Virus record (IMG/VR): IMGVR_UViG_3300012354_000004
Coordinates: 1-43,506 of that record
DNA length: 43,506 nucleotides
Origin: a virus
Reading direction: 5' to 3' (one strand)
A program made the position numbers and the translations under genes. Positions 1 to 43,506 of the stretch are shown one piece after another; positions within the stretch are counted from its first letter, which is position 1; each line of letters starts with the position of its first letter. The notes under the pieces are model-generated. The model was not told where the DNA came from. It searched no databases and was given only the letters and a program-made list of their open reading frames with translations.

Positions 1-82
1 GGCCGTGATGTTGGACATCGGCGGTTTTGCTCTTTCGTCTATGGCTGATCATGCACGCACCAATGGTGACGCGCAGGCAGCC
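1..82. repeat. Terminal direct repeat, left copy (circular overlap)
   Basis: These 82 bases are identical to 43425-43506. The gene that begins at 43222 runs in frame through the right copy and continues in frame from base 5 to a stop at 820. The repeat is therefore best read as the assembly overlap of a circular or circularly permuted molecule of 43,424 bp, not as a biological terminal repeat. Confidence 0.93.
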
Positions 83-820
83 AGGAAAGCAGATAAGACT
101 GGCAAGTTTCTCATTGGCATCGTGATCTTGACATTGGCTTTAATCACTGTTGGATTGCTTTATCCTCCTGCTAAGGGATACACAGATGGAGCTGAGAAAG
201 TCTTAATCTTGGTCCGGGTCGTGATGACCGTAGTCTATGGCCATGTGATCCACTCACTCAGACGGCAATCCGCAACGCTAGCCATTCACCCTGTACAAGT
301 ACCTGTACAGGGTGTACAGATTGAGCAGATTGACGAACTAAAAGGGCAGATTGCAGAGTTAGTAAACAGTGTTTCTCAAGTACATCTGTCCATGTCGAAT
401 CTTGCTCATTCTGTACAGATCAACGAGCAATCTGGACAAACTTGTACAGAAATATATACACATGTACAGGCGTTTAAGATGAAAATAGACAGTGTACATA
501 CTCCTGTACATGTTCTAAATTTACTCAATCAGACCGTAGAAGATTGCGAGCAGGCAACCAATGAAATACCCATTGAAGAGCAGATAAGCAGTGATGTTAC
601 ACAAGTTGATGAAAGCACACCAGAAGCAGGTATAGCTGTTGTTTATCCCTTTGTGCCTGGTATCTCTGAGGAGGTTGTAAAGCAGATTATTGACTTGCAT
701 TTAGAGGGTGTGGCATGGTCTGCAGTTGGTACCCAGCTCTCGAAAAACTACAGCCGTATTGTGAAGCCTGTACGTGACGCATATACACAAGCGAACGGTA
801 GCATAGACACGGATAAATAG
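1..820 (+). CDS. Membrane protein with C-terminal DNA-binding-like domain (3' part; starts at 43222)
   Basis: This is residues 69-340 of a 340-residue protein whose start lies at 43222 across the circular junction. Residues about 36-56, 61-83, 104-125 and 136-155 are hydrophobic, giving about four membrane spans. A polar, partly coiled-coil linker follows (about 165-285). The last 50 residues (IIDLHLEG...YSRIVKPVRD) resemble the C-terminus of the FtsK-like ATPase encoded just upstream (YQRIIKPVCD). The gene is the last of the 40864-820 operon and is followed by a terminator at 940. The linker DNA holds eight TGTACA words. I infer a membrane partner of the ATPase that also contacts DNA. No named family is recognised. 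Confidence 0.85.
   Translation, partial: AVMLDIGGFALSSMADHARTNGDAQAARKADKTGKFLIGIVILTLALITVGLLYPPAKGYTDGAEKVLILVRVVMTVVYGHVIHSLRRQSATLAIHPVQVPVQGVQIEQIDELKGQIAELVNSVSQVHLSMSNLAHSVQINEQSGQTCTEIYTHVQAFKMKIDSVHTPVHVLNLLNQTVEDCEQATNEIPIEEQISSDVTQVDESTPEAGIAVVYPFVPGISEEVVKQIIDLHLEGVAWSAVGTQLSKNYSRIVKPVRDAYTQANGSIDTDK
292..510. repeat. Array of eight TGTACA palindromes inside the coding sequence
   Basis: TGTACA occurs at 292, 304, 313, 412, 443, 463, 493 and 505. Seven copies share a reading frame (Val-Gln/His codons) and the one at 443 is in another. Three more lie in the noncoding DNA after the gene (886, 900, 919). A given hexamer is expected about once in 4 kb. The array covers the linker between the membrane part and the C-terminal DNA-binding-like domain. 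It is a candidate protein-binding array. Confidence 0.75.
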
Positions 821-882
821 CCTGTCCAGATAAACCTATACAGGCAAGCAGTGTTATAGACAAAAACATAGACACAAGCAAG

Positions 883-908
883 CGATGTACATGTGTCTAT
901 GTACATCG
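883..908. promoter_or_regulatory. Inverted repeat made of two TGTACA sites
   Basis: CGATGTACAT at 883-892 and ATGTACATCG at 899-908 form a perfect 10-bp inverted repeat around a 6-base loop. Each arm contains one TGTACA, and a further copy lies at 919-924. It lies between the stop at 820 and the terminator at 940. It is probably a binding site for the factor that reads the array at 292-510, though it could also act as an RNA hairpin. Confidence 0.55.
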
Positions 909-939
909 TTGGAAAAGATGTACAGAAAAGAGTTTCTCA

Positions 940-975
940 GTGAGGAAGTATAAAAGCTTCCTCACTTTTTATTTT
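940..975 (+). terminator. Rho-independent terminator of the FtsK-like operon
   Basis: GTGAGGAAG (940-948) pairs perfectly with CTTCCTCAC (957-965) around an 8-base loop. The run TTTTTATTTT follows at 966-975. It ends the plus-strand operon and overlaps the last codon of the convergent minus-strand gene at 974. Confidence 0.9.
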
Positions 976-1495
976 ATCGTTTGATAAACATAATTGTGAT
1001 TTCTTTCTTGCTTCGACTTGCACCGAGCAAAAGAGAAACTCCGCCTGTCAGTGCAGCGGCTGTAGCAGTTCTGCCAACATTGACGTGGCTGTCGATCCCT
1101 GAAGAAGTTTGAGGTATCCAGCCAAACTTGCCAGCTTCCTCTACGTCTCTCTGCATTTTCTTTTGATCGGTATAGGTTTCAATATGCATGGATAGAGCAG
1201 GATTTTGGTACCAGGCGCTACCTACTGTAGTAGTTTGCAGGTGAGGAAACCATCCCTGCAATTTCGCAAAGTTTTGTTTTGTCACCAGCTCCGCCTGATA
1301 GAGTCCTTGCGTGGTATGAATGGTCAGATTATAACTTCCTAACTGGCCTGGTTGCGTGGTGAACCCTGTGACATTGGCGCAGGGTACTTCCCATACCGTC
1401 TTATTAAAGAGGGCCTGCACACGTAGCGTGTTCTGGTCGGTGATTTGAAGCTTTCCCTGTCTTGTTGATACATTGAATCGCATATGCTGTTTCAT
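974..1495 (-). CDS. Unknown protein, PH-like N-terminus and glycine/alanine hydrophobic C-terminus
   Basis: A protein of 173 residues. The first 95 residues read as alternating beta strands (RFNVSTRQGKLQITDQNTLRV...), in the style of small bacterial PH-like domains. Residues 115-135 hold DVEEAGKFGWIPQ, and the C-terminus has a small-residue hydrophobic stretch (ATAAALTGGVSLLLGA) before RSKKEITIMFIKR. I know this kind of arrangement from uncharacterised plasmid and chromosomal proteins but cannot assign a function. It lies convergent to the FtsK-like operon and downstream of the repressor-like gene at 1551-1811, with which it could be co-transcribed. Confidence 0.7.
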   Translation of the reverse strand: MKQHMRFNVSTRQGKLQITDQNTLRVQALFNKTVWEVPCANVTGFTTQPGQLGSYNLTIHTTQGLYQAELVTKQNFAKLQGWFPHLQTTTVGSAWYQNPALSMHIETYTDQKKMQRDVEEAGKFGWIPQTSSGIDSHVNVGRTATAAALTGGVSLLLGASRSKKEITIMFIKR

Positions 1496-1550
1496 CCTTT
1501 CGAATTGAAAAACGTTCTTCTAATGTAACGGATGAACGCAAGAAAACTGG

Positions 1551-1811
1551 TTATTCACGTTGCGGCCTTCTTGCTTTGATGCTTTCCATTTCTTTTTCGT
1601 ATTGCTCATCGCTCACATCCTCTATAACTTCATGTATACCAGCTCCCATTGCATAGGCCAAACGAGAGAGCGTGGTAACGGTGATCTCGGTATACGGATT
1701 TTTAAATATCTTTCGGATGGTCCCATAGGCGACTTCGCTATCGTGATGCAGTCGCGTTCTGCTGATCTTCTTTGCTGCAGCGACTTCGCGTACTCTCAAT
1801 CGTGTTTTCAT
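1551..1811 (-). CDS. XRE/Cro-like helix-turn-helix regulator (repressor candidate)
   Basis: A protein of 86 residues. Residues 5-62 form one Cro/CI-type DNA-binding domain: LRVREVAAAKKISRTRL, then VAYGTIRKIFKNP (recognition helix region), then TLSRLAYAMGAGIHEVI. A charged tail follows. It is divergent from the zinc-ribbon gene at 2000 and close to the integrase, the usual place for a lysogeny repressor. A 14-bp inverted repeat lies in its upstream region (1892-1925). Its role as the prophage repressor is inferred from position only. It could equally regulate the FtsK-like module. Confidence 0.75.
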   Translation of the reverse strand: MKTRLRVREVAAAKKISRTRLHHDSEVAYGTIRKIFKNPYTEITVTTLSRLAYAMGAGIHEVIEDVSDEQYEKEMESIKARRPQRE

Positions 1812-1891
1812 GGTGTCATCTCACTATCATTCTTCTGATGACAGCATACGCCTGTTCCTTGCTTGACAACAGCGTACAATATGTGACAGTT

Positions 1892-1925
1892 TAAATAAAG
1901 CGTCATAAAAGTGACGCTTTATTTA
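1892..1925. promoter_or_regulatory. Perfect 14-bp inverted repeat between divergent genes (operator candidate)
   Basis: TAAATAAAGCGTCA (1892-1905) and TGACGCTTTATTTA (1912-1925) are exact reverse complements around a 6-base loop. The repeat lies upstream of both the minus-strand regulator (start 1811) and the plus-strand gene (start 2000), so a terminator would have nothing to end. An operator for the regulator at 1551-1811 is the simplest reading. Confidence 0.5.
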
Positions 1926-1999
1926 GGAATGGTAGGTGGTAGATAGACTTGCAGTGTCTGTTATCCTTGGTGAGTAGTGTTAGAGAATTAGGACAATCA

Positions 2000-2326
2000 A
2001 TGAAGTTTCCCTTTGTGCGTTGGTTTCGTCGTTTGCGCCGGGCGTATACTCTGGTGAAAGAACAGGAACGAGCAGAACAAATAACAAATTTGTATTTTCT
2101 TATCAAGCCGTGCGTCTATTGCCAGCGACCAATCACGACTGATTGCGTCTTCTGTCCGCAATGTGGCACAGCTCAGGAACGACAGACAAGCGGGCAATAC
2201 AAGCCTGTGAAGCCATCCAGGGATGCCAGGACAATGAAACTTGATATCACTGAACAATTGAAGAAAGCTCCCAAATGGGAGCGACCGTTAGACACGTTTA
2301 ATCGTGTGATGAGGAAGAAAGAATGA
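2000..2326 (+). CDS. Small zinc-ribbon protein
   Basis: A protein of 108 residues from the ATG at 2000, preceded by TTAGGA. An upstream in-frame ATG at 1949 lacks a ribosome site. The N-terminus is very basic (FVRWFRRLRRAY). Four cysteines in the pattern CVYCQRP...CVFCPQCG (CxxC-x7-CxxC, residues about 38-52) form a zinc ribbon. The C-terminus is basic. The stop overlaps the next start (ATGA at 2323), so the two genes are translationally coupled. Nucleic-acid binding is likely, but the function is unknown. Confidence 0.7.
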   Translation: MKFPFVRWFRRLRRAYTLVKEQERAEQITNLYFLIKPCVYCQRPITTDCVFCPQCGTAQERQTSGQYKPVKPSRDARTMKLDITEQLKKAPKWERPLDTFNRVMRKKE

Positions 2327-2850
2327 GAAGCAATCCTTTAGCCGAACTAGCTGCGATACAATGGTGTCGTGATAAAGAAATTACAGTGAATTACATCGAG
2401 AAGCCTGGGAAGATTTGTTTGTATTTCAATGGACAACTCCTTATGGAAGGCGATACTTTGCGAAATGCGATTGATAAAGTAACAAGATATTCACGTGTGG
2501 AATTGCCAGTTAAGCAAGAGCAGAAAGAAGGCTTCACGCTGGAAGCGACCAGTGGATACGTACAATCGGGTAATGAGGAAGAAAGAATAATGAGCGATCA
2601 GGAAAGTACCCAGGAAGAAGCGAAACAGATTCTTGAGAATATGACACAGGACGAATTGATAGAATTGATAGAGATGCAATTGCAAACCGCGCCGTTGCCT
2701 CAGCATGAACATTCATTTGTTTACTTGCTCAATCAGAACCATACTGCCTTACGCGGGTGCGCTTGCGGTCTGACGTTCGTCGGCCTCATGGCAGGCCCAA
2801 ACCCTGACGCACTCTGCTGGCATCGGGTAAAAGAAGAAGAGGAATTGTAG
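2323..2850 (+). CDS. Unknown acidic protein with Cys/His-rich C-terminus
   Basis: A protein of 175 residues that starts within the stop codon of the zinc-ribbon gene. The middle is acidic and helical (about 80-125). The C-terminal 50 residues carry HEH, CACG and CWH, a possible metal site. No family is recognised. It ends 200 bases before the integrase stop on the other strand. Confidence 0.6.
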   Translation: MRSNPLAELAAIQWCRDKEITVNYIEKPGKICLYFNGQLLMEGDTLRNAIDKVTRYSRVELPVKQEQKEGFTLEATSGYVQSGNEEERIMSDQESTQEEAKQILENMTQDELIELIEMQLQTAPLPQHEHSFVYLLNQNHTALRGCACGLTFVGLMAGPNPDALCWHRVKEEEEL

Positions 2851-2911
2851 CCATTTTTGCAGTCTACTGGACAGACAACATAGAAAAGACGAATTTAATT
2901 GAGATGCATAG

Positions 2912-2950
2912 AGACGCTCCAATAAAGACAAGAATGAAGCGTGAGCGTCT
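2912..2950. terminator. Possible terminator hairpin after the 2323 gene
   Basis: AGACGCTC (2912-2919) pairs with GAGCGTCT (2943-2950), but the loop is 23 bases and only TT follows. It is the only hairpin seen between the two convergent genes and is a weak candidate. Confidence 0.3.
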
Positions 2951-3007
2951 TTCCCCATTATTACCTATCGAGTACAACATCGTGCTTTTCCAGCTCAAAA
3001 CTCTGCA

Positions 3008-3040
3008 TTGCAGCCACGTTTGCAGCCACGTTTGCAGCCA
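3008..3040. repeat. Tandem 12-base repeats beside the integrase (possible arm sites, attP region)
   Basis: TTGCAGCCACGT occurs at 3008-3019 and 3020-3031, followed by a partial copy TTGCAGCCA at 3032-3040. This is 13 bases beyond the integrase stop codon. Tyrosine integrases with an N-terminal arm-binding domain bind short direct repeats in attP, often next to int. The core site is not identifiable without a host junction. Confidence 0.4.
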
Positions 3041-3052
3041 ATAACCAAAAAA

Positions 3053-4195
3053 TCACCCATTTGAGCCAAATAAATCATCCATTTTGTGCATAGCGTCTTG
3101 CTGCATATCCATCAAAACATGCCCGTAGATATTGGCGGTTGTGGAATAGTTGGCATGCCCTAATATTTTTTGAATGACTTTTATATCCACTCCCATCTTG
3201 AGTAACAATGTTGCTGCACTGTGCCTCAATTCATGGATACAGATGTCTGGTATTTCTGCCTGTTTGACGATCTGTCTGAACTGATGATTGAGTGTGGTAG
3301 TAGGAAAGTGCTTTCCTAAGTTGCCAGGAAACACTAAATCTTTCTCTATCCAGGCAGATCCTGCCTGCAATCGTTGCTCCAATTGTCTGATTTTGTGAGA
3401 TTTCAAAGCAGCAATAGCAAACTCTGTCAGTGGAATAGTGCGCTGGCTGCTCTCACTCTTAGGCGTTGTCTCGATAAATCGATACTTGCCTGTTTCTTTA
3501 TCTGGCAGATAACTGGCAGTACGTTGCACTTTGATTAGCTTTTCTTCCAGGCTGATATCTGCCCAACGTAACCCAATCAATTCGCCACGTCGCAGAGCGG
3601 TTGCCAGTGTGAAGATAATAAGACATTCAAGGCTGCTTCTCCTTGCTGTCTCTATCAGCTTTACACACTGTTCTGCTGTGAGCGCCGTTGCCTCATATTT
3701 CTTTTCATCTGGCTTGTAGGGCATCTCAACATCATCGCAAGGATTGCTATTCAGCTTTTTCCGTTTGATTGCATCCTTGAAGGCGATTTTTAAAATGGTA
3801 TGCGTGTTTTGTACTGATCGTGCTCTGTGATTCTTGAGCAGATCCGTGTACATCTTGTGTAAATTATCACCTGTAAGTTTTTGCAGTTTTATAGCGCCGA
3901 TATGCGGTACAGCCAGGGCAATAGCGTTCTTGTAGTTCTGGTAGGTGGTTTCTTTCAGTCTCGTTTTGCGCTCTAGCCAGCTCCATAGGTACGCTTCTAC
4001 CGTCTCAGGTCTGGCTGTGATGAGCGTACCGGCTGCAATATTGCGCTGTAGCTCTTTCAGTTTTCGCGCTACGCCTGATCTAGTTTTGTCATACACATAC
4101 TTTTTCTTGCCCGAGGGCAAACGTGCATAGGCGACATACAGCTTGTCGCCACGCTGGTAGATGGAACCGTCCCCTTTTTCACGACGCTTTGCCAT
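3053..4195 (-). CDS. int: Tyrosine recombinase (phage integrase)
   Basis: A protein of 380 residues, the normal length for the family. Residues 8-50 (GSIYQRGDKLYVAYARLPSG) form the AP2-like arm-binding domain. Residues 63-145 form the SAM-like core-binding domain. The catalytic domain has Arg202 (ALRRGEL), Lys246 (TPKSESSQRTIP), His321 and Arg324 (HELRH), His347 (LGHANYSTT) and the nucleophile Tyr357 (IYGHV), so the active site is intact. The excisionase gene lies one base upstream in the same direction, and direct repeats lie just downstream. It catalyses integration and excision between attP and a host attB. Confidence 0.96.
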   Translation of the reverse strand: MAKRREKGDGSIYQRGDKLYVAYARLPSGKKKYVYDKTRSGVARKLKELQRNIAAGTLITARPETVEAYLWSWLERKTRLKETTYQNYKNAIALAVPHIGAIKLQKLTGDNLHKMYTDLLKNHRARSVQNTHTILKIAFKDAIKRKKLNSNPCDDVEMPYKPDEKKYEATALTAEQCVKLIETARRSSLECLIIFTLATALRRGELIGLRWADISLEEKLIKVQRTASYLPDKETGKYRFIETTPKSESSQRTIPLTEFAIAALKSHKIRQLEQRLQAGSAWIEKDLVFPGNLGKHFPTTTLNHQFRQIVKQAEIPDICIHELRHSAATLLLKMGVDIKVIQKILGHANYSTTANIYGHVLMDMQQDAMHKMDDLFGSNG

Positions 4196-4196
4196 A

Positions 4197-4397
4197 TCAT
4201 TCTGCCTTCTGTTCTTTTAGCCATGCCTCTATATCTTCACGACGTGTACGTACTGATCCACCCAGGCGATAGGTAGGCAATCCTTGTTCAGTGATCAGTC
4301 GATAGGTGTGAGCACGACTGATATGCAAGAATGTGGCTGTTTCATTGATGGTCATCAATACAGGTTGAATTTCTGGTTTTGCCGGATTGTTTAACAT
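4197..4397 (-). CDS. xis: Excisionase-type helix-turn-helix protein
   Basis: A protein of 66 residues. Residues 14-60 match the small MerR/HTH_17 fold: MTINETATFLHISRAHTYRLI, a wing with LPTYRLGGSVRTRREDIEAWL. It sits directly before the integrase gene and is preceded by GGAAGGAT. An extended -10-like element lies upstream (TATAAT on the minus strand, 4454-4459). Such proteins bend DNA and direct the integrase toward excision. It could also regulate int. Confidence 0.8.
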   Translation of the reverse strand: MLNNPAKPEIQPVLMTINETATFLHISRAHTYRLITEQGLPTYRLGGSVRTRREDIEAWLKEQKAE

Positions 4398-4516
4398 AGG
4401 GTGTATCCTTCCAAATACTCTTTAGCGTTCTCATGTTGTCCATTTGAAAATGGATTATAACAGGTGTGTCTAGTGGTAGGACAGTAGGATGTAATCAATT
4501 CATATTCTATAGAAAA

Positions 4517-4559
4517 CATGTGGACAACTCTTGCAGTCATGTGGATAACCTGCTATGAT
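4517..4559 (+). promoter_or_regulatory. Late-operon promoter with 21-bp-phased direct repeats
   Basis: TTGCAG (4531-4536), a 17-base spacer and TATGAT (4554-4559) with an extended TGC in front form a good sigma70 promoter ahead of terL. CATGTGGACAAC (4517-4528) and CATGTGGATAAC (4538-4549) are direct repeats exactly 21 bp apart. They flank the -35 box and fall in the spacer, as expected for a regulator bound twice on one helix face. Confidence 0.65.
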
Positions 4560-4635
4560 GTACGAAATTCGTATCTCTATCTCTATTTTTCTGCGAATAT
4601 CGTATGTTTTATCGCTTTATGATTGCGAGGGCTTT

Positions 4636-6321
4636 ATGGTTGCTGTTCTTCCTGCTTCTTTAGAGATACAGGCTGCGCGTGCCCGAAATTCCTTCGCTAT
4701 TTTTGCAAAAGAAGCCTGGCATATCATAGAACCAGGAAAAGCGTATGTCGGCAATTGGCATCTTGAAGCGATAGCAGAACATCTGCAGGCCGTTTTGGAA
4801 GGCGATATCAAACGTTTGCTCGTCAACATGCCACCCAGACACGGCAAATCAAGTTATATCTCTACCCTTATTCATCCCTGGTCATGGCTGCATAATCCCT
4901 CTTTGCGGTGGCTTTGCGCATCCTATGCACTCAATCTTGCGACGAGAGACAATCTCAAATGTCGCAGGATTATCAAATCATCCTGGTTTCAAGATCGGTA
5001 TGGGCATATTTTTACTTTGACAAAAGATCAAGACGCTAAGATGAAGTTTGAGAACGATAAGAGCGGATACAGGCAGGCTGTTTCTGTTGGTTCAGCCGGT
5101 ACCACTGGTGAAGGTGGCGATATTTTGCTGATTGATGACCCACATCCCATAGAGCAGAAGCGATCTGACATCAAACGGGAAACCGTTCTTGATTGGTTCG
5201 CCAATACGTGGTCTAGCAGGCTGAATGATGAGAAGTCAGGCGCTATGATTGTAGTCGGACAGCGTGTGCATACTCAAGACGTTTCTGGTTACATTCTCGA
5301 AGGCAATACTGGCCAGGAATGGGTACATCTCAATCTCGCTGCTGAGTACGAACCAGGCAGCGCATGTAGAACGTATTTTCCGATGTCAGGGAAAACATGG
5401 CAAGATCCACGCAAAGAAGAAGGACAATTACTCTGGTCTGAAAAGTTCGGGTCAGACGTTATCGCACGTAAAAAGAGACAGCATGGTCCGCTCGGATATG
5501 CAGCTCTTTACCAACAGAGGCCAGTATCTGCAGGTGGCAATATCTTTCAGAGCAAAAATCAGCGGTATTTTACCATCGACTACACTACAGAATGCTATCT
5601 ACTGGAAACGCCACGCGGGGTGAAGCCTATCCCATTCAAAGATTGTTGGAATCTTTGCACGGTAGATTTGGCTATTTCTGAGAAGCAATCAGCAGATTAT
5701 ACCGTGTTCGCTGCCTATGCGGTGACACCCTATAAAGATCTCTTGCTGCTAGAAATTGTCAGAGAACACTTTCCCTTCAATGAGCAGCTAGACCAGCTCA
5801 TTTTGTTTCACGAAAAGTACGGTTTTTCGCTGGCAGCGGTTGAGAGTGTCGCGTATCAATTAGCGATGGTGCAATCTGCCAGGGATAAGGGCTTGCCAGC
5901 GCAAGAGTTCCATCCACCCAGCGATAAAGTGACCCGCTCTTCAACCGCATCTATCTGGGATAGCAATGGGAAATGCTACAACCTCAAAAACGCTCATTGG
6001 CTGTTTGAATATGAGAAAGAGATTCTTGATTTTCCGAAAGCACCAAAGGATGATCAAGTCGACACGAAATCAATGGCCGCTATCGTGGTGTGCACGCGCA
6101 AGGTACCAGGCGTACTTGATCTGGATAGCAACGATACCACGCAAAAGATAGATCCAACCTTGAGCATAGAACAAATCTTAGACGCTACAGCCATCCTTGC
6201 AGAGCAAGCTGCAACTGCACAAAAAGAGCAGGATGTACAACTGCAGGAATTGTACAAGAAAGGGCCGCAAGTAGACGTATTTGAGTGGGCAGATTTGCAT
6301 GGAAGTGGAGGATGGGAATGA
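4636..6321 (+). CDS. terL: Terminase large subunit
   Basis: A protein of 561 residues. The ATG at 4636 is chosen because GCGAGGG precedes it; an in-frame ATG at 4555 lies inside the promoter. The ATPase half has Walker A PPRHGKS (about residues 66-72), Walker B ILLIDD (about 163-168) and the coupling region GSAGTTGEGGD before it. The nuclease half starts at the VDLA motif (CTVDLAISEKQSADYT) and ends with acidic residues near KDDQVD. It cuts and pumps phage DNA into proheads through the portal encoded next, whose start overlaps this stop. No small-subunit gene lies beside it. Confidence 0.95.
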   Translation: MVAVLPASLEIQAARARNSFAIFAKEAWHIIEPGKAYVGNWHLEAIAEHLQAVLEGDIKRLLVNMPPRHGKSSYISTLIHPWSWLHNPSLRWLCASYALNLATRDNLKCRRIIKSSWFQDRYGHIFTLTKDQDAKMKFENDKSGYRQAVSVGSAGTTGEGGDILLIDDPHPIEQKRSDIKRETVLDWFANTWSSRLNDEKSGAMIVVGQRVHTQDVSGYILEGNTGQEWVHLNLAAEYEPGSACRTYFPMSGKTWQDPRKEEGQLLWSEKFGSDVIARKKRQHGPLGYAALYQQRPVSAGGNIFQSKNQRYFTIDYTTECYLLETPRGVKPIPFKDCWNLCTVDLAISEKQSADYTVFAAYAVTPYKDLLLLEIVREHFPFNEQLDQLILFHEKYGFSLAAVESVAYQLAMVQSARDKGLPAQEFHPPSDKVTRSSTASIWDSNGKCYNLKNAHWLFEYEKEILDFPKAPKDDQVDTKSMAAIVVCTRKVPGVLDLDSNDTTQKIDPTLSIEQILDATAILAEQAATAQKEQDVQLQELYKKGPQVDVFEWADLHGSGGWE

Positions 6322-8573
6322 GCAAAAACAGACGTCGTGCACCCTTGCCACAACAGAAAGCAGATCCGAATGTAGCGGTAGTCGTAGGCAATACAGCGCC
6401 ACAACAGCCTGCTATGATGCCTCGCAACATGCGTGCTTATATCCAAGAAGGTTACAGATCCTCTAAAACCGTTTTCAGAGTCGTTGGGCATATCGCGCGC
6501 GCTGGTTCTACGATCAAATGGAAGCATTATACGGACGAGACAAAAGAGCGTGAAATTGACGCTGGCCAGTCTGAGTTACTAAAGCTCTGGAACATGCCAG
6601 CGCCACGTGTGGCAGGTACAGCGTTCAGAGAGGCCATGATTGCGTATTATGCAATGACTGGCAACAATTATATTTATGGTATCAATGCCAGCAAGAATCC
6701 GAAAGCGAAATTTGACGAGCTGTATAATCTGAGGCCAGATCTCACAAAAATCAAAGTCAATGAGAACGGGCCTGAATACTACGAATTCGGGACATTCCAG
6801 CCTCCGAAACGATACGATCCGCTGCAGATTATGCATAATAAATTGTTCGCAGGCAATGATGACGTATACGGCCTCAGTCCAGTAGAAGTCGCTGCCATGC
6901 TCGTAGATATTCAGAAAGCCGGGCAAAAGTGGAATCTTGGGTTGCTTTCGAATATGGCCCGTCCAGGCGGGGCATGGGTCACTGATGCTTTGCTGGGCGA
7001 CACAGAATATAAGGGCCTGAAGAAAGAAATCAGAGATAAGTTTGCAGGGCCAAGGAATGCAGGTGAGACGGCTATCCTGCATGGCGGCGTCAAATGGCAA
7101 AGCATGTCTATGAGCCCGTACGAGCTGGATTGGCTTGAAAGCGACACAAAAGGCGATCGCGATATCGCAGGAATCTTCTTCAATTTCCCTACCTTCTTGC
7201 TCGGTCTGGCAGATGCTACATTTAATAACCAGGCCGAAGCGAAACACTTTCTGTATACAGATATCGTTTTCCCGATTATGGACATGTTTGTCGGTAGCTT
7301 GAATATGTGGCTCACACCCCGCTATGGCGGCTATCTGGACTACGACAAAGAGGATGTCGAGACCATACGGGAACGATTGCAAGAGGCAAAAGCTGTTGAG
7401 TCTGACAGGGCTGGCAATGAGTTCACGATAGGTACGTCAACATTCCATGAAACACGGACGATACAAGGCAAAGAACAATTGCCCAACAAAGATTTTGTGT
7501 TGTTGCAACAAGTGCCTGTTTTTGTCGATCAACTTGATGATTACATTCAAGCACAAATGGATAAAGTGTTAAACCCACTTCCTCCACCACCACCGTTACA
7601 GTTGCCACCAACAAAAGTAACAGAAGTTTCTGACGATACACAGAAGATGCTGCCAGCGCCACGTATGCGCTTATGGGAGTATGCGAAAGCGTTGGATCTT
7701 ACGACTCCCGAGCAGAAACAAAACTATCTCAAGAAGATGGAATCTCAGCGCGTCAAATGGGAAACGACGATAACCGAGCGGGTACAGGACTACTTCAAAG
7801 ATGAGCAGAAGACTGTTCTGGCCTCTTTGTCTGACAGCGTAGACCCTGGCCAGGCACAAGCAAAAGTGACGCATGCGCTAGACGTGGTACAGCAGTCAGG
7901 CGCATTGAAACATCTGATTGTCTCCCTCTATCAGGATGTTGGTACTGACGTAGGTACCGACACGCTGAAGGAACTGAAGTATGAGTACAGACCATTTCAG
8001 ACGAAAGACGACGATCCTACTGATCTTAATTTGTACGCTCCTGATGTATTGGTGTATTTGTACTCTCTTGCAGTGCAAAAAGTTCAACAAATCACAGACA
8101 CGACACGAGCAGAAATACAAAGTGTTTTGGCACAAGGGGTACAGGCAGGTGAGGCTCTACCAGCCCTCGTCAAACGATTGAATGATTTATACCTGGTTTC
8201 TATCATCCCAAAACGTTCTGAAAAAGTGGCCAGGACTGAAGTGATAGCTGCCTCAAACTACGGATCACAAGAAGCGGCTAAATCCAGTGGCTTGACACTC
8301 AAAAAAGTATGGTTAGCTACTTCAGACAGTCGCACGCGCCCGGATCACGCAGAGGCTGACGGGCAAGAGGTAGACATGGATGAGCCGTTTGAGGTAGGTG
8401 GCTCACAGTTGATGTATCCAGGCGATTCGTCGTTGGGCGCTTCTGCTGATGAGGTGGTGTCATGTAGGTGTACTCAATACTATAGACGGGTAAAAGAGGA
8501 CGATAACAAAAATATTCCTGCCAGGGAAGTATCCCGAGATCACTACAGAGAATTGCTGAGGGTGAAATCATGA
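6318..8573 (+). CDS. Portal protein fused to a MuF-like head morphogenesis domain
   Basis: A protein of 751 residues from the ATG at 6318, which overlaps the terL stop and follows GTGGAGG. Residues about 30-420 are an HK97-type portal (GNNYIYGINAS, LFAGNDDVYGLSPVEVA, NNQAEAKHFLYTDIVFPI). A proline linker follows (LPPPPPLQLPP). The C-terminal 300 residues end in an SPP1 gp7/Mu gpF-like domain (KVARTEVIAASNYGSQEA, then DSRTRPDHAEADGQ and VVSCRCTQYY). In most phages these are two genes. The dodecameric portal is the DNA channel, and the MuF part is normally an inner-head protein carried with it. Confidence 0.9.
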   Translation: MSKNRRRAPLPQQKADPNVAVVVGNTAPQQPAMMPRNMRAYIQEGYRSSKTVFRVVGHIARAGSTIKWKHYTDETKEREIDAGQSELLKLWNMPAPRVAGTAFREAMIAYYAMTGNNYIYGINASKNPKAKFDELYNLRPDLTKIKVNENGPEYYEFGTFQPPKRYDPLQIMHNKLFAGNDDVYGLSPVEVAAMLVDIQKAGQKWNLGLLSNMARPGGAWVTDALLGDTEYKGLKKEIRDKFAGPRNAGETAILHGGVKWQSMSMSPYELDWLESDTKGDRDIAGIFFNFPTFLLGLADATFNNQAEAKHFLYTDIVFPIMDMFVGSLNMWLTPRYGGYLDYDKEDVETIRERLQEAKAVESDRAGNEFTIGTSTFHETRTIQGKEQLPNKDFVLLQQVPVFVDQLDDYIQAQMDKVLNPLPPPPPLQLPPTKVTEVSDDTQKMLPAPRMRLWEYAKALDLTTPEQKQNYLKKMESQRVKWETTITERVQDYFKDEQKTVLASLSDSVDPGQAQAKVTHALDVVQQSGALKHLIVSLYQDVGTDVGTDTLKELKYEYRPFQTKDDDPTDLNLYAPDVLVYLYSLAVQKVQQITDTTRAEIQSVLAQGVQAGEALPALVKRLNDLYLVSIIPKRSEKVARTEVIAASNYGSQEAAKSSGLTLKKVWLATSDSRTRPDHAEADGQEVDMDEPFEVGGSQLMYPGDSSLGASADEVVSCRCTQYYRRVKEDDNKNIPAREVSRDHYRELLRVKS

Positions 8574-8797
8574 TCACGCCTAAAATGCCTGATGGGTATT
8601 ATCTTCTACAAGAGGTAGGAGTCTGGTACATCGTAAAAAGTGAGGAGCCATTTATGAAGTGGCTTCTTGACTCTATTGGAGATAGAAAGCGTTTTGAGAA
8701 CGAAAGCAGTTCACTTACTGAGGCTGTTGCCTATGCTCAAAAACATAAAGATCTGAACTTGAGCTATAACCAGGTTGTACCCGAGGTGGAATCATGA
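8570..8797 (+). CDS. Small unknown protein between portal and protease
   Basis: A protein of 75 residues whose start overlaps the portal stop (ATGA at 8570) and whose stop overlaps the protease start (ATGA at 8794). The two four-base overlaps show translational coupling and argue that it is real. The sequence (DGYYLLQEVGVWYIVKSEEPFMKWLLDSIG) has no motif that I recognise. Confidence 0.7.
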   Translation: MITPKMPDGYYLLQEVGVWYIVKSEEPFMKWLLDSIGDRKRFENESSSLTEAVAYAQKHKDLNLSYNQVVPEVES

Positions 8798-9855
8798 GAG
8801 TAGCCAAAGTTGAGCGCAAAACTGAATACTTTCCGATTATCGGCGAGATCAAAGCAACCAATGACGAAAAGGGCATCACTGAAGGCTATCTTAACTTTGT
8901 GGGCAATATCGACTTTGGCGACGATCGGACCATGCCGGGCGCTTTTAAAAGAACCATTGCGGATAGCTACGCTCGCAAAAGCGCACAAGGGCTAGATTTC
9001 TTATGGCCGTATCTCTGGAATCATGATTACAACATCTTGCCGCCTGGCGGTATTTTTGAGGCCAATGAGGACAAGAAGGGCCTCTACATCAAAACACAGT
9101 ACAACATGGATACTCAGCTCGGGCGGGAACTCTATAGCAGCTTCAAAATGGGCACGATGAAAAAGCAATCGATGGGCTATAAAGCGATCCGCTATGAATA
9201 TGTGAAGGATGGGACGCGTTCCATACGTAATCTGCTAGAAGTCGCAATCATGGAAGGAAGCGCGGTAGTCTTCCCGATGAACGATCTTGCTGATGTGACC
9301 ACGGTAAAAAGGACATTTCTTATGCAAAAACCAACTGTAAAAGACTTCACCGCTACCTACCAGGAGCGACTACAGGACGATTGGCAGGATGATCTCTGGA
9401 ATTTGTGGTATGCACTCAAATCTGAGATTATTTCTGCTTTTCAGGTTGGGGATAGCCCTGTAGAAGACGTGAGATCAGCGCTAGACCAGTTTTCACAAGC
9501 CATGCTCGCTTATGTGCAGCAAGGCGTGGATCTGGGCATGGTTGAGGCGCTACAGCCTGACGATGACGAGGTCTCTTATGGATGGATGTCAGGGGAGCCA
9601 GGCCAGGAGCAAAAAGCAGGCAGGGTCATTTCTGCCAGGAACCACACATTGATGACGAAGGCTATTCAGGGCATTCAAGGGCATTGTAACGAAATGAAAT
9701 CAATGCTCACAGCAGCACAGCAACAAGGCTATCCTAACACCATGAGCGCGGGTGATCCACCTCAGCAAAAGGATAGTCAGGAAGATGACGCGGTATCCAC
9801 TCATCTACAAGGATTGCTGGCTGACATCACCATCAAAAACATTTTAAGAAAGTAG
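8794..9855 (+). CDS. HK97-family prohead maturation protease with C-terminal extension
   Basis: A protein of 353 residues. The first 170 residues match the S78 protease: ITEGYLNFVGNIDFGDDRTM, His77 in LWNHD, Ser126 in KKQSMGY, and LLEVAIMEGSAVVFPMN. It cleaves the capsid N-terminal region and itself inside the prohead. Residues 175-353 are an acidic, glutamine-rich extension beyond the usual length, which may act as scaffold. It is coupled to the gene before it and followed by the capsid gene after nine bases. Confidence 0.93.
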   Translation: MRVAKVERKTEYFPIIGEIKATNDEKGITEGYLNFVGNIDFGDDRTMPGAFKRTIADSYARKSAQGLDFLWPYLWNHDYNILPPGGIFEANEDKKGLYIKTQYNMDTQLGRELYSSFKMGTMKKQSMGYKAIRYEYVKDGTRSIRNLLEVAIMEGSAVVFPMNDLADVTTVKRTFLMQKPTVKDFTATYQERLQDDWQDDLWNLWYALKSEIISAFQVGDSPVEDVRSALDQFSQAMLAYVQQGVDLGMVEALQPDDDEVSYGWMSGEPGQEQKAGRVISARNHTLMTKAIQGIQGHCNEMKSMLTAAQQQGYPNTMSAGDPPQQKDSQEDDAVSTHLQGLLADITIKNILRK

Positions 9856-9864
9856 GATACCTAC

Positions 9865-11184
9865 ATGGCAGTATCATCGGTAGAACTGAAAGAGCTGACT
9901 GAAGCCATTCAGAAGCTGAACAAAGATCTTGACGAACGGGTCAGGACGGTTGAAACGTGGCAAGTCAAAACTGAGGAAAAGATCAGCAAAGGTGGCACGG
10001 TCCCGGCTGAAGCAAAGGCCGAACTAGATGCCTTCAATACTGAGATCAACACATTGAAGGAAAAATACAACGAGCTGATTGCTGAGCAGAAAGAAGAGAA
10101 ATTAGCTGCACAGCGTCCTGGCTACGCGGGCAACTATGCTGGCAAACGAGGCCAGAAACCAGCCGCCACGAAAGCAATTGAAAAATGGATACGTAAGCGT
10201 GGCGATATTGACGCTTTAACCAGTGAGGAGCGCAAATTGATTGACTTCAATCAGATGGATATGAGCCAGTATCCTGATGAGCAGAAAGTTATGGTGAGTG
10301 CGGCCAGTGATCTCGGGGGATTCTTCAGTGGGACTGACCTCAGCGACAAATTCATTCAGAAGCTCTTCTTAATCAGCCCGGTACGCTCTCTGGCCGACAT
10401 GCAAACCATCGGCGGGGAAAAGTTGCTCATTCCTTCTGAGGGCGCAACGGATACGAACATATTCTGGTCAGATGAGCAGTCCGGATTCCAGGCGTCCACT
10501 GATCCAAATTTGGGCATGCTCGAGATTTATGCCCGCGAACTCAACGGCTACCTGAAGCTCTCGAAGCAGAACCTGGAAGATTCAGTTTTTGACATTGAAG
10601 GCTACATTCTCAAAAGGTTGACGCGTCAATTCGCGCAAAAAGAAGGTGCGGCTTTCCTGACTGGCGATGGTGTAGCAAGGCCGGAAGGCATCCTCACCAA
10701 CGCTGCACTGGCGGGTACGGGCATCAATGTCTATACAACTCCCTCACAGGCTGGTGCTATTAAGCCTGCTGACGATATTCAGTTGATGCATGCCACGAAA
10801 TCAGGGTATCGCAAAACAGGTACTTGGATGATGAGCAATGCCACGATTGGCGTCCACCGGCTGTATGTGGACAGCCAGCAGCGGCCCATCTGGACCATGT
10901 TTGGTGATGAGTTCCGCGAAACACTGTTCGGTCGTCCGATCGTAGAAATGCCTGACATGGTCAATCCTACTACTCCTGGTGGCACGACATACTCTTCTGG
11001 CAATATGCCCGTGATCTTTGGAGACATCAATCAGGGCTATCAGATTGTGGATCGTGTCGGGCTTACCTTCCAGACGCTGAAGGAATTGTTTGCCATTCAG
11101 AATCAGGTAGCCTACCTTGCGCGCATGCGCGTCGGTGGCAAAGTGGTTCTGCCCGAGGCTATTGCGGTCATGAAGATACCGTAA
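9865..11184 (+). CDS. Major capsid protein, HK97 fold
   Basis: A protein of 439 residues, preceded by GTAGGAT. Residues 1-85 form a charged coiled coil (the delta or scaffold domain removed on maturation). The shell domain starts around 140-150 (SAASDLGGFF) and carries family signatures such as ELNGYLKLSKQNLEDS and EGAAFLTGDGVARPEGIL. The C-terminus (RVGGKVVLPEAIAVMKI) is typical. The adjoining protease is its processing enzyme. Confidence 0.95.
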   Translation: MAVSSVELKELTEAIQKLNKDLDERVRTVETWQVKTEEKISKGGTVPAEAKAELDAFNTEINTLKEKYNELIAEQKEEKLAAQRPGYAGNYAGKRGQKPAATKAIEKWIRKRGDIDALTSEERKLIDFNQMDMSQYPDEQKVMVSAASDLGGFFSGTDLSDKFIQKLFLISPVRSLADMQTIGGEKLLIPSEGATDTNIFWSDEQSGFQASTDPNLGMLEIYARELNGYLKLSKQNLEDSVFDIEGYILKRLTRQFAQKEGAAFLTGDGVARPEGILTNAALAGTGINVYTTPSQAGAIKPADDIQLMHATKSGYRKTGTWMMSNATIGVHRLYVDSQQRPIWTMFGDEFRETLFGRPIVEMPDMVNPTTPGGTTYSSGNMPVIFGDINQGYQIVDRVGLTFQTLKELFAIQNQVAYLARMRVGGKVVLPEAIAVMKIP

Positions 11185-11191
11185 AGGGAGC

Positions 11192-11557
11192 ATGAACGTG
11201 AAATCAAATACACGCACAGTCTTAGCGGACACATTGACCAATGTTTCTTCATACTCATCCGGTCCATTGGATGTGGGTGATTTGAATGAACTTCTTGTGA
11301 CTATAGGGTCTGTAACCGTTTCTAATCCCTATCCTCATACTGTCACCTTTCTCGTAAAGGCCATTGATGCAAATGGAAATTTGTTTACTCTAGTACAGTT
11401 GGGGCCACTCTCAACTACTGCTATTGTTCAAGGTGTGAGTATTGGGGCAGGATTAACTAACGTTCCTGTAGCATTTGGAGATCAGATACAAATTGATCTC
11501 AGCAACATCCAGCCCGATGACACAGTTTCTGCGCAAATGTCCATTAAGGGAAAATAA
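11192..11557 (+). CDS. Beta-rich structural protein after the capsid gene (decoration candidate)
   Basis: A protein of 121 residues preceded by AAAGGGAG, starting seven bases after the capsid stop. It is predicted to be almost entirely beta strand (TVSNPYPHTVTFLVKAIDANGN, GDQIQIDLSNIQPDDTVSAQMSI), like a small jelly-roll. Position and fold suggest a head decoration protein. No family is recognised. Confidence 0.6.
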   Translation: MNVKSNTRTVLADTLTNVSSYSSGPLDVGDLNELLVTIGSVTVSNPYPHTVTFLVKAIDANGNLFTLVQLGPLSTTAIVQGVSIGAGLTNVPVAFGDQIQIDLSNIQPDDTVSAQMSIKGK

Positions 11558-11571
11558 GCTTATAGACAAAG

Positions 11572-11638
11572 TTTATTATCGTTTCGATACCCCAAACGAT
11601 AATAAGAAATGTATCTCGTTTTCTTATTATCGTTTGGG
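11572..11638 (+). promoter_or_regulatory. Long perfect hairpin in the late mRNA plus a third copy of its core
   Basis: Bases 11591-11609 and 11620-11638 are perfect 19-bp reverse complements (core AAACGATAATAA / TTATTATCGTTT) with a 10-base loop. The core TTATTATCGTTT also occurs at 11573-11584. The hairpin ends 19 bases before the next start codon and has no U-tract. A terminator is unlikely. It may be an mRNA stability or processing element, a partial attenuator, or a DNA operator. Confidence 0.7.
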
Positions 11639-11657
11639 TGCATAAGGATAGAAGACA

Positions 11658-12116
11658 ATGCCTTTTTACGGAGTACGAGGCGGAAAAAATCCGCTTAAAG
11701 AATTCTGGACAATCCAGACACAGGTACCAAAGGCGTATACCGCTTCAGCCAACGGCGGCAACATTGATCGCTATCGCAACGGCGGTTATGCCGCTTTGAA
11801 TCTGGAATTGCTGCCCGGCTTGTGGACTGACGGAACGCACGCATTTGTGATTGAAGAAGCTGATGACAACGGTTCGGGCGCGCCTGGTACATATGGGACC
11901 GTCGCTATAACCGACTTGCTCTATGACGCGAATGCAAACGCGGCTGGCGGGACCTTCACCTCGATTACAGCGGCCACGAGCACCGTGCAAAGGATTGACT
12001 ACATCGGTAGGAAGCGTTGGGTACGCACGCGCTATGTTGCCAGTGGTACGACCACAGGTGCGGTGTTTGCGGTGGTAGGGCATCTGTTCTCACCAGCGAT
12101 TTTGCCAGCGGCCTAG
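11658..12116 (+). CDS. Head-region structural protein, unknown
   Basis: A protein of 152 residues in the slot between capsid and connector genes. It has the pattern FVIEEADDNGSGAPGTYGTV...STVQRIDYIGRKRWVRTRYVASGTTTGAVFAVV, which I associate with small phage head-decoration or auxiliary capsid proteins that follow HK97-type capsid genes. It is preceded by AAGGATAGAA and by the 19-bp hairpin. A decoration role is inferred. Confidence 0.65.
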   Translation: MPFYGVRGGKNPLKEFWTIQTQVPKAYTASANGGNIDRYRNGGYAALNLELLPGLWTDGTHAFVIEEADDNGSGAPGTYGTVAITDLLYDANANAAGGTFTSITAATSTVQRIDYIGRKRWVRTRYVASGTTTGAVFAVVGHLFSPAILPAA

Positions 12117-12139
12117 CCTCATAGAGAAAGTGTGAAATC

Positions 12140-12808
12140 ATGGCAGAGAGTTTGAAGTTAGATTGGCAAGTCACCGTAGCGCCCACGGTAGAACCTGTTA
12201 CCCTGAGCGACCTTCGTTCAACTTCAACAGGCTCATACTTGCGTGTGGACTTTACCGATGATGACGCCGTGCTCTCTGCCCTGATTTCGCAGTGCAGGCT
12301 CATTGCTGAGCAGATCACCGGCAAGTCATTAGCACCGCAAACTCTTCAAGCAATGTGGACAATGCCGCAAGTGAATGCTGGTTCTTTAAGCGGTTTTAAG
12401 CTGCTCTATGATCAAGACTTTTACCAGTACAATGAATCGTTGGGCGCGAATCCATTCTCACCAGCGCCGTTTGTGTTGACGCTGCCTCAGCCACCATTGG
12501 TAGCTGTTTCATTGTTTGAATATCGAATAACCGTATTCAATCCCTGGCAAACATGGCCTCAGAATATCAATGGTTTTCCGAACTATGTAGCAGATGCTCT
12601 GCCTACACCAGGTGTGGTGTATTTGCAATATCCGCCGCCTGCCTATCAATACAGGCTAACATTCACGGCTGGCTACACGACGTTGCCTCCGGATCTGAAA
12701 TTGGCATTGATGCAATTCATTGCCTGGAAATATGAAAATCGGACAGGTGAAACCATGCCTGCTGAAATACAAAACGCCTTAATGGGCAACAAGTCGTGGA
12801 TGCTCTAA
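12140..12808 (+). CDS. Head-tail connector (adaptor) protein, HK97 gp6-like
   Basis: A protein of 222 residues. It follows the gp6/gp15-type adaptor pattern: VTLSDLRSTSTGSYLRVDFTDDDAVLSALISQCRLIAEQITGKSL near the N-terminus, a long beta insertion, and a C-terminal helix (DLKLALMQFIAWKYENRTGE). Adaptors form a ring under the portal. It overlaps or abuts the next gene. Confidence 0.8.
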   Translation: MAESLKLDWQVTVAPTVEPVTLSDLRSTSTGSYLRVDFTDDDAVLSALISQCRLIAEQITGKSLAPQTLQAMWTMPQVNAGSLSGFKLLYDQDFYQYNESLGANPFSPAPFVLTLPQPPLVAVSLFEYRITVFNPWQTWPQNINGFPNYVADALPTPGVVYLQYPPPAYQYRLTFTAGYTTLPPDLKLALMQFIAWKYENRTGETMPAEIQNALMGNKSWML

Positions 12809-13212
12809 TGGGTGATAACACCATCGGCGCATCACGAAAACGTGTGTCGTCTTCAGCGTCTGGCAGGAAGATTATCTGCCAGATACAAAAAGACATGGGC
12901 GCTACAACGGCTCCTGATGGCCAAGGCGGCTATACATCCGATTGGCAAACGGTTACTGGCCTGGCCAATGTGCCTATGACGTTTCGGACGTGGAGCCCCT
13001 ATCAACAGTTCCTTGCCCAGCAGAGATATCCAGGTGTCAACGTTCGGATGTTCATGAGGTATCGTCGCTCTGCTAGAGTTGATGAAACCATGCGCGTGGT
13101 GTATGGCAATCACATCTACTTGATACGAGGCGCCGAGAACTACGATCAGGATAATGACACCATCATACTGTACTGCGAAGAGCTGCAAGCTACAGGGAGT
13201 GTGCGCACATGA
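12808..13212 (+). CDS. Head closure (stopper) protein, SPP1 gp16-like
   Basis: A protein of 134 residues from the ATG at 12808, which overlaps the stop of the connector gene (TAATG). An in-frame ATG at 12796 is also possible. The beta-barrel pattern DWQTVTGLANVPMTFRTWSPYQQFLAQQ...VVYGNHIYLIRGAENYDQDNDTIILYCEE is that of head-tail adaptors which close the connector after packaging. Its stop overlaps the next start. Confidence 0.75.
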   Translation: MGDNTIGASRKRVSSSASGRKIICQIQKDMGATTAPDGQGGYTSDWQTVTGLANVPMTFRTWSPYQQFLAQQRYPGVNVRMFMRYRRSARVDETMRVVYGNHIYLIRGAENYDQDNDTIILYCEELQATGSVRT

Positions 13213-13541
13213 GCGAAATAGTACAGATACAGGGCCTTTCCACTGTTTTTAAAATGATGGATGACTTTTCTCTGAAGGCAGAGAAGCGCGCGAATGAAGC
13301 GTTGCAGGGAGCTGGCATTGAATGCCAGGCGCTAGCAAAGCAAAACTGCCCTGTAGATACAGGCCGTTTGCGCGCAAGTATCCAATATGAAAAGAAGCCT
13401 TTACTGGTAACAGTCTCTACTAATGTAAGCTACAGCAAGTATATAGAGTTCGGGACTGTCCATATGCGCGCACGCCCGTACTTGTACCCTGCCTGGAAAA
13501 CTGCAGCGCAACATCTCATAGAGGAGTTGAGCAGCCTATGA
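13209..13541 (+). CDS. HK97 gp10-like tail/head-tail joining protein
   Basis: A protein of 110 residues. It shows the family signature ALAKQNCPVDTGRLRASI, then SYSKYIEFGT and RARPYLYPAW near the C-terminus. It shares a four-base overlap with the gene on each side. Members link the finished head to the tail terminator. Confidence 0.88.
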   Translation: MSEIVQIQGLSTVFKMMDDFSLKAEKRANEALQGAGIECQALAKQNCPVDTGRLRASIQYEKKPLLVTVSTNVSYSKYIEFGTVHMRARPYLYPAWKTAAQHLIEELSSL

Positions 13542-13954
13542 GTAATCAAACGTCTCTTGTGGAGCTGCAACCCGCTATCTTTACAAAACTGACAGCGGAT
13601 AGCGCACTCATGGCAATTGCAACAGGCGTATTCGATTTTGGCGCGGTGCCTGTTAATCAGCCGTTCCCGTATATCACGCTCGGAGACGACACAGAAGCGC
13701 CGATGAACGCATTTGGCACGCGTGGCTATGAGGCGACGGTCACGCTTCACATTTGGGACAACACACCAAATTTCAAGCGATGTAAAACCATCCTGGCACA
13801 TATGAACCGGCTGCTTGATCAACAGGCGCTCACATTGGCGACACAACATCACGTCGGCACGTGGTACGACTTTAGCGCAACTATGAATGATCCCGGCCTG
13901 GACAATATTCGGCATGTGCCGGTCAGGTATCGGTTCGAAACTCAGGAACAATAA
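13538..13954 (+). CDS. Tail completion/terminator protein, DUF3168-like
   Basis: A protein of 138 residues: LQPAIFTKLTADSALMAIATGVFDFGAVPVNQPFPYITLGDD, then EATVTLHIWDNTPNFKRCKTILAHMNRLLD. This is the DUF3168/gpU-like fold, which forms the ring that stops tail-tube growth. Its position between the gp10-like and tail-tube genes agrees. Confidence 0.87.
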   Translation: MSNQTSLVELQPAIFTKLTADSALMAIATGVFDFGAVPVNQPFPYITLGDDTEAPMNAFGTRGYEATVTLHIWDNTPNFKRCKTILAHMNRLLDQQALTLATQHHVGTWYDFSATMNDPGLDNIRHVPVRYRFETQEQ

Positions 13955-13974
13955 ACGTTATGGAGACAAAAAAA

Positions 13975-14205
13975 ATGGAAACAAAGAGAGAAACTTTGCA
14001 GGAGCGCATAGAGCGTGACTTTACCTATCATGAGACAAAACCTGGACAGCAGGAACGCTATGTACAGCTACGTGACGAATACAAGAAGTTAGCATTACTT
14101 GTAGCTGAATTGACTCCTACAAGTCGTGAACAATCTCTTGCTCTTACTGAGCTTGAATACAGCAATATGATGGCAAACGCCGCCATTGCAAGGAACGAAG
14201 CATAG
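13975..14205 (+). CDS. Small charged helical protein before the tail-tube gene
   Basis: A protein of 76 residues from the ATG at 13975, set by TGGAGA eight bases upstream; an ATG at 13960 would itself overlap that ribosome site. It is highly charged and helical (ETLQERIERDFTYHETKPGQQERY...YKKLALLVAELTPTSREQ). No family is recognised. Confidence 0.6.
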   Translation: METKRETLQERIERDFTYHETKPGQQERYVQLRDEYKKLALLVAELTPTSREQSLALTELEYSNMMANAAIARNEA

Positions 14206-14225
14206 CAAGAAAGGATTAATACATC

Positions 14226-14624
14226 ATGGCTATTGCAGCATATCCAGCGACTTTGAAAATTGGAGCTAATGCCATTCTCGACATTCAGACGCATGACTTG
14301 CCGTTCAAGATGGATACAGCGGAAACCACCGCATTTAGCGGTAGTGGTGGAGCTGCTATCGGCACAAAAACCTTTATCCCTACCCTGCTTGGTATGCAGT
14401 GCAAGATAGCTGGTTCGTGGAATAAGGCCGATACGAACGGACAGGCAACGATGGAAACGAACTTCTTTGCCAGGACAAAAACGACGTTTATCTATTCACC
14501 GAACGGCACGAATACATACACGTTCGGAGCGTGGATAACTGACTATGGCATCAAAACCGACCCAAAGAACAAAGTTGACGTTGATTTCGGGTTGCTCATG
14601 GATGGAAACGTCACGCTGGCATAA
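14226..14624 (+). CDS. Major tail tube protein (short paralogue)
   Basis: A protein of 132 residues preceded by AAAGGA. It shows the tail-tube pattern: LKIGANAILDIQTHDLPFKMDTAETTAFSGSGGAAIGTKTFIPTL, a strand-rich middle, and GLLMDGNVTLA. The next gene has the same MAIA start and a similar TTxF...KxFxPT block, so the two look like a duplicated pair. Tail-tube subunits stack as hexameric rings around the tape measure. Confidence 0.8.
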   Translation: MAIAAYPATLKIGANAILDIQTHDLPFKMDTAETTAFSGSGGAAIGTKTFIPTLLGMQCKIAGSWNKADTNGQATMETNFFARTKTTFIYSPNGTNTYTFGAWITDYGIKTDPKNKVDVDFGLLMDGNVTLA

Positions 14625-14651
14625 TAACCGCCGTAGGAAGGATAAAGCCAC

Positions 14652-15587
14652 ATGGCTATAGCAGGATATAACAGTCAGGTGCTCGTTGCCTCTTTGCCGA
14701 GTGTGGCTTTTACTGACGAGGCTACGAGCAGCTCAGACTTGACGACCTACACCATTTCGAATTCCGTTAAGCGGTACTTTGATAAGAATGTGGCAACGGT
14801 TGTGCAGGCGCAATACGACGAAACACAGCAAATCCAGATTACAGGCAGTCCAACGGGTGGCACATTCGTGCTCCGTTTTGGTGGCCAGAATACTGCGACG
14901 ATTAACTGGAATGATAACGCGGCTACCGTGCAAACAAGGTTGCAAGCCCTATCATCGATAGGGGCTGGTAACGCGTTGGTAACGGGCGGCCCTGGGCCCG
15001 CTACACCTTTTGTGGTTGAGTTTGCAGGTACTATGGCAAAAACACCAGAGGCGCTTATCACGCTGCAGACGAATAGTTTGACAGGCGGCTCTTCACCATC
15101 CGTAGCAATCACCGAATTGCAATTAGGTGCTACGTGGGCAGTGATCACCAGTGGTTTCACGCTCTATCGTGCTAACGCTCGTGTCGTTTTTGCTGTAGCT
15201 CAAGTAGCAGGAACACAAGTGCGGTTTCATAGTGGAAACTACTTTCCCTATGCAGTGATTGCAGAGGCTGCCAGTTGTGAATTCCAGGGCAAGATGAATA
15301 CTGAGGATACCACAACCTTTGTGAGCGCCGCCGCGTCAAATGGCGCGAAAAGTTTCACGCCTACCACGATAGAAGGCACGCTCAAGTACGGCTCATTCTG
15401 GATAAATATTACTAGGGCTCAAAGTCTGGTTGCCAGGGATTACCTGATTGTCTCGTTCCAATTGCCGACAGGCAACCGCTACGAGGGCTTCTGCTATGCC
15501 AGCGACTGCAACATCAAGGATGATGTCAACAAGGTAGTTACTCAGGATCTGGTGTTTCAATTAACCGACGAGTTTTTTAACGCATAA
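14652..15587 (+). CDS. Second tail-tube protein with inserted beta domain
   Basis: A protein of 311 residues. The C-terminal half (EFQGKMNTEDTTTFVSAAAS, SFTPTTIEGTLKYGSFW) resembles the tail-tube protein at 14226. Residues about 55-160 are an inserted domain: IQITGSPTGGTFVLRFGGQN, ATVQTRLQALSSIGAGNALV, SLTGGSSPSVAI. This is a module I know from surface-exposed phage tail proteins and large repetitive bacterial proteins. It may decorate the tail surface or act as the second of two tube proteins. Confidence 0.75.
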   Translation: MAIAGYNSQVLVASLPSVAFTDEATSSSDLTTYTISNSVKRYFDKNVATVVQAQYDETQQIQITGSPTGGTFVLRFGGQNTATINWNDNAATVQTRLQALSSIGAGNALVTGGPGPATPFVVEFAGTMAKTPEALITLQTNSLTGGSSPSVAITELQLGATWAVITSGFTLYRANARVVFAVAQVAGTQVRFHSGNYFPYAVIAEAASCEFQGKMNTEDTTTFVSAAASNGAKSFTPTTIEGTLKYGSFWINITRAQSLVARDYLIVSFQLPTGNRYEGFCYASDCNIKDDVNKVVTQDLVFQLTDEFFNA

Positions 15588-15597
15588 TTGAGAAATC

Positions 15598-16065
15598 ATG
15601 AAAGAAAAGAGTAGAAGACACATGAATGCATTACAAGCGCGTGCGCTCTTATTCCAGCGCAAACTACAGGAAATTCCTGTTGATATTTCTTTGCCTGGTC
15701 TAGAGGAACTTGACAACCAACTATCCGTATTGGAAATGACTGGCGCTGACACGACCAATGCTAGCAAGTTGGTAGAAGGGCCGGATGGAAAAGTCGATGG
15801 TATGGCTCAAACTGCGGCTGTCATTTGTAAAGCGCTTATCTTACGCGAAACGAAAGAACGCATCTTCACAGACAATGATATAGAGGTTGTCGTTCATTTC
15901 GGACTCACTATTCTTACGCCATTAAGCCAGGCCGTTGCGAAGGCTTCAGGCGGTGATGTGACAGCCATAGAAGCTGCTAAAAAAAATTCATCGACAACCC
16001 CCGTGAGCGATTCAAGTTCTATCTCACCAAAGAACTCGGCGGAGGTTTCACCGTCTCAGAGCTGA
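15598..16065 (+). CDS. Tail assembly chaperone, short (unshifted) form
   Basis: A protein of 155 residues in the slot between tail tube and tape measure, equivalent to lambda gpG. It is mostly helical (LEELDNQLSVLEMTGADTTNASKLVEG, AAVICKALILRETKERIFTDND). After codon 130 the unshifted frame turns into a serine-rich low-complexity tail (SSTTPVSDSSSISPKNS), the usual sign of a frameshift exit. An in-frame ATG at 15622 is an alternative start. Confidence 0.85.
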   Translation: MKEKSRRHMNALQARALLFQRKLQEIPVDISLPGLEELDNQLSVLEMTGADTTNASKLVEGPDGKVDGMAQTAAVICKALILRETKERIFTDNDIEVVVHFGLTILTPLSQAVAKASGGDVTAIEAAKKNSSTTPVSDSSSISPKNSAEVSPSQS

Positions 16066-16175
16066 TGAGCAAAATGGCCGAATCAGAGATTACTGAATGG
16101 ATGGCCTTTTATGAATTGGAACAAGAAGATGAAAAGGCGGCGATAGAAGAGGCCAGGACAAAGGGAACTACATGA
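15598..16175 (+). CDS. Tail assembly chaperone, long form made by -1 frameshift
   Basis: A -1 slip at A AAA AAT (15981-15987) joins the first 130 codons to 62 codons in the -1 frame, giving 192 residues and ending at 16175. The added part, FIDNPRERFKFYLTKELGGG...SELMSKMAESEITEWMAFYE, is the typical T-domain of siphovirus chaperones, which binds the tape measure. The stop overlaps the tape-measure start at 16172. The short form is far more abundant in known systems. Confidence 0.88.
15981..15987 (+). promoter_or_regulatory. -1 ribosomal frameshift slippery site
   Basis: Eight As followed by T (15979-15987) give A AAA AAT in the zero frame, a match to X XXY YYZ. After slipping, the -1 frame is open for 62 codons with tail-chaperone content. 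The +1 frame closes within seven codons. Confidence 0.88.
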
Positions 16176-18259
16176 GCACGACGATAGCAGATTTGTTAGT
16201 CAATTTTCGAGGCGATATCGGTGATTTAGCCTCGAAAATTGCTGCTGCAAAAACAGACATGAATACCGTCGCTGATGCTGCCCAATCGACAGGCGGTGGT
16301 ATTCTCTCTGGCTTCAAATCTGGTATCAGTGGCGTGCTCGACTTCGGCGCAAAGATAGGACAAACCGTCATCGGGATGCAAGGTATGGCACAAGGGGCGG
16401 TAGGACTAGGACAAGCCTTGCTAGAGCCGAATGCCAGTATGGAACAAACCACCGTTGGGTTTGAGACGCTGCTAGGCAAGGGCAAGGCAACACAAGGCTT
16501 TCTCAATCAACTCAAAGACTTCGCTGCAGCTACCCCCTTCGAGTTTCCAGAATTAGCAACCGATGCGCAACATATGCTGGCATTTGGTTTTACGGCAAAA
16601 CAAGTCATCCCCGAGCTGACCGATATTGGCGATGCGATGGGCGCTATGGGCAAGAGTAGCGCCGATATTGATCATATCGTAGGTATCTTTGGGCAGATGC
16701 ATGCCGCTGGCAAGCTCAATGCAGGCGACATGATGCAGCTAGCTGATGAGGGCATCCCTGCCTGGAAAATGCTTGCTGAGGCTATGGGTAAAACGGTCCC
16801 TGAAGTCCAGAAACTCACAACCTCTGGATTGATCCCTGCTGATACTGCAATCAAGGCCGTGTCAGAGGGCATGCATAAGATGTTTGGCGGTGGTATGGCT
16901 GCCCAAGCGAACACATTTAACGGCCTGTTGTCTACCCTGCAAGATAATGCTAGCGCAGCTCTGCGCGCTTTTACCGGGCCGCTATTCGACAAAGCAAAAA
17001 CTGGATTGACGCAACTAGGCAATCTCGTATCAAGCAAACAATTTCAGGATTTCGCTACTAAGACAGGTACGGCCATAGGGACCGCTTTTACCGATATTGG
17101 CAACGTCATCGGGCCGGTTGTCACTGGTATCGGGGCGTTTGTCGGATGGCTTCAGCAGGGAAGCGCGCCTGCTGTCGCGGTGGGCATTGCCCTGGCAATG
17201 ATTGCAGGTGGTTTTGCAGCTATCCAGATTGGCGCATTTGTTGCGGCAGTCCCGGCTCTTGTTGGTGGTTTCATCGCCTGGGCTGTTGCTGCATGGACGG
17301 CGGCAGCCGGGACAATAGCGGCGACGTGGCCTCTTTTTGCCATAGGAGCCGCTGTTGTTGCTGTCGTCGCAATCATCGTTCTTGCCGTGAAAAATTGGGG
17401 GGCTATCTCCAAGTGGATCAGCGAACAGTGGGGACGTATGTGTTCGTGGGTTGGTGAGCAGTTCAGCAAGCTTGGTTCTTTTCTGCACGACACAGCAACC
17501 AATATTAAAAACGGCGTTGGCGATAAATTTGACCAACTAGGAACCAATGTTCATAATAAAACCACTGAAATGGGCGTCAATGTTCTCAATACCTGGAACA
17601 AACTGAACCATTCCACTGATTCATCCTGGCAAGATATCGCTAATACGGCAGGCAAGCGCATCGGGCAAATGAAAGATTCGGTGATAGCAAGCGTTGGGCA
17701 GATGGTGAGCAACGTGGTTATTTGGCTGATTAACTTAAAAAATCAGGCAGGGCAAAAAGCCAATGATATTGTTGCTGCCATCCGAAACTTTTTTACGAAC
17801 CTGCCAGGAGAGGCAATGCAATGGGGACGAAATATTATTCAGGGATTGATTAACGGCATCGGCTCCATGCTTGGCAACCTGAGCAACATGGCAGGACAGG
17901 CCGCTCAGACCATCGCCAACTTTTTACCGCATTCTCCTGCAAAGGAAGGCCCGCTACGTGAACTCAATGTCTTTGGCCCTTCTCTCGTCAAGGGTTTTGC
18001 CTCTGGTATTGACAACTCAGCGCCGATGCTCAGAGCGTCCATGGCGCATCTTGTGACCATAGGGACGTATCCCATCAAGCCTTCAGCAGGTATGATAGCC
18101 AGCTCGGTAGCACCTGCTATGGCTATGCAGGGAAGTACAGGCGGGCAAGGACAAACAATTATCTTAGAAGTGGATGGAATGGTGCTAGCAAAAGTAACCC
18201 AGAAAAATACGGATAAGTTGGTCCGACTCAAATTAGGAAGTAAAGGACGCGTAGTATGA
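16172..18259 (+). CDS. Tail tape measure protein
   Basis: A protein of 695 residues. The N-terminal part (about 85-250) is the tape-measure domain: MEQTTVGFETLLGKGKATQGFLNQLKDFAAATPFEF, NAGDMMQLADEGIPAWKMLAE. Residues about 325-410 are a strongly hydrophobic stretch with several possible membrane spans. The C-terminus has FLPHSPAKEGPLRELNVFGP and VKGFASGI, typical of tape measures. Family scaling of about 1.5 angstroms per residue predicts a tail near 100 nm. It is coupled to the chaperone stop and to the next start. Confidence 0.95.
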   Translation: MSTTIADLLVNFRGDIGDLASKIAAAKTDMNTVADAAQSTGGGILSGFKSGISGVLDFGAKIGQTVIGMQGMAQGAVGLGQALLEPNASMEQTTVGFETLLGKGKATQGFLNQLKDFAAATPFEFPELATDAQHMLAFGFTAKQVIPELTDIGDAMGAMGKSSADIDHIVGIFGQMHAAGKLNAGDMMQLADEGIPAWKMLAEAMGKTVPEVQKLTTSGLIPADTAIKAVSEGMHKMFGGGMAAQANTFNGLLSTLQDNASAALRAFTGPLFDKAKTGLTQLGNLVSSKQFQDFATKTGTAIGTAFTDIGNVIGPVVTGIGAFVGWLQQGSAPAVAVGIALAMIAGGFAAIQIGAFVAAVPALVGGFIAWAVAAWTAAAGTIAATWPLFAIGAAVVAVVAIIVLAVKNWGAISKWISEQWGRMCSWVGEQFSKLGSFLHDTATNIKNGVGDKFDQLGTNVHNKTTEMGVNVLNTWNKLNHSTDSSWQDIANTAGKRIGQMKDSVIASVGQMVSNVVIWLINLKNQAGQKANDIVAAIRNFFTNLPGEAMQWGRNIIQGLINGIGSMLGNLSNMAGQAAQTIANFLPHSPAKEGPLRELNVFGPSLVKGFASGIDNSAPMLRASMAHLVTIGTYPIKPSAGMIASSVAPAMAMQGSTGGQGQTIILEVDGMVLAKVTQKNTDKLVRLKLGSKGRVV

Positions 18260-19098
18260 GACAACTTTTTCTACCGGATTATAAAGAAGTAGCATTTCCT
18301 GAATACTGGGATAGGCCAGCTTCAAAGCGGCCTCAGACCTTGCAAGAAGTATGCGCTATGCTGCTTCCTTTGCCAGGGATACGTGGTATCTGGGAAGTCA
18401 TCGCCAGTGACGCCAGGACAGGCGAAATACTTGAGCGTTCCATTTACAAGAACGCAATCACTGACAATGGCGCTCAGGATGCCATAGGGAACTTGTTTGC
18501 TGCAACAGGCGCTGCATTCAATCCAATGAACGTGATGTGCATCTCGACTGACGCAGGCAGTACTACACTCACCACAGCCTTAACAGCAGGCACACCACCC
18601 GGATCTGCTACCCTTGCAGTGGCATCTCTGCCGGCCGCTATCCCTGCTAACGCTGTACTGAAACTGGACTATGGTACCGGATCGGAAGAGAGTTGTGCAA
18701 CGACAGCGGGCGCTAGCGCAGCCGCTACTAGCATAACAGGTATCACAGCGGTCGGTGGAGGCACGTTCACGCCTGCCTTTAGTCATGCCATAGGAAAAAC
18801 CGTTGTGCCCGTTGCCCTGGTCACAGACAATCCATCAGGCACGCCCACAGGCGGGGTGTACTTGTCTCTCGTCGGTGGCGATTATAGTGCCCTTTCAGGA
18901 ACTGGCATAGGCAACCGGACACGCACTATCACAAAAAAGTTTCCAGGCGCATCTACAGCGGCGGCTACGTATACGTGGTGTCGCCTGGCTAACGCGAATC
19001 CGATTGTGTCAGGTGCGGTAGGGGCAAGTTGTATCGTGCCACAGGCAGTCATTAACTCAATTACTGATCAAACTTTTGCCGTTGTCATCAAGCTATAG
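18256..19098 (+). CDS. Minor tail protein, distal tail region
   Basis: A protein of 280 residues starting in the tape-measure stop. An N-terminal segment (GIWEVIASDARTGEILERSIYKNAITDNGAQDAIGNLF) resembles openings of tail-fibre or tail-tip proteins, which set up a beta-strand trimer. Ala/Thr/Gly-rich strands follow. It lies between tape measure and hub, where distal tail proteins sit. The exact role is uncertain. Confidence 0.65.
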   Translation: MRQLFLPDYKEVAFPEYWDRPASKRPQTLQEVCAMLLPLPGIRGIWEVIASDARTGEILERSIYKNAITDNGAQDAIGNLFAATGAAFNPMNVMCISTDAGSTTLTTALTAGTPPGSATLAVASLPAAIPANAVLKLDYGTGSEESCATTAGASAAATSITGITAVGGGTFTPAFSHAIGKTVVPVALVTDNPSGTPTGGVYLSLVGGDYSALSGTGIGNRTRTITKKFPGASTAAATYTWCRLANANPIVSGAVGASCIVPQAVINSITDQTFAVVIKL

Positions 19099-19113
19099 AG
19101 GATTTGAACACGC

Positions 19114-22100
19114 ATGGCTATCACCTTTGATGTAGCTACTGGAAATAAGGTTGCAAGTGGGACCACAAATACATGGTCGCACACGGTAGCGTCTAGCCAG
19201 AGCAATCAAATCCTTGTGGTGGCTGTGGATGCTGGTTTAAGTCTCTCGGGTGTCACCTACAACAGTGTCGCCATGACACAACTCACCTCAATCACCTATG
19301 GTGGTAGCGAGATCCTTTCCCTCTGGTATCTTCTTGCACCTGCACAGGGTGCGCATAACGTCGTGGTGACTGCGAGCGGAACCACGTTCATCATCGGCGT
19401 GAGTGCGTCGTACTACAACGTAGCGCAAACATCCACATTTGGGACGGCTGCAACCAATTCAGGAACCGGAACGGCTAGTACCAATACGGTGAGCACAAGC
19501 AACACCAATCAGTGGGTGATTGATACCGTCAACAATGCAGCGGCTTCTACGGATACAGCCACAGCCAGTCAAAATAAACGTTTCCAACCTGCAACCAGTG
19601 GAGCGGCTGAAGGTGATATCGTGGCGACCGGCTCGAATATGACGCTTACCTGGTCGTTTACGTCGGGCAATTGGGCGCAAATCTCGGTTGCAATGAATAT
19701 TGCATCCACAAATTTCACAACCACGATCACCGATACACAGCTTTCTACGTTCTCTGCAGAGGCCAGTACAGCACAAACCAATGTGATCACCGAGCGACTC
19801 ACTTCATTTACAGCAGAGGCAAGCGCGTCCCAAACAAACGTGATCACCGAGCAGTTGACTACATTTAGCGCAAATGCCACGGTGACAAAGAGCTTAGCCG
19901 CCGTCCCTACAGGCATTCACGTCTTTATCAGTGGCGTAGAAGTGATGATTCTCGAAGGCTCATTCGAGATTGACGACTCCATAAATGCAGTCAGTACTTG
20001 CACATTCACGGTTCGAGATGATTCAGGGGCAAATCACTACACCAAACGGCAACAGGTTTTGGTGATTGATTCAGTCAAAGGGCTGGTTTATAGCGGCTTT
20101 ATTAATTCAGTAGAAGAAGACCGACAGTCACCCAACACGATGATTTTTTCACAGGTAACCGTGCGAGATAATCACGACCTGGCTGAAAAAAGAACCTATC
20201 CAGGACCAGACTCTACCAATGCCTACGCGGGAACGATTGCTACCTCTCTCTTAGATGTTCTTGCTGTGGAAGGCGTGACCGCTCAATATGCCAGTCGCAG
20301 AGAAACTACGCAAGGGCAGTTTGCGCTGGGGACGCTTACAGGCGTTACAGCCGCTAACAATGTAGGTGATGGGGACCTGGAATTGAGCCCTGCCGGGACG
20401 CCTGTAACCATCATAGAGGATACCACATCTGATTTTTCAAGTGGGACACTCACCACCTGCACTGCAGCAAACAATACACTCACCGCCACGCCAACGAATA
20501 CGATCAAATTGACAGGGCAAATGAATGTCGCGGGGATTAGCAATCCAGCCGTCTACTACAAGATTTACTCAGGCTCTTATACGCTGCAGTCACGCGACTT
20601 TTTGCACTACAGCGTCTGGATTGATGACGCCGCACCAGAGAAAAAAGCCGCCGTTGATATCATCTTCACGGATGGAACCTCTTTACGTGATGTGACCAAC
20701 TTCGGTTATGTTGATGATAACGATATCTTGCCAGCGGCCAATGCTGATCTAGGGGGGCTGGCTAGCGGTCGCTGGTACCAGCGCCTGATGAACATCTCAG
20801 GAAATATCAAAACTGTTGCATACGTGTCCATTGCCCTGGCCGGGACGCAAACAGGCGTCTACACTGCCTACTTCAAAAATATCGAGATCCGCAATTATCC
20901 GCTTGATAGATGGCTCAATCCAAATCAGAGCACGACATTGCGTATCACTATATTCAATGGCACATTGCAAACGCCTGCACAGCAGCTACAATCCATTGGC
21001 TACGAGAATTGCGCGCTTACGATTGTACCAACCTACGACTTGCCTGTCTATCCCACAACAGGCAATGGCCAGGGCGATGCAAATAGCATCCTGACCAGTT
21101 ATCCATCCCCGCTCAACATGCCTTATCGGATCTCGACTGCTTACAGCATCAGTGCCGGGGGCATCCTGAGAGCAAGCTTGATTAATTGGAGTGCAACGGA
21201 GCCTGGTAACTCAGCAACCGACACACAAAAAACGAAAGCTGTAGTGAAATACCAGTTGGACAATGGCGCGTTGGTTGAATGCACAAATGGGCAACCCTTG
21301 CCTGGCCTTGTGCCGGGGATGAACTTGAGCAGTCGCACCCTTACCCTCTATGAAGAGTTCTACGCCTTGCAAGGAGCATCACCAGAGGTAGCGCCGTCCT
21401 TCAATTCGGTCGTGGTGGCAATACAACCCTCTTTCGCCTGTACGAAGTCCGATGTAGCCTACACCACCGTGTGGGGCGCTGGTGAGGCAGGCGCAAGCTT
21501 TAGTTCTACCGTTGCGCTACAAAATGCGCTTACTTTGATTGGAGCAACGCGCAATTGGGATTTTCTGCAGGTTGCCGGGCAAACGTCGTTCCTGGGATCA
21601 GCGGGTGATACGCTCTTTAATCAATCCTATCAATTTGGGAATCCGAGCGCCGGTAACGAATCAAAAACGCGCTTTGACTTTGCGGGGACGTACACCAATT
21701 GTACGATTGAGTGTGATGTCAACATTCAATCGGATATACAAATCGGCGTGGTGTACCGATCCACTAACTTCAGTACGAATAATGGCTCCTATGCCTACGT
21801 TGCGTGGGTAAGTGCCTCTGCAATCACGCTCAAAAGAGGCACCAATACCACAGGTGGCGGGGCAGGAACGACAATTAGCACCGTAGGAATCACGCTGACA
21901 GGCGGGAGTTGGCATAAGCTCAAAGTGATTGTGAATGGCTCAAGTCATCAGGTATTTCTTGATGATGTACGATTCATCAATAGCACCGATGCGACCTTTA
22001 GCGGGAGTGGCAGCGTTGGCGTCTTTGGCGTTTCGCCAACACAGGCATACCCGCAATTCAACTTCGACAATTTCGGCGTGATGCCACTACTCACAGGGAC

Positions 22101-24159
22101 GTGGCTATCACCGGCTGTTTCGCTCACCGCCGCAAGCACCTACGGCAATAGCTTCATTGCCTGGCGTGATCGTTCGGAAAGCCCAGCGTCCAACGATAGC
22201 GTGCTCGTTGAGATGACCATTAATGGTGGGAGCACCTGGACAGCCTGTACCAATGGCGCGGCGCTACCAGTGTTCTCGCCCGGTAGCAATCTCTCGGGTG
22301 TTTCTTTGCAGCTTCGCGTAACGCTCACCACCACAACAGCTTCAAAAATGCCAGCTATTGATACGCTGTTCTGGCTCATCACAGGAGGCTTTTCTAGCTC
22401 CGGTACCCGTGCTAGCCTTGCCTTGCCTATGACTGGTGTAGGGCGGCTCGGTAGTTCTGTTGTCGCCTGGAATGCTACTTTGCCCACGGGTACAACATTG
22501 GGAGTAGATGTTGCGTTTGACGGCGGTTCATGGACAGATGTGACGAGCGGAAATGGGCAGCCATTCCCAATCTTTACCGGGCAAGTGGCACCCACAATCG
22601 ATACGTTTAACAGCAACACATCAGCCAACTATACCAACACAAATCGCACAGGCGGCTCTACAGCCACTGTGACGTATGATACAGCCAATAGCCGTCTCAC
22701 GCTGACAGGAGGCTCTAAGGCGCTCTACATAGCGAATAACCCAACGAATACGGGCGATATTGAGTTGCTTTTCGACATGGACGAATCGGATAGCGGGGGA
22801 CTCGTCTGGCACTATCAAGATACCGATAATTTCTATGAGTTGGTGGTAGCTGATGCTTCTGCTTCTGTGAATCCGAATACTATCGGTCTCTTTAGAATCT
22901 CTTCAGGCACAAGAACACAGTTAGGCGCAACGACGGCTATTTCCTTTGCTAGGGGGACGTATCATCGCTTTAAAGTCCATTATGAGATTAATATCCATCT
23001 GGCAACCTGCTATCTCGACGGAACGCAAGTACTACAAGTGACTGCCATCCTGCCAGCCACAGGCAAAAGCGGACTCAGAAATGATGGTGGTACATCCCGC
23101 TATTATTCTCTGCAAATACAGCCACTCAGTGCAGATGTCAGCTCGCATTACGCTCAAACGCGGTTAAGACTGGCCAGTACTGATCCAACGGTGACGCCGC
23201 AGGTATCTGACCACACGATAGCGGCCTATGGCACGACTATACAGCCAGGCGCATTGATACCGCAAACGGATTATGTACACAAGTACATCTCAGACGATTT
23301 TGACGATTTAATCAAACAATCCTCAGCAAGTGGCGGACAGTGGTGGTGGAATATCGATAAGTATCTTGCCGCTTCCATGCTTCCCAACGCGGGCATACCA
23401 GCTCCCTGGCTCGGGAGTAGCGTGCTCAATCCTGATGGGACTGCTGACTTCTTAGACGCTGGCTTGAAAGTCATTGATGAATCGGACCTGTACAGAAACA
23501 GGCAGATCATCACCAACGTCATGGATACTGCCAGTATCAATGAAACCAGGCAAGGGGATGGGATAAGTAGGACATGGACATTCAAATACGGTTGGGCTAG
23601 CGCGCCTGCTATCACCGTCAACGGTGTTGTGGCTACTGTGGGCGTGAAGGGCGTGGACACAGGCAAGATGTTCTATTGGGCAGTGAACGATCCTATCATC
23701 TCTGTGGATGATTCGATAGCAACGTACACAGATGCGTATGCTATCAAGTCCGTAGGTACAGGCCAGTTTCTCACTTACAGCCAGTATGATGATCTGACAG
23801 AACAAGCCGCTTGTGCCGCCAAAGATGGTACATCGGGTATTATCGAGAATGTAGAGGATGGGACAGGACTCACAAAGGCAGCGGGTGATGCCCTTGCACA
23901 GGCGCGTGTGAAGCAACACGGCGTACTACGTGGGAAAAAGCTAGAGGCCACGACACTACGAGAAGGACTCACGCCTGGCATGCTCTTACCTGTCTTTATT
24001 CCTGAACATGATTTGTTTGACACGCTCATGCTTATCAGGAATATCAAGACGCGCTTGACGCCAGACGGCGCGACTGGCCTGCATAGGTTCTGGTATACCA
24101 TAGAGGCTATTAGTGGCGCGGATATAGGCGATTGGACGGAAATGTATAGGAAGCGATAA
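19114..24159 (+). CDS. Giant tail hub/adhesin with inserted carbohydrate-binding-like domains
   Basis: A protein of 1681 residues. In order: an N-terminal beta domain (1-200); three short tandem repeats (QLSTFSAEAS / RLTSFTAEAS / QLTTFSANAT, about 207-260); a hub-like segment (267-400, FEIDDSINAVSTCTFTVRDD); a jelly-roll-like domain (about 413-612); then repeat units of a beta-sandwich with INGGSTWTACTNGAALPVF-type signatures (about 679-770, 1000-1095, 1104-1160 resuming 1342-1376). Two LamG/concanavalin-like domains (about 831-993 and 1160-1336) lie between or within them. The C-terminal 300 residues are hub-like again (DDFDDLIKQSSASGGQWWWN, AQARVKQHG). It probably forms the tail tip and binds the host surface. 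Confidence 0.85.
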   Translation: MAITFDVATGNKVASGTTNTWSHTVASSQSNQILVVAVDAGLSLSGVTYNSVAMTQLTSITYGGSEILSLWYLLAPAQGAHNVVVTASGTTFIIGVSASYYNVAQTSTFGTAATNSGTGTASTNTVSTSNTNQWVIDTVNNAAASTDTATASQNKRFQPATSGAAEGDIVATGSNMTLTWSFTSGNWAQISVAMNIASTNFTTTITDTQLSTFSAEASTAQTNVITERLTSFTAEASASQTNVITEQLTTFSANATVTKSLAAVPTGIHVFISGVEVMILEGSFEIDDSINAVSTCTFTVRDDSGANHYTKRQQVLVIDSVKGLVYSGFINSVEEDRQSPNTMIFSQVTVRDNHDLAEKRTYPGPDSTNAYAGTIATSLLDVLAVEGVTAQYASRRETTQGQFALGTLTGVTAANNVGDGDLELSPAGTPVTIIEDTTSDFSSGTLTTCTAANNTLTATPTNTIKLTGQMNVAGISNPAVYYKIYSGSYTLQSRDFLHYSVWIDDAAPEKKAAVDIIFTDGTSLRDVTNFGYVDDNDILPAANADLGGLASGRWYQRLMNISGNIKTVAYVSIALAGTQTGVYTAYFKNIEIRNYPLDRWLNPNQSTTLRITIFNGTLQTPAQQLQSIGYENCALTIVPTYDLPVYPTTGNGQGDANSILTSYPSPLNMPYRISTAYSISAGGILRASLINWSATEPGNSATDTQKTKAVVKYQLDNGALVECTNGQPLPGLVPGMNLSSRTLTLYEEFYALQGASPEVAPSFNSVVVAIQPSFACTKSDVAYTTVWGAGEAGASFSSTVALQNALTLIGATRNWDFLQVAGQTSFLGSAGDTLFNQSYQFGNPSAGNESKTRFDFAGTYTNCTIECDVNIQSDIQIGVVYRSTNFSTNNGSYAYVAWVSASAITLKRGTNTTGGGAGTTISTVGITLTGGSWHKLKVIVNGSSHQVFLDDVRFINSTDATFSGSGSVGVFGVSPTQAYPQFNFDNFGVMPLLTGTWLSPAVSLTAASTYGNSFIAWRDRSESPASNDSVLVEMTINGGSTWTACTNGAALPVFSPGSNLSGVSLQLRVTLTTTTASKMPAIDTLFWLITGGFSSSGTRASLALPMTGVGRLGSSVVAWNATLPTGTTLGVDVAFDGGSWTDVTSGNGQPFPIFTGQVAPTIDTFNSNTSANYTNTNRTGGSTATVTYDTANSRLTLTGGSKALYIANNPTNTGDIELLFDMDESDSGGLVWHYQDTDNFYELVVADASASVNPNTIGLFRISSGTRTQLGATTAISFARGTYHRFKVHYEINIHLATCYLDGTQVLQVTAILPATGKSGLRNDGGTSRYYSLQIQPLSADVSSHYAQTRLRLASTDPTVTPQVSDHTIAAYGTTIQPGALIPQTDYVHKYISDDFDDLIKQSSASGGQWWWNIDKYLAASMLPNAGIPAPWLGSSVLNPDGTADFLDAGLKVIDESDLYRNRQIITNVMDTASINETRQGDGISRTWTFKYGWASAPAITVNGVVATVGVKGVDTGKMFYWAVNDPIISVDDSIATYTDAYAIKSVGTGQFLTYSQYDDLTEQAACAAKDGTSGIIENVEDGTGLTKAAGDALAQARVKQHGVLRGKKLEATTLREGLTPGMLLPVFIPEHDLFDTLMLIRNIKTRLTPDGATGLHRFWYTIEAISGADIGDWTEMYRKR

Positions 24160-24170
24160 GGAAGAAGAGT

Positions 24171-24365
24171 ATGCTGCAAGTCATTTCAACGATCATCTTT
24201 TACGTGTGGATGTTTTTGACGCTGTTCTTCGTGTGGCGAATCTGGCAGAACAGCGTTACCACTGCGCAAGCATGGCAGACGCTTATTACTGTAACGGTGA
24301 AAACGTCTGAAGCGGCGCAAAAATCTGCTGAAGCAGCGGCTAACCTTGCAAAGGAAAAGCTGTGA
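24171..24365 (+). CDS. Small membrane protein of the lysis region
   Basis: A protein of 64 residues preceded by GGAAGAAGAG. One N-terminal membrane span (VISTIIFYVWMFLTLFFVW) is followed by a helical alanine-rich tail (AAQKSAEAAANLAKEKL). The stop overlaps the GTG start of the next gene. With its neighbours it makes a cluster of three small membrane proteins before the endolysin. A holin, antiholin or spanin-like role is possible but not shown. Confidence 0.7.
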   Translation: MLQVISTIIFYVWMFLTLFFVWRIWQNSVTTAQAWQTLITVTVKTSEAAQKSAEAAANLAKEKL

Positions 24366-24724
24366 TCGCGTTTTTAAATGGAGCGTTACCGATCTTGCAG
24401 GCTGTGTTTGTTCTGGCCGCAGTAGTCGGAGGGGTATTTGTATTTCGGAGTACCAAGAGAACAGGCATCATACAAATCCAGAATGATACCATTGCAGCTA
24501 TGCAGCAACAAATTGATGCCTTGAAGTCTGGCCAGGATACGCTCCAAAAAGAGAATAGCCATCTTCACTATGTCATCGAAACAATTTCAGAAGCTTTGAA
24601 ACATAAAGGCATTTTGATCACAGTCAATGGAGAAATGATCACATTGGAAGATACAAAGAGTCAGAGTAGCGTGATCAGAAGATCAACAAAACGGCCAATA
24701 ATAAAGAAAGAAGAAACATCATGA
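24362..24724 (+). CDS. Membrane-anchored coiled-coil protein of the lysis region
   Basis: A protein of 120 residues with a GTG start overlapping the stop before it. One membrane span (LPILQAVFVLAAVVGGVFVF) is followed by a coiled coil (MQQQIDALKSGQDTLQKENS) and a basic tail. It could be an inner-membrane spanin-like or holin-regulating protein. No family is recognised. Confidence 0.7.
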   Translation: MIAFLNGALPILQAVFVLAAVVGGVFVFRSTKRTGIIQIQNDTIAAMQQQIDALKSGQDTLQKENSHLHYVIETISEALKHKGILITVNGEMITLEDTKSQSSVIRRSTKRPIIKKEETS

Positions 24725-24807
24725 TTGAGGTACTCAGATGGATCATTGCCCTCGTACTCTGGATACTTTTTGTCTATGAACTTATCAAAGAAAGCAGGGA
24801 AACATGA
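24721..24807 (+). CDS. 28-residue single-span membrane protein
   Basis: A short gene from ATG 24721 to TGA 24807 encodes MIEVLRWIIALVLWILFVYE plus a charged tail (LIKESRET). Its start overlaps the stop of the gene before it (ATGA), and its stop overlaps the endolysin start (ATGA at 24804). These two couplings, the single clear membrane span and the lysis location support a real gene, perhaps a mini-holin or antiholin. Confidence 0.65.
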   Translation: MIEVLRWIIALVLWILFVYELIKESRET

Positions 24808-25649
24808 CAATCACGATCGACAAAGACGGTTGGATCAAAGAGGCCATAGGCATCTACTATTCAGGCCGCTCATGGGGTGCATTTACCGAGAAGCCACGCC
24901 AGATTGTTATACACGGCACGGCGGGCGGTAATGCGCAAAACATAGCGACGAGCTGGGCCGCAAGCGATGGAGATGCATCGGCCCATATCCTGATCAATAA
25001 AGATGGATCATTTGTGCAAGGGTTGAGCCTGGACTGGACAGCATGGGCAAACTGTTGTTTGACAGATAACCCGAACACAGGCGGGCGTTGGGATAGACGG
25101 TTGCCGATCGGCAATCAGAATGCGTGGAGTATCGCCATAGAGCACTGCAAAGACGACACGCAACGAAATTCGGATATCCTCACACCTGCACAACAGGCAA
25201 CCTCATTCGCCTTGTGTAAAGCGATTTGTGAGTATCACAACATCCCTAAACAGGTGATTGGATTCGGGGATATCAGCAACGGCGGGATTATCGGGCATTG
25301 CAACATTGATGCGCTCAACCGGACGTACTGTCCAGGCCCATATCCCTGGAAAGAATTACAGGAGAGTTTAAAAGGAGCCACACAACACATGGGAACATTT
25401 AGCAATCAAACCGCCGTTGACGTGTGGAATAGCCAGTTAGCCTATTTCACTGCACTCAAGCAACCGTTGCCACCGCGTGATACTGGCATCTTTCACGCAT
25501 GGGTAAATGAATGGAAGGCAGGGCGATTTAAAGGCGTGCCACTATCCGATGAATGGCCGATTACGATGCCTGACGACGGTAAAGGGCTTGCACAAAACTA
25601 TGGTGGTGGCACCTGTACGTGGTACAAAGGCGTGGCTGGTTGGCTGTAG
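24804..25649 (+). CDS. Endolysin: N-acetylmuramoyl-L-alanine amidase
   Basis: A protein of 281 residues. Residues 30-185 are an Amidase_2 domain with zinc ligands His37 (IVIHGTAG), His165 (IIGHCNID) and Cys176 (TYCPGPYPW), plus SAHILINKDGSFVQGL. It cuts the amide bond between muramic acid and the peptide stem. The C-terminal 75 residues (FHAWVNEWKAGRFKGVPLSDEW, LAQNYGGGTCTWYKG) look like a small wall-binding module. There is no signal peptide, so release depends on a holin. Confidence 0.93.
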   Translation: MTITIDKDGWIKEAIGIYYSGRSWGAFTEKPRQIVIHGTAGGNAQNIATSWAASDGDASAHILINKDGSFVQGLSLDWTAWANCCLTDNPNTGGRWDRRLPIGNQNAWSIAIEHCKDDTQRNSDILTPAQQATSFALCKAICEYHNIPKQVIGFGDISNGGIIGHCNIDALNRTYCPGPYPWKELQESLKGATQHMGTFSNQTAVDVWNSQLAYFTALKQPLPPRDTGIFHAWVNEWKAGRFKGVPLSDEWPITMPDDGKGLAQNYGGGTCTWYKGVAGWL

Positions 25650-25656
25650 AAAAAAA

Positions 25657-25744
25657 GGAGAGCGATGAGCGGCTCGCTCTCCCTAGGTACCGCTCTTGTA
25701 AGGTTTTATGATATCCGAGAGAAGTATAACACAGCTCTTCTCTC
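25657..25744. terminator. Two hairpins between endolysin and holin genes
   Basis: GGAGAGCGA (25657-25665) pairs with TCGCTCTCC (25674-25682). A six-base A-run before it would be a U-tract on the minus strand. GAGAGAAG (25717-25724) pairs with CTTCTCTC (25737-25744). On the plus strand neither has a U-tract, so they may slow or process the late transcript rather than end it. Confidence 0.45.
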
Positions 25745-25776
25745 ATAATCAACTGGAAAGGGACTCATAACTACTT

Positions 25777-25998
25777 ATGGACAATTTCATCAAAGAATTA
25801 CCGACACTCATTATCTCGGTTACCTTCATTGCGATGATCACGATCTTATTAGTTCTGCATATCGTGCCACCACAAGATGCATTTGCAGCGACTTCGCCGC
25901 TCATCTCGTTCTGGTTCTTGTCGGGTGCATTCCGTTGGCAACCTGCGCAGAGTAGCGCGACACAGATACAGACGCCAGAACCACCAAAGAGCAGTTGA
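25777..25998 (+). CDS. Holin candidate, small two-span membrane protein
   Basis: A protein of 73 residues. There is one clear span (LIISVTFIAMITILLVLHIV) and a second weaker one (ATSPLISFWFLSGAF), then a polar tail. It is the last gene of the late operon, 127 bases after the endolysin. Size, topology and place fit a holin, but the sequence alone does not prove it. Confidence 0.6.
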   Translation: MDNFIKELPTLIISVTFIAMITILLVLHIVPPQDAFAATSPLISFWFLSGAFRWQPAQSSATQIQTPEPPKSS

Positions 25999-26023
25999 CG
26001 CGCGCGCAGACGCCTGCTATACT
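25995..26023 (+). promoter_or_regulatory. Strong promoter at the end of the holin gene
   Basis: TTGACG (25995-26000), a 17-base spacer, then TATACT (26018-26023) preceded by the extended -10 TGC. The predicted start, near 26030, lies just before the hairpin at 26039-26088. The promoter can serve no plus-strand gene before 31183. Confidence 0.6.
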
Positions 26024-26029
26024 GTGCCT

Positions 26030-26090
26030 GCACAACCAAACAACAAAGAGCCTCTCTCAATCCAAGGTGAGAGAGGCTCTTTGTTGTTGT
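26030..26090 (+). ncRNA. Predicted short hairpin RNA (about 60 nt)
   Basis: Transcription from the promoter at 25995-26023 would begin near 26030 and end at the strong terminator 26039-26088. The product would be a small RNA that is nearly all one hairpin. The RNA is inferred; only the promoter and hairpin are seen. Confidence 0.35.
26039..26088. terminator. Bidirectional terminator between late and early blocks
   Basis: Bases 26039-26059 and 26068-26088 are a perfect 21-bp inverted repeat (core AAAGAGCCTCTCTCA / TGAGAGAGGCTCTTT) with an 8-base loop. Its ends are A/T-rich on both strands. It separates the plus-strand late operon from the minus-strand early operon. Confidence 0.88.
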
Positions 26091-26116
26091 ACTACCTGGG
26101 CCATATTCAATTGTGC

Positions 26117-26326
26117 TTATCTTTCCCGGGTCACACCTCCCTTCTCTATATGTCGTAGCAATGATTCATGTAGGCCTCGATAATGTCGGTCATCATCGCC
26201 AGCATGATAGAGTTTTTCGGCGATGAACAAGACTACACTGACTACAGCGAGGCTAATTGCAAATGAGATAGCAATGATGACAATGTAGCCAGCGACTTTG
26301 ACGAACAGCCACAATGTATCAGGCAT
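26117..26326 (-). CDS. Small membrane protein, last gene of the early operon
   Basis: A protein of 69 residues with one long membrane span (VAGYIVIIAISFAISLAVVSVVLFIAEKL broken by no charge) and a polar His/Arg-rich tail. Its start overlaps the end of the gene before it by eight bases. The function is unknown. Confidence 0.6.
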   Translation of the reverse strand: MPDTLWLFVKVAGYIVIIAISFAISLAVVSVVLFIAEKLYHAGDDDRHYRGLHESLLRHIEKGGVTRER

Positions 26327-26627
26327 GGTTGTTTTTCTCTTTCTCTTGCTGAAGCTGCTTCCATTGCTCTTTCCAGTGCGGAATATTAAGTAGTGTCTGT
26401 TTGCGGTAGCGAACCTTGTTCAGCAGCGTCCTGACCTCGGGCGGGAGTGCCATCATTGCTGCCAGTTCCGCATCACGCTCGATATTTGCAATTTCTCTAT
26501 GACGCCTCATCCATCCGTCGTGATCTGCTAGCGCCTCCGGTGTTCCTGGTTCTGGTAGCGGCTCTAGCGCTTCAAGTGTTGCTAGCACTTCTGCCAGCTT
26601 CTCTAGAGCATATTCATGTGATGCCAT
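26319..26627 (-). CDS. Unknown helical protein
   Basis: A protein of 102 residues, charged and mainly helical (EYALEKLAEVLATLEALEPL, REIANIERDAELAAMMALPP, WKEQWKQLQQEKEKN). There is no motif. It lies in the early operon two bases after the gene at 26630 and overlaps the membrane protein gene downstream. Confidence 0.6.
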   Translation of the reverse strand: MASHEYALEKLAEVLATLEALEPLPEPGTPEALADHDGWMRRHREIANIERDAELAAMMALPPEVRTLLNKVRYRKQTLLNIPHWKEQWKQLQQEKEKNNHA

Positions 26628-26629
26628 CG

Positions 26630-26797
26630 CTACTCCTCCTCATTCAGCAATGTTTGCAAGCGTTCACGCGCTTCCTCAGACGTGAACAAATTGACGTACT
26701 CAGCCATTTCTTTGTCAGTCAGTTCCTCACACATAATCACCGAGACAATGGTTTCATCAGGATCAGGCTCAGTCAAATCAGGTGCATATACTTTCAT
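26630..26797 (-). CDS. Small acidic unknown protein
   Basis: A protein of 55 residues from the ATG at 26797, preceded by AAGAAAGAAG. A longer reading from 26872 would overlap the gene before it. The sequence is acidic (DLTEPDPDETIVSVIMCEEL, SEEARERLQTLLNEEE). The function is unknown. Small acidic early proteins are sometimes inhibitors of host or defence proteins, but nothing here proves that. Confidence 0.55.
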   Translation of the reverse strand: MKVYAPDLTEPDPDETIVSVIMCEELTDKEMAEYVNLFTSEEARERLQTLLNEEE

Positions 26798-26856
26798 TCT
26801 GGTCTTCTTTCTTTCTGGTAAGAGGAGCGTTTGACCACTCCTCTCTTCATCTCGAC

Positions 26857-27054
26857 TTACGCCAGTGCGCAAGGATTAAATTCACGTACGTACACTTCAC
26901 GGCTCATAGGTTTATCCAGACCGTTGGCGCGCTTCCAGGCTTCATACTCAGGATCGACTTCTACAACTTTATGCGGAATGTCCAGGCGAACACCGCCAAA
27001 GGACAATTTCACGATAGGCTCACTCTTCTTGCTTGCTGCTATCATCTCAATCAC
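26857..27054 (-). CDS. Small unknown protein under an operator-controlled promoter
   Basis: A protein of 65 residues, starting with GTG at 27054 (or ATG at 27045), with AAGAAAGA upstream. The sequence includes VKLSFGGVRLDIPHKVVEVDPEYEAWKRANG. No family is recognised. It is the first gene after the promoter at 27096-27124, which carries two ACGTTAACGT palindromes. Confidence 0.55.
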   Translation of the reverse strand: MIEMIAASKKSEPIVKLSFGGVRLDIPHKVVEVDPEYEAWKRANGLDKPMSREVYVREFNPCALA

Positions 27055-27095
27055 TCTTTCTTGTGAGCTTGTTTTTTGTATCCCTCACAAGAAAG

Positions 27096-27136
27096 AGTAT
27101 ACCAGAACGTTAACGTATTGTCAAGTACGTTAACGT
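27096..27136 (-). promoter_or_regulatory. Early promoter with two ACGTTAACGT operators
   Basis: On the minus strand, TTGACA (27119-27124), a 17-base spacer and TATACT (27096-27101) form a near-consensus promoter. The palindrome ACGTTAACGT occurs at 27107-27116 in the spacer and at 27127-27136 upstream of -35, exactly 20 bp apart. This is typical of repressor dimers on one face of the helix. Confidence 0.8.
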
Positions 27137-27444
27137 GTGTGTATGTCAGGCGGTGTAGATGGTGAGCAAGATACCACTTCACAGCGCATTTTCACGCACC
27201 CGTTGCCAGCGGAAAATACTTTCACCACCCTGTACGTCTTGCCCTTTGCCGTGAAAACTTTGTCTTTCATCAGGCTGTGCAGGCGGCTTGCCAGTTTCAT
27301 CACATCGACATAGGTGAGCAGGCCCAGAGGAAAAAGGTCGTGTGCCATGTGTAGGATATCCACGTCTTCCGTAGCGGGCTGAGGCTTCTTGTTGTTGAAA
27401 CCTGTAAAGGCTGTGCCCTCGGGGATGCGTTTATTATTGGGCAT
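27130..27444 (-). CDS. Unknown early protein
   Basis: A protein of 104 residues (ATEDVDILHMAHDLFPLGLL, KDKVFTAKGKTYRVVKVFSA). The start lies within the end of the helix-turn-helix gene upstream (11-base overlap), so they are likely co-translated. The end overlaps the distal operator of the next promoter. No family is recognised. Confidence 0.6.
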   Translation of the reverse strand: MPNNKRIPEGTAFTGFNNKKPQPATEDVDILHMAHDLFPLGLLTYVDVMKLASRLHSLMKDKVFTAKGKTYRVVKVFSAGNGCVKMRCEVVSCSPSTPPDIHTR

Positions 27445-27634
27445 GTTCCTGCCCTTTTCGTAGTATCGCGTCTAGTGTCGAACGCCGAATGCGATATGCT
27501 GTACGCTTATTCACATGAGGCAACACAATGGCTTCCAGAGCGCCCTGTTTAATCCAACGGCGTACCGTTGTATCATCCACACGAAGCTGCTCAGCAACTT
27601 CTGGAACGGTTAAGAGTGTATTATCATATAGCAT
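27434..27634 (-). CDS. Excisionase/MerR-type helix-turn-helix protein
   Basis: A protein of 66 residues. Residues 8-60 form a HTH_17-like domain: LTVPEVAEQLRVDDTTVRRWIKQG, then a wing and RIRRSTLDAIL. It is one of several small proteins of this fold in the genome. A regulatory role in the early region is likely. It overlaps its neighbours on both sides. Confidence 0.75.
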   Translation of the reverse strand: MLYDNTLLTVPEVAEQLRVDDTTVRRWIKQGALEAIVLPHVNKRTAYRIRRSTLDAILRKGQEHAQ

Positions 27635-28043
27635 GTTCTTGCCCTTCCTGCTCTTCCGCTATCCGTTCCATGTCAGAACGCGTAGAAGTTAAAAGCTCCA
27701 TCCATGTCTCATACGAGAGATAGGAGCCATTCTGGAAATGCGCGTGATAAATGTCGTGAATCAATTTTTTGAGCTTAACAATTTCAGCGGACTCTGCTTT
27801 GGCGTTGGCGCAAAGTGATTTGATGGCGCTTGCTGCATGTTGCAAATCCAAATCTTGTACTTCTGCGAGATGCTCAAGCTCTGCAATTTGCGATTCGGCT
27901 GTTTCGCAATTATGCAGTGTTACTAATTTGCTAAGACGCTCATTCTCTTGCGTTAGTTCTCGATTCCTGGCAAGGGCTGCGTCTCGCTCTTCGTAAATGG
28001 ACGCTATCCATATGCTTACTTTTGATGGTTGTTGTTGAGTCAT
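27624..28043 (-). CDS. Coiled-coil protein, unknown
   Basis: A protein of 139 residues from the ATG at 28043, which shares a base with the stop of the gene before it (TGATG) and follows GAGGAGG. It is a long coiled coil from residue 18 to about 95 (ERDAALARNRELTQENERLS, QIAELEHLAEVQDLDLQHAA). There is no catalytic motif. Confidence 0.65.
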   Translation of the reverse strand: MTQQQPSKVSIWIASIYEERDAALARNRELTQENERLSKLVTLHNCETAESQIAELEHLAEVQDLDLQHAASAIKSLCANAKAESAEIVKLKKLIHDIYHAHFQNGSYLSYETWMELLTSTRSDMERIAEEQEGQEHAI

Positions 28044-28306
28044 CACTTAACCTCCTCTGGTCCTGGTGTCCACGCTGCACGATTTCTCACTACACAACTT
28101 CTATTTATTTGCCATTGTCCAGGTGAAATCCATCCACCGTGTGCGTCAAAGTGACAGCGACACGAGCAGCCACCCATCAAATACGAAAGATGTTCTCCTG
28201 CCTGGTGTCTCTCCGAGAGACACCGTATCGGATCTGCGTCAATGCAGGCAAGAGTGCATGACTGTAGCTGTGGTGGCATCTTGATCGCGCCTTTTTCTAG
28301 CCTCAT
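28043..28306 (-). CDS. Cysteine/histidine-rich small protein
   Basis: A protein of 87 residues. The start at 28306 overlaps the stop of the nuclease gene (ATGA). It has seven cysteines, including CTLAC, GGCSCRCHFDAHGG and a final SC, consistent with metal binding. No known family is recognised. Its coupling to the Cas4-like nuclease suggests a shared task. Confidence 0.6.
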   Translation of the reverse strand: MRLEKGAIKMPPQLQSCTLACIDADPIRCLSERHQAGEHLSYLMGGCSCRCHFDAHGGWISPGQWQINRSCVVRNRAAWTPGPEEVK

Positions 28307-29229
28307 ACCTCATCTCCATTCGATCTGTTAAAGCACGCATCACGAAATGGACAACGTTTTGCACGGGCATCATTGCGCGTATTGCAGATACGACTGGGCA
28401 GGGTACCTGTCTCATGAAAATGTTGAATTTTCACCTGTACTTTGTGAGCTTTGTAGACAGGTTCTAAAGCCATCTCAGGATCATACGTGTGTACCCACAG
28501 CATGAAATCCTGCGTGTTCTTGTCTTCCACAAGAATGATGCCCTTGTTGTTAGGTGGCTCGATGAGGCCCAACAGATGCAGGTACAAGTTGAGCTGAGGA
28601 ACAGCGCCACGTATCGACTTGTTGCGTTCCATTGCCTCTGTGAGAGTGGCTCCGACGATACCAGAACGCTTGTCCTGGGCTTTTTCATAGGACACGCTAC
28701 GCACGTCAAAAGCAAGTTTTGTAACGATTGGTCTGTACAGCTCCTCGCATCCCGCAAAATCATCATGGTTAATGCCCTTTATTTCCAGGGGCAACGTCAA
28801 GCCAGCGAATTTGATAATCGCATCTGGGCTGAAGTGAATGCCTGTGGCGGGATCGATATGCGTCACATCAATCTCCCATAGTTTTCCGTCCTCATCACTG
28901 CACACCACTAAGCCAGTAGGCAAAAGTAGATCCTCTTGCCATTTTTTATGAATGGCCCAGCCATGAACGAACATCGCAAGCACTTTCCAGAACTGCTCTT
29001 TTTGCTGTCGTTCTCCTGGGCAGGTGTCAGCAAGAATGTGTTCACGTGTGCAAAAATCGCTATCGGACTCAAGAACAGAAGACGCATGCAGGCCCTCACG
29101 TGCAGGCTGTTGAGCGTCCCACTGCACGAATGCTTGTTGCAATTCGTGCGTCAAAAGAAAAGCCAGGGTGCTATCCTCTTGAATTAAGGGCGTTGGTGAT
29201 TGCTGGTGTTCGGACTGTCTGGGTATCAT
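28303..29229 (-). CDS. Cas4/RecB-like PD-(D/E)XK nuclease with Fe-S cysteine set
   Basis: A protein of 308 residues. The order of motifs is that of Cas4/AddB-type nucleases: LHASS and Cys60 (DFCTREHIL), His94, Asp136 (HFSPDAII), Glu149-x-Lys151 (PLEIKGI), Gln212...Tyr216 (QLNLYLHLLG), and a C-terminal group Cys282, Cys293, Cys299 (RAKRCPFRDACF). Four cysteines would hold a 4Fe-4S cluster. It probably degrades DNA ends. The ssDNA-binding gene lies nearby in the same operon, which fits phage recombination. A role with the CRISPR-like array at 40.1 kb is conceivable. Confidence 0.83.
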   Translation of the reverse strand: MIPRQSEHQQSPTPLIQEDSTLAFLLTHELQQAFVQWDAQQPAREGLHASSVLESDSDFCTREHILADTCPGERQQKEQFWKVLAMFVHGWAIHKKWQEDLLLPTGLVVCSDEDGKLWEIDVTHIDPATGIHFSPDAIIKFAGLTLPLEIKGINHDDFAGCEELYRPIVTKLAFDVRSVSYEKAQDKRSGIVGATLTEAMERNKSIRGAVPQLNLYLHLLGLIEPPNNKGIILVEDKNTQDFMLWVHTYDPEMALEPVYKAHKVQVKIQHFHETGTLPSRICNTRNDARAKRCPFRDACFNRSNGDEV

Positions 29230-29431
29230 GGTCTGTCCTTTCTAGCAGAAAATGCGTGTTCTGGATATCGGCTAGCAGGTTGATAATCGCATGGCCTTTC
29301 GTTTTGCCTGCTGGTGTGGAATAGTCCAGGCAAGAGAGTGATTGTCGCAAGCATCGCGTGTAAACCATAGCAGCTTGCGCAGTCTCCTCTTGGATTTGTA
29401 CAATGAGATCAGGTGAAGGTAAAATCGTCAC
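29171..29431 (-). CDS. Small unknown protein overlapping the nuclease start
   Basis: A protein of 86 residues from a GTG at 29431 with AAGAAAGA upstream. Its last 59 bases overlap the nuclease gene in another frame. Content such as LSCLDYSTPAGKTKGHAIIN and LLADIQNTHFLLE looks protein-like. It fills what would otherwise be a gap in a tightly packed operon. Support is moderate. Confidence 0.5.
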   Translation of the reverse strand: MTILPSPDLIVQIQEETAQAAMVYTRCLRQSLSCLDYSTPAGKTKGHAIINLLADIQNTHFLLERTDHDTQTVRTPAITNALNSRG

Positions 29432-29515
29432 TGTTTCATTCTTTCTTTTGTCGGAGAGTCGAGAGACAAGGGGCGATGCATACCACCACCCCTTACCGGG
29501 AAACTTATCAGGTTG

Positions 29516-30025
29516 TTAGAAGGATTGTTCTTTTGGTGTAGCGGCTGTCTGTTCAGCATACTCCAAACGACGGATAACATCACGACGAGAGAGGTTTATA
29601 GTATCTCCCTTACTGCGGCGGCCATAGATCGGATGATCAGCAGACCAGGTCAGTTCAAAAAGTTCATAATTAAATTCATCTTCCTCGTGATACACAAGCG
29701 TGCCACCTACAGCGGCTGCGCGTTCAATCAAAGCCTGGATTTCGGCCTGATGTGTTGCTTTCTTCTCGGCTTCTTTCACTTCCTGATCCTGACGAAATTG
29801 CTGCCAGGCAGAAGTGAGGGTGTCCATCTGGGCAGGGGAAATTGTGAAGTTCTTCACTTTCTCGCCGTTGAAATTGGCCAATTTCAGTGTCACTAAGCCA
29901 GATCCCAACTCTGCTATTAGCTCATGTGTTCCACCGTACAGACCCATGTAGGCAAATTCCAGACGGACTAAACGCAAATGATCTTCATCATGCAAAATTT
30001 CGGCTGATTTGATTTCACGTGTCAT
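29516..30025 (-). CDS. Unknown early protein
   Basis: A protein of 169 residues. The ATG at 30025 is preferred because AAAGGAAC precedes it. The N-terminal half is strand-rich (EILHDEDHLRLVRLEFAYMG, SGLVTLKLANFNGEKV), the middle is a charged helix (QQFRQDQEVKEAEKKATHQA), and the C-terminus has SKGDTINLSRRDVIRRLEYA. It lies between the ssDNA-binding protein and the nuclease, so a role in recombination or replication is likely, but no family is recognised. Confidence 0.6.
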   Translation of the reverse strand: MTREIKSAEILHDEDHLRLVRLEFAYMGLYGGTHELIAELGSGLVTLKLANFNGEKVKNFTISPAQMDTLTSAWQQFRQDQEVKEAEKKATHQAEIQALIERAAAVGGTLVYHEEDEFNYELFELTWSADHPIYGRRSKGDTINLSRRDVIRRLEYAEQTAATPKEQSF

Positions 30026-30094
30026 AACAATGTTCCTTTCTGATAGGCAAACAGGGGCCAGGGCATAGAGGCACACTGGCCCAGACAACAACAA

Positions 30095-30898
30095 CTAAAA
30101 AGTAAACGCTTCTTCAGGGACTTCAGGGACTGTGGACGTTGGCAGATCAAGTACTACAGCGCCCCCAACAGCAATAGCGGGACACTCCAACACTTTGACG
30201 GGATAAATCTCTTCAAGAATGGCCTGAAACTTTTCAATAGGGGGGATAGCAGCCTTCATGTTGGCGTCCATAGCCCTGGGGGGTTTCGGTGAACACACGT
30301 ATTTCGTGTCCAGGCCGGAGCCGTGGCGCTCAATCGAGAAATTACAGACCGTGATGTCACGACTATACTCCTCATCTTTGAAGGTGGTCATGAGCTGTGA
30401 AAGTATGGCACTTCCCTGTTTCAGACGAAGCATACGAAAGCCTTTGATGGGCTTTACTTCACCTTCAGGGTCGGTATAGTTGCAAGGCTCCCACTGGCCA
30501 GACGATACCTCTTGCTCTATGCGAAACAAGTAAACGGGTACGAATGCTTCATTTCTGGACTCAAGCTTGTTCTCTTTCGCATTGACACAATACGCGCAGG
30601 GCTTGCCCTGGCGGGCAACGCACAGGGCAGCGATGGGGGCCGCTACTGTTCGCCCGTCAAATGTACGCGAGGACAACGATACATCCGTATTCTTGTATTT
30701 ATCGTGCATCGGACACACGATAACCCGATCCATATTGTAGATCGGACGTACCAGTGCCCGTTGTCCATCCGCCAGGAGCACAATGGAATTGCTCACAAAC
30801 GCGCGTGGACCATCTTTGGCCGCCTGTCTCGCTTTCTCCGCGTTTGCTTGCATCTGTTCAATCATCTCGATAGTACTTGCCATAATCACATAACTCAC
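30095..30898 (-). CDS. gp32-like single-stranded DNA-binding protein
   Basis: A protein of 267 residues with a GTG start at 30898 (ATG at 30883 is an alternative). Features of phage gp32-type OB-fold proteins are seen: a zinc-binding region (VCPMHDKYKN, later KPCAYCVNAKENK), GFRMLRLKQGSAILSQLMTT, SRDITVCNFSIERHGSGLDT with KYVCSPKP, and an acidic tail ending in phenylalanine (PEVPEEAFTF), which recruits partners. It coats ssDNA in replication and recombination. It is the first gene after a minus-strand consensus promoter. Confidence 0.8.
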   Translation of the reverse strand: MSYVIMASTIEMIEQMQANAEKARQAAKDGPRAFVSNSIVLLADGQRALVRPIYNMDRVIVCPMHDKYKNTDVSLSSRTFDGRTVAAPIAALCVARQGKPCAYCVNAKENKLESRNEAFVPVYLFRIEQEVSSGQWEPCNYTDPEGEVKPIKGFRMLRLKQGSAILSQLMTTFKDEEYSRDITVCNFSIERHGSGLDTKYVCSPKPPRAMDANMKAAIPPIEKFQAILEEIYPVKVLECPAIAVGGAVVLDLPTSTVPEVPEEAFTF

Positions 30899-31042
30899 TT
30901 TCTAATTGTATCACTTCTTGTCAATAACTTTCACTAGCAGTAAAGACAATATCCATTCCATAAGAACATTCTTGCTCTACTGCCTGTACAGCAATGTCAC
31001 TACTTATACACGTATGTCACTTTGTTGTACCTCACACAAAAC

Positions 31043-31125
31043 AGTATACCAGAACATCAAAGTGTTGTCAAGTATTTTGACTTACTTCTAAATATATTGA
31101 CATACGTTCACAAAACTGGTATACT
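31043..31125. promoter_or_regulatory. Back-to-back early promoters
   Basis: The minus promoter has TTGACA at 31066-31071 and TATACT at 31043-31048 with a 17-base spacer, and drives the ssDNA-binding operon. The plus promoter has TTGACA at 31097-31102 and TATACT at 31120-31125, spacer 17, and drives the helicase. Both have CTGG just before TATACT, as does the promoter at 27096. The 284 bases between the two genes hold no other feature. Confidence 0.85.
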
Positions 31126-31182
31126 GAGAGCGTGAGAAAGTGATGAACCGGCAAAAAAAAAGAGAATGAAACGAGGTAGTTT

Positions 31183-32832
31183 ATGCTCACATTAAGAGAC
31201 TATCAAACTGAGGCTATAGAGAAAGTGATGTGTTCCTGGCAAGAAGATCCATCAGGCAGTGAGCTGCTTGTACTCGCAACAGGCGCTGGAAAAACAATCA
31301 TTTTTTCAGAAATAGCCAGACGGCTGGCAGAACAGGGCATCTTGACGCTTATTCTTGCTCACAGGGATGACTTATTAGATCAAGCGATAGAAAAATATCA
31401 CAATATCAAGCCAGAAGCGATTGTAGGTAAGGTGAAGGGAACCATAAATGAGCTGGGTGGCGAAGTCACTGTAGTCTCTGTGGCCTCTGCCAGAAGCCCA
31501 AAACGGATTAAGCAGATGCAGCAATTCAACTATGGACTCATCGTCGTAGATGAGGCTCACCACGTCGCCGCTACATCATACCAGACCGTGTTACAGGCAT
31601 TCCCACAGGCGTTTGTATTGTACGTGACAGCTACTCCAGACCGATTGGATAATAAACCTATTATTGAGAAGCCTGCACTCTACACAAAGGGAATTATTGA
31701 TCTGGTAAAGATGAAATATCTCTGCACACCACGTGCTATTGCTATCAAGACTGAAGTAAGCCTGGATGAAATAAAAACGACGGCAGGCGATTTCAATGAG
31801 AGAGAACTGAGTGACGCGGTAGATACTCCTGCCAGGAATAAACGAATTGTTGATGCCTATCAAGAGCACGCTCACACTATGCCAGCAATCGCGTTCTGTG
31901 TGACGGTACAACATGCAGAGAGTCTGGCCTATACTTTCAATGATTTCGGAATACCCGCTGCTGTAGTCACTGGAAAAACATCAGCGGATGATCGCAAACA
32001 AATGTACTCAGATCTCAGGAATGGCGTCATTAAGATTCTAGTAAGTATACAGGTACTCACAGAAGGCTTTGACGAGCCGTGTGTGAGTTGCATTATCATG
32101 GCGCGCCCTACTAAATCGCGCGCGCTCTATGTCCAGTGTGTAGGACGTGGCGCCCGGCTGTTTCCTGGCAAAGAACACTTTCTTGTATTGGACATCACCG
32201 ACAACTGTTTGAAACATCGTTTGACGCCACACAATTTAAACAAGGCATTGGATTTGAAACTTCAGGATAACGAAACTATTGAAGAAGCTGAGGAACGCGA
32301 GAAAGAGGAGCACGAAAAAGAAGCCCAGATCAGACGGTTGAAAGAGAAGCGCAAAGAAGATCTGGCTGTCGATCTCCTGCAAAAGTTCGATTGGAAACTA
32401 CGTGCCAGCGATGGCGCGTATATTCTGGAGTTTGGCAAAGGACACAGAATGGCGCTCAAGCCAGAACATAGTGATAGGTGGAATCCATTCGACATTCCTG
32501 AGTATAGCGTGTGGGCACGACTAGCAGGAGCTGCTGACATTCAAAAATGGAGTACGGCCAATATGCCACTGGTTGAGGCGTTACAATTCGCTGAAGCTCG
32601 GGTGCTCAAAATACAAGACGAGCCGTACGCGGTGAAATTATGGGATGCAAATGCGCATTGGCGCAACCAGCCAGTAGATCCGAATAGCAAGCAGGCAGAA
32701 ATGGCCGGGTGGATGCGCATAGAGATTGTAGAGGGAATGACGAAAGGCCAGCTTTCAGCATTGATCGATCAGAAGAAACGTGAAAGAGAAGAACGGAAAC
32801 AGCAGCGGAAATTGTCACCGCTCAAGAGATAA
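31183..32832 (+). CDS. Superfamily 2 DEAD/DEAH-type helicase
   Basis: A protein of 549 residues preceded by GAGGTAG. Motif I is ATGAGKT (32-38), motif II DEAH (123-126), motif III TAT (149-151), and motif VI QCVGRGARLF around 315. The second RecA domain is complete (VLTEGFDEPCVSCIIMARPT). A charged linker (about 365-395) and a C-terminal domain follow. It resembles UvsW/RAD25-like ATP-dependent DNA helicases found in phage replication and repair sets. It is the only plus-strand gene in the early region and has its own promoter and terminator. Confidence 0.92.
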   Translation: MLTLRDYQTEAIEKVMCSWQEDPSGSELLVLATGAGKTIIFSEIARRLAEQGILTLILAHRDDLLDQAIEKYHNIKPEAIVGKVKGTINELGGEVTVVSVASARSPKRIKQMQQFNYGLIVVDEAHHVAATSYQTVLQAFPQAFVLYVTATPDRLDNKPIIEKPALYTKGIIDLVKMKYLCTPRAIAIKTEVSLDEIKTTAGDFNERELSDAVDTPARNKRIVDAYQEHAHTMPAIAFCVTVQHAESLAYTFNDFGIPAAVVTGKTSADDRKQMYSDLRNGVIKILVSIQVLTEGFDEPCVSCIIMARPTKSRALYVQCVGRGARLFPGKEHFLVLDITDNCLKHRLTPHNLNKALDLKLQDNETIEEAEEREKEEHEKEAQIRRLKEKRKEDLAVDLLQKFDWKLRASDGAYILEFGKGHRMALKPEHSDRWNPFDIPEYSVWARLAGAADIQKWSTANMPLVEALQFAEARVLKIQDEPYAVKLWDANAHWRNQPVDPNSKQAEMAGWMRIEIVEGMTKGQLSALIDQKKREREERKQQRKLSPLKR

Positions 32833-32848
32833 AAAACAAAAGAAAAAG

Positions 32849-32876
32849 AGCCTGGCAGATGGTGAGTTGCCAGGCT
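32849..32876. terminator. Terminator after the helicase gene
   Basis: AGCCTGGCA (32849-32857) pairs with TGCCAGGCT (32868-32876) around a 10-base loop. An A-rich stretch lies before it and TCTTCTTTACT after it, so it can act on both strands between convergent genes. Confidence 0.75.
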
Positions 32877-32882
32877 TCTTCT

Positions 32883-33182
32883 TTACTCTTCGCGCCAACG
32901 CTTTCCTGGCCTTCCAGTCTTTTCCTCCGGCCACGTGGTCAAGTCTGGCACTTCATGTAACTCACTGCGTATAACAAATTCAGCCGTACATTCCATAGCA
33001 ATCACCTTACGCACGACGTGATACGCAAAATCGTAGGCACGACGGGCGATGATCTGCTCACAAGCATCACTCCATGCATCGTAGGCGGCAGATAGTTCAT
33101 CGTCCTCTGGTTCGATTGGCAACTCATCCCACAGCAATTTTGCAAAACCAGCGAACTGTGTATCACGTGGATCTGTGCTCAT
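32883..33182 (-). CDS. Unknown acidic protein
   Basis: A protein of 99 residues whose start overlaps the stop of the DNA-binding gene upstream (ATGA at 33182). It is acidic and helical (LLWDELPIEPEDDELSAAYD, ARRAYDFAYHVVRKVIAMEC). No motif is recognised. Confidence 0.6.
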   Translation of the reverse strand: MSTDPRDTQFAGFAKLLWDELPIEPEDDELSAAYDAWSDACEQIIARRAYDFAYHVVRKVIAMECTAEFVIRSELHEVPDLTTWPEEKTGRPGKRWREE

Positions 33183-33436
33183 TGCTTTTTCTCCCCGTCT
33201 TTAATGAGCCCGCGTCGGCGCGCTTCGAATGGCCTTCTTACCATCAGAATCGCGTTCAAATCTGCCTTGCTGATATAGGCTTCACGTCCGTCTCGTATGC
33301 GGACATCATGTCCTATTTCATCTTCATATTTCTTGACGACTAGTTGCGTTTGCGTCCGTGAGTAGCCGAGATAATTGGCAGCCTCACCCATATCTAGATA
33401 CTCCTGGCCATTAATCTCTTTTGTCACTGTGATCAT
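33179..33436 (-). CDS. MerR/excisionase-like DNA-binding protein
   Basis: A protein of 85 residues from the ATG at 33436, set by GAGGGAGT. Residues 10-65 (QEYLDMGEAANYLGYSRTQT, DVRIRDGREAYISKADLN) form a helix-turn-helix with wing. The same block, with QEYLSLSEATQAIGWTRATV and RNKKTYLKACDV, opens the regulator at 38596. It has a promoter at 33508-33537 and is coupled to the next gene. Confidence 0.72.
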   Translation of the reverse strand: MITVTKEINGQEYLDMGEAANYLGYSRTQTQLVVKKYEDEIGHDVRIRDGREAYISKADLNAILMVRRPFEARRRGLIKDGEKKQ

Positions 33437-33507
33437 AGACTCCCTCTTTCTTTTCATCCTGGCCATCTGTACATACTTTAATAGCTATGCACAGATGTTA
33501 CTATTCT

Positions 33508-33537
33508 AGTATATATGATAACGTGCATAAAAGTAAA
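33508..33537 (-). promoter_or_regulatory. Promoter for the 33436 gene
   Basis: On the minus strand TTTACT (33532-33537), an 18-base spacer and TATACT (33508-33513). The spacer holds a half-site, ACGTTATC, like the ACGTTAAC palindromes at the other early promoters. Confidence 0.55.
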
Positions 33538-33554
33538 CACACACTCCTGTGACG

Positions 33555-35060
33555 CTATTCTGAGAACGCTTCTTCAGCAACATGTGCTTTCGCATACTGT
33601 CGATCCCGTATCAGTTGCCGCATTGCTACCTCTTTTGCTATGCGCTCCCGCTCTGCTTTATCCGTCAAAAAAGCTACATGGTCTTGCAGGGTGTAGCCAG
33701 GCGCATCGCGTGCGATCGTGCATGGCGCGAAGACATCAGCTATTTTGTCAACAGTCTGAGCAAACTGTGTGAGAGGATCGGTCGAGACAGGAATAGGTGG
33801 CTGGGCCAGGGCATACATCGCCTGCTCTATCGTTTGCTGGCCCTGATAGTGTTTCTCACAGCAGGGTGTGCCCTTGTCGGTATAGTGCGCTACAATAGCG
33901 CTACAAATGCAGCATACGGGGTCTGGCTCCTGTGTCACTACAGTGACGATATCTTGAGAGCTATTTTTTGCAGGAGGCTTTGTTATCCTTCCTATAGCGT
34001 TTTTTATGCCATTGCGTACCCATGCCAGAACTTCGACTTCATCATAGCTCATAAGCATCTCGTTTACATCGTTGCTTGGCACAGTAGACCAGCGAATACA
34101 ATTTTGAATTGCCACTGTCCACCATCTCGCAGACAAATTTCCATCTTCATCATTGTCGAATGACTGAAGTACAAACGGCGCGTATTGGATTGCTGCCTGA
34201 ATACGTAGCGATCGACAGCCTTTTGTGCCATCTGTTGAAACAGGCGTGATTAAATCGCCTGCCACCTGCTCTATTGAAATCGCGTCAAGGAAACTTTCAG
34301 TCATAATCACAGGTTTACTTGTTGTGATTTTATCCTCATTCAGCAGACATTCTTTTGAGCCAGCAATTTGGCCGCGTTTGTACTCAGGCAAGAGTTGGGC
34401 AAGAGGGCGGTACATCGACAACTTCCAGATTTTGCCGTCGGGCCCGAAATGCGGAAAAAAGAGACCATCAGGAATCCTCACACGGCCCTTTGCCCATTGA
34501 TCGGATGTCAACATGTCCTCAGTCAGCCCCCATTTTTCGAATGGTGTCTCAATCCATCTCCCGTCTTTGAGCGGAACATAGCCTATCTTCTTCGCTAACA
34601 TGGTCTCAATAGTGATGCCTCTACCTAAGAGGTATTCACGATAGGCTGTACCACTTTTACTATGCAAGGCTTTCATAGCAGCATACATGAAGTCTTCTGC
34701 TGTTTGTTGCCATGCTGCACAGGGAGCGGGATTGGTGCCCAGTGGCGAAGGCGTCCCTTTGTAGTATTCGTGTTCACCTGGCAAGATGCCAAGTTCCTGA
34801 CAGGCGTCCATGAAAGACATGCCCTCGTAGTCCTTCAGGAATTGGATTGCATCACCCTTTGCGTAGCAACCGCGATTGCGACACCAATAATGTGGCCTGC
34901 TAGAAGAGTGAGGCCAGACGTGGAAACGATCCACGCCGCCACACCAGGGACAGTTACCCCAATATTCACCTCCGTCGGTAGAAGCTTTGCGAATAAGACG
35001 TACTGGAGAACGTTGTTCTATGAGAGAGATTAGGTCAATGATGGTTTCATTCTTTTGCAT
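33555..35060 (-). CDS. DNA primase with CHC2-type zinc finger and Toprim domain
   Basis: A protein of 501 residues. The zinc-binding domain uses Cys37, Cys40, Cys60 and Cys65 (CPWCGG, YWCRNRGC). A linker with EYLLGRGITIETM follows. The Toprim core has Glu255 (VIMTESFLDA) and Asp302/Asp304 (QSFDNDEDG). It makes RNA primers for replication. The C-terminal third lacks a helicase domain; instead it has an extra Cys group (CCICSAIVAHYTDKGTPCC, about 384-405). The replicative partner may be the DUF3987-like protein upstream. Confidence 0.87.
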   Translation of the reverse strand: MQKNETIIDLISLIEQRSPVRLIRKASTDGGEYWGNCPWCGGVDRFHVWPHSSSRPHYWCRNRGCYAKGDAIQFLKDYEGMSFMDACQELGILPGEHEYYKGTPSPLGTNPAPCAAWQQTAEDFMYAAMKALHSKSGTAYREYLLGRGITIETMLAKKIGYVPLKDGRWIETPFEKWGLTEDMLTSDQWAKGRVRIPDGLFFPHFGPDGKIWKLSMYRPLAQLLPEYKRGQIAGSKECLLNEDKITTSKPVIMTESFLDAISIEQVAGDLITPVSTDGTKGCRSLRIQAAIQYAPFVLQSFDNDEDGNLSARWWTVAIQNCIRWSTVPSNDVNEMLMSYDEVEVLAWVRNGIKNAIGRITKPPAKNSSQDIVTVVTQEPDPVCCICSAIVAHYTDKGTPCCEKHYQGQQTIEQAMYALAQPPIPVSTDPLTQFAQTVDKIADVFAPCTIARDAPGYTLQDHVAFLTDKAERERIAKEVAMRQLIRDRQYAKAHVAEEAFSE

Positions 35061-35972
35061 CTATGCTGCCTCTCTTTGCATAATTAGTCTGCCTATAAAT
35101 TCAGCAACCTGCAGAACAACTGCATTACCTAACGTTCTAAGTCTGTCCACCCTATTGGAAATCCCATTAGCCACTCTACCCACTCTGGGTTCAGTTGCCC
35201 ACTGGCCTGTCCCTGTGCTGCAATTTCGCGCAAAGGACGAGAGTTCTTGTCCTGCGTTTCCTCTGAAGACTTCCCTGAACGCCAATCGCTCGCGATTGGC
35301 GTTGGCCATTTGTTGCCGATCGCCATTCTGGCCAGCGAAGGGCGAACATTCTTGCTGCCAGGCGAGCGGTTCGAGCTGCCACCTGTTGCATCCGTCCCTA
35401 ACGGCGTTGGATACATCACCTGGTGTGTGAGGTTGGTAGTAAATCCGCTCTGTATCCTTGCACTCTTGCTGTCCGCCACTTGCGGGGTACGCCACAATGA
35501 AAATGCGTTCTCTAAGGTGCGGCGCGCCAACGGATGCCGCTGATATAATTGTCCATTCCGCATCATACCCGCTCGTGGCCAGATCCCCGAGAACTCTATC
35601 AAGTCCCCTGTGAACGAGAGCTGCGACGTTCTCCACAAGAACATAGCGAGGTCGTAATTCGCAAATGAGACGGTAGAACTCGGACCATAGCCCACTGCGT
35701 TCCCCTGTAATGCCTGCTCGTTTTCCGGCACTGCTGATGTCCTGGCAAGGGAATCCTCCAGCGATAAGATCGACTCGCTCAAGCGGGGTAACTCCTCGGA
35801 TATCTCCAAACCTGGCAGTACTGGGCCAATGTTTTGCAAGAACTTTCGACGCATACTCATCGTTTTCTATCTGCCACCGGCATTGCATGCCAGCCCTTTC
35901 TAGTCCCAGATCTATCCCTCCAATGCCCGAGAAAAGACTACCAAAAGTTAACGTTGTTTCATTGCTGATCAT
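35061..35972 (-). CDS. DNA (cytosine-5) methyltransferase
   Basis: A protein of 303 residues; the ATG at 35972 follows GGAG, and a TTG at 35990 is an alternative. Motif I is FGSLFSGIGGIDLGLERAG, motif IV GGFPCQDIS with the catalytic Cys, motif VI LVENV, motif VIII HLRERIFIVAYP, and motif X VDRLRTLGNAVVLQVAEFIG. The short variable region fits a phage orphan enzyme that protects against host restriction; no cognate endonuclease is seen. Its stop abuts the primase start. A second long gene lies inside it in another frame. Confidence 0.95.
   Translation of the reverse strand: MISNETTLTFGSLFSGIGGIDLGLERAGMQCRWQIENDEYASKVLAKHWPSTARFGDIRGVTPLERVDLIAGGFPCQDISSAGKRAGITGERSGLWSEFYRLICELRPRYVLVENVAALVHRGLDRVLGDLATSGYDAEWTIISAASVGAPHLRERIFIVAYPASGGQQECKDTERIYYQPHTPGDVSNAVRDGCNRWQLEPLAWQQECSPFAGQNGDRQQMANANRERLAFREVFRGNAGQELSSFARNCSTGTGQWATEPRVGRVANGISNRVDRLRTLGNAVVLQVAEFIGRLIMQREAA
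35129..35860 (-). CDS. Overprinted phage protein inside the methyltransferase gene
   Basis: An open frame of 243 codons on the same strand as the methyltransferase, shifted by one base. Its product carries motifs that I recall from separate proteins encoded with phage cytosine methyltransferases: IWPRAGMMRNGQLYQRHPL, FSLWRTPQVADSKSA, NKWPTPIASDWRSG, and LNPEWVEWLMGFPIGWTDLE at the C-terminus. Such order and conservation are not expected of a chance shadow frame. No strong ribosome site is seen at 35860. The function is unknown, perhaps DNA modification or target choice. Confidence 0.65.
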   Translation of the reverse strand: MSMRRKFLQNIGPVLPGLEISEELPRLSESILSLEDSLARTSAVPENEQALQGNAVGYGPSSTVSFANYDLAMFLWRTSQLSFTGDLIEFSGIWPRAGMMRNGQLYQRHPLARRTLENAFSLWRTPQVADSKSARIQSGFTTNLTHQVMYPTPLGTDATGGSSNRSPGSKNVRPSLARMAIGNKWPTPIASDWRSGKSSEETQDKNSRPLREIAAQGQASGQLNPEWVEWLMGFPIGWTDLER

Positions 35973-35976
35973 CGGG

Positions 35977-37446
35977 TTACATCTCCTCAATCAAACTATA
36001 TTTGCTACCTTGCCTGCCTTTGACTTCTTCTACAACGCCGTCGCGGGCAAGGCTGGAAAGGTACACTTTCAAATCTTTGCTTTCCTTGCGTAAGTACCTC
36101 GCTATGTCGCGAGCTGAAGGCGTACGGTTGTTGCGGTCTGCTAGATGCTTCATCGTTTCGATAATGCGCTCTTCCATCGTCTGTTGTTGCTCTTTGCCGG
36201 GTGTATTTACCTGCGCATAAAACTGATGCAAGCTGTAACGCCATGATTCCGCGACTTCCTGGGCCAGCGCCCAATGGTGCAATGAAATGGTATTTTCACC
36301 AGATACAGAGGCTATCAGCGTGGCTACACGCATGGCCTTTGTTGAGAGTCTGTCATAACTGCCGTCTAAGTCTTCATTCGGGCGGCCTACTATCATGGCT
36401 TTTAGTGCAGACCTGTAGCGTTTCCAGGCTTCATACGCCACGTCAGAGACGCGAATGCAGGTTTCTTTGCGCTCTTCTAGAACGGTTGTGATATGACGCC
36501 CGGTAGGCTTATCTTTTTCATCCTTCTCTGCTTCTATATCGATACGTGGGCTACCTAACCGCTCATGCCAATGACGTAATGCCTGGGCAAGAGAGCCCGG
36601 GACTGGCAACTTTCCTAATTTAAAGGGCTCGTCTATGTACGTATCGGGCGGTGGTGTCACGAAGATGAATCGAGCCCAGAATCCATCGGACCAAAATTCA
36701 CTGCCACGCTTCGCGTTGTCTCGCACACTCGAAATGGTCATATTCCCGATCATCGATAAGTAGGGAGCAATGATCGCTTCACTTGAGCGTGAAATGGTTG
36801 TGTTGCGGTACTTATCTGGTGAACCATCGAACGTCAATAGCAAGTCGGCGTAGCTGGCCATCGTGCTATTTTGTTTCAGCATCCCTTTCACGAATTTCCC
36901 AAATTCGTCATTAATCCATCCAAGTTGACCAGGGACAGCCAGGCGTAACTTCCATTCTTCCTGCTCAAGATAGGGCAGCGAACCATAATCTTTCGGTACC
37001 CACCCGGCCATATCTGACATCAGTTTCTCGGGTGTAGTTCTATCCGCACCTAACATCCAATCCAGACCAGCGGCTTTTAAGACTTTACTACCTACCCTGG
37101 CAGTGGTTGTTTTCGCGTACAGGCTCGTCCTGGCTGCCAGGGCAATATAGAGCGGGGTATATTGTTGCTCTACAAAATCAGCATAGATACGCCTGCCTGC
37201 TATTGTCGAGAGCACCCACCAGAAACATGCATCGTGAAAACCTTCGTAGCCTTCAGGGCTGAGCAAACGAGAATACGCTTTGTACTCTTCCCTGAGTGGC
37301 AATACGCCGCTTGTGAAGCCAGCAGGGAATGCAATAGGCCCGGGCAAGGGGGGCATGTCTATGTCTCTTACAGAAGTTGTAGCAGGCGTGTCATGCTCTG
37401 TTGGTGTCGTGCCCAGGCTTTCATTTCTAATCGCATAGAGTACCAT
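35977..37446 (-). CDS. DUF3987-like replication protein with C-terminal winged-helix-like domain
   Basis: A protein of 489 residues. The core (about 50-400) resembles DUF3987-type phage and plasmid proteins (FHDACFWWVLSTIAGRRIYA, ARTSLYAKTTTARVGSKVL, GQLGWINDEFGKFVKGML, DGFWARFIFVTPPP), thought to be primase-helicase partners. Residues 425-489 (ERIIETMKHLADRNNRTPSA, RDIARYLRKESKDLKVYLSS) are a separate domain that recurs in the regulator at 38596. It lies directly upstream of the methyltransferase and primase. A replication role is likely, but the enzymatic activity is not certain. Confidence 0.75.
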   Translation of the reverse strand: MVLYAIRNESLGTTPTEHDTPATTSVRDIDMPPLPGPIAFPAGFTSGVLPLREEYKAYSRLLSPEGYEGFHDACFWWVLSTIAGRRIYADFVEQQYTPLYIALAARTSLYAKTTTARVGSKVLKAAGLDWMLGADRTTPEKLMSDMAGWVPKDYGSLPYLEQEEWKLRLAVPGQLGWINDEFGKFVKGMLKQNSTMASYADLLLTFDGSPDKYRNTTISRSSEAIIAPYLSMIGNMTISSVRDNAKRGSEFWSDGFWARFIFVTPPPDTYIDEPFKLGKLPVPGSLAQALRHWHERLGSPRIDIEAEKDEKDKPTGRHITTVLEERKETCIRVSDVAYEAWKRYRSALKAMIVGRPNEDLDGSYDRLSTKAMRVATLIASVSGENTISLHHWALAQEVAESWRYSLHQFYAQVNTPGKEQQQTMEERIIETMKHLADRNNRTPSARDIARYLRKESKDLKVYLSSLARDGVVEEVKGRQGSKYSLIEEM

Positions 37447-37452
37447 GACAAC

Positions 37453-37959
37453 CTACTTTCCACTGGATAGGCAACAACGAACTTCAATCTCTATCGAGGG
37501 ACTTCCTGATGTCGCTACATCCTTGTAGACATGAAGAGCGACAACACGATTGTCATTCCAGTTACGAGCACAACCAACATCAGCCAGGAAGACAAAATGC
37601 TTGAAAAGCGCGTCTAGGATGATTTTATCTGGACCATCGATATCTCGCTGCCAGAGGGTACGCAAATGCAATTTTAAGGTGACATCGAACGGAACCTTTT
37701 CTCTTGACTCGGAGATTGCTTCAAAGACGCGTCGATCAAACTTTTTGATGTTCGTCTGATCACGGAAATACCATGCTGCTTGCAAGAGAAACTGACGAGC
37801 AGCGGGTGTATGGAGTAAGGTACCGTGTCCATTCTCATCAATTCCAGGCATATAGGATTCATTGATGCCCGGGACTATCAGTGGCAACTCTGCATGGAAA
37901 AACGGATTTAAGGGAGATGGTACTTGAGGAAGGACGTTTGTTACTGATTGCATGTACAT
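37453..37959 (-). CDS. RusA-like Holliday junction resolvase
   Basis: A protein of 168 residues. It has the RusA layout: VPGINESY near the N-terminus, a middle strand-helix region, and the metal-binding acidic cluster QRDIDGPDKIILDALFKHFV followed by NWNDNRVVALHVYKDV. These enzymes cut four-way junctions made during replication and recombination. It is the first gene of the minus-strand replication operon, under the promoter at 38160-38188. Confidence 0.82.
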   Translation of the reverse strand: MYMQSVTNVLPQVPSPLNPFFHAELPLIVPGINESYMPGIDENGHGTLLHTPAARQFLLQAAWYFRDQTNIKKFDRRVFEAISESREKVPFDVTLKLHLRTLWQRDIDGPDKIILDALFKHFVFLADVGCARNWNDNRVVALHVYKDVATSGSPSIEIEVRCCLSSGK

Positions 37960-38159
37960 CGTTCTTTCGCTAAAAGGATGCTGTAAGGATGCTGTCTAAA
38001 ATGTGCGCGTATGATATCTACCTTTTTTCTGTTTGCCTAGTAGCAATATCTCTACATGATATATCTTTGCCAGGCAAGGAAACAAGCTCTTTCATTCCAT
38101 GTATCGTTCGGTTGTGAATTGGTTGAGATTTTTATATTTTTATTCATCCGCACTTACAT

Positions 38160-38188
38160 ATATTACTACATACGTTAACGCATGTCAA
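38160..38188 (-). promoter_or_regulatory. Promoter of the replication operon
   Basis: On the minus strand TTGACA (38183-38188), a 17-base spacer, and TAATAT (38160-38165). The spacer contains GCGTTAACGT, matching the ACGTTAACGT operators at 27107 and 27127, so the two promoters are probably controlled by one repressor. Confidence 0.7.
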
Positions 38189-38222
38189 TGACAATTCATA
38201 TCTTCCCTGGCAAGGGGTAGCA

Positions 38223-38489
38223 CTTGTACGGACAACAGTACTATTTGTTATTTGCACGTCAGCTGTCAATGTGTCACAGTTTCGAGTTGTCACACCTACA
38301 TAGAATCTATGACAACTCAAAACAATTATCATATCTATATAATAATATATATAATAATATAATAATATATAATATTATACCTCTTTTGTCTTGTACGGAC
38401 AACAGTATGTATATCCCTTGCCCTGGAATGAGTTGTCATATACTTCACTTCCCTGTGACAACTCAAAACTGTGACACATTGACAACTCA
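38223..38489. other. Candidate replication origin in a 636-base gene-free region
   Basis: No gene is seen from 37960 to 38595. The centre, 38321-38380, is 56 of 60 A/T. Around it are an 18-bp exact direct repeat (38223-38240 and 38390-38407, starting CTTGTACGGACA), a 31-bp inverted repeat with one mismatch (38264-38294 and 38454-38484), and five TGACAACTC elements (38284, 38310, 38429, 38456, 38480; two inverted). Iteron-like repeats beside an unwinding-prone AT stretch, next to the replication operon, suggest ori. Confidence 0.65.
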
Positions 38490-38515
38490 GCTCAAATATT
38501 CCCTTGCCTGGGGAA

Positions 38516-38544
38516 TTGACACAACTTGCCTAGCATGATATAAT
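38516..38544 (+). promoter_or_regulatory. Consensus promoter of the 38596 regulator operon
   Basis: TTGACA (38516-38521), a 17-base spacer and TATAAT (38539-38544), a perfect sigma70 match. A TTCCCTTGCC-type palindrome ends one base before the -35 box. Confidence 0.85.
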
Positions 38545-38595
38545 CATAACAGGTAGAAACGCGTAAGCAACAAGTAAACACAGTGGAGATTACTC

Positions 38596-39042
38596 ATGAA
38601 TGAACAAATTGAGGAACAAGAGTATCTGTCTTTAAGTGAAGCTACTCAAGCCATTGGATGGACACGTGCAACTGTGGAGATATGGGTAAAGGAGTTAGGA
38701 ATAGAAAAACATACGTTCCTGCGTAACAAAAAGACCTATCTTAAAGCCTGCGATGTAGCACAACTTAAAGAAATTAAGGAGAAGCCTTGGAAGGCTGGGG
38801 AGAAAAAAGAAACGCCGTCTGAATCGTCTGAACCGTCTGAGAGAATTATAACTGAGAGAATTATACAGGTCATGAAACGGTTAGTCAGCAAGGGAAATAC
38901 TACTCCCTCAGCTAGAGATATTGCAAAGTATATGCACGAGCACAGTGAAGATATTAAACCATATCTTGTTTCCCTTGCCAGGGATGGAAGTATTCAATCA
39001 TTCGATGGTAGACAAGCACCGAGATACATCTTAAAAGAATGA
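38596..39042 (+). CDS. Mosaic DNA-binding regulator
   Basis: A protein of 148 residues preceded by GTGGAGAT. Residues 8-65 form a MerR/excisionase-like domain akin to the protein at 33179-33436. After a linker, residues 85-148 (ERIIQVMKRLVSKGNTTPSA, RDIAKYMHEHSEDIKPYLVS, LARDG, GRQ) match the last 65 residues of the DUF3987-like protein. It thus joins the DNA-binding ends of two other phage proteins. It probably binds the origin/control region upstream and may regulate replication or the terminase gene. Confidence 0.75.
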   Translation: MNEQIEEQEYLSLSEATQAIGWTRATVEIWVKELGIEKHTFLRNKKTYLKACDVAQLKEIKEKPWKAGEKKETPSESSEPSERIITERIIQVMKRLVSKGNTTPSARDIAKYMHEHSEDIKPYLVSLARDGSIQSFDGRQAPRYILKE

Positions 39043-39067
39043 TATTCCTTTGCCCTAGACAGTACTG

Positions 39068-39102
39068 GTATACTCCTGCCAGGAAACGAAACAGGAGTAT
39101 AC
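39068..39102 (+). promoter_or_regulatory. Inverted repeat covering -10-like box and ribosome site of the terS candidate
   Basis: GTATACTCCTG (39068-39078) and CAGGAGTATAC (39092-39102) are exact reverse complements. The left arm contains CTGGTATACT, the same -10 context as three early promoters, and the right arm contains AGGAG ahead of ATG 39107. If transcription begins upstream, the mRNA hairpin would hide the ribosome site. Confidence 0.6.
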
Positions 39103-39106
39103 TTCC

Positions 39107-39571
39107 ATGCCAGACTGGGAACTGATTAAAAAAGAGTATGAGCAAGGTTTATCGTTGCGTGTACTCTCGACAAAATATGGAGCAAGCAAATCTACAATCC
39201 ATGAGCACGCCGTAGACGGACACTGGACACGGACAGCGAACGGACAACTATCGGACAACGGACAGACACCCCTTGCCCCTGCTAGCACTACCGTAGAACT
39301 GGCCCGAGGCATGATAGGGCAGCTCGCTACTATCGCAAAGGTGCCTCTCGACTTGAAAGAGCATAATCTTTTTGCACAGGCGCTGTCGCAATATAACAAA
39401 ATCATGGTCACCGCTCCTGCTACGGAACAAAATCTACCCAATAGTATCGATTGGAGTATCTTTACACAAGATGAGCTTTCAACAATCCAACCCATTTTTG
39501 CTCGGGCAGAGGAGCGTCGCCGTATAGAGCAAGGCGAAACAACTATCCCGCAATTGAGGAAACAGGCATGA
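39107..39571 (+). CDS. Probable terminase small subunit
   Basis: A protein of 154 residues. The N-terminus, WELIKKEYEQGLSLRVLSTK followed by YGASKSTIHEHAVDGHWTR, is the helix-turn-helix opening of many small terminases (and of some phage DNA-binding proteins). The middle is helical (VELARGMIGQLATIAKVPLD, NLFAQALSQYNKIM), fitting an oligomer core. It would recognise the pac or cos site and load the large subunit. It lies about 8.5 kb from terL around the circle, which is unusual. A plain regulator is the alternative. Confidence 0.65.
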   Translation: MPDWELIKKEYEQGLSLRVLSTKYGASKSTIHEHAVDGHWTRTANGQLSDNGQTPLAPASTTVELARGMIGQLATIAKVPLDLKEHNLFAQALSQYNKIMVTAPATEQNLPNSIDWSIFTQDELSTIQPIFARAEERRRIEQGETTIPQLRKQA

Positions 39572-39837
39572 GATGTACATTGTGTGGAAAAGAAAAAGAG
39601 ATCAATTATAAGGTCTGGATGATTTTGTGGGGAGCTCACGGTGAGGATGTCTGGTCTCCTTGCTGTGACAATTGTATTGATCGGTATGCTTACGATCATG
39701 CTATACAGCGCATTGATGGCACATATGACGCGATGCCGATACGGGAATATATATCAGAGAAGTCGCCACGATACATGATGAATCGAGCAGACGGTAGCAG
39801 CGAAGCCTGTATTGTCTGGTCTGAAAGGAAAGTGTAA
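39568..39837 (+). CDS. Small zinc-binding protein
   Basis: A protein of 89 residues starting in the stop of the gene before it (ATGA). CTLCGKEKE and SPCCDNCIDRY give a CxxC pair and a second CxxC, a treble-clef-like zinc site. The function is unknown; its coupling to the terS candidate is noted. Confidence 0.65.
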   Translation: MRCTLCGKEKEINYKVWMILWGAHGEDVWSPCCDNCIDRYAYDHAIQRIDGTYDAMPIREYISEKSPRYMMNRADGSSEACIVWSERKV

Positions 39838-39838
39838 G

Positions 39839-39940
39839 GTGAATCCAAACATCACCGATCGGCTGTTACTCATATCCGGTTGCGTAGGTATGCTGTTGTT
39901 CTTAATTATTCTCAGTTGCATCCTGGCCTACACTCGATGA
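39839..39940 (+). CDS. 33-residue single-span membrane protein
   Basis: A short gene from GTG 39839, preceded by AAAGGAAAG, to TGA 39940. The product has one membrane span (LLLISGCVGMLLFLIILSCI). Its stop overlaps the start of the next small gene (ATGA). It is too short to compare with families. Confidence 0.5.
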   Translation: MNPNITDRLLLISGCVGMLLFLIILSCILAYTR

Positions 39941-40092
39941 AGTTACTCACACCACAAGGGCTCCTTGCCTTGCTCTTCATTGTAGTCATTGCGTCCGCTA
40001 TTACCACCGGTATTCTGTTGGCGCAACACTGCCAGGCGTTCCCATTCAGTAGCGTTTGCCAGGCACTACGATTCGTATCACATAGCTCTTGA
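39937..40092 (+). CDS. 51-residue membrane protein
   Basis: Runs from ATG 39937, inside the stop of the 33-residue gene, to 40092. A long hydrophobic span (LLALLFIVVIASAITTGILL) is followed by a polar tail with two cysteines. It is the last gene before the CRISPR-like array. The pair of tiny membrane genes could act in exclusion or lysis control. The function is unknown. Confidence 0.5.
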   Translation: MKLLTPQGLLALLFIVVIASAITTGILLAQHCQAFPFSSVCQALRFVSHSS

Positions 40093-40099
40093 CGTGCCT

Positions 40100-40301
40100 A
40101 TTATTATACTGTTGATCCGTTTGAGGATACTGAAAGTGCTACACCATACGCCTGGCCCTGCTCTTACTGGGCAGTTACATTGCCATCGATCCGTTTGAGG
40201 ATACTGAAAGTATCAATGCCAAATCGCTGTAGCAGCTCCGCCTGAAGTTACATTGCCATCGATCCGTTTGAGGATACTGAAAGTTTGAGGATATTGAAAG
40301 T
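40100..40301. CRISPR. CRISPR-like mini-array, three 37-base repeats and two spacers
   Basis: Repeats lie at 40174-40210 and 40247-40283 (identical, 37 bases, starting GTTACATTGCCATC and ending GGATACTGAAAG). A first copy at 40100-40136 has only its last 23 bases intact. Spacers are 37 and 36 bases (40137-40173, 40211-40246) and unrelated to each other. A degenerate half-repeat follows at 40284-40300. The GTT start, GAAAG end, ATCC/GGAT inner pairing and even spacing are CRISPR-like. There is no cas operon in the window. Iterons are the alternative. A repeated TTGACGTGCC flanks it (40089, 40301). Confidence 0.5.
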
Positions 40302-40395
40302 TGACGTGCCTGTTATCATCGCACTGTACACGATTTGAGCTTTCCCAATGATGGATGCATAGCACTGTTTCATTCTGGTCGGTTTTGTGCAACGA

Positions 40396-40440
40396 GCACG
40401 GTATCTCTCTCTCGCCCCTGAGATACCGTGCTTTTCTTTG
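40396..40440 (+). terminator. Strong rho-independent terminator
   Basis: GCACGGTATCTC (40396-40407) pairs perfectly with GAGATACCGTGC (40420-40431), followed by TTTTCTTTG. It ends the 38596-40092 operon, including the CRISPR-like array. No gene is seen between 40093 and 40553. Confidence 0.9.
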
Positions 40441-40479
40441 TGCTTTTTTCGTTTTCTTTCGTCGCTCCCTTGACACGAC

Positions 40480-40509
40480 TTGACAATACTGCACTTTTAC
40501 TGCTATCCT
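40480..40509 (+). promoter_or_regulatory. Promoter of the 40554 operon
   Basis: TTGACA (40480-40485), an 18-base spacer and TATCCT (40504-40509) with an extended TGC in front. A second TTGACA lies ten bases upstream (40470-40475). It follows the terminator at 40396 and precedes the ribosome site at 40539. Confidence 0.6.
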
Positions 40510-40553
40510 TCCTAATGCGCCACAAAAATGACGGTATTGGAGGGAGAGCGTTT

Positions 40554-40763
40554 TTGAGTTCAGATGAGTTTATTTCAGAGAAAGAGGCAGCCCAGATTCT
40601 TGGTGTCAATCCTCGAACAGTGAGTAGATGGGCTGATCAGGGCAGACTTACCAGGTACAAACAATTTGGATTGAGAGTGAGGTATAAGCGGAGCGAGATA
40701 GAGAATTTCGCAAAGCCGATCCCTGATGTGGATCTCGATGTTGAAGATGACAAAACGGAGTAA
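40554..40763 (+). CDS. Excisionase/MerR-type regulator with TTG start
   Basis: A protein of 69 residues. The TTG at 40554 is chosen because GGAGGGAG lies nine bases upstream; ATG codons farther upstream have no ribosome site and would precede the promoter. Residues 7-55 (EKEAAQILGVNPRTVSRWAD, LTRYKQFGLRVRYKRSEIEN) form a HTH_17 fold. It heads the FtsK-like module and may control it. Confidence 0.7.
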   Translation: MSSDEFISEKEAAQILGVNPRTVSRWADQGRLTRYKQFGLRVRYKRSEIENFAKPIPDVDLDVEDDKTE

Positions 40764-40772
40764 ACAAAGAAA

Positions 40773-40800
40773 TCACCTGGCCTTCACGGATGCCAGGTGA
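40773..40800. terminator. Hairpin after the 40554 gene
   Basis: TCACCTGGC (40773-40781) pairs with GCCAGGTGA (40792-40800) around a 10-base loop. There is no U-tract on the plus strand, so it may only reduce read-through or protect the mRNA. Confidence 0.45.
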
Positions 40801-40863
40801 GGCCGCGACATTGGAAAAGCGCGGCTATGAATAGTAACGAACATTGGAAAGGCTTGAAAAATC

Positions 40864-41178
40864 ATGGCAGACCTGATTCCCTTCGGTGGCATCACCGAAT
40901 ATCGTTCTCCACAACGGCCTGTAGAGAATCCTGGCGAGGTGCTCGGTATTCACATCTCTGTTCATCCAGACGCGCTCCATGCCATTTCTGAGAAGATCGC
41001 ACGATGGTTTCATGGGCGCGATGAAGTGGATGTTGTCGATGTAGGCGTTTCCGACAAGGTTGGAATTGGCTATATCATCATGGAATGGGACGAGTACGAC
41101 ATTGACCCTCTCTTCCTGGCGATCTTGCGGGATGAAGAGGCGATTGCAGATTATGCCGTCTATGAGCGGGAGGTATAA
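40864..41178 (+). CDS. Unknown protein, first of the membrane/ATPase module
   Basis: A protein of 104 residues preceded by GGAAAGG. It is acidic with alternating strands (DVVDVGVSDKVGIGYIIMEW, DEYDIDPLFLAILRDEEAIA). No family is recognised. It lies two bases before the membrane-protein gene at 41181 and is presumably co-expressed. Confidence 0.6.
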   Translation: MADLIPFGGITEYRSPQRPVENPGEVLGIHISVHPDALHAISEKIARWFHGRDEVDVVDVGVSDKVGIGYIIMEWDEYDIDPLFLAILRDEEAIADYAVYEREV

Positions 41179-41180
41179 CA

Positions 41181-41693
41181 ATGGCAAGCTTACGATCTGG
41201 CATGAACAGCATGGCTGCTAGTCGCGGCAACGTCCCACTGCTGAAGTTGGTGTTAGGCGTCGTATTGCTCGGCTTTTTCGTGTTGGCGCTCATGATGGAT
41301 GTACAGACCAGCGAAGCCTTCATCTTGAATGGAGGCAAAGTTGCGGTAACATCACTCAACTGGAACATCCTACGTCAACCCCTCGATCTGGCACAAGGCA
41401 ATCTGGATATCAATATGGCCAAGGCTGTTATGTGGGGATGGGGATGCCTGCTCATCTACCTGGTGTGTGTGGTCGGAGAAACCACCATACAAGGCCGACT
41501 TGGAGGCATCTTCAAGACTGGCGCGTTTCTGATTGTTGCGTTTGACTTCTGGACCAACATGAACTATGGCACGCTGCCAAGCGGATGGGGTGGTCAAGTG
41601 GGTTTCGCGGTGATCACCAGTTTTATCGTTGCTTTCTTTGGTGTGTTGGGATTGAACTTAATTTTTAGCTCAATCACTGAAATGACCCGATAG
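41181..41693 (+). CDS. Membrane protein with about four spans
   Basis: A protein of 170 residues preceded by GGGAGGT. Hydrophobic spans lie near residues 20-40 (LLKLVLGVVLLGFFVLALMM), 84-101 (VMWGWGCLLIYLVCVVGE), 112-125 (TGAFLIVAFDFW) and 142-163 (FAVITSFIVAFFGVLGLNLI). It sits directly before the FtsK-like ATPase and may form part of the same membrane complex. There is no known family. Confidence 0.7.
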   Translation: MASLRSGMNSMAASRGNVPLLKLVLGVVLLGFFVLALMMDVQTSEAFILNGGKVAVTSLNWNILRQPLDLAQGNLDINMAKAVMWGWGCLLIYLVCVVGETTIQGRLGGIFKTGAFLIVAFDFWTNMNYGTLPSGWGGQVGFAVITSFIVAFFGVLGLNLIFSSITEMTR

Positions 41694-41704
41694 GAGACGG
41701 AAAG

Positions 41705-43207
41705 ATGGATGATCAGCAGCTAGAAATCAAGCGATATCCGATGAAGCAGCAAGCGACCTTTGCGGGCGGTGCAGCCGTTACGATGGCGTTAGTAGACGCA
41801 ATAGCGCATCTGGGGCCAACTGGCTTGCTGATCAGTGGGCTCGCGGGCTATGTCGCATGGAAGCATGGGCCGGAGCTCTATGAGCTCGCTGCCCGAGAGG
41901 TGAGAGGGATAATCCCCTCTCACTCTTCAGAAACCAGCCAGCAGAAGAGTGAGCAAAGTCATGGCCGTAGTTTCTGGGACCGAGCAATGGGACGTTATCC
42001 TGACCCTGGTGTGCATGCGCAAGATGATGCGCATGGCGAAGAGTGGCGTGATGATTGGTACGACCAGGACGACGAGGTTCCTGGCATCGATCAATCCATG
42101 TTCACCTTCTCTCAGCTGCTCGCCTCTGGTTTCAAGCCAACGCTGCATAAAATCTTTTTAGGCCGCCTGGCCGATGGGACCGACGTGTTTGTCGAGGCGA
42201 AAGACCTCTGCCATATTGCGCTCGCTGGCTCAACTGGCCAGGGGAAAACATCCCTCATGCGTCTGATTATGGCTCAGTTGTGCTCTATCCGGGTCAGCGT
42301 TGTGCTGCTCAATCCGCACTACATGGTCTACGATCGCGATCACAATGAGGACTGGACGCCGTTCACGCCCTACTTAGCGCGCAATCCGCTCGATTACGTC
42401 AAGGTGGATAATATCGCGTTCATTCTTAAGTGGATTATCGAAAAGACGCTGGCCCGGCGCATGGAACTAGCACGCGCTGGTAAATCGGTCGGCAAGCCGT
42501 ACTTTATCGTGATTGATGAGTTACCGGCCATTGTCGCAGAGCGCAAGGAATGCGCCGACTATGTCGCGAAACTGCTACGTGAGGGCCGCAAGTATGGCAT
42601 TTACTTGATCGTTGCATCGCAAGACTTCCTGGTAAAAACCACGGGTATGGATGCGCAAGGGGGTGCGGTGCGCAAATGCTTCCGTACTGCCTGCTATGTT
42701 GGCGGTGATTCGACCACGGCCAATGTGCTGCTAGAGAAACAGGCAACGCCCATTCCAGAAACGGACCTGGGCAAAGGCATGATGATGCTACGCTGCTCGG
42801 CAACGACAAAGGCGGTACTAGCAAGCGTGCCGTACTGCGACAATGAAGCGCTCTATCAACTGCTCGGACCTTCGACATTCACCGTTCACCATTCACCAGA
42901 AACGGCCCTACCTGAGCTCAGTGAAACATTCACCGATGACGTGAAAGTGAATACAGAGAATGCAGTGAATGAGCCTGTGAAGCCAGTGAATGCCCCGGTG
43001 AATGCTGGTGAATATTCACCGACCACTGAGAATACTTCACCGGTATTCACGCCTGCAGAAGAGGTACAAGTTTTGCTTGCATATGCTGAAATGCTTAAGG
43101 CTGAGAAGCCAGTGACACGAACAGGTATTCGTGATCTCCTGCAATGGGACAACAAACAATACCAACGGATTATCAAGCCGGTGTGTGATAAACACCATAT
43201 TGGATAG
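41705..43207 (+). CDS. FtsK/TraB-like DNA translocase ATPase
   Basis: A protein of 500 residues preceded by GGAGACGG. Two short hydrophobic stretches (about 18-53) suggest a membrane anchor. The ATPase spans about 150-385: Walker A GSTGQGKT (175-182), Walker B FIVIDE (267-272), then LLREGRKYGIYLIVASQDFL. Residues 391-448 are a disordered linker, and 452-500 are a helix-turn-helix-like domain (RTGIRDLLQWDNKQYQRIIK). This order (membrane, motor, DNA-reading domain) is that of FtsK and of actinobacterial TraB, which moves double-stranded plasmid DNA between cells. The substrate here is not known. The linker DNA carries a hexamer array. Confidence 0.85.
   Translation: MDDQQLEIKRYPMKQQATFAGGAAVTMALVDAIAHLGPTGLLISGLAGYVAWKHGPELYELAAREVRGIIPSHSSETSQQKSEQSHGRSFWDRAMGRYPDPGVHAQDDAHGEEWRDDWYDQDDEVPGIDQSMFTFSQLLASGFKPTLHKIFLGRLADGTDVFVEAKDLCHIALAGSTGQGKTSLMRLIMAQLCSIRVSVVLLNPHYMVYDRDHNEDWTPFTPYLARNPLDYVKVDNIAFILKWIIEKTLARRMELARAGKSVGKPYFIVIDELPAIVAERKECADYVAKLLREGRKYGIYLIVASQDFLVKTTGMDAQGGAVRKCFRTACYVGGDSTTANVLLEKQATPIPETDLGKGMMMLRCSATTKAVLASVPYCDNEALYQLLGPSTFTVHHSPETALPELSETFTDDVKVNTENAVNEPVKPVNAPVNAGEYSPTTENTSPVFTPAEEVQVLLAYAEMLKAEKPVTRTGIRDLLQWDNKQYQRIIKPVCDKHHIG
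42877..43050. repeat. Array of ten ATTCAC/GTGAAT hexamers in the ATPase linker
   Basis: ATTCAC occurs at 42877, 42891, 42928, 43014 and 43045, and its complement GTGAAT at 42947, 42965, 42986, 42998 and 43008. That is ten in 174 bases; chance predicts about 0.1. Copies fall in all three reading frames, so the protein sequence does not explain them. GGTGAATATTCACC (43007-43020) is a full 14-bp palindrome. This points to a DNA-level binding array. Confidence 0.8.
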
Positions 43208-43221
43208 AGAGGATAAGTCGT

Positions 43222-43506
43222 ATGGCAGCAATCAGCAATCAATCCTGGCGTGATCGTGCACTTGAACGCGCCGAGATTATCACCGATGCATGGGAAGTCA
43301 CAAAAAGCTATGCCGGGCGGCTCGCTGAATGGATTCTCTTCCTGTGCATGATTTTTTGTATTATCGAAATCCTGCCAGGCGTCACTTTTCCGACCTGGGC
43401 CAGCAATGTTGTATTAGGTGTGCAGGCCGTGATGTTGGACATCGGCGGTTTTGCTCTTTCGTCTATGGCTGATCATGCACGCACCAATGGTGACGCGCAG
43501 GCAGCC
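43222..43506 (+). CDS. Membrane protein with C-terminal DNA-binding-like domain (5' part; continues at 1)
   Basis: Start ATG 43222 with GAGAGGATAAG upstream, 14 bases after the ATPase stop. This part encodes residues 1-95, including the first two membrane spans (WILFLCMIFCIIEIL and the stretch after NVVLGVQAV). The frame continues from base 5 of the window to the stop at 820, for a total of 340 residues. See the entry at 1-820. Confidence 0.85.
   Translation, partial: MAAISNQSWRDRALERAEIITDAWEVTKSYAGRLAEWILFLCMIFCIIEILPGVTFPTWASNVVLGVQAVMLDIGGFALSSMADHARTNGDAQAA
43425..43506. repeat. Terminal direct repeat, right copy (circular overlap)
   Basis: Identical to bases 1-82. Joining the copies gives one uninterrupted gene, so the molecule is circular or circularly permuted. 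Confidence 0.93.

Follow-up and report, generated by a model that had tools for sequence, protein, structure and literature searches.

TGTACA words in a membrane protein gene of a tailed phage: putative in-cis protein-binding sites of a proposed module for DNA translocation or segregation

Introduction

Why should the gene of a phage membrane protein carry eight copies of the six-base palindrome TGTACA, with three more just behind its 3' end? The window analysed here is the complete virus record IMGVR_UViG_3300012354_000004 with a length of 43,506 bases. An initial annotation of this window had pointed out the cluster, had argued that codon choice alone is not its cause, and had named possible binding proteins. 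We determined whether the array exceeds what the encoded protein dictates, which genes surround it, whether it recurs in related phages, and which explanation accounts best for it.

Results

The TGTACA array

All eleven copies were located where the initial annotation had placed them. The coding part of the array (292–510, plus strand) has copies at 292, 304, 313, 412, 443, 463, 493, and 505, and occupies linker codons 165 to 236 of a 340-aa protein. The non-coding part (886–924) has copies at 886, 900, and 919. In total, TGTACA occurs 25 times in the window, as eight copies in the gene, three just 3' of it, and 14 elsewhere, and 100 dinucleotide shuffles of the window yielded 10.3 copies (sd 3.3, largest 19). 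The 14 background copies amount to about one per 3 kb, close to the previously estimated one per 3–4 kb. When all 6-mers were scanned, no other word of the record clustered as strongly within 640 bp as TGTACA at 292 (log10 score −13.9). Phase 2 is used by seven of the eight coding copies, each of which is read as Val-Gln or Val-His, and the copy at 443 is in phase 0, which is the single out-of-phase copy that had been described. Two pairs, 292/304 and 493/505, are spaced by 12 bp. The reported perfect inverted repeat was likewise found; it measures 10 bp (883–892/899–908) and contains the copies at 886 and 900. Further 3', a terminator-like hairpin is located at 939–966 (plus strand); three such sites occur within positions 1–2400, compared to 2.0 in shuffles.

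The contribution of codon choice was determined by synonymous shuffling. Shuffling the array gene's own codons gave a mean of 1.97 TGTACA copies and a maximum of 7, and none of the 20,000 shuffles reached 8. Similar values were obtained for the full-length, joined gene (mean 1.80, maximum 7), and shuffles drawn from the codon usage of the window gave a mean of 0.75 and a maximum of 5 (n = 5,000). As three copies are non-coding, the coding copies occur in mixed frames, and their count lies above that of the codon shuffles, the TGTACA array is real and independent of codon choice, in agreement with what the initial annotation had proposed.

The array gene and its neighbours

The first 82 bases of the record are identical to the last (1–82 = 43425–43506). 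The record is therefore circular, and the array gene, with its start at 43222, spans the join of the two ends: its first 95 codons lie at 43222–43506 and the remainder, which follows over the circular join, at 83–820 (both plus strand). The joined translation comprises 340 aa, with hydrophobic segments up to residue 154, the word-bearing linker, and predicted C-terminal HTH-like helices. This C-terminal domain (668–784, plus strand) rests on a weak model that consists of helices only, and displays a short similarity to the C-terminus of the neighbouring translocase. No match to a zinc-finger Pfam family was obtained in the 340-aa protein, whose N-terminus is membrane-type. A classification as SpdB-like membrane protein was rejected, because DUF2637 (PF10935) had no match at E 10 in the record, nor in the joined 340-aa protein.

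The gene directly upstream encodes an FtsK/HerA-type DNA translocase (41705–43207, plus strand), which ends 14 bases 5' of the array gene, matches DUF87 with 32.7 bits (cut-off 23.2), and falls into an FtsK/SpoIIIE-like PHROG. Its C-terminus is predicted to form a three-helix HTH-like domain (43052–43204, plus strand). It is preceded by the first gene of the module, which encodes a small membrane protein (41181–41693, plus strand). When both window C-termini were compared with known folds by Foldseek and VIA-align, only weak HTH-type matches were obtained (Z ≤5.6); for the translocase C-terminus, the gamma domain of FtsK (2ve8) was among the Foldseek rows at E 4.9, and the best Z of 5.6 was to other HTH folds. 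The C-termini of the array protein and the translocase have NKQYQRIIKPVCDKH / SKNYSRIVKPVRDAY in common, and about 1 in 10,000 shuffles aligns equally well.

The translocase gene carries a second array; neither this array nor the circular join or the translocase context had been part of the initial annotation. Five copies of GTGAAT and five of ATTCAC are located in the linker-coding stretch at 42877–43050, in all three frames and directly 5' of the part encoding the HTH-like domain. Synonymous shuffles of this gene gave a mean of 2.6 and a maximum of 8 such words (n = 5,000), compared to the ten observed.

Relatives of the module

Direct searches of viral, genome, and phage sets with the array gene or the window translocase revealed nothing close, and a plasmid search likewise yielded nothing close, with weak FtsK-type matches only. 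No translocase was detected in 38 viral records related by portal protein, many of which are fragments; the portal protein alignment itself pointed to Sphingomonadales only. Among the loci compared up to that stage, the best TGTACA clustering was two copies in 640 bp. One motif scan gave no match, and the next identified G039. Altogether, one motif scan and two alignment scans led to three further records with a homologous translocase, all from soil phages: G039 (IMGVR_UViG_3300015203_000002; 62,147 bp, with its own 99-bp terminal overlap; 48% translocase identity), G045 (3300005532_000245; best segment with 52%), and G046 (3300005332_000001; 48%). The translocases of these relatives, used as queries in turn, gave weak matches or none.

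Phage structural genes are present in all three relatives, and in each a membrane/HTH gene lies 3' of the translocase, in G045 with a short ORF in between. The membrane/HTH gene of G045 is homologous to the array gene of the window (E 1e-13), and those of G039 and G046 form a second homologous pair (E 2e-47). Between the G039 gene and the array gene no homology was detectable (E 0.058). The small membrane proteins preceding the translocases of the window and G039 are homologous (E 8e-16). A simple hydropathy scan detected no N-terminal membrane segment in the translocases of the window, G039, and G046, and one in that of G045.

The expectation that related genomes carry TGTACA words at this place, which the initial annotation had raised, was borne out in part: G045 keeps TGTACA together with TGCACA/TGTGCA, whereas G039 has GATATC at the same place and G046 is without an array. 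Of the eight GATATC copies in the membrane/HTH gene of G039, five occupy phase 0 and the other three phase 2; elsewhere between 4302 and 14582 the word does not occur. Synonymous shuffles of it gave a mean of 2.3 and a maximum of 7 GATATC copies (n = 20,000), and when all 64 six-base palindromes were considered, the maximum was 6 in 3,000 shuffles. In the G045 gene, the five TGTACA copies represent a modest excess (P 0.0014). The degenerate word TGYRCA occurs there 15 times in three phases, compared to a shuffle mean of 6.4 (P 5e-5), and the top word, TGCACA, is present ten times within the gene, with a further copy just past it. In the membrane/HTH gene of G046, no word exceeded the shuffles despite the same module. 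The translocase linkers of all three relatives showed weak word signals at most.

Thus, the position of the array was confirmed in two of three relatives, all of them found after the window. In both G039 and G045, the most clustered 6-mer of the contig is the array in the membrane/HTH gene. By gene length, the chance of this is about 2% per relative and, by our own rough estimate, about 1 in 1,000 for at least two of three. The arrays of the window and the two array-bearing relatives have their first codon just past the membrane part (165, 159, and 165). As a control, the 6-mer scan was performed on 28 other sequences, including G001 and L078, both closely related to the virus of the window. 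Clusters at least as strong as the weakest array occurred in two of the 28 (L079 and L080), and both are same-strand in-frame protein repeats.

Viral contigs were also scanned for triple TGTACA, which yielded at least 120 loci. Among the matches listed, 97 of 120 loci have five copies or fewer per 640 bp, and in-frame repeats account for several of the richest. One of the loci, L133 (IMGVR_UViG_3300010400_000033, 13419–14228), has eight TGTACA copies at and before an ORF whose start appears YefM-antitoxin-like by eye and is followed by a zinc-ribbon-like part. Another, L082 (IMGVR_UViG_638276408_000001, 26,111 bp; 2623–2806), has nine irregularly spaced copies between two genes.

Other features of the record

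Otherwise, the record represents a tailed phage and encodes an integrase. At 40114–40283, three copies of GATCCGTTTGAGGATACTGAAAG occur at spacings of 74 and 73 bases, and two of these copies are part of a longer repeat. The arrangement is CRISPR-like, a mini-array with two spacers, neither of which matched the loci compared (best 12–13 mismatches). A C-5 cytosine methylase is encoded at 35061–35990. Among the 53 scanned ORFs, one matched the Acb2/Tad1 hairpin-type proteins, which are known from anti-defence sponges. In the AT-rich intergenic region 38230–38500, GAGTTGTCA / TGACAACTC words occur in inverted orientation together with repeats of ATATAATA, and the region resembles an origin or operator region. 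In related phages, TAAGAA/ATTAGAA-type words are clustered in an initiator-like gene (G007, 27078–27330, L067; G039, about 15438–15470, L216), perhaps representing an in-gene origin.

Discussion

Alternative explanations

As one alternative, the array might simply reflect protein composition, namely a linker with many Val-Gln and Val-His pairs that uses preferred codons and was spread by local duplication. Seven of the eight coding copies do share a phase and encode these residues, the three adjacent copies at 292–318 could have arisen by local duplication, and in-frame protein repeats gave equally strong clusters in the two control sequences mentioned above. However, eight copies were beyond all 20,000 synonymous shuffles, the three non-coding copies and the one in another phase escape this explanation, and in the relatives the words occur in two phases (G039) or three (G045) with different peptides. 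We therefore regard a compositional origin as improbable. Even less credit is due to RNA structure in the transcript. The regions 270–530 and 815–980 fold more stably than dinucleotide shuffles (z −5.3 and −6.4, respectively), but this is due to the TGTACA words themselves: compared to synonymous shuffles in which the TGTACA codons are kept, the excess is small (z −1.1), with 68 of 500 shuffles folding equally well. In addition, equal or better folding was obtained for 86 of 333 segments of the record, and an Rfam search gave no match. RNA structure was thus set aside as the cause and appears very improbable indeed.

Two further explanations invoke a protein that reads the words in another context. 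In two studies, the operators of YefM-YoeB and Axe-Txe are described as having the core TGTACA in pairs 12 bp apart (PMC4803016, PMC7730913), so that the array might serve as operators for a YefM/Phd/Axe-type antitoxin of host or phage. The core and the spacing of the pairs 292/304 and 493/505 agree with those descriptions, and L133 has its YefM-like ORF beside an eight-copy TGTACA array. The array differs from the operators, as far as these are described there, in its eleven copies, which lie inside and 3' of a gene and not at a promoter, and in a record without a PhdYefM match: PF02604 had none at E 10, with 9 of 14 control genomes positive, and was absent from the matches listed for the 53 scanned ORFs (25 of 37 families). 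G039, moreover, has a different word. Membership in the YefM/Phd group was rejected, as no PhdYefM antitoxin gene was detected beside the words, and an operator function is very unlikely. The array might instead represent a replication origin or centromere (partition site) of a plasmid-like phage state, with an initiator or partition protein as reader and the translocase being incidental. Origin-type sites can lie within genes, as in lambda O; the record is circular, and related phages have short-word arrays in an initiator-like gene (G007, see above). On the other hand, the AT-rich region 38230–38500 with its inverted repeats resembles an origin more than the array does, the array recurs beside the translocase and not beside replication genes, and a further word cluster exists in G039 at about 15440. 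We accordingly rate an origin or centromere as unlikely, though not far-fetched.

A putative set of in-cis binding sites

We favour the view, with a probability of roughly 0.55, that the array consists of putative in-cis protein-binding sites of a phage-borne DNA translocation or segregation module, placed inside its own coding sequence. This reading draws on the many-copy linker words beside an FtsK-type motor, which vary between phages. It is modelled on clt/TraB and sps/SpdA2 of Streptomyces plasmids. According to PMC4170104, SpdA2, a DNA-binding protein from the spread/stability set of plasmid pIJ101, binds the palindrome sps within its own coding region and has an effect on stability; sps comprises 12 bp, is repeated two to three times, is conserved among plasmids, and is located beside a TraB-type system. 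Similarly, according to PMC3583192 and PMC5365140, TraA/TraB read repeated clt words, which can overlap a tra gene and vary between plasmids, and TraB is an FtsK-type motor with a C-terminal HTH-type domain.

As in the described SpdA2/sps case, a short palindrome is repeated here inside a coding region beside an FtsK/TraB-like motor; the encoded protein is predicted to bind DNA. In contrast to what is described there, it is the membrane protein gene of a tailed phage, the word has 6 bp and 8 + 3 copies, and the words vary between relatives; the array protein has no zinc-finger-like match and a membrane-type N-terminus instead of the conserved SpdA N-terminus. The likeness to clt/TraB, as far as those sources describe it, lies in an FtsK/HerA-type motor beside or overlapping a cluster of short words, and perhaps in the predicted HTH-like C-terminus of the motor. 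In contrast to clt/TraB, the element is a phage and not a plasmid, most of the words lie in the next gene and are palindromic, and transfer is here an analogy only.

The module would be made up of three genes, for a small membrane protein, an FtsK/TraB-like motor, and a second membrane protein. The motor and the second membrane protein each end in a predicted HTH-like domain, and the recognition sites would be placed in linker-coding stretches of the module's own genes. One of the C-terminal domains might then bind TGTACA many times and anchor the circular phage DNA to membrane and motor, as proposed here by analogy with sps/SpdA2 and clt/TraB. The likeliest reader, as we infer, is the C-terminal domain of the array protein itself, followed by the C-terminus of the translocase. 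This choice fits the candidate binder named in the initial annotation, the C-terminal domain of the array gene, which agrees with the predicted HTH-like fold; the HTH proteins also named there are encoded at 1551–1811 and 40428–40763. We likewise infer that the array serves DNA movement, anchoring, or segregation.

Several observations count for such cis sites: a TGTACA count above codon shuffles and above every other word of the record, non-coding copies and mixed frames, array starts just past the membrane part, other words at the same place in relatives (GATATC eight times in G039, TGYRCA 15 times in G045), a second array in the translocase linker, and a motor accompanied by HTH-like C-termini. 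Counting against them are the missing array in G046, one of three relatives, and the G039 gene, which is not detectably homologous. The modest excess of exact TGTACA in G045, the weak signals in the relatives' translocase linkers, and the weak HTH fold matches (Z at most 5.6) point the same way. A simple rule by which each gene carries the words for its own domain is opposed by the presumed reading helix, which is common to both window C-termini, yet the words of the two arrays differ.

Plasmids already offer precedents for palindromes inside genes as well as for words that vary next to an FtsK-like motor. Within the open-licence literature, as judged by title and the start of the abstract, we found no description of a phage combining an FtsK-type motor with such sites. 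A broader proposal is tentative, and we consider it rather doubtful: tailed phages of soil may possess a self-contained conjugation- or segregation-like translocation module with address labels inside its own linker frames, each just 5' of a possible reader domain, so that word and reader would be inherited or swapped as a cassette. If this is true, tailed phages would follow the logic by which Streptomyces plasmids transfer or segregate double-stranded DNA, and cis sites would stay linked to their reader by hiding in disordered coding linkers. Words exceeding codon shuffles in linkers that adjoin FtsK-like motors would then provide a search rule, and a joint change of word and reader domain would become testable.

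Follow-up and report, generated by a model that had tools for sequence, protein, structure and literature searches.

A HerA/FtsK-type ATPase and its membrane partner, each with a site array inside its own gene, as a candidate DNA-handling module of a temperate soil phage

Two neighbouring genes of a tailed phage, coding for a pump-like ATPase and a membrane protein, each contain an array of short DNA sites that is selected as DNA and lies at or beside the sequence coding for the C-terminal helical domain of the encoded protein. It is proposed here, with a probability of about one half, that these genes and the small membrane protein gene preceding them (the trio) encode a HerA/FtsK-type pump and its membrane partner, which would use separate cis-sites and handle the phage DNA at the membrane. 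This reading is drawn from the placement of the ATPase in the HerA/FtsK superfamily and the trio order kept in a relative, L151; from arrays, differing in motif, that exceed synonymous recoding in both window genes as well as in the linker of the L151 membrane protein; from TGTACA sites found past the stop codon (886-924); and from orthologous C-terminal heads that do not align while the motors are 46-49% identical. The initial annotation, made from the letters of the same DNA, had suggested a pump-like ATPase and a membrane partner with a DNA-level array each, and this part of it is supported and recurs in L151.

The window, i.e., the whole analysed stretch of 43,506 nucleotides (IMG/VR record IMGVR_UViG_3300012354_000004), begins and ends with the same 82 bases (43425-43506 = 1-82), and thus the record closes to a circle of 43,424 bp. 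A tyrosine integrase, large terminase, portal, protease, capsid, tape measure, and endolysin were recognised among its proteins (PHROG), and this gene content identifies the window as a circular temperate tailed phage from soil. The gaps of 11 and 14 bp between the trio genes and the terminator-like hairpin that follows suggest one operon (Table 1), to which the 104-aa protein directly upstream probably also belongs, judged by spacing only. The membrane protein had been predicted to run from 43222 across the junction to 820, and a 340-aa reading frame is indeed found over the junction. According to hydropathy, it contains four hydrophobic segments and a long linker. Pfam, NCBIfam, and PHROG searches recognised no family for it; its likeness to SpdB-type spread proteins is architectural only.

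Table 1. Coordinates of the trio, its site arrays and predicted C-terminal domains in the window, and of the orthologous genes in L151
Feature	Position	Strand	Basis or remark
104-aa protein	40864-41178	+	directly upstream of the trio
Small membrane protein, 170 aa, three hydrophobic segments	41181-41693	+	hydropathy; first gene of the trio
HerA/FtsK-superfamily P-loop ATPase, 500 aa	41705-43207	+	Pfam DUF87, PHROG FtsK/SpoIIIE-like
ATTCAC(C) site array in the ATPase linker	42877-43050	.	10 ATTCAC sites and five TTCAC-only sites
ATPase C-terminal three-helix (HTH-like) domain	43052-43192	+	residues 450-496, AlphaFold2
Membrane protein, first part, residues 1-95	43222-43506	+	continues through the circle junction
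Membrane protein, remainder to stop	1-820	+	hydrophobic segments to about residue 153, linker, HTH-like end
TGTACA site array in the membrane-protein linker	292-510	.	8 copies, two frames
Membrane protein C-terminal three-helix (HTH-like) region	668-796	+	AlphaFold2, low confidence
Three further TGTACA, 3' of the membrane-protein stop	883-924	.	sites at 886, 900, 919
Intrinsic-terminator-like hairpin, operon end	939-966	+	
L151 small membrane protein orthologue	L151:3-452		28% identity, tblastn E 3e-6
L151 ATPase orthologue	L151:471-1889		40% identity overall, 46-49% over the motor
L151 membrane protein orthologue	L151:1985-3040		28% identity, tblastn E 1e-14

A repeat array ahead of each C-terminal end had been noticed in the letters, and both arrays hold up against recoding. 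In the linker of the ATPase, ATTCAC/GTGAAT sites occur in both orientations and all three frames, with closely spaced direct copies at 42877-42897 and a palindrome, GGTGAATATTCACC, at 43007-43020. Of the 8 TGTACA copies in the membrane-protein linker, one is in the other frame, and two of the sites past the stop codon fall in a 26-bp inverted repeat (CGATGTACAT-N6-ATGTACATCG). At 284-297, a single ATTCACC, the motif of the ATPase array (at 284), directly adjoins the first TGTACA. Each gene was recoded synonymously 20,000 times, the protein being kept and codons drawn from the phage's own usage. The 10 ATTCAC were reached in none of these recodings (mean 1.6, maximum 7), nor were the 8 TGTACA (mean 0.8, maximum 6). 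Since the motifs had been picked after inspection, a motif-blind test was added, in which the most copies of any single 6-mer inside 220 bp were compared with synonymous recodings. The ATPase and the membrane protein are the only ones to stand out among the 20 genes or gene segments of the window that were tested, with maxima of 8 and 10 compared with 3-4 (0/400 recodings each). The use of several reading frames and the continuation of TGTACA past the stop codon indicate that selection acts on DNA. This also bears on the idea that the arrays arose by chance or from protein-level repeats, such as VQ/VN dipeptides in low-complexity linkers. Most TGTACA copies do code for VQ or VH in one frame; however, recoding to the same protein misses the observed counts in 20,000/20,000 trials and sites also lie in other frames, both orientations, and noncoding DNA, so that this origin is refuted for the window arrays and is hardly credible. 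An RNA element was rejected as well, the Rfam search giving no match.

The ATPase carries Walker A (GSTGQGKTS) and Walker B (FIVIDE) motifs and scores 32.7 bits against Pfam DUF87, the HerA central domain (cut-off 23.2), and E 3e-12 against the PHROG FtsK/SpoIIIE-like family; by these profile matches it is a member of the HerA/FtsK superfamily with a DUF87-type P-loop. Against Pfam FtsK_SpoIIIE (PF01580), it reaches 18.7 bits, under the cut-off of 24, and hence does not score as a TraB-type motor. Its N-terminal hydrophobic stretch falls under the hydropathy cut-off of 1.6 in the window, and that of the L151 orthologue passes (1.87); taken on its own, the latter protein gives 14.0 bits against DUF87, under the cut-off. 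The C-terminal ends of the ATPase and the membrane protein look HTH-like in predicted models. The structural check proposed with the initial annotation was run with AlphaFold2 and gave three helices for each. Its confidence is fair at the ATPase end alone, with a pLDDT of about 78 confined to residues 450-496 and no wing seen, compared with about 63 (low) at the membrane-protein end. Fold searches with these models returned no significant structural neighbour, which was to be expected of models that are poor outside the ATPase C-terminus, and database searches with the ATPase C-terminal domain gave no match. The two ends had been read as one common DNA-reading domain on the basis of the strings YQRIIKPVCD (ATPase) and YSRIVKPVRD (membrane protein). 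Both strings are present; however, a common domain was not confirmed. The likeness covers about 15 residues, with E 0.72 in an all-against-all comparison of 31 window proteins, and the 60-aa C-termini align with a score of 45 compared with a maximum of 44 in 2,000 shuffles.

The search for the trio in other elements, suggested earlier, yielded one further copy, and thus two copies in all (window and L151) were found in the viral and genome contig scans. L151, a terminal piece of a soil phage contig of 67.6 kb, was found by a scan aimed at the ATPase motor core; another match of that scan, L152, was discarded as a false match within a large phage protein. The viral and genome contig scans aimed at the trio gave no match, one of them yielding only distant cyanobacterial relatives. 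L151 keeps the order small TM protein, ATPase, TM protein, and contains neither an ATTCAC nor a TGTACA array. Instead, the linker of its membrane protein has a cluster of six GTCAAC in 220 bp just ahead of the HTH-like protein end; in the motif-blind test 1/6,000 recodings was as extreme, whereas GTCAAC taken as one 6-mer among about 2,080 gene-wide is not significant (Poisson 3e-4). A GAAAC cluster in the same linker was dropped as weak (97/10,000 recodings). The end of this membrane protein resembles MarR models weakly, under cut-offs (MarR_2, E 0.0017). Within the L151 ATPase coding sequence, the cluster test is negative (111/400 recodings), and four GATGGAC lie over the ATPase stop codon and in the spacer behind it (1/1,000 first-order shuffles), a probable array at the 3' end of the gene. 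The position of the membrane-protein array is conserved between the two phages. For the ATPase array, conservation is limited to its placement at the 3' end of the gene. Absence of both arrays from relatives had been named as one outcome that would refute the initial annotation; in this one relative, the membrane-linker array is significant and the ATPase 3'-end array only probable. The orthologous C-termini align no better than shuffled sequences, unlike the similar motors, and pairs from the same phage are somewhat more alike (0/2,000 shuffles reach the score in the window and 52/2,000 in L151). These two cases are compatible with heads that are swapped as modules, perhaps together.

A 33.7-kb record from another metagenome, which shows 100% identity to the window in each protein tested, beginning with the portal and extending up to the gene at 39568, breaks off on either side of the trio region. 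Neither the ATPase nor the trio was seen in the recorded parts of sister phages found by their capsid (67-86% capsid identity). One of these, G036 (capsid 81%), has a different HerA ATPase and no clear array there; this DUF87/HerA protein (L148, 6862-8319) lies upstream of the terminase and combines a stretch resembling a coiled coil with an end that resembles a winged helix. In another, G043 (capsid 71%), an array of dozens of 18-bp units starts just past the integrase (L145, 2040 to about 2960). The 10-bp constant parts TGGCTCGCTC and TGGTACTCTC alternate in it, each followed by 8 variable bases, and most frames are largely open. In the window itself, a C-terminal LexA-like winged helix is common to the DUF3987 protein (35977-37446, minus strand) and a 148-aa protein (38596-39042, plus strand); with 51% identity over 67 aa (E 4e-18), the duplication of this DNA-binding end is clear. 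Between genes, at 38270-38380, an AT-rich stretch with a cluster of TGACAACT-type repeats and ATAATA repeats is perhaps an operator or origin.

The layout had been regarded as having no described case. This is corrected by pIJ101 SpdA2 (PMC4170104), the clt of pWTY27 (PMC3583192), and the lambda ori (PMC3349717), and binding sites within genes, as in pIJ101 spdA2/sps, pWTY27 clt, and lambda ori, are already precedented. The closest comparison is the TraB/clt and Spd module of Streptomyces plasmids (pSVH1, pIJ101, pWTY27). TraB reads clt repeats via a C-terminal winged helix, and the clt of pWTY27 overlaps the FtsK-like traA gene at its 3' end (PMC3583192). The membrane protein SpdB2 binds DNA and interacts with TraB (PMC4170104). 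Common to these elements and the trio are an FtsK/HerA-superfamily pump with a C-terminal helix-turn-helix-type head (predicted here), a cluster of short repeats that lies at the 3' end of the pump gene or overlaps it, and an adjoining DNA-binding membrane protein (putative here), with sites that vary among elements. However, the trio is found on a tailed temperate phage, its ATPase scores as HerA DUF87 and not as FtsK_SpoIIIE, the main array of the window lies inside a linker ahead of the HTH-coding part, and a second array is present in the partner. pIJ101, a TraB plasmid, also provides a DNA-binding protein with a palindromic target in its own coding region, as SpdA2 binds a palindrome within its own gene (PMC4170104); SpdA2 has 135 aa, whereas in the trio the sites, 8-11 hexamers, are carried by the gene of a 340-aa membrane protein. 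The lambda O protein likewise recognises the iterons of its own phage gene, the ori lying within gene O (PMC3349717), but it is a replication initiator, while the trio genes code for a pump and a membrane protein. No replication initiator domain was recognised in the ATPase or the membrane protein, and primase, DUF3987, and helicase genes are located elsewhere in the window.

Small HerA-like ATPases of cyanobacterial plasmids and contigs (pDU1, L010, L011) show 22-29% identity to the trio ATPase, a helical-looking C-terminal end, and a common motif around Q-D..V.T.G....GG.VRKCFR. They differ in that no membrane partner was recognised and in-gene arrays occur in other small genes. In Calothrix and Plectonema contigs, GTTACA sites (L010, 152-936; L011, 900-1671) are found at a promoter and also within a small coiled-coil gene. 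The operon of this gene diverges from the HerA-like ATPase gene, and the sites in coding sequence are more numerous than recoding yields. A Calothrix plasmid (L007, 6475-6816, minus strand) contains an in-gene GTCAAC array of 7 copies (0/300 recodings), which yields a GQPGQP peptide as a by-product and adjoins a small gene annotated as hypothetical. These cases hint that mobile elements may commonly possess site arrays within genes.

The main rival of the pump reading is membrane tethering or stability without transfer, in which the arrays would hold an episome, replicating form, or prophage as centromere-like or replication-anchoring sites. It owes this standing to pIJ101, where SpdA2 and the sps site inside its gene act on segregational stability but not on transfer (PMC4170104). 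Anchoring of replicating DNA at the membrane by phi29 p1/p16.7 (PMC4974454), the lambda iterons within an initiator gene (PMC3349717), and the location of the TGTACA array in an AT-richer kilobase (43% GC) are also in line with it. However, passive holding does not require a HerA/FtsK motor, and the integrase means that the phage need not persist as a plasmid. Neither a ParA ATPase nor ParB was found among the window proteins scanned, for which reason ParABS partition was rejected. Tethering without transfer is thus regarded as possible, though not probable.

It is improbable that the arrays are operators for another regulator controlling the operon, with the C-termini reading something else, even though HTH regulators flank the operon (an HTH_17 protein at 40428-40763 and a Cro/C1-type protein at 1551-1811) and TGTACA also occurs singly, with 25 copies in the window compared with 10.3 expected. 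Eight to ten sites deep in coding sequence before an HTH-like end would be an unusual operator layout, and the membrane-protein layout recurs in L151 with another motif. An exclusion or defence module, in which a HerA-type ATPase and a membrane effector recognise incoming phage DNA, appears very unlikely. Membrane partners are common in exclusion systems, and PADLOC mad8 and HerA models match the motor (E 2e-12); these matches are limited to the generic P-loop core, self-sites on the phage genome would turn such a module on itself, and no nuclease or toxin partner was recognised beside the trio.

In the pump-plus-sites reading, the trio would be a DNA-handling machine built like the Streptomyces TraB/clt and Spd module from unrelated or distantly related parts. 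The ATPase may form a ring-shaped pump for double-stranded DNA at the membrane and load at the ATTCAC array within its gene, which its HTH-like head would grip. The C-terminal head of the membrane protein would hold its TGTACA sites and bring the same DNA to the membrane, where the small membrane protein might serve as an anchor or part of a pore. Most likely, the machine would move or partition the circular DNA of the phage at the membrane after excision, with a neighbouring cell as a possible destination. Heads and arrays, which differ completely between the two phages while the rest is kept, would behave as exchangeable specificity cassettes. A stronger version, which we consider doubtful, is that temperate phages possess a conjugation-like transfer of double-stranded DNA, in which the pump and the membrane partner would each possess a swappable cassette of recognition head and matching in-gene target array, every phage thereby moving its own DNA only. 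The two known trio copies constitute natural pairs for head and array exchange. If the proposal is correct, then a target placed inside the gene of its recogniser would allow a single recombination event to swap specificity and address together, and phages would own a packaging-independent, address-specific route to move or position their DNA at the membrane.
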